DNA from: Bacteroidota bacterium
GTDB taxonomy: Bacteria; Bacteroidota; Ignavibacteria; Ignavibacteriales; Ignavibacteriaceae
Direction of reading: 5' to 3'
Length of the DNA stretch: 52,505 nucleotides
Assembly: GCA_021813585.1 (NCBI GenBank)
Contig: JAKAJV010000055.1
Coordinates: 1 to 52,505, forward strand
Under the pieces are notes generated by a model that had not been told where the DNA came from, ran no database searches, and was given only the letters and a program-made list of their open reading frames with translations. Shown in pieces: positions 1-52,505 of this stretch. Within the stretch, counting starts at the first letter, position 1; the number at the start of each line of letters is the position of its first letter. The position numbers and the translations under genes are program-made.

Positions 1-1819
1 CTTCCTTATTGTTAAAAAACATAATTGAGCTTTTACCGTCGAACGACACTCTTTGGGATTCGTCAAAAATGATTTGCCTTGCAAGCAAAGGAAGGTAATC
101 CTTATCTCCGGTTTCACCCATCCAGATTGCAGTCATCCTTCTAATAAATTCATAAGGGTCGTTTATAGATTCCTTTAATATTTCCCTGAATCCTTTCCCG
201 TCAATCTCAGCCAAGCATTTTAACGCTCTCAGCCTTACATTCGGCGAGGGTTCGTTTCTATAAATTTTAACAAGATCGTACTCGTACTGTGCCTTAATTT
301 TTTTGTACAACATACCAACAGCCAATTCTCTTACCACCGGATCACTGTTTACAGTCAGATTTCTTAATTCGTCCGCACTGCAATCTTTAGTTAAAAGCAA
401 TTCAATATCATTATTTCTGCTTAAAGGGGTAAAATGAAATGTAGGATCGCCAATGATTACAGATTCGAGTGAATTTTTCAGCCTATGCCAGTTGCCGATT
501 CTTATACCTTCGTTAAGCAGCCCAAGGTATTCATCCGCCCATCTGTCCTGCAGCGTATTTACAGTATTAGCCTCCGCAGCAATAACCTTCCCCTTCCCGA
601 AGACATACTCTCCGGCTATGTATTCATCCAGATGATATGATCCGTTAAAACACTCGTCGAACATAATGAATTTCGGCTGCGGAGAAATGCTGCGGACATC
701 CTCAATATGCATATCAAGCTTATAATCTATCATAGAATCCGCTGCAGCAACCGAATCCGAGAAGCTCCCGTTAAACCAGCTTTCCGGTACGTCCAGGTCT
801 TTTTTAAAATATTCTTTTGTCTCGGCAATTGACTTGTTTCTTTTCTGAGCAGCCCGAAGCTTGCTTCTTAAATACGACTTAATCCACTCTATATTCTGAT
901 TGACATTCATTGCAGGCGGATAGCCGAGCAGCAACTGCATGTCTGTGTCGCCGTGAGCGTGAAATATTGCCAAGTCCATTTCAGGTCTCTGCAATTCAAT
1001 TAACAGAACATCTTTCATTTCATCGCTTAGACTGTAATGAAGGTTTTTTAATCTTCCGTCCGGCCGGAATAATTGGGGGAACTGTTCACGCAGCGCTGTC
1101 CTTTCATCTGCCCATGCCGGCAGCGACTGCGAATGATAGCCGTGCCCGGTAAAAACAAATGCATTTTTTATGAAGTTCTGTTTCTTCTTCTGCTCTGCCG
1201 TTCTTAAAAGATATTTTTTTATCGCATCGTATTTATCAATATTACTACCCGACGGTTTTATTCTGCCGCTGTAAATTTCCTTTTCTATCCTTTGTGGAGA
1301 CTCAGGCAGAAGCGAATAGTAGTAAGAAAGCTTGTGCACGGAATCGCGGCCGAGATATTTGAACTTCAAATTAAAATCATCATAATAACAGTCGGATGCA
1401 ACCGCAGCTCTAAAATCGGGATACTTGTCTTCATCCAATTTGAATGCCGACGTCATATATTGAGCATTACGTATCATAGGAATGGGTATATCGCCGATAA
1501 ATACCGCGCCTTCAAGCTTCGGGCTGCCGTTATAAAGTTTTATAATCTCACTTTTAATTTCTTCTGGGTTCTTCCAGTCATCAATTAAAATAAATGCCGA
1601 AAGACCGTCGTCTTCAACTGCATCACGGTATGCATCAACAGCATCTCCGATTTTTTGATAGGTGACTTTATCTACTATTACTGCAAGAGCAGAGTTGTGC
1701 TGCTGCCTTGGCTGAATAATTTTTAGCTGTGCCAGCGCGGCAGAGGAAAAGACCAAAAGTTGCAGCAATTCGATTATTAGGATAATTTGCAGGCTAAAGG
1801 CTAATTTATTCTTTTTCAT
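1..1819 (-). CDS. Gingipain-like (clan CD, C25-type) cysteine protease with HEAT repeats, partial
   Basis: The frame is open from the ATG at 1819 to the window edge, giving 606 residues of an incomplete protein. Residues 1-30 are a signal peptide ending in an SSAALAQ-type site, so the protein is exported. A caspase/gingipain-like fold is suggested by FHAHGD (His287, His289) after a hydrophobic strand and by FDECFNG with Cys390. This His-then-Cys order is that of the catalytic dyad in clan CD/C25 peptidases. About residues 470-600 read as HEAT repeats (alternating short helices such as DPVVRELAVGML and SPNVRLRALKCL). The C-terminus lies outside the window, so a T9SS sorting domain, expected for secreted C25 enzymes, cannot be checked. 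It is the last gene of the minus-strand locus, 50 bp after the YCF48 protein gene. The protease call rests on motifs and is moderately sure. Confidence 0.68.
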   Translation of the reverse strand, partial: MKKNKLAFSLQIILIIELLQLLVFSSAALAQLKIIQPRQQHNSALAVIVDKVTYQKIGDAVDAYRDAVEDDGLSAFILIDDWKNPEEIKSEIIKLYNGSPKLEGAVFIGDIPIPMIRNAQYMTSAFKLDEDKYPDFRAAVASDCYYDDFNLKFKYLGRDSVHKLSYYYSLLPESPQRIEKEIYSGRIKPSGSNIDKYDAIKKYLLRTAEQKKKQNFIKNAFVFTGHGYHSQSLPAWADERTALREQFPQLFRPDGRLKNLHYSLSDEMKDVLLIELQRPEMDLAIFHAHGDTDMQLLLGYPPAMNVNQNIEWIKSYLRSKLRAAQKRNKSIAETKEYFKKDLDVPESWFNGSFSDSVAAADSMIDYKLDMHIEDVRSISPQPKFIMFDECFNGSYHLDEYIAGEYVFGKGKVIAAEANTVNTLQDRWADEYLGLLNEGIRIGNWHRLKNSLESVIIGDPTFHFTPLSRNNDIELLLTKDCSADELRNLTVNSDPVVRELAVGMLYKKIKAQYEYDLVKIYRNEPSPNVRLRALKCLAEIDGKGFREILKESINDPYEFIRRMTAIWMGETGDKDYLPLLARQIIFDESQRVSFDGKSSIMFFNNKE

Positions 1820-1869
1820 GTTCTTCCCTTGAATTTTTAAAAATGATATTATGAAAAATTCACCCCGAT

Positions 1870-4104
1870 TTATTTTAGGATGATCAGCTTTTTGGCTGCC
1901 GAATAGGCACCGGCTGTTAGTTTATAAATATACACACCGGATGACGGGCCGGAAATTTCCGAAGCATTAAAATTCATTTTATAACTGCCCGCAGTCATTT
2001 CCTTTGAAACTAAAGTTGCTATCTCCCTCCCCAGAACGTCATAAACTTTTAAAGTTACATAATCACTTTTAGGAATATTGAATTCAATAATTGTTGAGGG
2101 ATTAAACGGATTAGGATAGTTTTGCTTAAGCTCGAACAATACCGGCCTGTTGTTTTTTTCCGCTTTTATTCCAACTGTAGCTTCTTCTCCAATTATATAT
2201 CCGTTCGAGGTTCCGAAAAATATTTTACCTAATTCCGTGTAAGCGGATGAATATAAATAATACTTATCGAAGAAAGTACTGTCAACCGTCCAGCTTACTC
2301 CGCCGTTTGTAGTCCCTAGTATCACTCCATCGTAACAGCCGATATACCCGTTATTAATATCTCTGAAATTTAAAGTATAAAAAGCAGAGTCCGTTCCGGC
2401 TATACCGTGGTTAAGATAATTCCACGTGGCGCCTTTATCCGATGTTGTACAAATAAATTTTTCGCCTATGGCAATGGCGGAGTTGTTATCTAGTTTGCAC
2501 ACATCCTCAAAATCTTTCGTCTCAAACCCCGCAGGCAGATTATTAATTGATGCAGAGTTCCAGGTAGCTCCGCCGTCTGTTGTCCTAAGCGACCAAGTAT
2601 CCGGTCCTAGCAAAACAGCAGTATTGGCATCGAATGAAATGACATCACCTGAAATGTAGCCGGGCCCGGCCGTATAATTTACTTGCTTCCATGTCTCGCC
2701 CTGGTCGGTTGTTTTGAATATATAATATTCTCCATAATCGTTTATGCTGAACCATGCATATCCGTTATTTAAATCGCCGAAAGTAATTCCCCCTGCACGA
2801 TTCCTAGAACTGTATTCGGCTGCAGGCAGAACAGTCTTCCAGGTATAGCCCCCGTCCGTCGTCTTTACGATATGAGAATTCTCTTTTAGAATAAATCCCA
2901 CATCCGGAGTTAAAAACTGCATTGCATAGCATTCGTTTGCAGAAGCACTGGAGATAATTTCCCATTCCTTTCCCACGCCGTTTTTATTCAAATAGACGTC
3001 ACCGTTCCTGCTAACGGCAATGCCCTTGCCTCCAATAAATTGAATGCCGTAAATTGAAGAAGTAACTTTCTGCGGGATCAACTGCCAGGTGCCGCCAAAG
3101 TCTGTAGATTTTATTACATGACTGTTTATGCCTAGAGCATAAACGGCGTCGTTTATTCCGCTGATTGCTATTAAGCCGAATGCATAATCGGGAGAGGCCG
3201 CAGTCCATGTTTCCCCGCCGTCGCTCGTTTTAACTACGTATTCGCGGCTGAATCCGTTGTTGCCGATTCCTATACCGTTAAGGCTGTCTTTAAAATATGC
3301 GTCCTTTACCCTGTCATATTTGTTAAAGCTTAGCGACTGACTTTTTTTTGTCCAGTTTATCCCGCCGTCTATTGATTTATAGACCGGAGTAACCACACCG
3401 TAGAATTCATTCCCCTCGCCTATTGCCAAAACAGTGTTATCCGATAACCATCTGACGGCTTTCAAATCCCTGAAGAAATTATCGTTAATCGGAGTGGAGA
3501 ACTGCCAGGTTTCTCCGCCGTCTGTCGAGTATTTTTGGATGTCTTTTTTGTCTCCTACTATAACTCCTTTGTCCTTCCTAAACTCAACATCATACCATCT
3601 TCTTGCAGATGTACCGACTAATGAATCCTTAATCGCCCAGTTGTTTCCTCCGTCGTTTGTCTTGAACAAATATATTTTTTTAGATTGGCCGGCAACAACA
3701 AACCCGGTAGTTGCATCCTTAAAGTACAAAGCATCGCATAAGCTGAATTGGAAATTCGGCAGAACATTCTTCAAGCTTACTTCCGTCCATGTTTGCCCTG
3801 CATTTACAGTCTTTAAAACGCTCCCGCCGGATGAGCCAACCCATCCGTTATTGGCATCAATAAAAGTTACTTTAGTAAGATTTGCATTCACACCGGATTG
3901 CTGCTGGGTCCAATTAACTCCGGCGTTTGTTGTTTTATATATGCTTCCGTTAGTGCCTACCATCCAGCCGGTATTCACATCCACAAAACATATATCGCTC
4001 ATCATTTCCTTTATATCCGGTTCCATTAAAACTTTCAGCGCTTGAGAAATTCCGTTTTGATGAAGCAATATTAATAATACCGAAAACATCCATAGCTTTT
4101 TCAT
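1870..4104 (-). CDS. YCF48/BNR-repeat beta-propeller protein with T9SS sorting domain
   Basis: This 744-aa secreted protein has a signal peptide (MKKLWMFSVLLILLHQNGISQ). About twelve repeats of the T-x-D/N-x-G-x-x-W type (for example TTDGGYTW, TSDGGETW) follow, which is the signature of YCF48/BNR-like propellers. The last ~85 residues are a type-A T9SS sorting domain starting at QNYPNPFNPST and ending KKLIILK; known T9SS cargo lose this domain when anchored or released at the surface. The protein therefore probably acts on the cell surface; its ligand is unknown. It closes the second receptor/DUF4876/DUF6850 set, as a similar protein (22373-24658) closes the first. Its upstream gap carries one copy of a dispersed repeat (4119-4210). 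Confidence 0.85.
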   Translation of the reverse strand: MKKLWMFSVLLILLHQNGISQALKVLMEPDIKEMMSDICFVDVNTGWMVGTNGSIYKTTNAGVNWTQQQSGVNANLTKVTFIDANNGWVGSSGGSVLKTVNAGQTWTEVSLKNVLPNFQFSLCDALYFKDATTGFVVAGQSKKIYLFKTNDGGNNWAIKDSLVGTSARRWYDVEFRKDKGVIVGDKKDIQKYSTDGGETWQFSTPINDNFFRDLKAVRWLSDNTVLAIGEGNEFYGVVTPVYKSIDGGINWTKKSQSLSFNKYDRVKDAYFKDSLNGIGIGNNGFSREYVVKTSDGGETWTAASPDYAFGLIAISGINDAVYALGINSHVIKSTDFGGTWQLIPQKVTSSIYGIQFIGGKGIAVSRNGDVYLNKNGVGKEWEIISSASANECYAMQFLTPDVGFILKENSHIVKTTDGGYTWKTVLPAAEYSSRNRAGGITFGDLNNGYAWFSINDYGEYYIFKTTDQGETWKQVNYTAGPGYISGDVISFDANTAVLLGPDTWSLRTTDGGATWNSASINNLPAGFETKDFEDVCKLDNNSAIAIGEKFICTTSDKGATWNYLNHGIAGTDSAFYTLNFRDINNGYIGCYDGVILGTTNGGVSWTVDSTFFDKYYLYSSAYTELGKIFFGTSNGYIIGEEATVGIKAEKNNRPVLFELKQNYPNPFNPSTIIEFNIPKSDYVTLKVYDVLGREIATLVSKEMTAGSYKMNFNASEISGPSSGVYIYKLTAGAYSAAKKLIILK

Positions 4105-4118
4105 ATCAAATCTCCTTC

Positions 4119-4210
4119 ATAGTATTGCCAGTTAAATTTTAGTTTTTTGTGTCAAGATATTTCGTTTGTTTTTCCTTGAACTTGAACTTAAACTTGCGCT
4201 TTAGCGCGCT
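4119..4210 (-). repeat. Dispersed ~95-bp element, copy A
   Basis: Read on the minus strand this stretch has a gcgc-taaa-gcgc hairpin, then aagtttaagttcaagttc repeats, a ggaaaaacaaa block, atatcttgaca, and a tail ending ggcaatactat. The same order of blocks occurs on the plus strand at 32334-32431. It sits just upstream of the start of the YCF48 gene (4104), so it may contain that gene's leader or promoter. Confidence 0.7.
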
Positions 4211-4225
4211 ATGTAATTAGTCCTC

Positions 4226-5743
4226 CTAATATGCTTTAATACAGTATTCTATGCCTGCCTGCATCGTCTTCCTCATATTATCGCCCGCGAATTTATTGGC
4301 CTTAATGAATGAATAATTAAAATAAAATTTAAATGTTCCTGGTGTTAACGTTTTTAACTCTGCATTTAAAGTAATAGTGTGCTTATTATAATCTGTTTGA
4401 TAATACAGTAAGTCGTAAATTCTATTATTGATGAAATAATACGTCGGAACGTTATACGCCAGTTCCGATTCACCAACGGATTGATTGCTGAACCCGTACG
4501 CCAGCAGAGTTGATAGACTTTCGCTCCAATTAACTTCCAGTCCGAGCCTTGTACTCAGTCTTTGCAAATCCGAATTAGAAAATACCTGGCTGTAATAATC
4601 GTCGTCATTTCTTTTTATTAGCTCCGTACCTGCCTCTATTCCCAGCTTAATATTTCTATTCAGAGAATATTCGGCGCCGAGCAAAGTAGAATTTACGGAG
4701 TATTTGTTTTCCATGTAGACCGATTGGTACGAAGGATTGGAAGACCACATATTGTTAATCGAAAGGCTAAACGATATTCCGAGCGTTAAGTTTTCTATCG
4801 CGCTGCTTACTGCATATAGTCCTGTTCTAAAAATATCGTTCTTCCAAAATCCATCCGGCAAAGGATCAATCGCATCGTCCTTGGTCATGGTCTTCTGAAA
4901 GCCGCCGCCGGCAAATGCGGAGAAGGATACGATATCGTTTAGGCCGTAGGCAAAGGTAATATCTCCTAAGTAACCGTTGTTATATGCATTCCTAGTCTCG
5001 TCTTTTTTGGATATTGTGTAAGGGAAATCGAAGCCTCTGAATTTTATTATCGTCACCTCGCGGTTTATATCTTCTTCATCCTGGCTGAAGATAATATTTT
5101 CATAACGATCGAAAACATTAAGAACAATACCGGCGGATAATTTATCGCTCAGGTTATATCCGGCGCCTAATTTAAAATCTATCTCTCTGTGTTTTGAAGT
5201 CGGCTTCGGAGTTATTTCTTTCAGCCCTTCATCTACGTAATATTTAAGCGAAGCCCCGAGCTGAAGCCCTGCAGAAATCTTATTGCAGTATTCGGCGCTC
5301 ATTATAATCCCGTTGAATCTTGTGTTCCCTGTTGTAGTGTTCCCGATTAAAAACGGATTGCCGGATGCGTAGTCCTTTGTAAAAATCCATTGCCAGTTGT
5401 TGTACTCCGTCCTTTGGAATCCGAAGCTGCCTTTAAATATTTGCCGGTCACCTATGCTCTTCTTTCCGAACGCACCCAGTTGATAGCTATTTATCTGCCC
5501 TGGCTCTACAAACATTTTATAATCGCCGTTAGCTGCGCTGTAAAGAGAATGTATTGTTAAAACCTCGTCTTCCCTATCGAGGAATAAATATGCCGGATTG
5601 TTCCCGATATAATACGGATTTATTCTCACGGAATTCTTAAATAACAAACTGAACGGATATTCGTATTCGAAGGCCTGCTGAGGATAAACCGTAACAGGCG
5701 CAGTAAAGAACAAAACAGATAAAAGCAAAAAGATTTTTTTCAT
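4226..5743 (-). CDS. DUF6850-type outer-membrane beta-barrel protein
   Basis: This 505-aa protein has a signal peptide (MKKIFLLLSVLFFTAPVTVYPQ). It is dominated by alternating amphipathic beta strands rich in Tyr, Phe and Asn, and it ends in an aromatic residue (IKAY), as expected for a BAM-inserted outer-membrane barrel. The N-terminal motif RINPYYIGNNPAYL aligns with SFNPFYLGGNPSWM of the paralogue at 24681. From recall, DUF6850 proteins sit next to DUF4876 proteins and TonB receptors in Bacteroidota, and that is the arrangement here: the start lies 9 bp after the stop of the DUF4876 gene. The function of the family is unknown. A companion channel or assembly factor for the receptor is inference. 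The family name is from memory and less certain than the barrel prediction. Confidence 0.72.
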   Translation of the reverse strand: MKKIFLLLSVLFFTAPVTVYPQQAFEYEYPFSLLFKNSVRINPYYIGNNPAYLFLDREDEVLTIHSLYSAANGDYKMFVEPGQINSYQLGAFGKKSIGDRQIFKGSFGFQRTEYNNWQWIFTKDYASGNPFLIGNTTTGNTRFNGIIMSAEYCNKISAGLQLGASLKYYVDEGLKEITPKPTSKHREIDFKLGAGYNLSDKLSAGIVLNVFDRYENIIFSQDEEDINREVTIIKFRGFDFPYTISKKDETRNAYNNGYLGDITFAYGLNDIVSFSAFAGGGFQKTMTKDDAIDPLPDGFWKNDIFRTGLYAVSSAIENLTLGISFSLSINNMWSSNPSYQSVYMENKYSVNSTLLGAEYSLNRNIKLGIEAGTELIKRNDDDYYSQVFSNSDLQRLSTRLGLEVNWSESLSTLLAYGFSNQSVGESELAYNVPTYYFINNRIYDLLYYQTDYNKHTITLNAELKTLTPGTFKFYFNYSFIKANKFAGDNMRKTMQAGIEYCIKAY

Positions 5744-5752
5744 AAACTGTTT

Positions 5753-6946
5753 TTAATAATATCCCGGAGTCGGGTGTTCGTTTCTCTTAAAATCAACCGT
5801 CGAATTATTGTCGTCCTTCAAAAGAATTTTTTCACCTGTGCCGATCATAATCCTCTCCATCGATTTGCCGGTATAGAATTGAATCCCTCCGGCAGCGCTC
5901 GCATCAATCGATTCGTTTAGTATTTTATCGGCTATCTTGGTAGGATCACTCATGTATTCGACTCCGTCTAGAATGCTTGTATAAGGGATTAAGAACTCAT
6001 CGCCGTAAGGTATCAGTTCCTTTACATTCAATCTTGCAATTACAATCGCTCCCCTCTCACCGCCGATAAGCCAGTCGTTCCCCGCATCCTGATATATCTT
6101 TATCATATTCGGCACAGCGGGGTTATCTACATCCGGCGCATCATCCTTGTAGAACTCAAAATTTGCTTTAGAAAGATCCACGCTGTTCGGCGCGTTCATC
6201 CTATGGTCTATTGCATCCTCTGCACACAATGCAAACTCACCGGGCATTAAAGGATATTCCTTACCCGATCCAGGAAATATCCATATGCTCTTCGAGTGCA
6301 CGTATGCAGGATCGTCCCGGTAATTTAAGCCGAGATACGAGCTCGAAAAAACAACTGCAACCATCAGGCTGTCCAGGTAAATTACGGAATCGGACTGGTT
6401 AAAAACCTCGACGTACTTATCATGGTAATATAAGCCGGCGCCGGTCGGGCCGCAGGCATATATCTCGCTTATTACAAGCGACGACCCCGATGATTCCACA
6501 TCCATCGGTATTTCTACTGCCGGATTTTTTCCGGCGCTTAATTCTACAATTCTTTTTTTAGAGTTAACCAGCCGTACACTGGCAGCCTCAACACCGGAAA
6601 TAATCTTCATCTCTTCCGGCTGCATCTTCCTTTCTGCAGAAATAAAATATGAATCGGAAAGTATTCCGCTAATTTCTGCCACGCCGTTCGAGTCCGTAGT
6701 TACCGAGTATTCCCAGCCGAGCATATTGGACTTTAATTTGACCGAAGCATTTTTCACTCTGTCAGTTCCGTATAAGGTCTGCATAAAGTTAGAATTGTCC
6801 GTCAGGATGATCTTAAATACTACGTTCCGTTCAGTGACGAAGGGCTTGTTGTCTACATTCAGAAAGTTATCGCACTTCAATGAAACGATCGACAGGACAA
6901 GCAGAGAAATAAAGACCGAATGCTTAATTAAATTTTCTCTTCTCAT
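5753..6946 (-). CDS. DUF4876-type surface lipoprotein
   Basis: This 397-aa protein starts at MRRENLIKHS; a start 13 codons upstream (6985) would overlap the receptor gene and delay the signal sequence. The hydrophobic stretch VFISLLVLSIVSLKC suggests a lipoprotein with Cys25, though Lys at -1 is unusual for a lipobox. Residues ~30-120 resemble an Ig/carboxypeptidase-regulatory-like domain (SVTTDSNGVAEISGIL). The middle carries the DUF4876 hallmark IYACGPTG..YYHDKYVEVFNQSDS, also seen in the paralogue at 26374. The end, RNEHPTPGYY, matches its PYPTPGYQ. It lies between a TonB receptor and a DUF6850 barrel and is probably a surface ligand-binding partner of the receptor, by analogy to other receptor-lipoprotein pairs. 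Confidence 0.75.
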   Translation of the reverse strand: MRRENLIKHSVFISLLVLSIVSLKCDNFLNVDNKPFVTERNVVFKIILTDNSNFMQTLYGTDRVKNASVKLKSNMLGWEYSVTTDSNGVAEISGILSDSYFISAERKMQPEEMKIISGVEAASVRLVNSKKRIVELSAGKNPAVEIPMDVESSGSSLVISEIYACGPTGAGLYYHDKYVEVFNQSDSVIYLDSLMVAVVFSSSYLGLNYRDDPAYVHSKSIWIFPGSGKEYPLMPGEFALCAEDAIDHRMNAPNSVDLSKANFEFYKDDAPDVDNPAVPNMIKIYQDAGNDWLIGGERGAIVIARLNVKELIPYGDEFLIPYTSILDGVEYMSDPTKIADKILNESIDASAAGGIQFYTGKSMERIMIGTGEKILLKDDNNSTVDFKRNEHPTPGYY

Positions 6947-6978
6947 ATAATAATCTCTTTTTTGTCTTCCATTACTGC

Positions 6979-9645
6979 TTACCACAAAGCCGTGCCGAAT
7001 TCTATGCCGTAAAAAATATCCGGATTTCTTCTTTCATAAACCGGAGATGAAGCAGAGCTTCTTGCTATTTTATAAAGAGGGCGGTTGTCGAAAAAATTAT
7101 TTACATAGAATGATACAGCCGCCCCCTTCCAGAGAGATTTGCTTACTTTTAAATTAACAAGCCACTTGTTCGGTTTTATCTCTTCCAGAAGCTCAAACGG
7201 CTGCACAACCCTTCTTAACGATTTATACAGCAGATCAGCCCGCCTTTCCGCAGGTATGCTTACCATTTTGCCTGCGCTTGAATAATATCCGACAGCCAGA
7301 GTATCGTCGTACTGACTCCTTCCGTCTATCTCAATTACTTTTTGCTGAATATGCAGAGTAAGCCAGACGCCCAGGTCCCTTGCCTGGATTTCGAACCGGT
7401 AGTTGAACAGCAGGTCTTTGTTGTAACTCTCATATGAATTGTAAACGGGCATAACATCCGTTCCAAGCTCTGCAACATACCTGGATGAGGATAGATAGTA
7501 TCCGTTCTCCGAACCGCTTCCGGTATACATGTACGAGGCATCGAATTTAAAGACTGTGTTAATAACCGGTATTCTTTTAGTGGTCAAAGAAAACTCCAGC
7601 CCGTTCACGTTTAACCAGCCGTTATTTGTATACTGGTAGTACGAGCCGAGAATTGTATCTTTAATAAAAGCTGCTGACTGATCCGGCCAGCCGGGGAACG
7701 ACATTTTGTAATAAGCTGCCGGCTCAGTAAACGAATCGAACATGCCGGCGGTCTTGTTCATATATACGGTTAAGGTCATTCCGAACAAATCAAACTGCTG
7801 GTCTATGCTTGCTTCATATTTTTTTTGAGTATAGCCTTTAATAACCGGATTCGCCTGCTGCCTTATATATGTCGATATAATTGAGAAGTTGCTGTCCGGG
7901 TAAGCAGGGTTATTAACCGAGACTGTATCTACAACATCAAAATATTTTTCCTGGGCGAATATCATGCCCATCGGCGGAGATTTTGAAGTTACGCCGTAGC
8001 CCAATCTTACCTGTGTATTTTCAAATAAGTTGATTGAGACTGCGACTCTCGGATTTAAAAAGCTGCCGTTATAAGACTCAATAAAATCCGCTCTGCCCAG
8101 CAGTCCTTTTAAATTTATACCGCTAGGCCGGTAAGCCTCGTAACGCGCGCCCAGTTGAATGGTGAACGGCCTTAAAAAATTCCCGGTTATTTTATCTTCT
8201 GCATAAAGGCTTAAAATTGTGTAGCCTGGTATTTGGTCGTAAGTTCTTAACCGCGGGGTAGAATTGGTTAACGACGGCGGATACAAAGGATCGAAAATTA
8301 TTCCCTGTCCCTTGTTAAAATCATTTCTATAATTTATTCCTGCTGTCCAGCCGTGGAGTATATCGCCTGTAAAGAACTTGTTGGAATAATTTAAATCCGA
8401 AAAAATATTCCATTCATCTCCTTTAATATATTTTTGCCCCAGGTACGAACCGAAAACAATCCTTCCTTCTTCGGATCCTTCTACGGTTCTGCCTGTTATT
8501 ACTATATTGTCTCTAGATACTAGCTGCTGGTAATAGGAATCCTGCTTGGTGTAAGAAGCGGAGATAGAAAATGCAAGCTTTGCAAGCGCAGAAAATTTCA
8601 AAAAATATTCACCGGTGTATTTTAGATTTACATCCCGGTTATACCATGCTTCCCGCAGTGCATAGCCGGGCTGTTCTTTATATTCGTCGAACGACCTTGT
8701 AAAATAAAAAATATTCTTGATGCCGAAATTTTCCTCGTCCTTTTGGAGGTTAACCTGTGCGGCAATACGTGTATAGCCGCCGCCAGTTATGCGGATATCT
8801 CTCCGGGAAGAGGCAAGATTAAAATTGCCGTTAATAATCCAGTCCCCTATGTTTGTGCCGCCGCTTATATTGGATTCGTAAAGCTGCGGGTTGTATTTCA
8901 TCTTCACACGCACCGGGTCTGGCACCGCTTTTGTGTTAACAATTAAAAGCCCGTCTGTAAGATCGCCGTATTTTGCAGATGGAATACCTCTTATAATCTC
9001 TACATCTTTAATATTTTCTGCAGGGATCGATCTCAAATCTATACCGCTGTTTGCAGTAGAACTGCCGATTCCGATCTGCATATTTGCATTATTTGTTACC
9101 GGAACTCCATCCAGCACTATTTGAGTTCCAAGTGCATCGCCGTTCCTAATCTGCGCCTGCTCTACGCTGTTAAGAGTCGGATTGGTTGTCTCAACACCGG
9201 GTATAAGTTTCAGAACGTCATTTAAGCTTGAAGCCTGGATATGTTCTATTTCTCCGGAAGTAACAACCGTCTTCGTCTCCGGCGCAACGGGTATGAAATC
9301 TGTTTTCGCAACTACTTCTATGCTGCCGATCTGAAACGAAGTACTTTTTAAAACAAAATTCTTCTCGGTTGTTCTGCCGGCCGCTACTTCAATCCTCGCA
9401 ATTACTTTTTCATATCCGACGTAAGAAACTTCCAGTGTAAAAGTTCCCGGTGTAGATATCAGATTGAATCGGCCGTTCAAATCCGTAGTACACCCGTTAT
9501 TAGTTTCCTTTAAAATAACATTGGCATACGGAAGCGGTCCGCCGCTTTCACCGGTAACTCTACCGGATAACCTGCCTGTTACCGTCTGTGCAAACGCGCT
9601 GCCAAGCAGCAAAAACAAAATTATAACGGTGTAAACAGCTTTCAT
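6979..9645 (-). CDS. TonB-dependent outer-membrane receptor without STN domain
   Basis: This 888-aa receptor starts at MKAVYTVIILFLLLGSAFAQ, a clean signal peptide; an upstream in-frame ATG at 9708 would put 21 non-signal residues before it. Residues ~22-105 are a carboxypeptidase-regulatory-like domain (GRVTGESGGPLPYANVIL). A plug domain follows (IQASSLNDVLKLIPGVE, then IVLDGVPVTNNAN and IEIIRGIPSAKYGDLTDG-like text). The rest is a 22-strand-type barrel ending in Trp (GIEFGTALW). It lacks the N-terminal STN domain of its paralogue at 27465, so it should not signal to a FecR partner. Substrate unknown. A structured leader (9676-9768) precedes it. Confidence 0.88.
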   Translation of the reverse strand: MKAVYTVIILFLLLGSAFAQTVTGRLSGRVTGESGGPLPYANVILKETNNGCTTDLNGRFNLISTPGTFTLEVSYVGYEKVIARIEVAAGRTTEKNFVLKSTSFQIGSIEVVAKTDFIPVAPETKTVVTSGEIEHIQASSLNDVLKLIPGVETTNPTLNSVEQAQIRNGDALGTQIVLDGVPVTNNANMQIGIGSSTANSGIDLRSIPAENIKDVEIIRGIPSAKYGDLTDGLLIVNTKAVPDPVRVKMKYNPQLYESNISGGTNIGDWIINGNFNLASSRRDIRITGGGYTRIAAQVNLQKDEENFGIKNIFYFTRSFDEYKEQPGYALREAWYNRDVNLKYTGEYFLKFSALAKLAFSISASYTKQDSYYQQLVSRDNIVITGRTVEGSEEGRIVFGSYLGQKYIKGDEWNIFSDLNYSNKFFTGDILHGWTAGINYRNDFNKGQGIIFDPLYPPSLTNSTPRLRTYDQIPGYTILSLYAEDKITGNFLRPFTIQLGARYEAYRPSGINLKGLLGRADFIESYNGSFLNPRVAVSINLFENTQVRLGYGVTSKSPPMGMIFAQEKYFDVVDTVSVNNPAYPDSNFSIISTYIRQQANPVIKGYTQKKYEASIDQQFDLFGMTLTVYMNKTAGMFDSFTEPAAYYKMSFPGWPDQSAAFIKDTILGSYYQYTNNGWLNVNGLEFSLTTKRIPVINTVFKFDASYMYTGSGSENGYYLSSSRYVAELGTDVMPVYNSYESYNKDLLFNYRFEIQARDLGVWLTLHIQQKVIEIDGRSQYDDTLAVGYYSSAGKMVSIPAERRADLLYKSLRRVVQPFELLEEIKPNKWLVNLKVSKSLWKGAAVSFYVNNFFDNRPLYKIARSSASSPVYERRNPDIFYGIEFGTALW

Positions 9646-9675
9646 AAAATGCTTCGATATCCGAAAAGATAAAAT

Positions 9676-9768
9676 GAGGCTGTCTTCAGAATGGCAGGCT
9701 ATATTCACTCATCTCTAATCGCATTGAATATGCATGCCGGGATTTCCTCAGAGCCTTCAGACAGCCTC
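9676..9768 (-). promoter_or_regulatory. Structured leader / attenuator candidate upstream of the receptor
   Basis: The arms gaggctgtct (9676-9685) and agacagcctc (9759-9768) form a perfect 10-bp stem. They enclose a second helix pairing atattca with tgaatat, plus a ggc/gcc closing pair. On the minus strand the outer stem is followed by attttatctttt, which is terminator-like, and the receptor ATG comes 30 bp later. It could be a 5' leader or attenuator, a terminator for the upstream gene, or a decayed repeat. I see no match to the cobalamin, TPP or SAM riboswitch consensus. Confidence 0.4.
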
Positions 9769-9844
9769 GTATTATTTTTTTATCAGAATAATTTTACAAA
9801 CCGGCACCTGCGCTTTACTAAAAGCATGCAGGCAGACGGATCAA

Positions 9845-12286
9845 TTATTTTATTAACAGCATTTTCTTCTGCGCAGTATAGTTTCCTGCTTTAATCTTAT
9901 AGAAATATACTCCGCTTGATAAAGATGCCGCATCGAACATTACAGTATGCTGCCCGGCTTCCTGCAGTTCATTTACAAGCGCAGCAACTTCCTGCCCGGT
10001 AATATCGAATACCTTTAACTCGACGTTGGACCTTTCAGGGATGTTGTACTTTATCAACGTCGATGGATTGAAAGGATTGGGGAAATTTTGCTCGAGGCTA
10101 AAAAATGCCGGAGAGTTAAAATTAATCTCCACAACATTGGAATATTTATAAGTCCCGTCAAAGTCTATCTGCTTTAGCCTGTAGCTATAAGTTCCGCAAT
10201 CAATATTTCCATCGGTAAACGAGTAGGTGTTAGCTATGGTTGTTGAACCGTGTCCGGCAACAAAACCGATCTTCTCCCATTCATACTTACGGGGCAAAGT
10301 TGAAGAAGAAGCCCGTTGAACTTCAAATCCTTTATTGTTTAATTCGGTGGCTGTTCTCCAGGTTAATTCAACCGCATTGTTCTTAACTGCAGCGGAGAAT
10401 GAAGTAAGCTCTACCGGAATTTCCACCGTCTTATATCCTTTAATTAATGTTCCGCCGTTACCGGCAAACCACAAATCGGTTCCGACTACACATATGCTGT
10501 ATATTGCGTTGTTGCAAAACTTGTCGGCCTGCATCCAGGCAGCTCCGCCGTCCTTCGAGTTTAATACGTATCCGTTGCCGTCTGAAATCCATACATTATT
10601 TTCATCCTGGATCCCTATGCCCCAAATGCTGATATATTTATCGAAGCCTGCCGGAAAGGTTACTGCGTTCCAGGTTAAGCCTCCGTCTGTAGTTTTCGTC
10701 AGGGTAGGATTCGGACTGTTAAAGCCTCCGATATATCCGAGCTGATTGTTATAGAACTTTGTACAGAAATAACTGCCGGGAATATTTGTAGTAAGCTGGG
10801 TCCAGCTCGTTCCTCCGTCAGTCGTCATGTAAGCTTTTGCCGAAAGACCGACTGCAATTACTTTTTGCGCATCAAATACCGACATTGCATAAACCGTAGA
10901 AGTGCCGAAAGGCGAGTTTGCCAGAGCCCATGTTGTGCCGCCGTCTGTAGTCTTAATTATTTTGCCGGTAGAGCTGCATGCATAGCCGGTATTCACGTCT
11001 GCAAAGCCCATGTCGTAAAAGATAGCCGTAGTGGAGCCGGTAATTGGATGGGACTGAAGAGTGAAAGTAGCACCGCCGTCTGTGGTTTTATATATCCTGT
11101 TGTTGCTGGTGCCTACATACCACACTGTAGATGAAGCGAGCGCGAAAGAGTATACCTGCTTAGTAAAATTAAATCCGATGTTTGCCCATGTAGAACCGCC
11201 GTCGGTTGTTTTGAAAATGAATCCCAATGAATCTGAAGTAGTTGAAGAACCGCCGCAAGCATAACCGGTAGTGCTGTTGACGAATTTAATCATCCTAAAA
11301 GGTTTTTGAGTAACGGCAGTAAACAGTGGATTCCAGGTCAGCCCGTTATCGGTGCTCTTGTATAACGATCCGTATCTTCCGCAGGCAAAGAAATCGCTTC
11401 CGGATTTAATTACACCGTACATCGCTTCTGTGCCTGCATCATAAGAATTCCACGTAGCGCCGCCGTCGGTTGTTTTAAAAATTGAGCCGTTATTGTTGTT
11501 GGTTGAAAAGCCTGTATTCGCATCGATAAAATAAACCGAGTTGGGAACGACCAGGCCGCTTGTAACTGCGCTGCTCCAGGTTGTACCGCCGTCGGTTGTG
11601 TAGTAAACCTTACCGCCGTCCTGAGAGGCGTACCAGCCGCGGCTGGCATCCAGGAAATAAACATCCCAGATAGTTTTATTAAAACCTGCTGGAGAAACAT
11701 TCGTCCATGTAGCGCCATAGTCCGTAGAGCGGCTAAGATATTGCGTGGCTCCGCTTGATGCTGTGCCTATATATATATTGCCTGCACTAACAGCGTGGAT
11801 GCTGTAGAGCGTGTTTGTCATAGGCGAAGTAACTGAAGTCCAGGTTGCACCGCCGTTTTTTGTTTTTAATATCGTACCGTTAGCTCCCACTGCATAACCA
11901 GTATCGGCATCCAGAAAATCGATATCATATAGAAATGCGGTTGAGGAAGAAGTTAAAAACGTAAATGTATTTCCGCCGTCGGTAGTTTTCATCAGCAAGC
12001 CTTCATCGCCGCAGAAATAACCGACATTCGCATTTATAAATTCAGCGGCTGAAATTTCTCTTCCCTGCGGATCGGGATATTTTACCGTCCATGTACTCCC
12101 TCCGTCGGTAGATTTTTGCACAATACCGGCTTCACCGAATGCAACAAGATTCCCCGGAGAGGTGGAAACAATCCTGTTAAGAGTATTACCGGTAGGCTTT
12201 GGGTTTTGCCATTCCCAGGTGTAGCTCTGCGGTAATACCACGCAGGAAAGAACCAGCATAAAAAGAAACGTAAATACCTTTTTCAT
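9845..12286 (-). CDS. YCF48-repeat T9SS surface protein with fibronectin-like linker
   Basis: This 813-aa protein has a signal peptide (MKKVFTFLFMLVLSCVVLPQ) and about thirteen TTDGGxTW-type repeats over residues ~30-600, consistent with one or two YCF48 propellers. Next comes a ~90-residue domain (VELTSFSAAVKNNAVELTWR) that also precedes the sorting domain of the protein at 14451 and is common in Ignavibacteria. It ends with a type-A T9SS domain (QNFPNPFNPST, C-terminal KKMLLIK). It should be exported by the T9SS to the surface. At DNA level the repeats are near-identical GC-rich blocks around each DGG-W motif, which makes copy-number change by recombination likely. Confidence 0.85.
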   Translation of the reverse strand: MKKVFTFLFMLVLSCVVLPQSYTWEWQNPKPTGNTLNRIVSTSPGNLVAFGEAGIVQKSTDGGSTWTVKYPDPQGREISAAEFINANVGYFCGDEGLLMKTTDGGNTFTFLTSSSTAFLYDIDFLDADTGYAVGANGTILKTKNGGATWTSVTSPMTNTLYSIHAVSAGNIYIGTASSGATQYLSRSTDYGATWTNVSPAGFNKTIWDVYFLDASRGWYASQDGGKVYYTTDGGTTWSSAVTSGLVVPNSVYFIDANTGFSTNNNNGSIFKTTDGGATWNSYDAGTEAMYGVIKSGSDFFACGRYGSLYKSTDNGLTWNPLFTAVTQKPFRMIKFVNSTTGYACGGSSTTSDSLGFIFKTTDGGSTWANIGFNFTKQVYSFALASSTVWYVGTSNNRIYKTTDGGATFTLQSHPITGSTTAIFYDMGFADVNTGYACSSTGKIIKTTDGGTTWALANSPFGTSTVYAMSVFDAQKVIAVGLSAKAYMTTDGGTSWTQLTTNIPGSYFCTKFYNNQLGYIGGFNSPNPTLTKTTDGGLTWNAVTFPAGFDKYISIWGIGIQDENNVWISDGNGYVLNSKDGGAAWMQADKFCNNAIYSICVVGTDLWFAGNGGTLIKGYKTVEIPVELTSFSAAVKNNAVELTWRTATELNNKGFEVQRASSSTLPRKYEWEKIGFVAGHGSTTIANTYSFTDGNIDCGTYSYRLKQIDFDGTYKYSNVVEINFNSPAFFSLEQNFPNPFNPSTLIKYNIPERSNVELKVFDITGQEVAALVNELQEAGQHTVMFDAASLSSGVYFYKIKAGNYTAQKKMLLIK

Positions 12287-12355
12287 AGTATTCCTTTCAA
12301 TTAATTATTTATTATTTAGTAACCGGACAATCAGTTTTTTAATTTGACTTATATA

Positions 12356-12374
12356 CCGGCTGCCAGGCAGCCGG
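12356..12374 (-). terminator. Hairpin downstream of the polyferredoxin gene
   Basis: ccggctgc and gcagccgg pair over 8 bp around a 3-nt loop, five bases after the stop codon of the gene ending at 12380. No strong U-run follows on the minus strand, so it may be an mRNA-stabilising hairpin rather than an intrinsic terminator. Confidence 0.45.
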
Positions 12375-12379
12375 CGGTC

Positions 12380-14323
12380 TTAAATATCCAGATCAAGCTC
12401 GCCGGCTTTCACTACCTTTCCGTTAGGCTTAATGTGGAAAGGATTAGCCACTTCCTTTGTTTGATTATCGCCTGTGAAGATAGTTAGCGTGGGCTTAACG
12501 AGAGCGGCTTTTACCTTCTCCGCATTCGTCTGTGCCGGATCGAAATAGATGAAGGCAGTAGGCACGTTTGTGAACCTTGTAGAGAACCTGATAATACCGT
12601 TATCAGCAGAAAGATGACTGGTAAGGTAGCTGAAATATCTTCTAAGCTGGGGCGAAGCCGCTTCCGGCATGGGGAAAACGAGTACGGAAAGATTTTCTTT
12701 TGAATATTTTTTATAATCGTTAAACACCCTGTCGTATATTCTGAATATTTTTTTCTTGTAATCGGCAGCCGAAATAAATCCCTTGTTTACTCCGTTGTTT
12801 TCTACTTTAAAATCCAATTCCAGCTTTTCAACAGTCTTTGCTTTTTTAGCCAGGACTTCTTCCTTTTCAATCTGCTTTTTGATTTTCTGCGGGCTTGTTA
12901 ATTCCGGATTATAGTAAACAGTCGTCAGCACCGGCTCGCCGTAGTGGGTTTCAAAACCGTAAACACCGTCATCCTCTCTTAAAGAATAAAAGAGATTGTT
13001 AAAGTCAATCAGATCGAACAATCCGTATATTCCCGCCTCCCAAACCGCAACCGAATCCACAGTGCCGGGTTTAATCCTTTTTATTTCCTGCTTTATTGGC
13101 GTGAATAGAGATTCCTTAACTTTCTTGCCGGAAATTACCGCCGGATCATAATAGATTTTTACTGTATGAGACTTTGCGTAAGTGTCCAGGCCGTAAATGC
13201 CGTCAATACTTACCAACGTATTTTTAAGCGACATTGAACTGCCGTAGCATTTTACGTTTTTCAACCCTGCTTGTTCATAAACCGCCAGCTTGTGCGAAGG
13301 ATCGGGATGGCCCCATTTCTCGGCAATCGTTGTAAACTCTATCTGGCTAGCAGCGCCAAGGCTCAACAAAACTAGCACAACCACCATAACCGGGGAAAGA
13401 TACTTTAGGTTTTTCTTTTTGCTTATTGTAAGAGTATTTCTCCTAGGGCACGAATAAACGCAATCGGTGCAGAGGTTGCAGTCTATATGATCCACTTTTG
13501 CGTACTGGGAGATCTTAATATTCTGGGGGCATTTGGTATCGCAGAAATTACAGTCGGTACAGTTAGCCTCGTTCCTTGTAATTTTCGGAACGGGCGATAA
13601 AAAGCTCTTCATAAATCCCAGTTCATTTATCATGCCTGCCAAAACAAGCCCGGCAATAAGCCAAACGTAGCTTAATCCGGCGCCTAGAACATTTGCCAGA
13701 ACAAATAAAATTATTACCGCACCTGCACCCACAACATTCAAAAAGATATTGCTTAAAGCACCCATCGGGCACAAATATTTGCACCAGAATAATTTGAAGA
13801 AGACCGCACCGAGGATTGTTATTATAAATGCCGGAATGGCAAAGTATAAAACAATATCGGTGTTATTAAATAAATTTGCCGAAGCAAAGTACGGATCGAA
13901 TTCTTTACAGAAGAGTTCGCTTGTAGTCATAGTTATATAAAGCACCGCAAACAGAAGTATGTACTTTAGCGCCCGCAGCGGACGATCAAGCTTTTGCGGA
14001 ATAGTTAATCTTACATGAAGCTTGTCGCCTATCTTCCCAAGCCACTCGCTTATCGAGCCGATGGGACAGACATAGCTGCAGAATAATTTACCTATTAATA
14101 AAACTCCGATTATCAAACCAATACCTATCATCAATTGAGTTTCACTCATATTGCACGACATGGTACCCTGGTTTAATTTACTTCCCAATGATGCCAAACC
14201 TCCGAAAGGACAGTAAGACTCAAAGTCGGAAATGTAGCTTGGATCGAATATAGGGCGTATTGCCACGTAGGCAATTAGACCCAGAAATAAAGACTGAAGT
14301 ACGAGACGAATTTTGTTTTTCAT
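12380..14323 (-). CDS. NapH/NosR-like membrane polyferredoxin with three degenerate HMA-like domains
   Basis: This 647-aa inner-membrane protein has about six hydrophobic segments. It carries two CxxxCPxG motifs (Cys82/86 and Cys181/185) as in NapH, NosR and CcoG. Two 4Fe-4S motifs follow (Cys255/258/261/265 and Cys282/285/288/292), then another membrane segment (~308-325). Known members pass electrons from the quinone pool or support metal-cofactor assembly. Unusually, the C-terminal half contains three modules (about 355-408, 424-487, 545-609) with the beta-alpha-beta-beta-alpha-beta rhythm of heavy-metal-associated domains, each with a VYYDP/VYYNP/FIYFDP strand and a following K-V helix. 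None keeps a CxxC pair; only Cys359 remains. It sits between T9SS protein genes. Confidence 0.8.
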   Translation of the reverse strand: MKNKIRLVLQSLFLGLIAYVAIRPIFDPSYISDFESYCPFGGLASLGSKLNQGTMSCNMSETQLMIGIGLIIGVLLIGKLFCSYVCPIGSISEWLGKIGDKLHVRLTIPQKLDRPLRALKYILLFAVLYITMTTSELFCKEFDPYFASANLFNNTDIVLYFAIPAFIITILGAVFFKLFWCKYLCPMGALSNIFLNVVGAGAVIILFVLANVLGAGLSYVWLIAGLVLAGMINELGFMKSFLSPVPKITRNEANCTDCNFCDTKCPQNIKISQYAKVDHIDCNLCTDCVYSCPRRNTLTISKKKNLKYLSPVMVVVLVLLSLGAASQIEFTTIAEKWGHPDPSHKLAVYEQAGLKNVKCYGSSMSLKNTLVSIDGIYGLDTYAKSHTVKIYYDPAVISGKKVKESLFTPIKQEIKRIKPGTVDSVAVWEAGIYGLFDLIDFNNLFYSLREDDGVYGFETHYGEPVLTTVYYNPELTSPQKIKKQIEKEEVLAKKAKTVEKLELDFKVENNGVNKGFISAADYKKKIFRIYDRVFNDYKKYSKENLSVLVFPMPEAASPQLRRYFSYLTSHLSADNGIIRFSTRFTNVPTAFIYFDPAQTNAEKVKAALVKPTLTIFTGDNQTKEVANPFHIKPNGKVVKAGELDLDI

Positions 14324-14450
14324 ATACTTCCCCGATTTAGGATTCTGTATTGTTGTTAGATTTATTGCGGTCTGTGTTAAAACAAACCGCAGTTAATTGA
14401 ATTAATTAAAAAGCCATATTTTGCCGGGCACACGGAATGAACCGGCTGCT

Positions 14451-16412
14451 TCATTTCATAATAATCATCTTGCGTATGCTGCTGAAGCTTGAGCCGTCGT
14501 TCCCGAATGCTTCCACTTTATAGAAATAAACTCCGCTCGCAAAGCCTGAAGCATCAAATTTAACTTCGCTCCTTCCGGCTAGAAAATCTTTATTCGAAAG
14601 AATATCTATTTCTTTACCGAGGCAGTTATAAATCTTAATTGATACCTGCGATGCTACGGGTAGATCGAAAGCGATGCTTGTTGCCGGATTAAAAGGATTA
14701 GGATAGTTCTGATAAAGATTAAACCGGCCAGGTGCATTCAAGCTTACTTCAACAATCGAAGAATATTTGAACGTGCCGTCGAAATCTATCTGCTTAAGCC
14801 TGTAATAATATTTTGAGGCGGAAATATTCTCGTCGATAAATGAATAATCCGTTCTTTCCGTTGTAGTGCCGTTGCCTTTTACAAATCCTATTTTTGCGAA
14901 TGCGGAGTTATCAGAACTTCTTTCAAGTGCAAAGCCGGAATTGTTAGTTTCTGTTGCGGTAGACCAGCTAAGAATTACTTTGCCGCTTTCAGCTAATCCT
15001 TTAAAAGAAACAAGCTCTACAGGAACAACCTTTGGCGTCGAAACAAGTTTGCAAACAAACATATCTGCGCCGCCAGCAGAAGTTATTGTTGTATTATCAA
15101 AATATGCGGTGGAGTTGAAATATCCAGAGGCATAAATAAAGCCGTCTCCGGAAATAGCAACTTGCCGGGGAGCGTCATTACCTACACCGCCGGCCTGCTT
15201 TGCCCATAATACATTACCTTCCGAATCAAGCTTCAATATGAAAATATCACTGCCTCCTTTACCTGTTAGTTGAGTCGATCCGAATGTTACTGTGTTTGCC
15301 ATTAATCCGGAAGCTATGCAGTTACCTTCCGCATCTACTTTTAAGTTTTTGCAATAATCGTTGCCGGGACCGCCGAATTCTTTAACCCAAAGGAAATTTC
15401 CGGCTGTATCCATTTTAGTAATAAAAACATCTTGGGTATCACTGGTAGTTGCTGAATAGTTCCCAAATTTAGCAGTACTATCAAAAGCGCCGCCTACATA
15501 AAGATGCCCCAAATTATCCAATGCAACCCCATAACCAATATCGTCATTCTTAGAGCTCCCGGCTGTTTTTGCCCAGATTAGTTGACCGTTTGTATTATAC
15601 TTAGCAATAAAAATTTCCTGGCCGCCGTAGGAAACTAATTTACTAGAGCCGAAATATGCAGTGTCAACATACATTCCTGTTACATAAACATTTCCATCTA
15701 CATCAACCGCAATGTCCTTTGCCTCTTCTCCGGAAGAACTGCCTCCGGCGTTTATTACCCATTTAATATTTCCATCCTTATCAAACTTAGCAATCAAAAT
15801 ATCTCTTTGACCATTAGATGTAATTGTGATGGAATCAAATGTAACTGTATTTACGGTTGAGGAGCCGAAATATCCGGCCACATATACATTGTTTAGAGCA
15901 TCCACGCCAATTGCCTGCGTTTGAGTTTGGGAAACGCTCTTCCCGTCTTTTATCCATAAAAGGTTTCCGCTGGAATCATACTTAGCAGTAAAAGCATCAA
16001 GGTTGCCGGCGCTGACAAGTGTTTTAGTATCAAAAGTAGCAGAACCGTAATAACACCCTGTAGTAATAACATTACCTAATTTATCAACAGCAACTCCCCA
16101 GCCTCGGTCGGTTAATGTACCTCCGCCGCTTTTGCCCCATATTGCATTACCGGAAGAATCATACTTAACAATGAAATAATCTACGTTACCTTTGCTCGTC
16201 ATACTTAATGATGAACCGAAACTAACAGTACCGGTAAATTCGCCCGTAAGGTAATATCCGTTTGAATATGCGGTGATTGCATCTGGATAGTCGGTACCCG
16301 TACCTCCGAAACTCTTTACCCATTTATATTCCGGCGCTTGAGCATATAAAAAAAATGAGAACGAAACAAAAAAAATAAATGAGATGTTAATACTCTTTGT
16401 ATAAATCTTCAT
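14451..16412 (-). CDS. SBBP-repeat beta-propeller protein with T9SS sorting domain
   Basis: This 653-aa protein starts at MKIYTKSINISF; a longer start at 16469 would place 19 polar residues before the signal peptide. About eight repeats of ~50 residues follow, each with a pattern like GNVYVTGxYxxxAxFGS and FIAKYDxxGxLxWAK, typical of SBBP beta-propeller repeats. Next is the VELVSFKGLAESGKVILSW linker domain shared with 9845-12286. The end is a type-A T9SS domain (QNYPNPFNPAT ... RKMIIMK). It is predicted to be secreted by the T9SS and surface-attached; substrate unknown. A nested-hairpin element lies directly upstream (16481-16629). Confidence 0.83.
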   Translation of the reverse strand: MKIYTKSINISFIFFVSFSFFLYAQAPEYKWVKSFGGTGTDYPDAITAYSNGYYLTGEFTGTVSFGSSLSMTSKGNVDYFIVKYDSSGNAIWGKSGGGTLTDRGWGVAVDKLGNVITTGCYYGSATFDTKTLVSAGNLDAFTAKYDSSGNLLWIKDGKSVSQTQTQAIGVDALNNVYVAGYFGSSTVNTVTFDSITITSNGQRDILIAKFDKDGNIKWVINAGGSSSGEEAKDIAVDVDGNVYVTGMYVDTAYFGSSKLVSYGGQEIFIAKYNTNGQLIWAKTAGSSKNDDIGYGVALDNLGHLYVGGAFDSTAKFGNYSATTSDTQDVFITKMDTAGNFLWVKEFGGPGNDYCKNLKVDAEGNCIASGLMANTVTFGSTQLTGKGGSDIFILKLDSEGNVLWAKQAGGVGNDAPRQVAISGDGFIYASGYFNSTAYFDNTTITSAGGADMFVCKLVSTPKVVPVELVSFKGLAESGKVILSWSTATETNNSGFALERSSDNSAFAKIGFVKGNGTTTERTDYSFIDENISASKYYYRLKQIDFDGTFKYSSIVEVSLNAPGRFNLYQNYPNPFNPATSIAFDLPVASQVSIKIYNCLGKEIDILSNKDFLAGRSEVKFDASGFASGVYFYKVEAFGNDGSSFSSIRKMIIMK

Positions 16413-16480
16413 AATGAACCTCGTAGAATTTATTTTGAAAATTTTCCTGCTTAAAACGAATTTAAGCATGAATTATTTAT

Positions 16481-16629
16481 TAACTCATGTTACGCAGGAA
16501 TACATTTTGATGTCCGCATTGTCATTCCCACGAAAGTGGGAATCCATTTTTTATCATATTTTCGCATCTTGGATACCCGCTTTCGCGGGTATGACACTCA
16601 AGCTTTATAATTTTGCGTAACATGAGTTA
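16481..16629. repeat. Nested inverted-repeat element, copy 1 (REPIN-like)
   Basis: Outer arms taactcatgttacgca (16481-16496) and its exact complement (16614-16629) enclose two hairpins: attcccac-gaaa-gtgggaat (16524-16543) and atacccgc-tttc-gcgggtat (16573-16592). The two hairpins with their flanks (gtc...cca and tgg...gac) are inverted copies of each other, which is REPIN architecture. It lies between the M16 stop (16642) and the SBBP gene start. It has no coding capacity. Confidence 0.85.
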
Positions 16630-16641
16630 TTAAATTCCGGA

Positions 16642-19464
16642 TTACAACTTGTCTATTAAATAATCTAATGAATGTTTTTCAATCGGACCATCCACAACAA
16701 TTACATACTTATCAACAGTTAAATATTTTTTTGCCAAACGGATGACGTCATCTTTGGTTACTGCTTTAATCCTGTCGGCTTTTTTATCGTAAAAGTCAAA
16801 CGGCTGCTTATCAATTATAAGGCTGAAAACCTTCTGGGCAACATCGTCCGGAGTCTCAACATAAAAAGGCAGCAATCCCAGCAGTCGGTTTTTAGCCGAA
16901 GCCAGTTCCTCATCCGTAACACCGTCATTAATCAGTTTCTTTATCTCGGAAAAAATTCCGGTAATAACTTTCCCGGTATTTGCGGGCGCTGTTTTGGTAT
17001 TAAACTTCCAGTAGCCAATGCTGTCGGACTTAACCCAGTAGTCGCTCTTTATACCATAAATCAAACCTTGTTTATCTCTAAGCTCCACACCCATTCTAGA
17101 AGTAAGAGCGCTGCCGGCAAGAATATAATTAAGAACCTGCGCGGCTTCCTCTTCAGAAGGATCGATCTTATTATAAGGCGCGAATCCTATGTTTATTGTA
17201 CACTCGGTATAATCCTTTTCCGGGTATACTTTAATTATCTTTGTCTTCAATTCCTTTACCGGCGGCGAAGAGACTAATTCCGGAGCGGTGCCTTCGGCAT
17301 TCCAGTTCCCGAAATATTTGTCGGCAAGCTGCTTCATTTCTTCAGGCTTCATATCGCCTACCATAAGAAGTGTCAGTCTATCCGGCCGGAAATATTTTTT
17401 ATGAATACCGGCGATGTCTTCTTCTGTTATGCTCTTTATAGATTCTGCCGTGCTGTTAATTTTTGTAATCGGGTGATCGCCGAAAATAGTATTGAACATA
17501 TGGTAGAATGCCTTTATCCCTGTCCTCTTGAACCTGTTCCTTGCCTGAATTAAAAGCCTCGGACGCAGCTTTTCCATTTCAGCTTTGTTCAAGGCAGGCC
17601 TGCTAACCAAGTCGTAGCCGGTCTGCATCATTTCATCCGCATTATCAAGCAGGGAGTAACCCTGGAAATAAAATCCTTTATAGCTACCGCCTACTGAAAA
17701 AGAAAACGGTACGAAAGCCATTCTCTCTGATAATTCATCATAGCTCAACTTTTCAGTCCCGCGGTTCATAAGAGCTGAAAGGTACTCGCAAATTCCAGGC
17801 TTCTGCCCCTCAAGAGCTTCCGGTATAAGCCCGGTCTCAAAGGTGCCGACTACCGTAAGGCTTGGGACTAAATGATTCTCAATAGCGTAAACCTTTATAC
17901 CGTTCTTAAGCTCTAATTCTTTAATCATCGGTGCGATAGGCTTCGGCTTAATATAGCCGTCTTCGCCGCTTTCAGAGTTTATAAAATGATCTGTCAAACT
18001 GAGAGCATCCTGCGGGGGCATAAAATAAAATTTATCCTCCGATTCGTTCAAAGTATTCCCTGGTTCGTTATTCTCATCATTCTCTTCCGGCAATTCTTTC
18101 TTAACCTGCTTTTTATTCCCTTCCTTAGGAAAAGCATACACTACCGTAACTTGTTCCGGGTTAAAATATTTTTTCATTACCCTTATTATATCATCTTTGG
18201 TAACGGAATAAATTCTCCGGTCGAAGTCGGGATAAAAATCCCAGCCGAAGTAAGCTTCGTACCTGCTTATCCTGCCGCCAATATCAGCATTCTTAATGTA
18301 GCTTGTTACCTGGTTAAACTTGTAACGGTTCTTGGCTTTCTGAAGTTCATTATCGCTTACAGGCTCATTCTGCATTTTCCGGATTTCTTCCCACAGGATA
18401 TTTTCAATTCTATCCAGGCTGCTGTCGGGTTTGGCGCTTATGCTTATTTGGAAAAGGTCGGGGTCTTTCGTCATTCCGAAGCCGCCCGCAGCCATTTGTG
18501 CAATTTGATCCTTCTCAACCATACTTTTGTACAGCCTAGCGTCCCTGCTCTTCTCGCAGAAAATTGTTGATGCAATCCTCAATGCAGGCGCATCGGCATC
18601 TTCGTATGTAGGCACATGGAAGGCAAATCTTATTGAAGGTGATGTAATATCCGAATGGTAGATAGTAAACGACTTCCTTACCTTCTGCGGCTCTTCAATC
18701 GACCAGACTTCGGGCACTTTAGGACCCGCAGGAATATTGCCGTAGAATTTCTCCGCTGTTTTTAAAATCTCATCTGTCTGGAAGTCGCCCACCAGTACAA
18801 GCAGTGCGTTGTTCGGAGTATAATAAGTTTTGTAATAACTGTAAGCGTCGTCGCGCGTCATGTGGTTAAGGTCGCCAGGCCACCCTATAACCGGGTCGCG
18901 GTTCTGACTGGATGTAAATGCGATCGAATTCAAAGTCTCTCTTATTATTCCGTTAACCTGGCTTTCAGTCCTCATCCTTCTCTCCTGCTTTATCACCTCT
19001 ATCTCCGATTTGAACTCGACTGGATCAAATATAGAATTCTGCATCCTGTCGGATTCTATATCCATCGCCACTTCAATCTTGTTGGCAGGCATATATTCGT
19101 AGTAGCTCGTCATATCGTTCATAGTGAATGCATTAAAGACGCCGGAATTATTCGAAATAGTTTTTGAGGCCATTCCCTTCCCGTATTTTTTAGTTCCTTT
19201 AAACATCATATGCTCAACCACATGAGAAATACCTGTTATGCCCAGCTTCTCATTCCTAGAACCAACTTTATAAGTAAGCTGCTGATAGATCAACGGCGCA
19301 ATGTGTCTTTCCATAGTAAGAACAGTTAATCCGTTGCTAAAGGTATGGCGGTAAACTTTCCCTTCTTCATATTTTTTATCGCTTCCGGCATAAGTATATA
19401 CGCAGATCGAAATAAACAGAATTACTATAAGACTGAGATAATATTTGCCACGGAATAAATTCAT
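16642..19464 (-). CDS. M16 family zinc peptidase, two-domain
   Basis: This 940-aa protein has a signal peptide or anchor (residues 8-26). The first M16 domain carries the inverted zinc motif HVVEH (His81, Glu84, His85) followed by a helix with EIEVIKQERRM that supplies the third ligand. A second M16-like half starts near residue 510 (ELKNGIKVYAIENHLVPS) and lacks the HxxEH motif, as is normal for pitrilysin-type enzymes. It should cleave peptides or small proteins in the periplasm or at the surface. In proteobacteria M16 peptidases can work with TonB receptors on imported proteins, so its presence in a two-receptor locus is suggestive; that link is inference. Confidence 0.88.
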   Translation of the reverse strand: MNLFRGKYYLSLIVILFISICVYTYAGSDKKYEEGKVYRHTFSNGLTVLTMERHIAPLIYQQLTYKVGSRNEKLGITGISHVVEHMMFKGTKKYGKGMASKTISNNSGVFNAFTMNDMTSYYEYMPANKIEVAMDIESDRMQNSIFDPVEFKSEIEVIKQERRMRTESQVNGIIRETLNSIAFTSSQNRDPVIGWPGDLNHMTRDDAYSYYKTYYTPNNALLVLVGDFQTDEILKTAEKFYGNIPAGPKVPEVWSIEEPQKVRKSFTIYHSDITSPSIRFAFHVPTYEDADAPALRIASTIFCEKSRDARLYKSMVEKDQIAQMAAGGFGMTKDPDLFQISISAKPDSSLDRIENILWEEIRKMQNEPVSDNELQKAKNRYKFNQVTSYIKNADIGGRISRYEAYFGWDFYPDFDRRIYSVTKDDIIRVMKKYFNPEQVTVVYAFPKEGNKKQVKKELPEENDENNEPGNTLNESEDKFYFMPPQDALSLTDHFINSESGEDGYIKPKPIAPMIKELELKNGIKVYAIENHLVPSLTVVGTFETGLIPEALEGQKPGICEYLSALMNRGTEKLSYDELSERMAFVPFSFSVGGSYKGFYFQGYSLLDNADEMMQTGYDLVSRPALNKAEMEKLRPRLLIQARNRFKRTGIKAFYHMFNTIFGDHPITKINSTAESIKSITEEDIAGIHKKYFRPDRLTLLMVGDMKPEEMKQLADKYFGNWNAEGTAPELVSSPPVKELKTKIIKVYPEKDYTECTINIGFAPYNKIDPSEEEAAQVLNYILAGSALTSRMGVELRDKQGLIYGIKSDYWVKSDSIGYWKFNTKTAPANTGKVITGIFSEIKKLINDGVTDEELASAKNRLLGLLPFYVETPDDVAQKVFSLIIDKQPFDFYDKKADRIKAVTKDDVIRLAKKYLTVDKYVIVVDGPIEKHSLDYLIDKL

Positions 19465-19531
19465 TAGTTCTCCTTTTGTTATTTTTGATTAATCCGTTTC
19501 TTAAAATCGAACCGAATGTCCGGCCTTGCTA

Positions 19532-20773
19532 TCAGTTTTCATCTCTAATAAGTAAAACTGCAATTAAGCCGTATAAGCCAGCAAGGGCAATAATCAAAAG
19601 ATCGATTGCCTGCGCCGGCTTTTTCCTTTTATTAAAACTGTTAAAAATTATTACTGCAGCTATAAGTGAAATTAAATTTCCTATTATTAAATGCCAGCCT
19701 GAGAATTTGAAATAAAAGTTTATAAAAGAATCGTTATCATTGCTGAGCGAAAGGCTGAAAGGGAATATATAATTGAATAACTTCCCGGCAATTGTCGCTT
19801 CGTTATTGGCCCAGCTTATTACGTGGGTCTTCAGCACGTTGTAATTTCTATCCGTTAGAACCGAGGTTACCTTGCCGTCGTCAATCGTATTTATCTGCCT
19901 GTAAAGCATATCGCCCATCAGTTCAATCCTCATTTTAGAGTTATCATAATTCTTTACCGGTAGCTGGACAATCTTGTAGTTGTCGAACAGGACTAAATAT
20001 ACCCGGCTGTCCTCCGCAATAACTATACAATGGAATTCCTTTAAGTCCACCTCTTTTACAAGAATATATTTTATTTTCACACCTTCGGGCAGATCGATCT
20101 TTTTACAGTATGGCCTGTCGTGCACTCTCATTAAGTGGAACAGGTTATCCTTGCTGTCAACTATAAAATATCCGTCATCAAACGGCTTCATTGTAGTAGG
20201 ATTGCCGAAGATATTCTTTGCAGGGAAAGCAAAGCCGTTCTTTACAAGCGCTTCGTTAAATCGCTCGCTTAAACCGCTTTCCACAGTGTTCGACTCGCAG
20301 TTAATAAAACTTAACTTGTCGGTAATCCTAAAGTTTTCATCCGGGTTGTTAAGATCCGGTCCGTCCGGTTTGGATTCAATTAAAGGGAACAGCTGAATCT
20401 GATACTTAGAAATATCGGACGGCCTGACTGCGAGAAATATATTGTTGTCCCTAATAGTATGAGCGTCTACAGGTATCCCTTGAATCGTATCCGGCAGCTC
20501 ATCCCTAAAAAGCAGCTGCCTGTAATTAAAAAACGGAGTCAACCTTTCAAATTCCTTTCTGGTAATCTCTACTGCCTTCGAATCGAATATCTTGTATTTC
20601 TTATCGATTACCTTTGTCTCTAGAAATTCCTGCGTTACTGGACTGAAGTATGCCCGCGGCGGCTGGATTGATTTGTTAAAGGCAAGCCAATAATACTTCG
20701 GAATGAAAATGGAAACAGTATAAATAATGAAAAGGATAAGTATATATCTTGAGAGCTTGGTAAATAAAATCAT
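19532..20773 (-). CDS. DUF4857-like membrane protein linked to an ABC transporter
   Basis: This 413-aa protein has an N-terminal membrane helix (residues ~8-30), a large soluble beta-rich middle and two C-terminal hydrophobic segments (ISLIAAVIIFNSF; LIIALAGLYGLIAVLLI), so the soluble part is probably periplasmic. The opening IFIPKYYWLAFNKSIQPPRAYFSP and the pairing with an ABC ATPase and permease recall DUF4857 proteins of Bacteroidota; I make that family assignment from memory. Its ATGA start overlaps the permease stop by 4 bp in reverse order of transcription (permease stop at 20770, this start at 20773), which signals translational coupling. No enzymatic motif is visible. Confidence 0.6.
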   Translation of the reverse strand: MILFTKLSRYILILFIIYTVSIFIPKYYWLAFNKSIQPPRAYFSPVTQEFLETKVIDKKYKIFDSKAVEITRKEFERLTPFFNYRQLLFRDELPDTIQGIPVDAHTIRDNNIFLAVRPSDISKYQIQLFPLIESKPDGPDLNNPDENFRITDKLSFINCESNTVESGLSERFNEALVKNGFAFPAKNIFGNPTTMKPFDDGYFIVDSKDNLFHLMRVHDRPYCKKIDLPEGVKIKYILVKEVDLKEFHCIVIAEDSRVYLVLFDNYKIVQLPVKNYDNSKMRIELMGDMLYRQINTIDDGKVTSVLTDRNYNVLKTHVISWANNEATIAGKLFNYIFPFSLSLSNDNDSFINFYFKFSGWHLIIGNLISLIAAVIIFNSFNKRKKPAQAIDLLIIALAGLYGLIAVLLIRDEN

Positions 20774-21438
20774 CTGGCACCTCTCTTAAAACGGAAGCCG
20801 GATAGAATAATTAGAAAACTGAGAACCAACGTCATCAATGCAAAAGGCAAAAGGACGTACTTAAATTCGCCGTAGCTTTCCCCGGACATTAACTGTTCAA
20901 TAAAGCTAACGCCCGCAACTGCAAGGACAATCCTTCTAGACCAGAGAGGCTCAACCATAATTACTGCCGATAAAAAGTAAGCTGCAAATCCGCTTAGGAA
21001 CCAGGGAACTGCGGTAATAAACTCTGCATAAGTAATTTGCGATGCGAATACAACACTGCTTCCGAAATAAAGAATCCCCATAAATACCAGGAACATTACC
21101 AGCAGATAAATAAAACCCGTAGCCATCATAAACAGAAGCGTATTGTTTTCCTTTAACGGAAGATGAAGCGTTAATTTTAACCTGGACGACTGAACCTCCG
21201 GATAGAACTGTGCTATTCCGGTTGCCAGACCGATAAGCAAAGGAATGTACTTAATCTGGTCGAAGAACATATAGTCCCTAAAAACAATATAACTCCAAAT
21301 AACGTTAGCCTTATTAAATTCTATAATCGCTCTAAGATGGATAAACAAAGCAATCAGTACGGCAACTTCTACAACCAGGGCGCCGAGAACAACCCATCTT
21401 ACTTTTAACCATTCCTTATATGAAAGCGCTTTGTACAT
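20770..21438 (-). CDS. ABC transporter permease
   Basis: This 222-aa integral membrane protein has about six hydrophobic segments (for example WVVLGALVVEVAVLIALFI, GFIYLLVMFLVFMGILYF, LLPFALMTLVLSFLIIL), matching an ABC-2/NosY-like permease. The start at 21438 is fixed by an aaggag Shine-Dalgarno nine bases upstream; the longer frame from 21504 would overlap the ATPase gene. It begins 11 bp after the ATPase stop and its own stop overlaps the DUF4857-like start. The three genes form a tight unit, and the encoded transporter probably moves its substrate across the inner membrane. Substrate unknown. Confidence 0.78.
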   Translation of the reverse strand: MYKALSYKEWLKVRWVVLGALVVEVAVLIALFIHLRAIIEFNKANVIWSYIVFRDYMFFDQIKYIPLLIGLATGIAQFYPEVQSSRLKLTLHLPLKENNTLLFMMATGFIYLLVMFLVFMGILYFGSSVVFASQITYAEFITAVPWFLSGFAAYFLSAVIMVEPLWSRRIVLAVAGVSFIEQLMSGESYGEFKYVLLPFALMTLVLSFLIILSGFRFKRGAR

Positions 21439-21449
21439 TAAAATCTCCT

Positions 21450-22337
21450 TTAATATTTTCCTGTTATTCCTACAAATGCCGTTTCCAGATCCATAGGTAT
21501 ACACTTGAAATCCGTAAAATGTATCTGCTTGGTTGTTAAATAATTCTTCATGGTCTCGTCGTCGCCGAATGAATAAAGAGTAACTTTGTTTTTAATCGTT
21601 TCGAAATTTTTAACTACGTCATCCTTTGCCCACTTTACACTTTCATTTTCAGTCGAGAACTGGTACATCTTAAATTTGCTGCGGAACTCTTCGATGGGCA
21701 TTTGAAGAACAACGCCGTCGTAGTCGAGTATAACGCAGTCTTCAAGGAAGCCGTCGAGGTCCTGTATAATATGCGAGGTAATAAAGATAGTTTTATTTTC
21801 GGCCTGTGCGTACTCTCTTAAGAAATCCAGGAACAGCTTTCTGTACCCGGCATCCAGCCCCATTGAATAGTCGTCAAGTATCAGCAAGTCGGGGTCCTGC
21901 GCAAGCAGCAGCCCCAGCGTTACCTGGGAACGCTGGCCGCAGGACATCTTGGAAATCTTTTGATTCTCCAAGACTTTTAACCTGGACATCAGGTCGTAAT
22001 ATACTTCTTTCTTCCAGCGCGGATAGAACTCGGAATAAAACCTCTCTATCTGTCTGATGTTCATGAATGAATACTGAATGTGGCCTTCAATAAGGAACCC
22101 GATCCGCGCCTTAGTCTCCGGCGAGATCTTATAAGAATCCTCGCCGAGAATTAAGCAGCTGCCGGACTTAGGTTTAAGGAAGCCGTTCAATATATTTATG
22201 GTGGTGGTCTTTCCCGTGCCGTTTTTACCGAGCAGCCCGAATATGCTTCCCTTTTTTATCTTGAAGCTCAGGTTCTCGTAAACTTTTTTCCTTCCGTAAT
22301 AATGCGTCAGGCTATTTACTTCGACAACATATTCCAT
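21450..22337 (-). CDS. ABC transporter ATP-binding protein
   Basis: This 295-aa cytoplasmic ATPase has Walker A GKNGTGKTTT (residues ~38-47), a degenerate signature SCGQ in place of SGGQ (KMSCGQRSQVTLG), Walker B LLILDDYSMGLD, in which the usual catalytic Glu after the Walker-B Asp is Asp, and a switch His in FITSH. A ~80-residue C-terminal extension follows, as in CcmA/NosF-type single-domain exporters. It powers the permease encoded 11 bp downstream. The variant signature and Asp-Asp Walker B are also common in GntR-linked ABC-2 ATPases, so I do not infer inactivity. Confidence 0.88.
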   Translation of the reverse strand: MEYVVEVNSLTHYYGRKKVYENLSFKIKKGSIFGLLGKNGTGKTTTINILNGFLKPKSGSCLILGEDSYKISPETKARIGFLIEGHIQYSFMNIRQIERFYSEFYPRWKKEVYYDLMSRLKVLENQKISKMSCGQRSQVTLGLLLAQDPDLLILDDYSMGLDAGYRKLFLDFLREYAQAENKTIFITSHIIQDLDGFLEDCVILDYDGVVLQMPIEEFRSKFKMYQFSTENESVKWAKDDVVKNFETIKNKVTLYSFGDDETMKNYLTTKQIHFTDFKCIPMDLETAFVGITGKY

Positions 22338-22372
22338 GCGCGTATTTGCCTATCTTTATTAATTGATTTTTT

Positions 22373-24658
22373 CTATTTGATCATCAGCATTTTTTTAGTA
22401 ATCCGGATGTCTCCGGTCCGTCCGTCTACAGGCGCTGCTTTAAGCTGATAAAAATAAATTCCGCTTGCCAATCTCTTTGAATTCCCGCCGGAAGATGAAT
22501 AGCCGGCTGCAGAGAATTTAACGGAATAATTGCCTGCGCTTTTTAACTCATTTACCAGTACGGCTACTTCTTCGCCTATTATATTGTATACCCGGATTGA
22601 AACCCTGCTCTCCTTGGGAACCGAATAATTAATTACCGTCGACGGATTAAAAGGGTTCGGATAATTTTGAGAAAGTTCAAAAGCCTGAGGGACATTATCC
22701 TGCCTGCCTTCTACATCGGTTATTGCAGCCGTGGTATAAATGCTTTTACTAGAAGTTACCCAGGGATTGCCGTCATTATCTACTGCAACACCGTAAATAG
22801 TTTCGGAAGTATTTATTACTGTAGTATCAGACGTGTTAACCCAGGTGCTGCCGTTATCGGTAGTTTTATAAATACCGATATTTTTTGGTGCCGATGATTT
22901 TTTACCTACTGCGTAACCTACCGAATTCTTATTGAACGCAACTCCGGTAAGGTCGTCGGCCAAACCTGTCATATCAACATAATTCCAGTTTGCGCCGCCG
23001 TCCGTTGTTTTTAAGGTTATCCCGGTACCTACTGCAACGCCGTTTAGACCGTTAGAGAAAGCGACATCTTTTAAATTTGCAGTAGCCAGGCTGGATGGAA
23101 CGGAATTAAATTTAGAAGTATTCCAGGTTGCACCGCCGTCGGTAGTATAAATTCCGCGCAGCTTTTCGGCCACAACGGCGCCGTTATTGGCATCCGCAAA
23201 AGCTATTGCTCTTAATGTTGCTTGTACGGTTGAGGTTTTCGTATCCCATGCGGCTCCTCCGTCTGTAGTTTTATAAATTACATCCACGCCGGTGCCAAGC
23301 TTACCCACCACAAAGCCCTTATTCGCATCGATGAAATTGACGTCGTAATTTACTACCGTAACGGCCGTAGTATCGGGAAGCATTGCTTTCCAAGTATCAC
23401 CGCCGTCTGTTGTCATACCCGATAACCCGTAACTCTGCGCTGCAAAGCCTGTCTTATCGTTTAAGAAAAATAAGTTCTGTATGTTAGGGCATACTCTGCC
23501 GATCCTTACGTAAGACGCATGCCAGTCTTTACCGCTGTTAGTAGATTTTAGGAAGTACCCGTTTGACCCGGCAGTATAAAAGATATTGTTTGAAACTATT
23601 TGCATTGAATACAAATACTCTGTCGGGTACAGGTCCATTAGTTTCCATGTGTTCCCGAAGTCGGTCGATTTAAGAATTGCGCCGGAAGTGTTGGCTACCC
23701 AAACAATATTGCCGATTCCGTAAATTGCCTTTACAGCTCCGCCGGAAGGGATTGAGACAGGGCTCCAGTTTTGTCCCCCGTCGGTTGTTCTTGTAACCAG
23801 ACTTGTACGGGAACCGCCGCCTACAGCAAAACCGTTTTCGGAATCTTTAAACCACAGCTTGTAAACATTATCGTAAGACCAATTGCTTTTATCCTGCGGC
23901 ATGTAACTCCACGTTGCGCCTCCGTCTGTCGTTTTAAAATACATTGTCGGTTCCAGTCCTACTGCTGAAGATCCCCAGCCTGATGCGTAGCCGATATTAG
24001 AAGTTACCATAGTAACTCCCCATAGATCGGACCTGCTGTATGTAATACCGCCTAGAGAAGGTTTAGCAGCCTGCGTCCAGTTTATTCCGTCTGATGTATA
24101 ATAAAGATCGCCGCACGATTTGCCGGAAACAACACCGTGGGTTCCTTCGGCAAAATATAAATTATAAAGTAAATTAGTAGAAGAAAAAACCTGCGTCCAG
24201 GATGTGCCGCCATCGCTTGTTCTAAACACCGCGCTGCCTGTTGTCAGGTCTGCAACAACCCAGCCTTCATTTACGCTAATAAAATGAACGGCGTTAACAT
24301 CTCCGGAAATTCCGATGTTTGTTATTCTGTTCCATGTACTGCCGCCGTCGGTGGTTTTTAATATTGTAGCTGCGTTTCCTACGGCATAGCCGTTATTCTC
24401 ATCTAAAAAATAAATCCCGTTTAATGTTTTCTTAGCGGTATCAGTATAAACTTCACTCCAGGTTAGTCCGCCGTCGGTAGTTTTTCTAATCAACCCGTTT
24501 AAGCCGGCGCACCAGCCCAGGGAAGGATTAACGAAATAAATTCCGTAAACACCGGAAGAGTTGGGCGTAAATGCAGCCCGCCACACCTGTGGAAATGATA
24601 CTGGAGATAGCGCCGTAATAAGAACAAGATAAGCCAAGCATGTAAAAATCTTTTTCAT
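22373..24658 (-). CDS. YCF48-repeat T9SS surface protein
   Basis: This 761-aa protein has a signal peptide (MKKIFTCLAYLVLITALSPVSFPQ), about thirteen TTDGGxxW-type repeats and a C-terminal T9SS domain (QNYPNPFNPST to KKMLMIK). The sorting domain carries two short insertions compared with the one at 1870: SSSGGNSKR before the SGIYFY strand and VDGRTGDIR before the last strand. The latter resembles ADGSMGYKQ in the protein at 46560. It lies 22 bp after the DUF6850-type gene and so belongs to the first receptor set, in the same position as its counterpart at 1870. Confidence 0.85.
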   Translation of the reverse strand: MKKIFTCLAYLVLITALSPVSFPQVWRAAFTPNSSGVYGIYFVNPSLGWCAGLNGLIRKTTDGGLTWSEVYTDTAKKTLNGIYFLDENNGYAVGNAATILKTTDGGSTWNRITNIGISGDVNAVHFISVNEGWVVADLTTGSAVFRTSDGGTSWTQVFSSTNLLYNLYFAEGTHGVVSGKSCGDLYYTSDGINWTQAAKPSLGGITYSRSDLWGVTMVTSNIGYASGWGSSAVGLEPTMYFKTTDGGATWSYMPQDKSNWSYDNVYKLWFKDSENGFAVGGGSRTSLVTRTTDGGQNWSPVSIPSGGAVKAIYGIGNIVWVANTSGAILKSTDFGNTWKLMDLYPTEYLYSMQIVSNNIFYTAGSNGYFLKSTNSGKDWHASYVRIGRVCPNIQNLFFLNDKTGFAAQSYGLSGMTTDGGDTWKAMLPDTTAVTVVNYDVNFIDANKGFVVGKLGTGVDVIYKTTDGGAAWDTKTSTVQATLRAIAFADANNGAVVAEKLRGIYTTDGGATWNTSKFNSVPSSLATANLKDVAFSNGLNGVAVGTGITLKTTDGGANWNYVDMTGLADDLTGVAFNKNSVGYAVGKKSSAPKNIGIYKTTDNGSTWVNTSDTTVINTSETIYGVAVDNDGNPWVTSSKSIYTTAAITDVEGRQDNVPQAFELSQNYPNPFNPSTVINYSVPKESRVSIRVYNIIGEEVAVLVNELKSAGNYSVKFSAAGYSSSGGNSKRLASGIYFYQLKAAPVDGRTGDIRITKKMLMIK

Positions 24659-24680
24659 CTTTAACTCCGATTTTTAATTT

Positions 24681-26153
24681 TTAAAAGCTGTTCAGCTTAA
24701 TTACAATCAGCCCGGTAAGCCCGGTGCGATTCAGTCCGCTGTTATTATCGGGCTTTAAGTTAGAATATCCGATCAAAGCATCAATAGACCAAAGATCTGA
24801 AATATCTATTGCGGCACCGGCAGAAAGAATATTATACGAAACATTTTTGCCGCCCCCGATTATGTCCTGACCTAGCAGACCGTAATTATAACCTGCCTGC
24901 AGTTTCAAGTTTGTAAAAAGCAGATACTCAAGCCCAATCTTTATAAGATGATCGTTGGAGGTTATACTAGCCGTCCGTCCGTCTATGTATTTTGAAGAGT
25001 CGGCATCAACTCTTGAGAAGCGGTACTCAAATCCGCCCAAAAGAGACTGCGTAAAATTATACGACATCCCGAAACCAACCGATGCTCTTTTTATTTTCCA
25101 CTCCCACAACAGCAAATCTTTCGGCACGTACTCCGACCAGGAACTCATGTTGGAATATTCAAAAGCAAGGCCTGCGATTAAAGAGGGCTTTAATTCGTAT
25201 CTGCCTTTCAGGCAAAGGTTGTAATTGTTAAAGGATGAATAGCCGTCCTGATATTCATCGTACGATTCAGTCGAACTGACCGAATAAGGAATGAGGACGT
25301 TTATATTCGACCTGGAATAATCAGCAGTTAATCCTACTTCAGAGAATTCATCGGGCAGCCAATAAACCTGCGAGCTGAATGTGTTGCCTTTAGTCCTTAA
25401 CTTTTCTTCCTCGCTGGCGCTCCTTTTATATATTGAATATGTCTCACCGCGGTAATAAAATATCTCAACATCCATCAGGTTAACATCCTGCGAGGTAATT
25501 TTTTCCTGCGAATCGTTCAGCCTGGCATTCAATCCGAATACAAGGTTATCCATCAGTTTATAGGTTAACCCAACATTTCCTCCGAACTGGCGCAGCGTGG
25601 TTTCGGCATAAGTATATTGCTTTTTTAATCCCTTTAAAATACTATAGCTTGCCGATGCGCCTGCAAAAAGATTCGGAAGGAGTTCCCAACTGTACATAAA
25701 TTCCACTCTAGGCCCGTCGTAAGTAACATCGCTGTTTGTTGTATCCGTAAAGAAGAAAGACTCGCCTGCATAAGGGTTATATTCCAGGGAGCGGTAGACA
25801 TTTTTTCTGTTATCATAAGTATAGCTTGTAGAGCCTAAGAATGTCCCGCTGGTTCCAAGAGTCTTAACTCCTTTAAATTCCATACCGTAAAGAGAAGAGC
25901 TTTGCGGCGTATATATCCTTCTGTAGTCTCCGCTGTAATTAATTATTGACGGAACTATTTTCAGCCATGATTCTTTTTCACTCTCATACATCCAGGACGG
26001 ATTACCTCCCAAATAAAACGGATTAAAGCTGTTCTCCTTATCTATTACCGCCAGGTCCATTCCTCCCATAGCCATGCTGCGGATAGACTGGGGAAATAAT
26101 CCGGAAGGGCAACATAAAGATACGATCAGCAAAAAATAAAGCTTGCAGCACAT
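24681..26153 (-). CDS. DUF6850-type outer-membrane barrel, paralogue of 4226-5743
   Basis: This 490-aa protein is read from MCCKLYFLLIVSLCCPSGLFPQ, a signal peptide like that of its paralogue. Tyr/Asn-rich alternating strands follow and the chain ends in an aromatic residue (IKLNSF), consistent with an outer-membrane barrel. SFNPFYLGGNPSWM matches RINPYYIGNNPAYL of the paralogue. The start is uncertain. The frame stays open to an ATG at 26351 that has a better ribosome site (taggaaa), but residues 20-66 of that longer form are the translation of a repeat element (26160-26289). Either translation now starts at 26153, or the element added an N-terminal extension before the signal peptide. Confidence 0.7.
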   Translation of the reverse strand: MCCKLYFLLIVSLCCPSGLFPQSIRSMAMGGMDLAVIDKENSFNPFYLGGNPSWMYESEKESWLKIVPSIINYSGDYRRIYTPQSSSLYGMEFKGVKTLGTSGTFLGSTSYTYDNRKNVYRSLEYNPYAGESFFFTDTTNSDVTYDGPRVEFMYSWELLPNLFAGASASYSILKGLKKQYTYAETTLRQFGGNVGLTYKLMDNLVFGLNARLNDSQEKITSQDVNLMDVEIFYYRGETYSIYKRSASEEEKLRTKGNTFSSQVYWLPDEFSEVGLTADYSRSNINVLIPYSVSSTESYDEYQDGYSSFNNYNLCLKGRYELKPSLIAGLAFEYSNMSSWSEYVPKDLLLWEWKIKRASVGFGMSYNFTQSLLGGFEYRFSRVDADSSKYIDGRTASITSNDHLIKIGLEYLLFTNLKLQAGYNYGLLGQDIIGGGKNVSYNILSAGAAIDISDLWSIDALIGYSNLKPDNNSGLNRTGLTGLIVIKLNSF

Positions 26154-26159
26154 GCCCTT

Positions 26160-26289
26160 AGAGCGTGTTGCGCAACTGATCAATCTGTCATTCCCACGAA
26201 AGTGGGAATCTATAAAGTGTTTAATTTGTGCGGAAAATAGATTCCCGTTTTCACGGGAATAACACAAAAAGAGTTGCGCAACACGCTCT
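26160..26289. repeat. Nested inverted-repeat element, copy 2 (REPIN-like)
   Basis: Outer arms agagcgtgttgcgcaact (26160-26177) and its exact complement (26272-26289) enclose hairpins attcccac-gaaa-gtgggaat (26190-26209) and attcccgt-tttc-acgggaat (26241-26260). The inner hairpin of the left half is identical to that of copy 1, while the outer arms differ in sequence but still pair perfectly. It lies at the 5' end of the DUF6850-type gene and is readable in that gene's frame. Confidence 0.87.
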
Positions 26290-26373
26290 TTAAACAAACT
26301 GCTTCCTTCTTCCGGACCGAATTTATATTTGCGCTGCATTTTATTTATCATTTAATTTCCTAATGGCTGCAAA

Positions 26374-27468
26374 TTATCTTTGATATCCCGGTGTTGGATA
26401 AGGGATTATTTCCCAATCCAATGAGCCGTTGTTTGTATCTACGCCGGGTTCCCTCCTCTGCATCGATTTACCGCTGTAGCGGGGCGGACTTAATACCAAC
26501 CCTCTATCCACCCTGTCGTCTATAGTCTTCGACATTGAAGCACTTGACTTGTACTGCACCCCGTCTATTATTGTTGAAATGTCTATCCCGTCAGACCAGA
26601 CGGAATCTACTCCTGAGGATAATACAATTACATCGTTTGTAAGGCTGTACAAGAAATCGACCGTCTTATCTGGACGCATATTTATTAAATTAGGTACGCT
26701 CGGATTATCAATATCAGTTGCCGAGTACTGATTATAAAATTCCCAATCAGCCTTACTCAGGTCTATGCTTGTAGAAATAGTGCTTTTGAAATTAGCCGCA
26801 TCTACTGCCAGTACTAAAAATTTCTTCGGGGGGAAAGGGTAATTTTTTTCGCCGGGGTTGCCCGGGAACTTAAATACATAAGTAACACCATCAATGTCTC
26901 CGTCGTCTCCCTCATCTGCGCCGGAGCCCTTGCCATCAAGGTTGCCGGATACTCTCATAACCATCATACCGTCAAGGTATTTAACGCTGTCGCTCGCATT
27001 ATACAATTCAATAAACTGATCGTAGAAGAAGAATATATTGTTCTCAGGGCCACACGCATATATTTCGTTAATTGCAATGCCGGTACTAGAAATAGGTTTT
27101 GCAATTATCGTATCGCACGAGACTTTGCCGGATAATACCTCAACATCTTTTATGTTCCCCACCAGTTGTATGTTGGGATCGTTAGGATGCTGCATTCTTA
27201 CCGAGATGCCGTAAACAGAAGACGGAAGCCCTGTAATAATAAGCTTTCCTTCGTTATCCGTCTGCCTAACCTGTATACCGTATTCGGAAGAAAGTATTAC
27301 CTTGGCGTTTTTTAATGCCTGATAATCCGGCAGGCTGTCGCTTTCCGAAGCGTTCCAGACGGCAGTAAGCTCTAGCCTCGAATTTCCTTCGGCAGTAACC
27401 GGCGGCGGCTCTTTGCAGCCGTATGAATAAAGCAGACACACAACCATTAAAGCAGATAATATTTTCAT
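26374..27468 (-). CDS. DUF4876-type surface lipoprotein, paralogue of 5753-6946
   Basis: This 364-aa protein begins MKILSALMVVCLLYSYGC, a lipoprotein signal with Cys18 as the likely lipidated residue. Residues ~25-125 form an Ig/regulatory-like domain (KAVILSSEYG, TDNEGKLIITGLP). INEIYACGPENN and YDQFIELYNASDSVKYLDG give the DUF4876 signature also present in the paralogue. It overlaps the receptor stop by 4 bp (ATGA), so expression is translationally coupled to the receptor. The likely place is the outer membrane next to that receptor, with a substrate-binding role by analogy. Confidence 0.77.
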   Translation of the reverse strand: MKILSALMVVCLLYSYGCKEPPPVTAEGNSRLELTAVWNASESDSLPDYQALKNAKVILSSEYGIQVRQTDNEGKLIITGLPSSVYGISVRMQHPNDPNIQLVGNIKDVEVLSGKVSCDTIIAKPISSTGIAINEIYACGPENNIFFFYDQFIELYNASDSVKYLDGMMVMRVSGNLDGKGSGADEGDDGDIDGVTYVFKFPGNPGEKNYPFPPKKFLVLAVDAANFKSTISTSIDLSKADWEFYNQYSATDIDNPSVPNLINMRPDKTVDFLYSLTNDVIVLSSGVDSVWSDGIDISTIIDGVQYKSSASMSKTIDDRVDRGLVLSPPRYSGKSMQRREPGVDTNNGSLDWEIIPYPTPGYQR

Positions 27469-30458
27469 CGCAGCCCTCTAAAAAAATTATCCAAGATCAT
27501 GCTGAACTCAATGCCGTAAGAAAGCGAGGGATTACGTGTCTCATCAAGATAAGAAGTCCTTGTATTTTGATAATGCCTGATTGCCGGGTCATCCAGGAAA
27601 TTATTCACATAAAAGGAAACCTCGGCACCGGAGAACAGCGACTTGCTGATATTTATACTGAACAGCCATTTGTCAGGCTCTGTCTTAAGTTCTCTGCTGA
27701 ACAGATAATCTAAAATTGCCGACTGGCCGGCGACGTTAAAATCGATAGGCGCTTGAGAAAATGTTTGCCTCTTTTCCCAAACAACTTGTTCAGCTCTTAA
27801 AGTAATCCATAAACCTAAATCCGGATGCGTATACTTTAAATAATAATTCAACTGAAGCCTGTCGCTCCAGGTCTCTCCAGCCGGGTAGACCATCCCGATG
27901 GCAGTATCGACGGGAACGCCGGGCACTTTATAATTTGCATACTGGCCTAAGCTTTGGTCGGGAATTGATTTATAATAATATCCGGACGAGGTATTGTTCA
28001 AATGATCATAAGCGCCGACCAATTGTAACTCCATGTTAAGCGGCTTTATCCTTGCAGTCCTTATCGTAAACTCAGCACCCTTGCTTATAGTATTACCGGT
28101 GTTCTCGATTAACGTATAACTATCAACATAATAAACATTAGTTTTATTCCCTGCAGAAGTAGTAGCGAATAAAGGAATGCTCTGCCCTCTGGTTTCGTTC
28201 GATCTGTTCTTATAATAAAAAGAGATTGTTGTGCCTATTAAGCTAGAAATTTTCTGATCGTACGAAAATTCATATTGTACTTCGCGGTATCCCTTTAGCT
28301 CCGGCACCCATACATTATACCTAAAATAAGTGCTCTGCGCTGTAACAGGATTTCTCCAAACAAAAACATCCTCAGGAGGATAAACCAGAGACATAGCAGG
28401 AGATTTGGATGTTGCCCCTGCGCTTATCCTTAATTGATTGTAACCCGATAAGTACACCATCAGGTTTAGCCTTGGATTAAAGAAAGTACCCTGATGCGAT
28501 TGGATAAGATTTCCATCGCCCCATAAACCCGACAAATTAAATTTGTATGGTCTGTACATATCGTACCTGGCGCCGCAAATCAAGCTGAAGTCGTAAAGGA
28601 AATGACCTGTAATTTTATCTTCTGCATAAAGGCTAAGAAGCAGCTGCCCCGGTATGTCATCAAAGGAGTATGATCTTTTTCCTGATAGCGATCCGTAATA
28701 ATTAAATAATGTATCCAGTACTACGCCCTCGCCGGTATTAGCGTCATACCTCGGCTCAACGCCAACCAATATTTTATGAATATAGCTGCCCGTATAAAAA
28801 GCGTTATTCCATTCCAGCCTTCCGCCAATCGTCCATTCAAGGCCTTTAGTCTGAACCTTGCCCATGTATATAGAAACCGTGTCTCCCGAAGGCAGAATTC
28901 GCAGGTCGGACTGAACCAGCTTGGACTTCATGGAGTTTATTCTCTCCATGCTTACATACGCATTGTATTCAAGAAAGGATACATCCCCTACCGGCTTGTA
29001 TGAGCCCCAGGAAGACAGGCCGAGAGTAAAGCCGTGGTTGTAGTTTCGCGTCTGCTGCATATCTCCCGTCGGCTCCTGGTTATCAAGTATGGTCTGGAAA
29101 GAAATCTTGTTGTTCATATTCAAAGCGTTGTTCCAAATATTGCTTGAATAGACCGCCTGACCGGTAATCCTGGTATACTCGTCTCCGGAAACTCTGATGT
29201 CTCTTTCGCTGTATGCTGCATTCAAGTTGTAGCTAAGTCCGCTCTGCCCTACTAAGAAACCTCCGCCGAAGTTTGCTTCTTTGGTATCGGGATTGTTCTT
29301 TATCTTCAGCCTGTTTGGCATGGCTCCTATTTTCGTCTTTACATTTATTACTCCCTCGGTAACATCACCGTATCTTACAGACGGGAGACCGGTGATGACT
29401 TCAATAGATTCGATATTATCGGCGGGGATGGTTCTTAAATCTATGCCCGCTCCAATATTATTCATTCCGAAGACCGAGCCCTGAAGCGCTTCGAACTGTA
29501 AGTTTGCATTGTTGGATAGCGGGCTTCCGTCTACAATTACAAGTGTACCGAAGGCCGACAGGTTATCGCTCTCATCTCCGCGTACAGTAATTTGAGTAGT
29601 TTTGCCGAGGCCCGGATTATCGGTCTTTTGAACTCCCGGCACAAGATCCAGCACATCTTTAATGCTTGATGCCTGGTAATGTTCTATCTCGCCGCTGGTA
29701 ATTTCGGTTTTTGTTCTTACGTCCCGCGGTAATAAATCTTTTGTTCCTATAACCTCTATGCCGCCTATTTGAAATGCCGATAGCTTAAGCGAGATGTTTA
29801 AATTTATTACCTGTCCTTCCTTGATATAAATCTTTTGAGAATATTTTTCATAGCCGATAAACGAAGCCTCAATGTTGTAGCCGCCGGGGCGGATGTTGGT
29901 TATTGAATAATAACCATGTACGTCGGATGCGCAGCCGATGTGCAGTTCCTTAATAATTACATTGGCACCTATTAAATTTTCTCCGTTTGTATCTTTTACG
30001 TACCCGTGTACTTTGCCCGTCTTCTCATCTATCTTTTTTTGTTTAGCAAGCGCTATATGCCCGTACGAAAACTCCAGAAAGCTTATCCCGTATGGTGATA
30101 AAAGCTCTTTCAGCACCTGGTACAGCTTCTGATTTTGAACATCAACATTTACGCTTTCAACATTTAATAATTTGTCGTCGTAAATAAAAATTATCCCGGT
30201 CGATTTCGATATCGATTTGATAATGTCAATCAAGTTTTTGTCGGTTTTGCTTATTGTAACCGGAGTGTTTAATGAAGTAAAATATGCAAGCACCGAATTG
30301 CCGGCGGAAATGTCGCTGCCGATATAGCTGTTTTCATCGTCCAGCTTTTCTCCTGTTACGGCATCTACTTCTTCTTCCTGTGGAAAATTAACTTTAGTAT
30401 TTAGAACAAACAGAAGAGAGAGAAAAAATATAAAAGTATTTTTAAATGACTTATACAT
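27465..30458 (-). CDS. TonB-dependent transducer-type receptor with STN domain
   Basis: This 997-aa receptor has a signal peptide (~1-27). An STN (secretin/TonB N-terminal) signalling domain covers ~60-130 (IIKSISKSTGIIFIYDDKLL). A carboxypeptidase-regulatory-like domain follows at ~150-235 (VHGYVKDTNGENLIGANVII). The plug carries SSIKDVLDLVPGVQK and IEVITGLPSVRYGDVTEG, and the remainder is barrel. In Fec-type systems the STN domain contacts the periplasmic part of FecR, and here a FecR gene and an ECF sigma gene lie immediately upstream. Substrate binding should therefore induce the locus. The body aligns with the receptor at 6979 throughout (for example GIDLRTIPADNIESIEVI), marking the two as paralogues. 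Confidence 0.9.
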   Translation of the reverse strand: MYKSFKNTFIFFLSLLFVLNTKVNFPQEEEVDAVTGEKLDDENSYIGSDISAGNSVLAYFTSLNTPVTISKTDKNLIDIIKSISKSTGIIFIYDDKLLNVESVNVDVQNQKLYQVLKELLSPYGISFLEFSYGHIALAKQKKIDEKTGKVHGYVKDTNGENLIGANVIIKELHIGCASDVHGYYSITNIRPGGYNIEASFIGYEKYSQKIYIKEGQVINLNISLKLSAFQIGGIEVIGTKDLLPRDVRTKTEITSGEIEHYQASSIKDVLDLVPGVQKTDNPGLGKTTQITVRGDESDNLSAFGTLVIVDGSPLSNNANLQFEALQGSVFGMNNIGAGIDLRTIPADNIESIEVITGLPSVRYGDVTEGVINVKTKIGAMPNRLKIKNNPDTKEANFGGGFLVGQSGLSYNLNAAYSERDIRVSGDEYTRITGQAVYSSNIWNNALNMNNKISFQTILDNQEPTGDMQQTRNYNHGFTLGLSSWGSYKPVGDVSFLEYNAYVSMERINSMKSKLVQSDLRILPSGDTVSIYMGKVQTKGLEWTIGGRLEWNNAFYTGSYIHKILVGVEPRYDANTGEGVVLDTLFNYYGSLSGKRSYSFDDIPGQLLLSLYAEDKITGHFLYDFSLICGARYDMYRPYKFNLSGLWGDGNLIQSHQGTFFNPRLNLMVYLSGYNQLRISAGATSKSPAMSLVYPPEDVFVWRNPVTAQSTYFRYNVWVPELKGYREVQYEFSYDQKISSLIGTTISFYYKNRSNETRGQSIPLFATTSAGNKTNVYYVDSYTLIENTGNTISKGAEFTIRTARIKPLNMELQLVGAYDHLNNTSSGYYYKSIPDQSLGQYANYKVPGVPVDTAIGMVYPAGETWSDRLQLNYYLKYTHPDLGLWITLRAEQVVWEKRQTFSQAPIDFNVAGQSAILDYLFSRELKTEPDKWLFSINISKSLFSGAEVSFYVNNFLDDPAIRHYQNTRTSYLDETRNPSLSYGIEFSMILDNFFRGLR

Positions 30459-30498
30459 CCCTCAATTTCCCGATTAAAATTATGTACCGGGCACAGTT

Positions 30499-31578
30499 TT
30501 ATTTAACTATTACTTTTCTTCCGGTATGAATTATTTTTACATCCAGGGTAAGACTTATAATAGATAATACATTGTCGAGCGATTCGGTTTCGAAAATTCC
30601 GGATATTGTTTTCTTCCTAGCCGAATCTGATTCTATTTCTACATTAACGTCATAATAGCGTTCAATTTCATTCATCGCTTCATCTAGCGGAGTCTTTGAG
30701 AAGAACAGTTTATTGCTCCTCCATGCAAGGTAATTATTTAAGTTAACATTAGCATTCTTTATATAACTGCCTGCGGAGTTAAATGAAGCCATTTCTCCTT
30801 TAGTAAGATTAACAACCTTTTCCGACTTGATATCGGCTGCTCTTACGGAGCCCTTTGCTACAACTATACTTACTTTGTTATTCCTGTTACGAATATTGAA
30901 TTGCGTACCCGTTACTGTGGTTATGGTACTGCCGGATATTACCTTGAAGGGTTTGCTGGTATCGTGCTTTACCGAGAAGTATGCCTCGCCGGTTAGCTCA
31001 ACAATCCTTTCCTTTCCTCTAAATGTGTACGGATAGCTCAGCTTGCTGTCTGAGTTCAGATAAACTGTCGTACCATCGGAGAGCAGCAAAGTAATTTTTT
31101 CTCCTTTTTTGGTTACAAGCTCGCTATTCTTCGGCACCTGATCTTTAACTGCAACAATTTGCGAACTTGAATTATTTGCGAGGTACCGGCTGTAAAACAA
31201 ATATATGCCGAATGAAATAATCAGAATTGCTGCGGCCTTATATATCCAACGCCAGTTTATTTCTTTTTTATGATCGGCGGACTTTACGGCAGGCCTTTCT
31301 TTTACGGATAAGCTGTTAATATCGAATTCATTTTTAGAGTTTTCAGTTCCGGCAGCTTGCTTCAAAGAAATTCTATTCGAGATATAATTCCATTGCTTAT
31401 CGGGATTAGGATTTGCCGGCTTTTTAGAACTGCCGATTTTATCCCATAGCAATACCAGGCTGCCAAACTCTTCTTTGTTTGCATCGGATTCTTCGAGCCA
31501 CCTGTCGAGTAATTCTTTCTCTTCCGGGGTAAGCTCGTCTTTTATATATCTTATAATAAACTGGGGTTCAATTACCAC
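30499..31578 (-). CDS. FecR-family anti-sigma factor
   Basis: This 359-aa protein has a GTG start. The cytoplasmic N-terminal domain (residues 1-~105) should bind the sigma factor. One membrane helix follows (WIYKAAAILIISFGIYLFY, ~110-130), then a periplasmic FecR domain (ELVTKKGEKITLLLSDGTTVYLNSDS onward, TVTGTQFNIR). The C-terminal ~70 residues are a DUF4974 domain (FFSKTPLDEAMNEIERYYDV ... TISGIF), which in Bacteroidota receives the STN domain. It lies 85 bp after the sigma gene and 40 bp before the transducer receptor. Confidence 0.9.
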   Translation of the reverse strand: MVIEPQFIIRYIKDELTPEEKELLDRWLEESDANKEEFGSLVLLWDKIGSSKKPANPNPDKQWNYISNRISLKQAAGTENSKNEFDINSLSVKERPAVKSADHKKEINWRWIYKAAAILIISFGIYLFYSRYLANNSSSQIVAVKDQVPKNSELVTKKGEKITLLLSDGTTVYLNSDSKLSYPYTFRGKERIVELTGEAYFSVKHDTSKPFKVISGSTITTVTGTQFNIRNRNNKVSIVVAKGSVRAADIKSEKVVNLTKGEMASFNSAGSYIKNANVNLNNYLAWRSNKLFFSKTPLDEAMNEIERYYDVNVEIESDSARKKTISGIFETESLDNVLSIISLTLDVKIIHTGRKVIVK

Positions 31579-31663
31579 GATTTATTTCTTCTGAATAATA
31601 AAAAAATATTTTCACTATACTTAATACACAAGAAAGACGGGAAAGTACTATCCGGGAGTAAAA

Positions 31664-32215
31664 TTAATTTAGGTGCGATGCTAATTTTTTTCTGAGAATG
31701 GACAGTGCTTTGTTCATTTGGTTCTTCACTGTCTGCAGCGATATTTCCAGTCCCGCTGCAATCTCGGAATAATCAAATCCTTCGAACCGGCTCAATATAA
31801 AAACGAGACGGCATCTTTCCGGCAGCGTATTTATAGCCTTCTGATATTCATCATTTAAGAAAACCGAATCGAAATTTATCATTCTGTCTTTGCTTATTAT
31901 GTTTATAATGGTTTCATTTTCGTCTATTAAATCCACAGGCGGCTTGCGCGATACGAAATTAATAGCCAGGTTTTTTGCAATTCTAAAAAGGTAGGACTTA
32001 GGCGAAAGCGAGAGGTCAAGGTTATCGATGTTCTCCCAGAACTTAATAAAGGTATCCTGTGTTAAATCTTCTGCAGCGGAAATATCGGAGGTGAACCTGT
32101 ACAAGAAATGGAATACGCTAGGCTGCAGCAGGTAAAAGAATTCTTTAAACGCGGTTTCATCTTTTTCCTTAATTCTTCTTAAAAGACATAGTATTTTACC
32201 GTCTTTCTCTTCCAA
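31664..32215 (-). CDS. ECF RNA polymerase sigma factor (FecI/RpoE type)
   Basis: This 183-aa protein starts at a TTG codon. Region 2 is visible at ~25-95 (YRFTSDISAAEDLTQDTFIKFW, SPKSYLFRIAKNLAINF) and region 4 at ~125-180 (LPERCRLVFILSRFEGFDYSEIAAGLEISLQTVKNQM), the latter a helix-turn-helix for the -35 element. Region 3 is absent, as in ECF sigmas. With the FecR gene and transducer receptor downstream it forms a complete Fec-type trans-envelope switch, likely autoregulated. It is the most upstream minus-strand gene of the uptake locus; a 330-bp gap separates it from the TANFOR-like operon. Confidence 0.92.
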   Translation of the reverse strand: MEEKDGKILCLLRRIKEKDETAFKEFFYLLQPSVFHFLYRFTSDISAAEDLTQDTFIKFWENIDNLDLSLSPKSYLFRIAKNLAINFVSRKPPVDLIDENETIINIISKDRMINFDSVFLNDEYQKAINTLPERCRLVFILSRFEGFDYSEIAAGLEISLQTVKNQMNKALSILRKKLASHLN

Positions 32216-32543
32216 TTGCCCCGCTTACCTTTTAATGTTATCGCCTTTTTGTTAAGATAAATAAAAAGTGGGAAAGAATTGCATTTTTATTCATCATGTA
32301 CAATTGAATTTTATTTTCACAAATAATATACCATAGGGCACTAAAGCCAAGTTTAAGTTCAAGTTCAAGTTCAAGGAAAAACAAATGGAATATCTTGACA
32401 TAAAAAACAAAGATTTAAGCGGCAATACGATAGCTTACTTGAAAAATTTCCGGAAATAGTAAACAGACCCCTTCATTTATTTATTAAAGTTGAAAAAATT
32501 AATACGGATAAAAAGCCATATAAGAGAATGGATAGGAAAAATT
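32216..32543. other. Intergenic gap with sigma-gene promoter region and repeat copy B
   Basis: This 328-bp gap separates the TTG start of the sigma gene from the stop of the outer-membrane barrel gene. The part next to 32215 must hold the sigma gene's promoter, but I find no convincing -7 box. The dispersed element copy B occupies 32334-32431. A plus-strand mini-frame (32385-32459, ATG to TAG, 24 residues) overlaps it, and a second frame without a start codon runs from 32399 to 32554. Neither resembles a known protein. Confidence 0.5.
32334..32431 (+). repeat. Dispersed ~95-bp element, copy B
   Basis: The element shows a ggc-actaaa-gcc hairpin (32337-32348), four aagttY hexamers, ggaaaaacaaa, atatcttgaca and a tail ending ggcaatacgat. 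Block order and most bases match copy A at 4119-4210 on the other strand. The 5' hairpin differs in sequence but can still pair in each copy. Here it is not directly upstream of an identifiable plus-strand gene. Confidence 0.7.
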
Positions 32544-35189
32544 TTACCAATTAACATTTAATACCAGATTAAATGTAAGCTCGTTATAGTTGGCAGTATT
32601 ATCGGCATAATTCTTAAATGTACTGGTTTCAATTCTCATATTGAAGTTGAAATTTCTTAAGAATGTATATGAAGTACTAAGATACACGCTGGTTTTCCTG
32701 TCCAACAACCTTTCCGACTCGATATTAATCCCTAAAGTATTTGATAAATTTTCCAGGTAATCCGCATTAACGCTGAAATCAAAATTGTTGATTGTGCTTT
32801 TAGCGCTGCTCTGTTTAGCCTGTAACGGGGAACCTGCATTTACCGATAGCGGAGACGGGAATGTTGTTTTTATCAATCCCCATGTACATGCAAACGAAAG
32901 CGGATTATTGAAGCTTACCGCTTCTGTCGCCGAAATTGCATTGGTGCTGTAATCCGAAAGTCCGTTTAAAGTCTTTGCTTCATTACCTGAGTAAGATATG
33001 TTCGTGGAAAAGTTAAACTGGTCAATCATAAATACGTAGCCTGTAACTACGGAAATCATTGTTGTTTTGTTATCAACTTTTTGCAGAGGATTAGCGTCGT
33101 CGTTTTTTTGCATAAAAGGCGAATATGAAAGCTGAATAAAAGGAAGGCTGGGAAAGTTAAGCCCCATATTTACTCCGAATGATGTAACAGTGGTAGTAGA
33201 GCTTTTCCAGGTAATTAGGTTGTCGTGCAAAGTCTTAAAAAACGCACCCACGGAAATTCTTTTGGATAAAAAAGCCTGGTCTAATTTTGCTTCATAAGCC
33301 AATTGATCGCTTCGAAGATTTGGTGCGCCGAGCGAAGTATATCCAGGCCCAACCATTTTAATACCGAAAGATATTTTTGTTGCGGAGGCCGTGTTGTTGA
33401 AGGATACCTTTCCCGCGTACGAATAGTCAAAAGACGTGCTGATCTTAGGAGTAATCATCCGCTTTACGAATCCCGGTACGGCGTCAATCTCAAGTCCGGC
33501 ATCGCGCGTGTCGCGGGTAAGCACAGAGGCGTTCCCTTCGCCTTCAATATTTAGATGACTGTCGAACATGGAAATTTTTGTTTCAGCTCCGAATATATAA
33601 TTTGCATGAGGCGTAAGCGTTAGGTTATCCGGCGAGACGGTTATTGAGTTTTCGTTATCCTTTGCATAAACGCCGGTAAGAAAGAAATGAGTTCCTTCTT
33701 TTTTGCCTATACCGATTCTGCCTGCAAACAAGCTTCTCTGATAAGCCGTATTATCTATGCCACGCTTATTGCCCGAGGCTGCGAACGCTAAGTAAAATAT
33801 ACCAGGATTTATTTCCAGATTTATTCCGGTTACAGGAACTCCGCTTAAAGTATACTCCGAATATGAAGGATAATTGGTACCAATTCCGAATGCATCTATT
33901 CCTAACAGCATTTTTTCCATCCCGGAAACTGTTTCATTCACCTTCTTCTCAAGTCGTGTCTTAATTTGCTCTTTATATGAGTTTATATCAAAATTAAATG
34001 AAAAACTGTTTATACTTTGCCTGTCTGACTTTTGCTGGGTTGAAAAGAGAAAACCAGCAGTAAACGGGAGTCCGTATATTGTAATTGAAGGGCTGAGCTC
34101 TGCAGTGAAGGTGTTTTTCGGAATTTCAGAGAAAGGAAGGCTTTTATATCCGGCGTCAAAGCTTAATTTAGCCTTCCCGGAAAATAAGAACGGCTGCGGT
34201 GCGTCGTTATTTTCGTTCTCGTAAATCCATTTAAGAATTTGAGATTCGTTGGCGGATGCAACAAGCATGCTTTGTGCAGACGAAAAATTATTGATTCGAC
34301 TGTGCACATTTGCCTCTCCGGCTTTTCCTATTGATATATACCGCTTTGATTTATCGACGAAGTCAAATTCCCATACTTCGCTTTCGGATATCAACACATT
34401 ATTCAGGTAGGCATCCACTTGCCATGCATACCGGCTGTTTCTACCGAAATTTCTTCCTTCAACAGAATATAAAAATATGTTTGAGTAAATATTTTGTTTT
34501 GTATAGAAAGCCGGGTTGGCGTTAATAGCATCGTATGCCGATTGATTTCCCAAGATCTCAGTAATCTTAATAGAATATGTAACTTTATTTCCTTGCGGCA
34601 CCGGCGAAGGCGCCAGCCAGGTGAAAGTTACAAAAGAACCCGTTATTAATTTAGCGTCTCCTAGGCTGTCAATATCATCATTTAAATTCATACTAGACAT
34701 AAATCTTGCATTATTTTCCGGCTGAAGAAGCGCAACCTCTGATAGATTAAATACCTGCGTTTCCATACATTGCCCGCCGATCTGCATGCCTGTTTCCGCA
34801 TTTATTACATTAACACATATTTCGTAGTCGCCGGTCGGTACCGTACCCATGTTTTTAACTACGTCAGTATACATGCTGTTTGCTGCTTCAATTTGCATAG
34901 GGACTAGCTCATAGTTATTTACTACTTTTACACCCGGGTTTAAGTTAAATACTGCCGAGGTTGCATTCACTATTTCCCCCTGATGAGATTCCGCTGCGGT
35001 TCCGGTTAGATATACCTTATAAGCCACACTTGTAGGATTTATTAATGTTACCTTCCACATATTCTCAATTTTAAATTGATACGGAAGCGGCTGTTTAAGG
35101 ATGACGGTAATTTGAGCCTTAATATCTATAGCTATTATGAACAGAAAGATTATAACCGTCAGAAGAAAATTGGTATTGGTTCTTTTCAT
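32544..35189 (-). CDS. Outer-membrane beta-barrel with TANFOR-like N-terminal module
   Basis: This 881-aa protein starts at ATG 35189, nine bases after aaagg; a TTG two codons upstream is less likely. Signal peptide ~1-25. Residues ~26-280 repeat the N-terminal module of the 1601-aa protein: ILKQPLPYQFKIENMWKVTLINP, then GDYEICVNVINAETG, then FTWLAPSPVPQGNKVTYSIKI, EILGNQSAYDAINANPAFY and RYAWQVDA. The remaining ~600 residues are alternating amphipathic strands ending NLVLNVNW, with the terminal aromatic of an outer-membrane barrel. It begins 9 bp after the FnIII gene stop. It may anchor the apparatus in the outer membrane, with the shared module as the assembly or recognition domain; this role is inference. 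Confidence 0.72.
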   Translation of the reverse strand: MKRTNTNFLLTVIIFLFIIAIDIKAQITVILKQPLPYQFKIENMWKVTLINPTSVAYKVYLTGTAAESHQGEIVNATSAVFNLNPGVKVVNNYELVPMQIEAANSMYTDVVKNMGTVPTGDYEICVNVINAETGMQIGGQCMETQVFNLSEVALLQPENNARFMSSMNLNDDIDSLGDAKLITGSFVTFTWLAPSPVPQGNKVTYSIKITEILGNQSAYDAINANPAFYTKQNIYSNIFLYSVEGRNFGRNSRYAWQVDAYLNNVLISESEVWEFDFVDKSKRYISIGKAGEANVHSRINNFSSAQSMLVASANESQILKWIYENENNDAPQPFLFSGKAKLSFDAGYKSLPFSEIPKNTFTAELSPSITIYGLPFTAGFLFSTQQKSDRQSINSFSFNFDINSYKEQIKTRLEKKVNETVSGMEKMLLGIDAFGIGTNYPSYSEYTLSGVPVTGINLEINPGIFYLAFAASGNKRGIDNTAYQRSLFAGRIGIGKKEGTHFFLTGVYAKDNENSITVSPDNLTLTPHANYIFGAETKISMFDSHLNIEGEGNASVLTRDTRDAGLEIDAVPGFVKRMITPKISTSFDYSYAGKVSFNNTASATKISFGIKMVGPGYTSLGAPNLRSDQLAYEAKLDQAFLSKRISVGAFFKTLHDNLITWKSSTTTVTSFGVNMGLNFPSLPFIQLSYSPFMQKNDDANPLQKVDNKTTMISVVTGYVFMIDQFNFSTNISYSGNEAKTLNGLSDYSTNAISATEAVSFNNPLSFACTWGLIKTTFPSPLSVNAGSPLQAKQSSAKSTINNFDFSVNADYLENLSNTLGINIESERLLDRKTSVYLSTSYTFLRNFNFNMRIETSTFKNYADNTANYNELTFNLVLNVNW

Positions 35190-35198
35190 ACACAACCT

Positions 35199-37337
35199 TT
35201 ATTTTTTAATTTCCTTTCCAACCACAGCGCTTAGACGAGATTGTCCGCCGTCCTTAGTAACGGCTTTAACAGCATAGAAGTTTTCTTTACCCGTATTTTT
35301 GTCGGTATACTTTTTTTCTTCTGTAAGCCCGTACTGAACTAATGAGCCTTTATCGTCTTTTTTATAAATGACGAAAATCGTCTTATACTCCGAAGACGGA
35401 TAGTCCCAGCTGAGAATAATATTTTTCTCTTCAGCCTCTGCGGATAAATTTTCAACTGCCGGTCTCACTCCGGTATCGTAAGGCTTTCCGTAAACCGGCG
35501 ATGCGTATTTGGAATACAATCCGCCCGCATCCCTGGCTCTCATCGAATAATAATAAGTAATTCCGGTTGTAACGCTGCTGTCCGTAAATTCACTTAATAT
35601 CGAATTGAGCCTGGCGATGATTTTCCATGTGGAATCCGGACTGGTTCTTCTGTAAATGATATGTTCTTTAACGTCTTCGCTGCTGCTAGGTGCAAAGTAC
35701 AATCTTACGTACTTTTCGCTTACAAAAACATTTGTAAATACCGGTACAACGGGCGCGATGGTATCTGGCCGTGCTATTTTTATTACGTCCGAAAACTCCG
35801 ATTGATTGAAATTAAAATCGAGAGCCTTGACTCTGTAATAAATGTAAGGCGTAAGCGAGTTAAGTGTTACCGTATCTTTAAACACAGTTTGAATATATCC
35901 GTTCGACGAATCGTCGTTAACAAAGCCTTCATAAATCACGGAGAACTCATGTTCCGGGCTGTTCGCCTTAAACAGCCTGTATCCCATTAAATCCTTCTCT
36001 TTGTTTTTTTCAACGGTAATCGTAACTACGCCAAGTGAATCTATCGTTCCCGAAATTATTACCGGTTTAACAGGCGGCATAGAATCAATCAAAGCGGCAA
36101 ACACGGGAAATGATGTGCTTCTGTTGCCGGCAGTGTCGACCGCCTGAACAAGATAATAATTCGCCTGACCTCTAATAAAAGTCGTATCGGTAAAGCTCCG
36201 GGTATCTTTCGAAAGCATGCCGCTGTGTAGTACTTTAAATTCACCTTCTGCTTTATTTGAGCGGGCAACATAAAATCCATTTAAATCCGGTGCGGGAGAA
36301 GGATTCATCTTCCAAGTAACCAGCACTTCGTTCGGTTTAACGTTTTGAGGCTGCATAAGGAAAGGCTCCTCTGGTGGCGTTAAATCTCTGGGCATCGCTT
36401 TTACTTCTGCGAACCTGACCTTCTCGCCGAAAAGGGTATAGCCGTAAAACCTGTACGTATACATTTTATAATTGACCAGATTCCTATCGCTGTACCCGCT
36501 TCTTGAGTCGCCGTTGTAATCCGAGCCTTCAAGATTATATATCGGCGCCTTATTTAATTGAGTAAAAACAGCATCGCCGGGGTCGGCGCGTTCTACAATG
36601 TAACCCGAAAGCTCCGCGGGGTTTATCCATGCGAAAGATAATTCCGTGTCTCCCTCATTAACGTAAACCGGATTACCGTATGCTGTCTTTACCGGTTCGG
36701 CGGTTATTCGAAAATCATCGGAAATGATTTTGTAAATTTTTGATTTGCCTGCCGGCCTTACTCTGTAGAGATAAGTTTTTCCGGGCACTGCATTAGTGTC
36801 AGTAAATGCCAGACCCAAAGCTATCGCAGCATCCGGATTTTTTAACGCCGCAAGCACAAAGACCATATAATTATAATCTTCTCTGCTCTTTTGATCTTTT
36901 AATTCTGCAATCCCTTTCTCTAAACTGAAGTTCCCTCCCTTTTCTTTTTCGGAGCTTTGTAAGAAGTCTCTTGCAGTTTCTAAATCGCTTTTTGCCTCAA
37001 CATTTTTTTGTTTATTTATTAAGTCTTCCCATTGGCCGGAGCTGTAGGGATTGACTCTCGCTATTTCGGAATAACTCGAAGTATCAATGCCGCCGCGGGC
37101 AATTGCGGAATCGAAAAGCATTCTTTCGATAATGAATCCGCCTTTAAGCCCTTCTTCCAAAACTGTTTTATTATCGGGGAAAAATCTCAGTTCGATTCCT
37201 TTCCCATCAACATACCTGCCGGCAACATTAATATAGCTTACGGGAATCTTAGCCGTATCGGCATCCTGCGCTCTGCAAATATTCACAAGCAGAATAAAAA
37301 CCCCTAAATAAATAATATATCTTGTTTGCTTTTTCAT
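35199..37337 (-). CDS. Secreted fibronectin type III-like repeat protein
   Basis: This 712-aa protein has a signal peptide (MKKQTRYIIYLGVFILLVNICRAQ). The first ~200 residues resemble no family I know; they contain a charged helical part (KSDLETARDFLQSSEKEKGG). From ~residue 210 to the end come about five fibronectin-III-like domains, recognised by repeats of the type YVNEGDTELSFAWINPAELSG, NEVLVTWKMNPSP..LNGFYVARS and ITYYYSMRARDAGG. It has no T9SS sorting domain and no lipobox, so it is periplasmic or held by a partner. It lies between the giant TANFOR-like protein and the barrel, with gaps of 35 and 9 bp, so the three are cotranscribed. Confidence 0.75.
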   Translation of the reverse strand: MKKQTRYIIYLGVFILLVNICRAQDADTAKIPVSYINVAGRYVDGKGIELRFFPDNKTVLEEGLKGGFIIERMLFDSAIARGGIDTSSYSEIARVNPYSSGQWEDLINKQKNVEAKSDLETARDFLQSSEKEKGGNFSLEKGIAELKDQKSREDYNYMVFVLAALKNPDAAIALGLAFTDTNAVPGKTYLYRVRPAGKSKIYKIISDDFRITAEPVKTAYGNPVYVNEGDTELSFAWINPAELSGYIVERADPGDAVFTQLNKAPIYNLEGSDYNGDSRSGYSDRNLVNYKMYTYRFYGYTLFGEKVRFAEVKAMPRDLTPPEEPFLMQPQNVKPNEVLVTWKMNPSPAPDLNGFYVARSNKAEGEFKVLHSGMLSKDTRSFTDTTFIRGQANYYLVQAVDTAGNRSTSFPVFAALIDSMPPVKPVIISGTIDSLGVVTITVEKNKEKDLMGYRLFKANSPEHEFSVIYEGFVNDDSSNGYIQTVFKDTVTLNSLTPYIYYRVKALDFNFNQSEFSDVIKIARPDTIAPVVPVFTNVFVSEKYVRLYFAPSSSEDVKEHIIYRRTSPDSTWKIIARLNSILSEFTDSSVTTGITYYYSMRARDAGGLYSKYASPVYGKPYDTGVRPAVENLSAEAEEKNIILSWDYPSSEYKTIFVIYKKDDKGSLVQYGLTEEKKYTDKNTGKENFYAVKAVTKDGGQSRLSAVVGKEIKK

Positions 37338-37372
37338 AATTGCTTTTATAAAATTTTTAGAATTAATAATAA

Positions 37373-40300
37373 TTAATGAACTATTTGGGAGCCTAAGCTG
37401 TTTCCGGTTACGGCAACTAACGGCCCGGTTCTAAAATTCTTTGTTACCGTCTGGGCTATGACAACGTTATTTCTGTTCTTTGCGTCTACCCAGGTATTGC
37501 TAATGTATTCTTTTAATGTAGCCTTTACGGTAAAGGTGTAATTTTTATTAACCGTTAAAGTATTAGTAACCGGCGGCGGTTCCGGCGGCAAATTTCCGTA
37601 AGACGGAGTAACATTAGCCGCGGGATAACTGACAGTATTCAAGTTGGCTGATAAAATAGATGCACTTTGTAGAGCAGAAGCACTATTTGAAGAGCTGCTT
37701 GAAGTATTGATTTGCGCTAAATTACTATTGAGCGATATAGATGCTGATGTATTTAATGACGGCGACGTTAATATTGTATATAAATACTCGCCCAGATTAT
37801 TTTGATTAGTCTTAAGGTTTTGATTCGAAAGAGAGCCGTCGTCATTCTTGATTTTTAAAATTGCGGTTACAACCATCTTAAAGGTTCTTGTCTTTACCGA
37901 ACCGTCGGCTTGCTGTTCTGCAACATCAAATACTTTGTTCGGTACTAATCCGAATTGTACTGCTAACGGCAAAGACACTGGAAAATTATATTGCAGAGTA
38001 GGATGGACATATTGAATTAATAACTGCCTCTGGTCCTGCGCGGCGTCTCCCTGAGCAACGACTGCACCGTTTCCGGCGCTTGTTATTCCGGAACAATTTG
38101 TACCGTATTCAAAGTTCCTGTTGAATGACGTATTTACCAGGTAATGATTACCGGAGATATGTCCGATTTTTATTGAGCCTTGAACTTCTCCGGCAACGTA
38201 AACGGGATTCGGAAACTTTCCTTGCAGCCAGCCGCCTGCTTTTATATCGGCTATATTCCAAACTGAACTTTTGTGTTTTACGGATGCGGCAACATAAGCA
38301 TAGAACCCAATGCTGCCGGAGGCCTGCCAGCCGTTAATACCTATCCGCTCGGACGCGTTCTCGCAGTTCTGTCCGTTATATTCTGCAAAGGCAAGGTTAA
38401 GTTCGGCACCGGCTGCCAGAGCCAAAGAAGCATCGTATCCGCTGATTAAATTGAAGTCAACATTCTTATTGAACTTGAATCCGATTCCCAATGCAAAAGC
38501 CCTGCCTGTTGAGGTATTGTTGTTCACTCCGCTCGTGGTAACGCTCATTCCCGGATAAGCTCCGAATACTCCGTGGTAACCGTTCTTAAAAGTTTGCGAA
38601 AATCCCGACGGAGGAGTAATGTCGTTTCCGAACATCAAATACTCGTACAAGCTGGTATTAAAAACATTAACCGTATTAAGGTTGGCAGGCTCGCCAAACT
38701 TGAAATACCATTTATTATGTTTGCCGTCTATATCTAGTACAAGATTTGACGGGCTAGGTGTGGTTATAGGCGGCGCGTTTACGCTCACACTAGAGGAAAG
38801 ATTAAAATGTTTGTCGGGAAAATTATAACTTACGCTTACGTTGCCCTTAATATTTGCTTTAGCCCTTTGAGGCAAGGAAAGACCTGCGCCGACGTAAAAG
38901 TCGCCCGTAAAAGCAATGTATGTTAATCCCTGGCTGCTGGAAAATTGAGCGAGCAAACCTACATCCGCGTTAAAGGTCTCTTCCTTTGGAGTAGTTGCAA
39001 TTGTTGCCATTACACGCAGACCGAAATTTGATTTCTTTGGCTTGAATGTAAATCTTGTGCCCGACAAGGTCTTGTTTGACGATGTTAATACTGCATCCAT
39101 ATTATAGAATGCGCCTCCTCCGAATCCTCTGAATGCGATTCCCGTTAAGAACGGAACCCCCGGCGGAGGCAAAAGCACATCTGCTTCTACACGCCAATAT
39201 CTGTATAACGAACTCCCGTTTAGATAGTTTGTATTGCCGAATTCCACCAGAGCACTTGCCGATACTCCGACCGATGTAAAGTCTACATCAAGGTCACCTA
39301 GAAATCCGTTGCCGAAAACCGGATCGTCATTTCTTATAGCAATACTACCGTTAATTTTTACTGCCTGCATATTCGCATGCACAGAAACACTGTCTACAAA
39401 CACTCCGGTAAATTTAGGAGTAAACTTTTTTGTGGTGGAATTAAATTCAACCGCAAAGCCGGCACCTAAAGAAGTTGCGCCGCCGATATTGTCCGATAAA
39501 TTGGCAACAATATCTACCATTAGTGCGCCTCGCAGCAATTCCGGCGAAACTTTTGTTAAACTTTTGTAGTAGATTTTTTTAATCGATACCGGAAAATTGG
39601 CCATGAATTTTTGCGGACTAGCAAAGCTCCATGAACCGGGATTAAAATCCATAGTATTGCCCGATGAGTTGCTAGTATAGTTCAATCCCACGTTTTCAAA
39701 TCCCAGTTCCATCTTTACTCCCTTTACGCCTGCGGAACCTAAGGTTGAAAAATTAGGATTGTCCCATTTAAAAGTTCCGTTCATGCTAATTGAAACTGTT
39801 TTGGCGTTTTGTGTTATTGCCGCCGAGATATTGGAGGTCGGCAGCAATGTAATCGTGCCTTTCAAAATATCAGCTTCAATTGGCCCTGCAGGAAGAATTG
39901 TAATTTGAATATTATTGCCGCCGGAAGCCTGCGAGAAAGTTGCAGTATAATTTAAACTGTTCTGCGTAGTTGCCTGGCTAATAGGCAGTACAAGCTTTCC
40001 TTTTGCGGTTCCGCTTTCCAGCGAACTGTTTAGTATGGAAATTTCTACGGTATCTAAACTGGCGCTTAAATCGGCTACGCTGCCGGACTGCAGGTCGAAA
40101 ACATTTACAGCTTTAATTTTGGTGGTTAAGCCCATGTCATCGATTATAAAATTGGAGGCGGTTATTACGGGGGGAGTTGAATTATTTCCTGTTCTCCATG
40201 TTTCCGGTAATGTTATCCCAAAGCTTTTTACATAAAATCCTCTCCATGTATCGGTAGTATCGTTCAAATAATTAGCGGGAAAATTAATGCTTGAAGGATT

Positions 40301-42178
40301 TCGCGTGTCTGATAGATCTAAGGATATCGAATCTGCAAATATCTTAATGCCGTTCGTTCCGGCTATTTCACAATTAGGCAACGAGCCGGTAAGCAAAATA
40401 TCGTTCATGCTTGTGCCGTTGCCGGAAAGGCTTGCCTCTACCGAATCGGAAGATGCCGGAACGGGAAGCAGCCAGTCTCTTGTAAATTTAACGCCAAGTT
40501 CCAATCCGGCATCTTTAACTCCTGTGCTGTCCCATTCGATGTAACATCCCGAATTATCATCGCCTTTTTTAAATAGGAACTTCATCTTAGGATTAGAAGC
40601 AACGTTCGGTATCTCAAAATCTTCTGCTAACTCAACACGGCCGCTGTTAAATTCAATTTTAGCCGGATGGAATTTGAAATATTTACCTGCAAATCCGAGT
40701 GTATAAACCGTTCCGGACTTGGTAAATTTTTCCTGCGCCAAAAAGTTTATTTTGGATTCGTTCGGTTTGAAAACCATTTCGGTTATTACAAGCTTTTGGT
40801 TGCCGTTATTAAATTGCAAACCGAACGGCATTTTAAGCGCGTTGTTAGGTATTGGAGGCGGCGGGATGTTGCTGTTATAGTTTATCTGCGGCTGTCCGAA
40901 ATTAAGTCCGTTAACCCAGGAAACGAGATTATTTATTAGATTGTTAGTCCAGCTTACGGTATTGTCAACCACATTAGCAATGCCGGGTCCGGAAAGCAGA
41001 CTAAGCGCCCAAGCCTTAGGATAAGCCTGATAAGATGTACTCGAGCTACCGCTTTCGCTCGAAACTATTCCCCCGGATATTAAACGCTTCGTCGAATCTA
41101 TTCTGATCTTTTTAAATTCTACCGCAATTCTTGTCATCAGCCATTTGATGTATACGCTGCCTTTCCCGCTTAATGAGCTGTCAGCCTCGGTTGTTATTTG
41201 AGAGACTACTACTTCAAATTCTCCGTTAAGCCCGGCTTTAATTGTATCACCAACGGCTGCTGTTCCGGTTCCTCCGGCGGATGTTGAACTATCAAGAGGA
41301 GTGGTAATAATTAAACTCTTTTTTGTACTGCTCTGGCTGTTGCTTGTCGTGTCCTTTTTCGATCCGGAAATAACTATATTGTTAGTATCGAACGGAACAA
41401 CAGTACCGCCTTTTATAAATGAAAAAGCTTCGCTTGTTCCGTTATTGCTTCCTACCGGTTTCCCGTCTCTATCCAATGCCTGAACACCCCATCCGTATTT
41501 TTTATTTGCCTCCAATTTTCTTGCAGCTACCGGGTATTGAAGCATAGTTGTTCTAATGCCGGATTGTTCGAACAAAGCCGGATTTCTGCGCATAGCCTCT
41601 TCGGGAGATTGGTCGCCGATAATTTCAACAATCTTTATTTTGTAGTTTATTTGTCCGGGGGTATTCGGCATTGGGGCAAGCCAGGTGAATACCGGCTGAA
41701 TTCCATAGTCGACGGTTTGGCCGTCGGCAGGTGAAATAAGTGAGGGCGGTGATGAGATTTCAATTTTCTGTTCGATGCAATCCGAGCCTATTTCCGCGCC
41801 CGACTCATCGTTCACATGAATGCAAATAGTATAACTTCCGGAAGGCGCATTACCGGTACGCGTAAATGCTTCACGCCAACTGCCCGACTTGAAACTTACA
41901 TTTCCCGATTTTATATCATTGTAGGAAATCAATTTCACTCCCGGCGGCAAACTAAATGGCTTCGAACTGCCTTCAACTACTATGCCCTCATTATTTTCTT
42001 CTATAGTGCCGCTCAAAGTAATTTGCAGCGTGTTCATGCCGGAGTTGATAACTGTTACTTTCCAAATATCTGCAGCCCGCAGCTGGTTGGGCGGCGGCTG
42101 CATAAGCTTAACCGAAACCTGTCCGAATACTAATTCTCCCCAAATTAATAACGCCATAATGAGTAATCTTTCTTTCAT
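37373..42178 (-). CDS. Giant secreted TANFOR-like protein (1601 aa)
   Basis: A signal peptide (MKERLLIMALLIWGELVFGQ) is followed by a TANFOR-like module at residues 21-255: VKLMQPPPNQLRAADIWKVT, LSLPPG-type turn at ~77-80, GSYTICIHVNDESG, FTWLAPMPNTPGQINYKIKI, EEAMRRNPALFEQSG and KYGWGVQALD. From memory, TANFOR proteins of Bacteroidota show this same order. About 1100 residues of beta-rich sequence follow, rich in Ser, Asn and Gly, with motifs such as RGFGGGAFYNMDA and AGAELNLAFAEYNGQNC. A Ser/Asn-rich stretch lies near residue 1500. There is no T9SS domain and the C-terminus (NSLGSQIVH) is not aromatic. It is the largest gene in the window and heads the three-gene structural unit. Function unknown; a surface adhesin or structural protein is possible. 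Confidence 0.7.
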   Translation of the reverse strand: MKERLLIMALLIWGELVFGQVSVKLMQPPPNQLRAADIWKVTVINSGMNTLQITLSGTIEENNEGIVVEGSSKPFSLPPGVKLISYNDIKSGNVSFKSGSWREAFTRTGNAPSGSYTICIHVNDESGAEIGSDCIEQKIEISSPPSLISPADGQTVDYGIQPVFTWLAPMPNTPGQINYKIKIVEIIGDQSPEEAMRRNPALFEQSGIRTTMLQYPVAARKLEANKKYGWGVQALDRDGKPVGSNNGTSEAFSFIKGGTVVPFDTNNIVISGSKKDTTSNSQSSTKKSLIITTPLDSSTSAGGTGTAAVGDTIKAGLNGEFEVVVSQITTEADSSLSGKGSVYIKWLMTRIAVEFKKIRIDSTKRLISGGIVSSESGSSSTSYQAYPKAWALSLLSGPGIANVVDNTVSWTNNLINNLVSWVNGLNFGQPQINYNSNIPPPPIPNNALKMPFGLQFNNGNQKLVITEMVFKPNESKINFLAQEKFTKSGTVYTLGFAGKYFKFHPAKIEFNSGRVELAEDFEIPNVASNPKMKFLFKKGDDNSGCYIEWDSTGVKDAGLELGVKFTRDWLLPVPASSDSVEASLSGNGTSMNDILLTGSLPNCEIAGTNGIKIFADSISLDLSDTRNPSSINFPANYLNDTTDTWRGFYVKSFGITLPETWRTGNNSTPPVITASNFIIDDMGLTTKIKAVNVFDLQSGSVADLSASLDTVEISILNSSLESGTAKGKLVLPISQATTQNSLNYTATFSQASGGNNIQITILPAGPIEADILKGTITLLPTSNISAAITQNAKTVSISMNGTFKWDNPNFSTLGSAGVKGVKMELGFENVGLNYTSNSSGNTMDFNPGSWSFASPQKFMANFPVSIKKIYYKSLTKVSPELLRGALMVDIVANLSDNIGGATSLGAGFAVEFNSTTKKFTPKFTGVFVDSVSVHANMQAVKINGSIAIRNDDPVFGNGFLGDLDVDFTSVGVSASALVEFGNTNYLNGSSLYRYWRVEADVLLPPPGVPFLTGIAFRGFGGGAFYNMDAVLTSSNKTLSGTRFTFKPKKSNFGLRVMATIATTPKEETFNADVGLLAQFSSSQGLTYIAFTGDFYVGAGLSLPQRAKANIKGNVSVSYNFPDKHFNLSSSVSVNAPPITTPSPSNLVLDIDGKHNKWYFKFGEPANLNTVNVFNTSLYEYLMFGNDITPPSGFSQTFKNGYHGVFGAYPGMSVTTSGVNNNTSTGRAFALGIGFKFNKNVDFNLISGYDASLALAAGAELNLAFAEYNGQNCENASERIGINGWQASGSIGFYAYVAASVKHKSSVWNIADIKAGGWLQGKFPNPVYVAGEVQGSIKIGHISGNHYLVNTSFNRNFEYGTNCSGITSAGNGAVVAQGDAAQDQRQLLIQYVHPTLQYNFPVSLPLAVQFGLVPNKVFDVAEQQADGSVKTRTFKMVVTAILKIKNDDGSLSNQNLKTNQNNLGEYLYTILTSPSLNTSASISLNSNLAQINTSSSSSNSASALQSASILSANLNTVSYPAANVTPSYGNLPPEPPPVTNTLTVNKNYTFTVKATLKEYISNTWVDAKNRNNVVIAQTVTKNFRTGPLVAVTGNSLGSQIVH

Positions 42179-42220
42179 ACATCACCGTTCTGTTTTAATT
42201 AAAGGTATAACTTAATCCGC

Positions 42221-42478
42221 TTAAATTATTTCGCCGTTCCTTATTTTTATTGTCTTTTTATCCCGCAGGCTTTTAATTGACGATTTTAGTTTTTCTATTT
42301 TTTCTGCCGAAACATTCGGGTCGTTTTCCAGATCGGCTATAGCTTCCTCAATCGAATTAAATTCCTTTACGTTATCCTCATCGCTTTCTTTTTTGATGAT
42401 TAATATCGGAACGCTGCGTGAACTTGATTTCGCAAAGAGTCGTAATAATTTTTTTATTGTTTTCACTAGATGCTTCAA
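42221..42478 (-). CDS. Small hypothetical protein (85 aa)
   Basis: This 85-aa frame starts at TTG and has no internal Met. It opens with a basic amphipathic helix (KTIKKLLRLFAKSSSR), a short strand (VPILIIKK) and then an acidic helical hairpin (FNSIEEAIADLENDPNVSAEKIEKLKSSI). The clear charge segregation and its position between the kinase and the 1601-aa gene support a real gene. No family recognised. It could be a small regulator or chaperone of the operon. Confidence 0.5.
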   Translation of the reverse strand: MKHLVKTIKKLLRLFAKSSSRSVPILIIKKESDEDNVKEFNSIEEAIADLENDPNVSAEKIEKLKSSIKSLRDKKTIKIRNGEII

Positions 42479-42606
42479 ATTTTAATGCTAACCTAAGCAC
42501 AATGCATTGCAGCTTCAACGGCAAACAAGTATAAGGCCGGTGTTATTAAGCGAGCGGTATGAAATTTTAATTAATCGGTAAGTGAATTAGGCGTGGAGGA
42601 ATCCGG

Positions 42607-45579
42607 CTAGATAATCTTATACATTGGCTCTGGTAAAGAAATAATAACCTCGGTACCGCGCGAATCATTATTTCTGTTACTGAGGTCTTCGAAGACAATA
42701 GGCTTAGGCAACAGCATTTTACTGCTTAACAGACTGAGCCGCTCTTCGATAATTTGTATACCTCTGGAAATGTGGTCGTCATTTTTATTCTTCTTCGCTT
42801 CATTTATTCCTATACCGTTGTCCCTAATCTTTATAACCAATGCTTTGCAGGTTGCTGAGTCGCTCTCTATATCTTCAAAGGAAAACGAAATCGTAAGAAT
42901 TCCTTTGCGGCCGGAATCAATAATCCCGTGCCATAGTGAATTCTCAACAAACGGCTGAACGATCATATTCGGAATCATAATCGAATCTATATCTACATTC
43001 TTGCCGGCAATAATATCATAAGAAAATTTTTCCTGAAACCTCATTTTTTCCAGGTCGAGGTAAAGCCTTAGGCGGCTGATTTCATCACTTAATAAAATGA
43101 ATCCTTTTCCTGCAGTATCAAGGTTCTTTCTAATCAGCTTTGCCATCATTGCAATGTAGTCGTTGGCCTCGTCATTTCTTCTGAAATTAATTAGGTACTG
43201 AACTGAATTGAGAGCATTAAAAATGAAGTGGGGATTCATCATTGCGGATAAAGCCTGGTGCTTCAAGTCGTTGATTCTTTCCGTAAGCTCAAGCTGCTGC
43301 CTAATTTTTCTGTTGTTAATTTGCAGACGCCACATAGCTACAATTGTAAATGCAGCAGCCAGTGAAAAGAATATCAGCAAGTTAAACCAGGGCGTCTCGG
43401 TAAATTTGGGCATAATCCTGAACGTTAGTGCTGTAGCCTCTCCCCATTCGGAATTTTGTGTTTTAGCCGCTAGCTTCAGGTTGTAAACTCCGTTCTTCAG
43501 CGAGCTGAAATCCAAAAAATTATTTTCCGTTTCTGCCGTGTCTGAGTTTAATATATATCTGTATTTTATAGATCCCGGGGCCGAATAATCTAAAGCTACA
43601 AAATCTATGTACACGTTGTTCTGATCGGGTTCGAAATTCAGAACATCAGTTGAAACAAATAGCGAATCACCAGCTTTAATTCCGTTAATCTTTACGGTAG
43701 GTGAATGTTGTTTGTACAGGTCGAAGAATTTCATATCTAGTACGGTTAATCCCCTGCTGGTCCCAATGTATAGTAAATTATTCCGGTTGTCATAATTTAG
43801 GGAAAGTATCTCATCAGAAGGTAATCCTGTTTGGCTGCTCAGCATTTTAATTTCGCTTCCGTCAATCAGATAAAGCCCTTTCATAGTGCCAATCCAAATT
43901 CTGTTACGGTAATCTGAAACTACGGAAGTGGGAGTGTTTAATTTGTTATTTCCTAAACTTGTGTAGCTTGAAATAGAGCCGGTGCTCAAATTATAACGGG
44001 CTAACCCTTTGGCACCGGTAAACCAGACGCTGTTTTCCCCCTCAACAAATATGGAATTTATTTTCGAGCTCAATACAGGATTATCCGGGAAAAATGTTTT
44101 CTTCCAGCTAGCGGCGGCTTGGTTGGGGCCTGTTCTTGTGAGCCTGCATAATCCCATACTCGTACCGGTCCAGATATTCCCCTTTGTATCCTCCGCGATT
44201 ACGTTTACCCGGTTCAGCAACACCTGGTTGTTAAAAACCGGATACCACATTGATCTCTGTACAAAATAATTAAATTCTTTTTGTAAGCTGTAACTGTTAC
44301 CCAGGCTTCCGTACAAATAGTACCCCGCGGCCGTTTTTAGAAATGAGGGGTAGTTCAAAAATCGAAATTTTAATTCTTTGAAATTTGCCGTCCTAATCTC
44401 CGGAGTCTCGGACGCCCAGCAGACGTAAATAAAATCGTCGGGATTATAGATACCGTTAATGTATCCCGATAGTGCCCTTCCGGAATTATCCGTCAGAAGA
44501 TGGACAACTCCGTTCTCCAGTATATCAATGCCATCAATGGTGCCGATTATCAGTTTACCGGATTTATCCAGCGAGAGGCAAGTAATGTTATCATTATTCA
44601 ATCCGTCTTTCTCGGTAAAATTTCTTAAGTAGAGATTGTTTAAACAGTATACTCCTTTGCCGTATGTACTTATCCATAAATTGTTCTCTTTGTCCTCATA
44701 GAAACAGCAGATCTGGGTATTCTCCAGCCCCATTTTTGCACCGACATTTATAACCTTACCTGTACTGCTTGAAATTAAATAGAAGCCTTTACCAAAAACA
44801 GAAAACCATATGTTGTTATTTCTGTCGCAGTAAATGTGATAAATAATTTTGTCGGGGAACAAATTCACTCCGATTTTTTTTATCACTTTGTTGCTTTTCA
44901 CTTGATAGATTAATCCTTTTGCGCCGATTAAGTAACTGCCGTCATTGTTTTCGGCAAGGCAATATATTGTTGAATCATTTAATCCTTTAATATTTATTTT
45001 GGTTAATTTGAAATTATCTACATTGTACAATCCTTTTGAAGTTAACGCCATCAGCTTATTATCCGTCGTTTTTTTCAATCTGTTCAGAGTAACGGGATTG
45101 GTATAGATAATTGAATCGGCAAAAGGCTTTTTGTTTTTCTCATCGATTATGATTATAGCTCCATAGCTAATGTAGGTGTATAGCTTCCCTTTAAATTTTA
45201 ATATATACGCCATGTTAAAATTTTTATCTTTAACCTTATCGCGGAAGTTTTCTATTATGCCGTTTCTTAAAACATTAATTCCCTTTTCGTAATTGCCGAT
45301 AAACATTTCCCCCTTGTCGCCTTCAAGCAAAGAAGTAATAACATTTGAATTAAGTCCGTCGTTAATAGTAAAGTTCTTAAAATTCTTACCGTCGAACCGG
45401 CTGAGCCCGTTTAGCGTACCTAACCATATATAACCGCTATTGTCCTGAATAACATCAAAAACCGTAGATGATGCCAGGCCGTCCGAGGAATCGTAATGAT
45501 AATATGGAGGAGTTTGAGGATACAGTTGAATAGTTAGGAGAGTGCTGATTAATATAATTATTAAAGCTTGTTTTATCAT
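42607..45579 (-). CDS. Sensor histidine kinase: reg_prop propellers, Y_Y_Y, LytS-type kinase
   Basis: This 990-aa protein has a signal peptide/anchor (~1-21) and two seven-blade-type periplasmic propellers built from reg_prop repeats (SGYIWLGTLNGLSRFDG, NNLWISTYGKGVYCLNN, GNIWTGTSMGLCRL), residues ~25-640. A Y_Y_Y domain (DYSAPGSIKYRYILNS) lies at ~645-725 and a membrane helix at 732-751. The His_kinase domain has phospho-acceptor His784 in NPHFIFNALN, and the ATPase domain has DNGIGI near 920. Unlike hybrid two-component systems of Bacteroides there is no fused receiver; the partner is the LytTR regulator 2 bp upstream. In related systems such sensors bind glycans, but the signal here is unknown. 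Confidence 0.92.
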   Translation of the reverse strand: MIKQALIIILISTLLTIQLYPQTPPYYHYDSSDGLASSTVFDVIQDNSGYIWLGTLNGLSRFDGKNFKNFTINDGLNSNVITSLLEGDKGEMFIGNYEKGINVLRNGIIENFRDKVKDKNFNMAYILKFKGKLYTYISYGAIIIIDEKNKKPFADSIIYTNPVTLNRLKKTTDNKLMALTSKGLYNVDNFKLTKINIKGLNDSTIYCLAENNDGSYLIGAKGLIYQVKSNKVIKKIGVNLFPDKIIYHIYCDRNNNIWFSVFGKGFYLISSSTGKVINVGAKMGLENTQICCFYEDKENNLWISTYGKGVYCLNNLYLRNFTEKDGLNNDNITCLSLDKSGKLIIGTIDGIDILENGVVHLLTDNSGRALSGYINGIYNPDDFIYVCWASETPEIRTANFKELKFRFLNYPSFLKTAAGYYLYGSLGNSYSLQKEFNYFVQRSMWYPVFNNQVLLNRVNVIAEDTKGNIWTGTSMGLCRLTRTGPNQAAASWKKTFFPDNPVLSSKINSIFVEGENSVWFTGAKGLARYNLSTGSISSYTSLGNNKLNTPTSVVSDYRNRIWIGTMKGLYLIDGSEIKMLSSQTGLPSDEILSLNYDNRNNLLYIGTSRGLTVLDMKFFDLYKQHSPTVKINGIKAGDSLFVSTDVLNFEPDQNNVYIDFVALDYSAPGSIKYRYILNSDTAETENNFLDFSSLKNGVYNLKLAAKTQNSEWGEATALTFRIMPKFTETPWFNLLIFFSLAAAFTIVAMWRLQINNRKIRQQLELTERINDLKHQALSAMMNPHFIFNALNSVQYLINFRRNDEANDYIAMMAKLIRKNLDTAGKGFILLSDEISRLRLYLDLEKMRFQEKFSYDIIAGKNVDIDSIMIPNMIVQPFVENSLWHGIIDSGRKGILTISFSFEDIESDSATCKALVIKIRDNGIGINEAKKNKNDDHISRGIQIIEERLSLLSSKMLLPKPIVFEDLSNRNNDSRGTEVIISLPEPMYKII

Positions 45580-45581
45580 AC

Positions 45582-46376
45582 TCAGACAGTGTTAATTACC
45601 GTCTTTATTTTTTGAACAAAATCCGGGGCCTTTCTTCGGGATATTTCTATCTTGCTGCCGTCAGTCATTATTACGTAACCTCCGTCTTTGCTCGTATAGC
45701 TTTTTACATAATTTAAATTGACAATATGAGACTTATGAATTCTGAAGAATTTTGTCTTAGTCAAAGCGTTCTCGAAATCTTTTAAAGTGCGTGAAATAAT
45801 ATCGTGCTTACCGTCGTTCTTAATTAATTTTGTATAGCACCCGTCGGCTTCCAGTCTTACGATCTGATCTATTACAACTACGTTAAATCCGTTTGCCGAA
45901 GGAATGATTAATTTTTCCGCATCGATGATAAGTTTATCATTTATATTTTTATTTTGCAGCGTAACCAGTTTTGTTACTGTTTGTCTAAGCTCTTTAATGC
46001 TTACCGGTTTTAAAAGGTAATCTACCGCTCCGGCCTTTACGGCTTTAATTCCGAACTCTTCATGCGCACTAACAAATACGGCCATAAAATCACGCTCGTC
46101 AAACTGGTCAAGAAAGTCAAATCCGTCTAGTACAGGCATATTTATATCAAGGAAGACTACGTCCGGGTCAATTTCATTTACCAGTTCTTTGGCCTGCATA
46201 ACTGATTCTGCAAGCCCGCGTATTTCTATCTCGGGGCAGTAATCATCAATAATCTTATTAAGATTTTCCCTTCCGTGCAATTCGTCATCAACTATAATTG
46301 CCCTTAATTTAACCGGTATTAATTGTACTGGCATGGATATTTTTTTATTTGTATTTGAAGATTCCGCACCATTCAA
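45582..46376 (-). CDS. LytTR-family response regulator
   Basis: This 264-aa protein has a receiver domain (~23-140) with acidic pocket Asp30/Asp31, phospho-acceptor Asp77 in VFLDINMP and Lys123 in LLKPVS. A LytTR DNA-binding domain follows (~165-260: VRLEADGCYTKLI, FENALTKTKFFRIHKSHIVNLNYVKSY). The start shown is a TTG; ATG at 46334 (MPVQLIPVKLRAIIVDDE) is an equally good choice and removes 14 poorly conserved residues. It is encoded 2 bp before the cognate kinase. Likely targets are its own operon, the TANFOR-like genes and possibly the divergent T9SS gene, since a paired direct repeat lies between them. Confidence 0.92.
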   Translation of the reverse strand: MNGAESSNTNKKISMPVQLIPVKLRAIIVDDELHGRENLNKIIDDYCPEIEIRGLAESVMQAKELVNEIDPDVVFLDINMPVLDGFDFLDQFDERDFMAVFVSAHEEFGIKAVKAGAVDYLLKPVSIKELRQTVTKLVTLQNKNINDKLIIDAEKLIIPSANGFNVVVIDQIVRLEADGCYTKLIKNDGKHDIISRTLKDFENALTKTKFFRIHKSHIVNLNYVKSYTSKDGGYVIMTDGSKIEISRRKAPDFVQKIKTVINTV

Positions 46377-46450
46377 ATACGGTAGATATTATGAATACTA
46401 ATTTTATTTTTCTGTTTTTTATAAAGATAACACATTTTAATTAAATAAGC

Positions 46451-46480
46451 ATAAAAAACAGCTTGAAATAAAAAACAGCT
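46451..46480. promoter_or_regulatory. Paired 13-bp direct repeat in the divergent promoter region
   Basis: ataaaaaacagct occurs at 46451-46463 and again at 46468-46480, a 17-bp period, between the LytTR regulator gene and the divergent T9SS gene. LytTR proteins bind paired direct repeats, so this could be an operator; the spacing is shorter than the roughly 21 bp usual for that family, hence low confidence. Confidence 0.4.
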
Positions 46481-46559
46481 ATACCGGATATTGACATTAT
46501 AAACTTTTTTTATGAGTTTTTATCCGGGCATTCAAAAATTAAAACTAATAGGAGGCACT

Positions 46560-48020
46560 ATGAAAATTCGTTACCTTTCAATAAACATATTTCTCATACT
46601 CCTTCTGGTTAAAATCCCGGCATTTGCGCAGCAGTTTAACGGTGTGTGGTCTTGCAACTATGCAACCATAGACGACCAGCCAAACAGCATTGGAAGCCGA
46701 TGTATAGATGTCGGAGTAATTAAGGAAAATTCTTTTGTCGCACTTACATACAGCACTAGCTCGGGTGCAAACTATCTTGTCGGATATACCAATGCAGATT
46801 CTATTAATGGAAGAATGGGATACTACGACTACGGCACCGGCATGCATCAACATTGGATGAGCGGATTTGACGATTTGGAAATGACGGGAGCTGCTTCGCT
46901 GGCTGCAACACCGGATTCATTAATTTATGTTGCCAACAACGATCCGCTTAGAAACATACTTGTATTTAAGCTGAGCCAGGATTCCGTTATCTCGACTGAT
47001 TACAGAATTTCAACCGGCTCGGATTCCATCTGGGCAGTAACAGTGGATGGGAACGGAATTGTTTATGTAACTGTTTATAAGGGTATCGGCTCCCCTGCTA
47101 AAATTTTAGTTTTCAACAGCATAGCAAAAGACGACAACTGGGCTGGACTGCATACGCCTACTCCGTTAACTACAATTACTTTACCCGATACCGGAGTTTG
47201 CAGAGGAATTGCAACGAACAGCGACGGCTCGGTAATTTACGTTTCGAATTACCGCACTGAAAAGATCTACTGTTATACCGGCGGCCCTGCTGCTGGGTAT
47301 ACACTATATAACGGATTTAATTTTACGCTGACAGATACTCCAAAAGCAACCGATGGAACTGCATTAAATCCCGGCCCCTGGGGGTTATCGTTTATAAACT
47401 CAAAAAATATTCTTCTAGTTGCCTGTGCTAATAATTTCCAGACAGGTATTGGTTATGAATACGGAAGGATATATGCACTCAACCCTAATACTGGAAGCGT
47501 ACTAGATACTCTGGATTGCGCTAAATGGAATTACGACCAAACCGGCAGTTACAACAATAGGACCGGTGGTACCGCTTCCGGCTACGCATCGCCCTATAAC
47601 GTAGCTTATGATGAGAATTTTCACTTATACATTCAATCAAATTACGGATGGACAGTTGACAAATGGACTTTCTCCGGCACATTACCGACTATTCCAATGA
47701 CAATAACCGGAATTAAAGAACTCGCCGGTAACGTACCTGATCATTTTAATCTTTTACAAAATTATCCTAATCCTTTCAACCCCTCCACAACTATAAGCTA
47801 CTCGGTATTAAAAGAATCAGACGTAACAATTTTAATTTTTAATTCGATAGGACAGTATGTAAAAACTTTAGTTAAAGAAAAGCAGGCTGCGGGAAATTAT
47901 TCGATAAATTTTGAAGGGACACAACTGGCAAGCGGAATTTATTTTTATTCTTTTACTGCTGAACCGGCGGACGGAAGCATGGGATATAAACAGACTAAGA
48001 AAATGATATTGTTAAAATAA
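46560..48020 (+). CDS. Propeller-like secreted protein with T9SS sorting domain
   Basis: This 486-aa protein starts at MKIRYLSINIFL, fixed by aggagg seven bases upstream; an in-frame ATG at 46512 would precede the signal peptide by 16 residues. Signal peptide ends at PAFAQ. The ~380-residue body has repeated strand patterns (SLAATPDSLIYVANND, AVTVDGNGIVYVTVYKG, GIATNSDGSVIYVSNY) like an NHL/lactonase propeller. The end is a T9SS domain (QNYPNPFNPST ... TKKMILLK). It is the only large plus-strand gene, divergent from the two-component genes. Probably a surface protein, possibly controlled by the adjacent LytTR regulator. Confidence 0.82.
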   Translation: MKIRYLSINIFLILLLVKIPAFAQQFNGVWSCNYATIDDQPNSIGSRCIDVGVIKENSFVALTYSTSSGANYLVGYTNADSINGRMGYYDYGTGMHQHWMSGFDDLEMTGAASLAATPDSLIYVANNDPLRNILVFKLSQDSVISTDYRISTGSDSIWAVTVDGNGIVYVTVYKGIGSPAKILVFNSIAKDDNWAGLHTPTPLTTITLPDTGVCRGIATNSDGSVIYVSNYRTEKIYCYTGGPAAGYTLYNGFNFTLTDTPKATDGTALNPGPWGLSFINSKNILLVACANNFQTGIGYEYGRIYALNPNTGSVLDTLDCAKWNYDQTGSYNNRTGGTASGYASPYNVAYDENFHLYIQSNYGWTVDKWTFSGTLPTIPMTITGIKELAGNVPDHFNLLQNYPNPFNPSTTISYSVLKESDVTILIFNSIGQYVKTLVKEKQAAGNYSINFEGTQLASGIYFYSFTAEPADGSMGYKQTKKMILLK

Positions 48021-48029
48021 CGACATTTG

Positions 48030-48075
48030 GCACCTCAGAAATAAGTAAATTTCAAAAAAAAAAAATCTGAGGTGC
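48030..48075 (+). terminator. Inverted repeat after the T9SS gene
   Basis: gcacctcaga (48030-48039) and tctgaggtgc (48066-48075) pair perfectly around a 26-nt A-rich loop, 10 bp after the stop codon. The loop is long and the 3' side is A-rich, so it may be an inefficient or bidirectional terminator. Confidence 0.45.
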
Positions 48076-48129
48076 AAAATAAAAAATTCGGTATGAGAGT
48101 TTATTTGAGAATTGGAAAACCTACCTACC

Positions 48130-48248
48130 GAGTCTGTTGCAGAACTATAGAACAGGGATGTCACGGACCATTCCGTGACATGCAAAACCTATAATTCAGT
48201 CACGGTTTTGACCGTGACTGCCCTGCGCTCGAGTTCTGCAACAGACTC
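48130..48248. repeat. Nested inverted-repeat element, copy 3
   Basis: Outer arms gagtctgttgcagaact (48130-48146) and its exact complement (48232-48248) enclose two hairpins: tgtcacgg-accatt-ccgtgaca (48159-48180) and cagtcacggt-tttg-accgtgactg (48197-48220), held together by a caggg/ccctg pair. The plan is the same as in copies 1 and 2, but the inner hairpins use a gtcacgg motif instead of ttccca/ccgc. It lies between the ends of two convergent genes. Confidence 0.83.
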
Positions 48249-48291
48249 TACAATCTGAGCTCTCTCCGAAATTAAGTTCAAGGACGGTATT

Positions 48292-49122
48292 TCAATTTAA
48301 CTTCTGGCAATTACCGCAATAATAAATACTGCCGCCCATGTAATTTTCCTTTTTAATTATTGACCCGCAGTTTGGGCACGGCTTGCCGGCGGTATTTTTA
48401 CTCAGCTTTGTAATATAACCGCCGCAGCTGCCGAACAAATCCTTTTCGGTATCTCTGCCTCCCTTTTCTATCATTTCGAGCAGTACTATTTTTATTGAAT
48501 GAAACAGTCTGTTCTTTTCTTCTTTGCTTAAAGTTTCCAATTTCGTTTTGGGATGAATTTTCGCTTCAAGCAGTATGTCCTGTAAAACGCCGTTGCCAAG
48601 GCCGGGAATTCGCTGCTCGGTAGCAAGCAGAAATTTGGCGCTTTTATTCTGCAAACAAGCTTCGGATATCATATTGCTAAAATATTTTTCGTTAAACTTT
48701 TGCATTACAGGCGACGGCTTTGCTTTTGCAGCCAGATAATATTTATTATCACTTTTACCTTCAATAAAGCAAAGGATACCTCCGTACATTTGCACTGATG
48801 CCGTTAAGAACGCAGAATTATCGAATTCAATCAGCAGCTGGTGTTTCTTTGGAAGTTCATTGCTATCGGAATGGTATTTTATTGATACCCCGTCGCTTAA
48901 TACTATACTCGTGTCATCTACATTTATCTCTACCATGCCTCCAGCACTTAAAGCCTTTTTGAAAAATTTTCCTTTTAATAACGCCTCGTAGTTTTTGGGA
49001 TCCCCGCTGTACCAGGCGAACTTATGAGGTGAATTAGCGGCAATTACTCTTAAGATTTTTCTTCCCTTTAATTTTTTATTTAATTGACCTGCCAGAACAA
49101 CGGCCTCAGGTAATTCAATCAT
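48292..49122 (-). CDS. Fpg/Nei-family DNA glycosylase-like protein lacking Pro2
   Basis: This 276-aa protein starts at MIELPEAVVLAGQL, with aggagg upstream fixing the start. It carries the N-terminal Glu3 of the family, an H2TH region (ISEACLQNKSAKFLLATEQRIPGLGNGVLQDILLEAKIHP) and a C-terminal four-Cys zinc finger (CPNC...YCGNC). Canonical Fpg/Nei enzymes begin M-P-E and use Pro1 of the mature chain as the nucleophile; here that residue is Ile. From recall, a MIE(I/L)PE subgroup exists in Bacteroidota and Firmicutes, so it is a conserved variant rather than a sequencing error. It may bind damaged DNA or use another amine. Convergent with the T9SS gene; unrelated to its neighbours. Confidence 0.85.
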   Translation of the reverse strand: MIELPEAVVLAGQLNKKLKGRKILRVIAANSPHKFAWYSGDPKNYEALLKGKFFKKALSAGGMVEINVDDTSIVLSDGVSIKYHSDSNELPKKHQLLIEFDNSAFLTASVQMYGGILCFIEGKSDNKYYLAAKAKPSPVMQKFNEKYFSNMISEACLQNKSAKFLLATEQRIPGLGNGVLQDILLEAKIHPKTKLETLSKEEKNRLFHSIKIVLLEMIEKGGRDTEKDLFGSCGGYITKLSKNTAGKPCPNCGSIIKKENYMGGSIYYCGNCQKLN

Positions 49123-49244
49123 GTTATCCTCCTTTTAAAATCTAAACACTACTTTTTTATATGTAAATTAAAATTTTGTTTTAAGATTTCCACATCTTTC
49201 TATAGCGGATTTTAAAAAAAATTAGTCATGAGATGAATGAATTC

Positions 49245-49275
49245 TTGCATGGAATAAATAATTGTATTAGTTTTG
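49245..49275 (+). promoter_or_regulatory. Bacteroidota-type promoter of tRNA-Thr
   Basis: TTG at 49245-49247 and TAGTTTTG at 49268-49275 match the Bacteroidota -33/-7 pattern (TTG, ~20 bp, TAnnTTTG). The tRNA starts 13 bp after the -7 box. Confidence 0.65.
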
Positions 49276-49287
49276 GTACTCAAATTT

Positions 49288-49360
49288 GCTGGCGTAGCTC
49301 AGCTGGTAGAGCAGCTGATTTGTAATCAGCCGGTCATTGGTTCGAATCCGATCGCCAGCT
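49288..49360 (+). tRNA. tRNA-Thr (anticodon TGT)
   Basis: This 73-nt cloverleaf has acceptor stem gctggcg (49288-49294) paired with cgccagc (49353-49359) and discriminator t. The D loop is agctggtaga, the anticodon arm gctga-tttgtaa-tcagc with anticodon TGT reads ACA/ACN threonine codons, and the T arm contains ttggttcgaatccga. CCA is not encoded. It marks the border between ordinary genes and the small-gene/structured-RNA region that follows, a frequent integration site type. Confidence 0.96.
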
Positions 49361-49365
49361 CTTGA

Positions 49366-49400
49366 AAAGCTCGATTTTATTTCAAAATCGGGCTTTTTTG
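49366..49400 (+). terminator. Intrinsic terminator of tRNA-Thr
   Basis: agctcgatttt (49368-49378) pairs with aaaatcgggct (49384-49394), with one G-T wobble and a 5-nt loop, followed by a T run (49395-49399). Confidence 0.85.
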
Positions 49401-49434
49401 TTTTTGACTTAATGGAAAGTCTTGTTTATTTAAA

Positions 49435-49463
49435 GTGTGCACTGAGTGTGCAGTAAGTATGCA
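49435..49463. repeat. Three 7-bp direct repeats with 11-bp period
   Basis: gtgtgca (49435), gtgtgca (49446) and gtatgca (49457) recur exactly every 11 bp, about one helical turn. Iteron-like spacing suggests a protein-binding site, placed 75 bp after the tRNA. Confidence 0.5.
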
Positions 49464-49616
49464 CTTTTGCAACTGCTGCTTAATGCTACTGGATATAAAT
49501 TTAATGAATCCATCAGTAAGAAAGTTCAGGGAGAGCTTACCACTAAAACTTAAAAATGAATACATTTGTAATTGTGTTGCTTCCATTAGCTTTTGAACTT
49601 TTTTCATAGTTATAAC

Positions 49617-49829
49617 TTAAATATTTACTTTCTGATCTTCAACGATTTCAAGAATAATTTTGTTAGGGCTATATGTAACTTTAAATTCTTTACCTATTCT
49701 AAACCCGGATTTACCGAGTTTGTAATTTTTAATTTTGATTTGCGGGACCTTTGAATAGTCCCGCTTTGTAGGATGGCTGCTTTCGTAAACTTTCCCCGAT
49801 TGAATCGGGATTTCACTTCGTTCAACATT
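49617..49829 (-). pseudogene. SymE-like toxin reading frame without a start codon
   Basis: The minus-strand frame is open for 70 codons and encodes KVYESSHPTKRDYSKVPQIK followed by a segment with GFRIGKEFKVTYSPNKIIL. This matches the SymE family pattern (VPxIxLxGxWLxxxGFxIG..V.V..G.I.I), an AbrB-like fold RNA-degrading toxin normally held in check by an antisense RNA. No ATG, GTG or TTG occurs in the frame; a stop codon lies at 49830-49832. A perfect palindrome (cccgatt/aatcggg) with the lead-in ttgaacgaa occupies the place where the N-terminus should be. The gene thus looks decapitated by a palindromic repeat, or it is read by frameshift from an overlapping ATG (49827-49829). Family call is from motif only. 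Confidence 0.5.
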
Positions 49830-50022
49830 TTATACCGTCCGGATCTGATTCTTCAAACTTCTTTCCGCAAATTTTACACTGCTTAGTTTGAGCAATTACA
49901 ATATTATGAAGTGAGTTTACGGAATGAGTTTGAGAAATTATTTTAAGATTCTTTTTACAGTCGTGCGGCAGAATCCAGTTTTTTTCTTCGCACTGATCAA
50001 ATAATGTTTTAATTTTATCCAT
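49822..50022 (-). CDS. Small Cys-rich protein (66 aa), zinc-ribbon-like
   Basis: This 66-aa protein ends CKICGKKFEESDPDGIKC, giving a CxxC pair plus a C-terminal Cys; with Cys11 and Cys22 nearer the N-terminus (DQCEEKNWILPHDC) it could bind one or two zinc ions. It overlaps the upstream end of the SymE-like frame by 8 bp. It follows the 55-aa ORF after a strong hairpin (50043-50062). No family recognised; length and composition resemble small DNA- or RNA-binding proteins of mobile elements. Confidence 0.5.
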   Translation of the reverse strand: MDKIKTLFDQCEEKNWILPHDCKKNLKIISQTHSVNSLHNIVIAQTKQCKICGKKFEESDPDGIKC

Positions 50023-50042
50023 TTTATTATTCCGTTTTATAT

Positions 50043-50062
50043 GGGCGGCCTGACGGCCGCCC
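50043..50062 (-). other. GC-rich intercistronic hairpin
   Basis: gggcggcc and ggccgccc pair perfectly over 8 bp around tgac, between the stop of the 55-aa ORF (50068) and the start of the 66-aa gene (50022). No T-run follows, so a processing or attenuation hairpin is more likely than a terminator. Confidence 0.55.
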
Positions 50063-50067
50063 TTGAA

Positions 50068-50235
50068 TTATACCAAATCTGAAAAGTTGAACTGCCTAAG
50101 AAGAAAGTTTACATCTTCCCAGTTTTTTTGAATGCCGATTAAATGATGAAGCACTGCTTGTGCTAAAAGGAAATAACCTTTTTTAATAAGCTGCTTATGA
50201 ATAAGCATAAGCGCCATTTTTTGTTTGATGGCCAT
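50068..50235 (-). CDS. Small helical protein (55 aa), hypothetical
   Basis: A 55-residue frame starts at ATG 50235 with gagg six bases upstream. It is basic at the N-terminus (MAIKQKMALMLIHKQLIKKG) and then amphipathic helical (FLLAQAVLHHLIGIQKNWED, VNFLLRQFN). The start faces the candidate structured RNA across a divergent intergenic stretch of about 50 bp. Its position next to the RNA makes a protein partner conceivable. No family recognised. Confidence 0.5.
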   Translation of the reverse strand: MAIKQKMALMLIHKQLIKKGYFLLAQAVLHHLIGIQKNWEDVNFLLRQFNFSDLV

Positions 50236-50310
50236 GTCAACCTCGCTTTTTAAGTTAGTGTTTAGTTAAGCTTTGCCTGCCGCAGTGGGCGCACTGCTAC
50301 TTGCGCAAAA

Positions 50311-50571
50311 AAATATTTTGCCCGCTTAATTACTTTTCAGCAAAAGGTGGAACAGTTGAGATGATAAGGAAAGGATAACATGAAAATGTAAGGCAAGGGC
50401 AAAGCTGCGTAAAGAAAAAGGGTGAAAGTTTTTGCCGAAGACTATTAAGCGAGATAAAATGTTTGGTAAAAACTTTTGTCCCTTTTTTAGCAGCTTTGTT
50501 TCATATACCCTTGCCCGATTTACTACAAGGAAAAGTTAAGACTAAGCTTGTTTCCAGCGGGCAAAATATTT
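50311..50571 (+). other. 261-nt hairpin of six nested helices
   Basis: Pairs, from outside in: 50311-50326 with 50556-50571 (16 bp perfect, aaatattttgcccgct); 50332-50338 with 50530-50536 (acttttc); 50392-50399 with 50508-50515 (ggcaaggg); 50401-50408 with 50490-50497 (aaagctgc); 50415-50422 with 50480-50487 (aaaaaggg); 50425-50436 with 50465-50476 (12 bp, one G-U). The 28-nt apical loop is 50437-50464. Confidence 0.75.
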
Positions 50572-50656
50572 ACTAACAGTTGCGACGTCAGAAGCAACAA
50601 TCATTATTGGATATATATTTGGATAGAAATGTAAAGGTAAGGTAGTTAATGAGTCA

Positions 50657-51160
50657 GCAGTTATTGACCGAAGGGAAATAGCTGCATTAAAATGACGCTA
50701 AGGCTAAGATATATGAAAGCCTTATTGAGCGAATGGAGTGCTTGACGGCGATAGCCGTCAAGTAAACGGAATGAGCGAAAATATGGCGGAGGAATGATAG
50801 AATATAAAATACTAAGTGATTACTGCTGGTAGGTGTTTACTGAAAGGAAACAGCTACACTAAAAAGACGCTAAGGTTAAGATATATGAAAGCCTTTATGA
50901 CTGAATGAAGTACTTTGACGGCGGTAGCCGGCAAAGAAAGCGGAATGAAGGAATAATGGCGGAGGTTAGACAGAACTATAAATATTAGGTGATGAATTAT
51001 GCTGTTATTGATCCCGAATGCTTTCGGGAGAAATAGCTGCATTCAAAGGACGCAAATGTTGAGATTTATGAGAGCCTTATTGAACGAATGAAGTGTTTGA
51101 CGGCGAAGCCGTCAAATAAACGAAGAGAAACACTTATTGGTATTGAGAAAAAGAAACGGA
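50657..51160 (+). repeat. Three tandem structured ~170-nt repeat units
   Basis: Units begin near 50661, 50836 and 51005 (periods 175 and 169). Each has a closing helix pairing a gttatt-like arm with aatagct (clear in units 1 and 3), then gctgcatt or gctacact, gacgc, an aaggct-agcctt hairpin (units 1 and 2), a gaatgaagt-like box, and a hairpin around gacggc: cttgacggc-gata-gccgtcaag (50741-50762), ctttgacggc-ggta-gccggcaaag (50913-50936, one mismatch), tttgacggc-gaa-gccgtcaaa (51096-51116). Units 1 and 2 also share atggcggagg. Confidence 0.8.
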
Positions 51161-51167
51161 GTAATAA

Positions 51168-51195
51168 AAAAGCTTCCTCGAAAGAGGAAGCTTTT
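51168..51195. terminator. Bidirectional terminator
   Basis: aaaagcttcctc and gaggaagctttt pair over 12 bp around gaaa. On the minus strand it is followed by a T run and lies 25 bp after the DUF6266-like stop; on the plus strand it closes the candidate RNA. Confidence 0.85.
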
Positions 51196-51220
51196 AAGAG
51201 GAAGGAAATAATAACAGAGC

Positions 51221-51907
51221 TTATGCGCTGGCTTTTGGTGAAGTAGCGGAATACTGAACTACTTTACCATCAGCGGTTTTGGAAGCAACACTGAGAAGCA
51301 AAATATTCTTGGTATACTTTGCAGCGATAACCTTATGCTTAGCATCGAAGTCGATCTGGAGATCGTATGCCTGAGTGAAATCGAAGTTGGCGACTTCTTT
51401 GTTAAGTGAAATTAATTGGTAAGGCTCATCGTCCGGGTTAACGGGATCTGTGAAGCATACTATAGCATTAGCAGATAAGCTGACTTCCTCTGCAGAGAAT
51501 ACAGATTCAGTATTCAAGGCAAGAAGTGAAGCGGTGATCTTATCTGCAGCGACTGCAGCAACATCAACCGGGAGACCGAAACCACCAGGGGTGATTATAT
51601 TGTCTACAGTTGGCTTATCAGTACCAGAGTACTGAAAGTTGCTTTTGAAGATTGTATTGTAAACAGACATTCCGGATTCTTTAACTGATTTCCAGATTCC
51701 GGCAAGAGTTGTTAGAGCTAAGACTGCCTGAGCAAGAGCAACGGTGACTGAGAACTTCTGTCTAACTTGAGTAACTGCCGGATCGTAGTTAACGTTAAAG
51801 CTAGAAGGGCGAGCTGCTAAGATGGTTTTACCATCTACGGTACGAGCGGATAGGTTGCCAAGTCTACCGCGCATATTACCGATTACGTTTCCATTTAGGA
51901 TTGCCAT
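51221..51907 (-). CDS. DUF6266-like protein
   Basis: This 228-aa protein starts at MAILNGNVIGNMRGRLGNLS; a longer frame to 51973 adds 22 residues without a ribosome site, while aaaggtg precedes 51907. The opening G-x-x-G-x-x-GN-x-x-A-R with a following strand (KTILAARPSS) and YDPAVTQVRQKFSVTVALAQ recalls DUF6266 proteins of Bacteroidota (start of the type MGxI..GILGGFSGKVGxVVG). The C-terminal half is beta-rich (FTQAYDLQIDFDAKHKVIAA). Function of the family is unknown. No signal peptide, so cytoplasmic or part of a particle. Three 11-bp-spaced repeats lie ~150 bp upstream. Confidence 0.6.
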   Translation of the reverse strand: MAILNGNVIGNMRGRLGNLSARTVDGKTILAARPSSFNVNYDPAVTQVRQKFSVTVALAQAVLALTTLAGIWKSVKESGMSVYNTIFKSNFQYSGTDKPTVDNIITPGGFGLPVDVAAVAADKITASLLALNTESVFSAEEVSLSANAIVCFTDPVNPDDEPYQLISLNKEVANFDFTQAYDLQIDFDAKHKVIAAKYTKNILLLSVASKTADGKVVQYSATSPKASA

Positions 51908-52278
51908 AATGACACCTTTAAGTTTTGTGAAAGAATACGGTGCAATAATATTTGGTATTCCGAAGGAATTCACTGTAAAGATGGGAAAGCGTTTGTATTG
52001 GCGAATTACTATTGTTGATTTATAAAATCTAAGTACTTAAAGGAAGCCGGTTTGAGGCTTGGCAGAGGCTTGTTAGAGGCTTGTTAGGAAGTAAGTAGTT
52101 TTGTGGTTTGCTGTGTGTGGTTGAAAGGTGGATGAATAAGTAAAATGACAGCAGCAAATAGACATTGATGAGATAAGAGTTCAAAAAAAAAATTCACCGG
52201 TACATTTGTAGCATATCTATAATATTTCTCAAAAAATTCTTTTATGATAACTTGGTTGGCGTATAAAAAATAATATAG
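51908..52278. other. 371-bp intergenic gap upstream of the DUF6266-like gene
   Basis: The gap holds the minus-strand promoter region of the DUF6266-like gene and the three direct repeats at 52054-52083. Near 52265-52288 an A/T-only inverted repeat (aaaaaataa/ttatttttt) abuts the HTH gene stop and may end its transcript. The rest is A-rich with no frame I can support. Confidence 0.5.
52054..52083. repeat. Three 8-bp direct repeats with 11-bp period
   Basis: gaggcttg occurs at 52054, 52065 and 52076, spaced exactly 11 bp. The position, about 150 bp upstream of the DUF6266-like start, fits a regulator operator; the period equals that of the unrelated repeats at 49435. Confidence 0.6.
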
Positions 52279-52505
52279 TTATTTTTTTTCACCGTCGATA
52301 TTTTGTTTGCTGATATCTTCTGCTTCTTTTATAATGGGATAAAATTTTTCATCGAAATGCCGGTTAAACCAAATATCGATAACAGATTTTTTAAAGCGCC
52401 ACTCCTTCCCGATTTTTGCGGCAGGAATTTTCTTTTCTTGAGCCCAGGTGTAAATAGTTTGAGGCTTTACTTTAAGATATTCAGCAACTTCTTCAAGCGT
52501 CATAA
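52279..52505 (-). CDS. Excisionase-type (MerR-like) helix-turn-helix protein, 5' end possibly outside
   Basis: The visible 74 residues open MTLEEVAEYLKVKPQTIYTW, with AAKIGKEWRFKKSVIDIW after it: the winged HTH of the excisionase/helix_turn_helix-17 family. The ATG at 52503 is two bases from the window edge, so the true start may lie upstream. The C-terminal tail (FYPIIKEAEDISKQNIDGEKK) is charged and helical. Such proteins act as recombination directionality factors or as small regulators; together with the tRNA-proximal position this hints at an integrated element, but no integrase is in view. Confidence 0.8.
   Translation of the reverse strand, partial: MTLEEVAEYLKVKPQTIYTWAQEKKIPAAKIGKEWRFKKSVIDIWFNRHFDEKFYPIIKEAEDISKQNIDGEKK

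Follow-up and report, generated by a model that had tools for sequence, protein, structure and literature searches.

Very large bacterial RNAs whose function is unknown are few. GOLLD RNAs, many of which exceed 800 nt, show an elaborate fold whose two halves are unequally conserved; they are borne by prophages and phages, often near tRNA islands, and their function is listed as unknown (PMC12286853). ROOL, treated in the same source, is likewise an ornate RNA (659 nt in one solved case) located near tRNA islands on phage or prophage DNA, and no protein partner is identified for it there; GOLLD, ROOL and OLE are reported to have recently been shown to form RNA-only complexes (PMC12286853). In Vibrio, both the phage ICP1 and the satellite PLE produce abundant long noncoding RNAs, and the PLE transcript is placed between inverted repeats and shows antisense homology to PLE leaders (PMC7567579).

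In this study, we analysed a stretch of 52,505 nt, hereafter called the window, and an undescribed large structured RNA at 50283-51195 on the plus strand is strongly supported by comparison with its homologues. The region lies approximately 0.9 kb downstream of a tRNA-Thr gene, on the strand of the tRNA, with a 55-aa ORF diverging from it on one side and a convergent gene on the other (Table 1). An earlier note on this DNA had proposed an undescribed RNA adjacent to a tRNA within an accessory region, and the proposal held: no Rfam family is reached at gathering scores and the homologues covary strongly. The borders given there were confirmed as well (divergent ORF at 50068-50235 on the minus strand, convergent gene ending at 51221), and the inverted and direct repeats behind the claimed long nested hairpin, three tandem units and terminator were located as described.

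Table 1. Features of the RNA locus and its surroundings (positions in the window).
Feature	Position	Strand	Evidence or remark
tRNA-Thr(TGT)	49288..49361	+	ARAGORN, Rfam; presumed attachment-site side of the element
Left-end segment, recurring at tRNA-Lys, tRNA-Gln and tRNA-Met genes within the genus	49456..49620	.	blast, tRNA calls, ORF cluster c6
66-aa cysteine-bearing small protein (c3), recurrent neighbour	49822..50022	-	cluster c3 in 14/33 loci
55-aa divergent ORF	50068..50235	-	resembles cluster c10 by eye
Short 5' hairpin directly ahead of P1	50283..50296	+	read from sequence
P1 5' strand, 5' domain	50311..50326	+	100% complementary to 50556-50571; covaries in relatives
P2 5' strand GGCAAGGG	50392..50399	+	pairs with 50508-50515; 3/8 pairs changed on both sides in relatives
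Long variable internal hairpin, 5' domain	50400..50498	+	inverted repeats I1, I8
P2 3' strand	50508..50515	+	pairing with 50392-50399, counted in relatives
P1 3' strand	50556..50571	+	complementarity and covariation
Repeat unit 1 (helix a and helix b with tandem G.A)	50654..50814	+	R1 165.1 bits; row of A1
Repeat unit 2	50826..50987	+	R1 144.9 bits; row of A1
Repeat unit 3, diverged 3' part	50998..51169	+	R1 92 bits; row of A1
Terminator hairpin	51168..51195	+	12-bp perfect arms; possibly common to the convergent gene
DUF6266-like gene (c0), convergent partner	51221..51910	-	sequence comparison; model pLDDT 86
HTH_17 74-aa protein, end of the window	52279..52503	-	PF12728 3.8e-17

In the 5' domain, the perfect 16-bp pairing of P1 (50311-50326 with 50556-50571) surrounds a long hairpin formed by 50415-50439 and 50462-50486. 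This internal hairpin is swapped for other hairpins in relatives, and a GGGC-type hairpin ahead of P1 is visible in several of them on inspection. Further downstream, three 85-nt copies stand in tandem, starting at 50659, 50831 and 51014.

Based on a DNA search, the window's own genome contains two further copies (contigs C4 and C135). Among 97 genomes, the window's own included, small-E matches were obtained in the same genus, family and order; all 97 give some match at E<=1, most of which are surely due to chance. We fetched 40 homologous loci. RNAs of the family measure about 0.5-1.3 kb and are modular: after a 5' domain come one, two or three tandem units and then a terminator, which faces the DUF6266-like gene. 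The 5' domain is of type d1 or d2 and is followed by either u units or a d3 module, and the combinations d1-u, d2-u and d1-d3 occur. The number of u units varies between one (L028, L122), two (L133, L154) and three (the window, L131), and some loci bear an extra fragment. In one locus (L058), about 0.5 kb between the 5' domain and the units holds a 97-aa ORF with hydrophobic stretches on the RNA strand (5346-5639, minus).

The distribution of the family was assessed separately for its two parts. The unit model matched 17 of 164 genomes of the window's order and 6 of 395 genomes drawn from the phylum, all six again belonging to this order and including the window's own, whereas the 5' model matched 26/164 order genomes, two or three of them weakly. 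Counted from both lists, 30/164 order genomes match one or both models, and across the genomes sampled the RNA is confined to the window's order. Blastn against phage and plasmid records returned no match to the RNA. An 18-nt core motif occurred in seven viral contigs, which we attribute to chance since R1 and R2 gave no match to any of them at E<=0.1, and a longer core pattern gave nothing in the viral contigs. One contig of the viral collection that was found by protein (L170) has the RNA; it is probably the same element as L159, given that the R1 score and the match positions relative to the gene are equal.

In order to evaluate conservation of the fold, the repeat units were aligned. The fetched loci and the window gave 40 unit hits, of which the 34 full ones form alignment A1 and six partial ones were excluded. 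On A1, RNAalifold recovers helix a only (7/10 pairs changed on both sides), and two gap-trimmed versions add hardly anything to it; helix b was derived from averaged pair probabilities and then counted on the same rows. Helices a and b together comprise 31 pairs with standard pairing in 88.9% of 982 cells, and 23 of these pairs are changed on both sides. The covariation score amounts to 0.391, compared to 0.178 after shuffling (0/500, a count that is not a probability because the sequences are related) and 0.026-0.128 after sliding, the latter being the fairer control for A1 though the structure was derived from these very rows. In helix b, short stretches of Watson-Crick pairing and tandem G.A take turns: at the two tandem positions, G-A is found in 28 and 30 and A-G in 28 and 34 of the 34 rows. 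The conserved mismatches thus stand between covarying 2-bp steps, which switch between rows (e.g. G-C in 12, C-G in 10).

The 5' domain was treated in the same manner in alignment A5, which contains 30 of 31 sequences (29 loci hits, the window and L028); L141, a near copy of L143, was excluded, and L167, L170 and partial hits had been left aside beforehand. Here, 7 of the 21 P1 and P2 pairs are changed on both sides, compared to 0.9 after shuffling. Covariation counts refer to u units and P1/P2, while d2 and d3 modules were assigned by profile only. Covariation among homologues, suggested in the earlier note as a check, is thus found in units and 5' domain alike. Among the helices named in that note, gttatt/aatagc is real and covaries in A1, and the G.T pairing at 50434/50467 is as described; in unit 2, aaggtt/agcctt is not the conserved stem, the pairing shared by homologues being GCCTTAT with ATA.GGC at the unit end.

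The window RNA folds at -280.4 kcal/mol on the plus strand (z -7.9) and at -210.1 kcal/mol on the minus strand (z -6.5, 20 shuffles each). Folding energy was dropped as evidence of the strand, because the plus strand is more stable not only in 34/34 RNA regions but also in 13/14 control stretches inside the neighbouring protein gene, which share the same bias. Over all pairs of the repeat units in A1, G-U or U-G occupies 58 cells and A-C or C-A 23, an excess that modestly favours an RNA read from the plus strand. In the 5' domain the two are about equal (6 versus 7), and this part therefore gives no strand information. Sigma motifs are not enriched upstream of the RNA (TAnnTTTG in 2/35, 3.3 expected by chance).

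A coding function of the region found no support, in agreement with the earlier view that it holds no credible protein. Within the window RNA, ORFs reach at most 62 aa (50854-51042, minus strand), and this longest one forms a single-member cluster; no ORF cluster of at least 60 aa within the RNA occurs in more than 5/31 loci. The largest cluster, c12, is present in 5/31 loci on the minus strand (65-199 aa) and absent from the window; c13 and c25 follow with 4/31 and 3/31. These clusters lie mostly antisense to the units and are read as probable by-products.

A cmscan against all 4227 families of Rfam 15 gave no match at gathering scores for 50283-51195 (plus strand), and 16 homologous loci gave none except tRNAs. 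The comparison with GOLLD, ROOL, OLE, HEARO and raiA advocated in the earlier note accordingly returned tRNAs only at gathering. GOLLD and ROOL models are unmatched at E<=10 in window positions 50000-51400 and at E<=1 in six homologous loci, and the models of OLE, HEARO and raiA are unmatched in the window at gathering or at E<=10 (50000-51400). The E<=10 search of this region lists scattered sub-threshold matches only; in the six loci, tRNAs, antisense-tRNA matches and scattered weak matches appear at E<=1. The model BTnc231 touches the terminator region (21.1 bits in the window and 26 bits in L122, with a gathering score of 80.4), which we take to be the terminator hairpin. The literature search found no paper on this RNA and no mention of DUF6266, nor of Ignavibacteri together with noncoding RNA. 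As far as Rfam 15 and the searched literature tell, the family is new. Of the parallel with GOLLD and ROOL drawn in the earlier note, the resemblance in length, tRNA neighbourhood and mobile setting is supported, while membership in these families is not supported, no model matching.

The c0 gene is convergent with the RNA in 28 of the 33 loci compared, window included; in three of the five loci without c0 (L034, L041, L046), the RNA reaches the contig end. The gap to c0 is 45-157 nt after u units, and 356-550 nt from the 5' domain where a d3 module fills it; in L031, L045 and L051, the RNA and the gene are separated by 1.2-2.5 kb with another ORF between them. In a protein-led search, 48 genome loci and one viral contig were identified, recorded as Ignavibacteria, Melioribacter, Stygiobacter and similar MAGs, in many cases simply as Bacteroidetes bacterium, with one Prevotella copy (L169) at 24% identity; for the gene ends at these loci, the tblastn boundaries were prolonged manually as far as the stop codon. 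The RNA is present at 41/49 of them, a share biased to the near clade, since the query alignment was built from RNA-bearing loci. Of the eight loci lacking it, two have 67 nt or less downstream and one has 542 nt (L164); the other five (L132, L150, L162, L165, L169) have 5 kb, and no RNA was found in the 2.6 kb searched. Twenty other DUF6266-like copies, most of them more distant, showed neither an RNA module (0/20) nor a tRNA (0/20) within 3.4-4.4 kb. Across the order, the protein family is found in 54/164 genomes and is missing from three genomes with the RNA (G003, G022, G113).

In a quickly built protein tree, a single change separates the 3' module types u and d3 when rows with neither are left out, and the 5' module type changes three times; with "neither" as a third state, six changes are counted compared to 18.5 after shuffling. 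Both 3' types exist within one genome in FK_Sedi_B_Bin.66, FK3.bin26 and WY4.bin45. On the sequences compared, the 3' module type co-segregates with the protein clade, which is partly expected from physical linkage. These protein comparisons used alignment A4 (40/49 loci and the window, excluding L124, L130, L143, L157 with a stop codon, L160, L166, L167, L169 and L170) and A2 (the window together with 24 ORFs whose start is clear).

The earlier assignment of this gene as DUF6266-like is correct in the sense of a remote relationship. The window protein has no Pfam match at E<=10, and when 25 members were searched for DUF6266 (PF19781), a single one scored, at E 0.049. Two divergent members reach 13.0 and 13.8 bits (E 0.042 and 0.074), so that the Pfam gathering cut-off of 23.4 is attained neither by them nor by the 25, while the Prevotella relative is a clear DUF6266 protein (2.2e-14). 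Judged by these scores, the linked protein is a remote DUF6266 relative only. In its predicted model (pLDDT 86), the middle is helical and the C-terminal half resembles FN3/Ig. Model confidence is low over the first 40 residues, where many of the invariant positions are found, which would fit a putative binding surface. The best match of the fold search (Z 7.6) is to FN3 domains, and matches are FN3/Ig-like in the C-terminal half only; the best Foldseek hits, beta-glucosidases (E 3.4e-4, TM 0.21), are uninformative for function. No RNA-binding fold is among the matches listed, which excludes nothing.

Other structured gaps were noticed beside genes of this family. In L132, a different ornate gap 0.7 kb downstream of the DUF6266-like gene holds nested hairpins inside a very long, almost perfect pairing and may represent a third type of RNA occupying this slot. 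Downstream of two distant DUF6266-like genes, 800 nt in L171 (-301.7 kcal/mol) and 500 nt in L175 (-159.1 kcal/mol) contain long palindromes, and no tRNA is found within the 5 kb examined.

A tRNA was detected within 2 kb in 15 of the 28 RNA loci that extend at least 1.5 kb beyond the RNA 5' end, in every case on the RNA strand and never opposite, at a distance of 297-1024 nt. These tRNAs are of many kinds. An integrase occurs in 6/28 testable loci, and an integrase or a tRNA in 21/28; near copies (L141/L143, L154/L167, L159/L170) are included in these counts. The left-end segment next to the tRNA, or part of it (query 1165-1329), has blast matches in G001, G006, G008, G009, G011 and G012. Among the small neighbours, the 66-aa protein has weak zinc-finger matches, and the 55-aa ORF falls below the length limit of ORF clustering. 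The recurrent gene order is tRNA, small ORFs, RNA, DUF6266-like gene, c1 (a small conserved protein with no Pfam match) and an SNase homologue, followed in some loci by Peptidase_M15_3 and GTA_holin_3TM, then cargo and finally HTH_17, tyrosine integrase and primase; every part is present in few loci.

In L112, PF00589 (1.8e-35), PF12728 (6.2e-10), Prim-Pol (3.9e-9) and PriCT_2 (5.1e-11) were identified, and blast-related genes stand in the same order in L105 and L113. The satellite-type set of tyrosine integrase, excisionase-type HTH and primase is thus present in relatives, and by analogy the window copy may possess it too, the window stopping before such genes. L107 carries a Toprim-DUF5906 primase some 2.5 kb beyond its SNase homologue, and cellular-type genes follow. 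A search for a second copy of the tRNA end in 14 loci over 3-20 kb (exact 14-nt suffix, or 24 nt with at most five mismatches) revealed no attR. Comparing left and right ends in six loci gave 11-14-nt words in L102, L110 and L113 and none in the other three; one 13-nt word in L113 is the 5' half of a tRNA. With no attR found, the description of the element as probably integrative is based on gene content, on the variety of tRNA sites and on the common left end. L113 has a tRNA-Arg copy with a disrupted 3' half at its left end (~960-1040) and an intact tRNA-Arg at 14067-14141, about 0.6 kb after the primase-like gene; this pair may be informative on site usage by the element.

Regarding cargo, 14 of 18 hand-picked large proteins matched PADLOC models at E<=1e-5 and four matched none; the matches include type I, IIG and III restriction, a Gabija-like helicase, E1-E2/JAB and QatC, among others. 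Since the right end is unproven, some of these defence genes may lie outside the element. In L102-L113, varied restriction and other defence genes stand behind one recurrent left end. Peptidase_M15_3 and a small conserved protein occur together in L044, L045 and L047-L051, with GTA_holin_3TM in 5/7 (c8, c9, c19); the cluster appears to be a lysis-like cassette on elements in which no capsid gene was seen. No capsid or terminase was found among 28 element proteins put to Pfam.

Judged by sequence comparison, the family is characterized by a conserved P1/P2 domain, one to three covarying tandem-G.A units and a strong protein linkage. That it represents a previously uncatalogued family of large structured noncoding RNAs we regard as very likely, and it is probable that this family resides on tRNA-linked elements and is inherited with the DUF6266-like gene, with a putative role as a scaffold. 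It would be carried at the tRNA-proximal end of tRNA-linked, probably integrative elements of Ignavibacteria-type bacteria and presumably be transcribed from the plus strand as a stand-alone RNA. A structural RNA is suggested by the conserved repeated fold, the lack of a conserved reading frame, the variable unit number and the one linked protein. The modules could build a rigid repeated scaffold, which may assemble with itself in the manner of GOLLD and ROOL or may present copies of the DUF6266-like protein. It might act while the element replicates or is mobilised, or when phages attack. This mechanism is put forward tentatively. A more far-reaching version, which we find doubtful though conceivable, is an additional, self-assembling class of ornate RNA separate from GOLLD and ROOL, in which the tandem-G.A unit is repeated variably on an exchangeable 5' domain and, with its own DUF6266-like protein, would form a large RNA or RNA-protein particle for satellite-type replication or transfer of defence islands.

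Several other explanations have to be weighed against this. Type III antitoxin RNA units are pseudoknots of about 36 nt. Tandem RNA units adjoining one conserved protein, on elements carrying restriction and other defence genes, could indicate that the units titrate or inhibit the DUF6266-like protein, in the way these antitoxin RNAs act on endoribonucleases; the units of about 160 nt and a gene that is convergent instead of downstream of the RNA make such a toxin-antitoxin or anti-phage system unlikely, and no ToxN, Fic or nuclease is among the 50 matches listed by each fold search, which excludes nothing. The structure might also have been selected as DNA, with single-stranded hairpins of an origin or strand-transfer site being bound by the primase or other element proteins. 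Tandem G.A pairs form in DNA too, origins are typically repeat arrays at element ends, and relatives of the element own primases (Prim-Pol/PriCT_2, Toprim-DUF5906). However, neither a DNA-only structure nor a minus-strand one predicts the preponderance of G-U over A-C in the unit pairs, the 3' end carries a terminator-like hairpin, and length and complexity are, in our judgement, far above those of known origins; we consider this reading quite improbable.

Regulation of the convergent gene or of the small divergent ORFs, by a 3' antisense RNA, an attenuator or a leader, would be in line with the strong linkage of RNA and gene and with the window terminator, which ends 26 nt before the DUF6266-like stop. 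The window RNA overlaps neither gene, however, so that no antisense pairing arises unless transcription runs on; moreover, 0.5-1.3 kb of conserved modular structure exceeds, in our judgement, what an attenuator needs, and the RNA persists while the adjoining small ORFs vary among loci. A regulatory function is therefore rated as very unlikely. Finally, the window RNA could be a very diverged GOLLD or ROOL member, considering the shared size class, tRNA neighbourhood and mobile setting (PMC12286853, PMC7567579). With both models unlisted in the searches given above and an architecture that differs in combining a 5' domain with tandem equivalent units, we hold this to be extremely improbable.

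The preferred reading, a new RNA family on tRNA-linked elements, ties an ornate RNA to islands with restriction and other defence genes. Its modular, countable architecture and single linked protein offer a handle that GOLLD, ROOL and OLE lack, and because there is natural variation in unit number, in the 5' module and in the protein clade, the role of ornate RNAs on mobile elements becomes testable.

Compared to ToxI, the RNA of type III toxin-antitoxin systems, tandem structured units adjoining one protein gene are a common trait, while unit size, gene order and protein are unlike. To our knowledge, ROOL has no tandem equivalent units. The long noncoding RNAs of PLE and ICP1 are alike in being encoded on a satellite or phage, and the PLE transcript is distinguished by its inverted-repeat flanks and antisense homology to leaders (PMC7567579). 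With ROOL, the new RNA shares ornateness, tRNA neighbourhood and location on mobile DNA; it differs in lacking an Rfam match and in having a linked protein, whereas none is identified for ROOL (PMC12286853). Likewise, size class, tRNA neighbourhood and mobile-element setting agree with GOLLD as portrayed in that source. In contrast to GOLLD, the family described here has no Rfam match and no capsid or terminase match among the proteins put to Pfam, it sits at a single tRNA or a pair as presumed attachment site instead of a tRNA island, and it combines one to three tandem equivalent units with one linked protein family.
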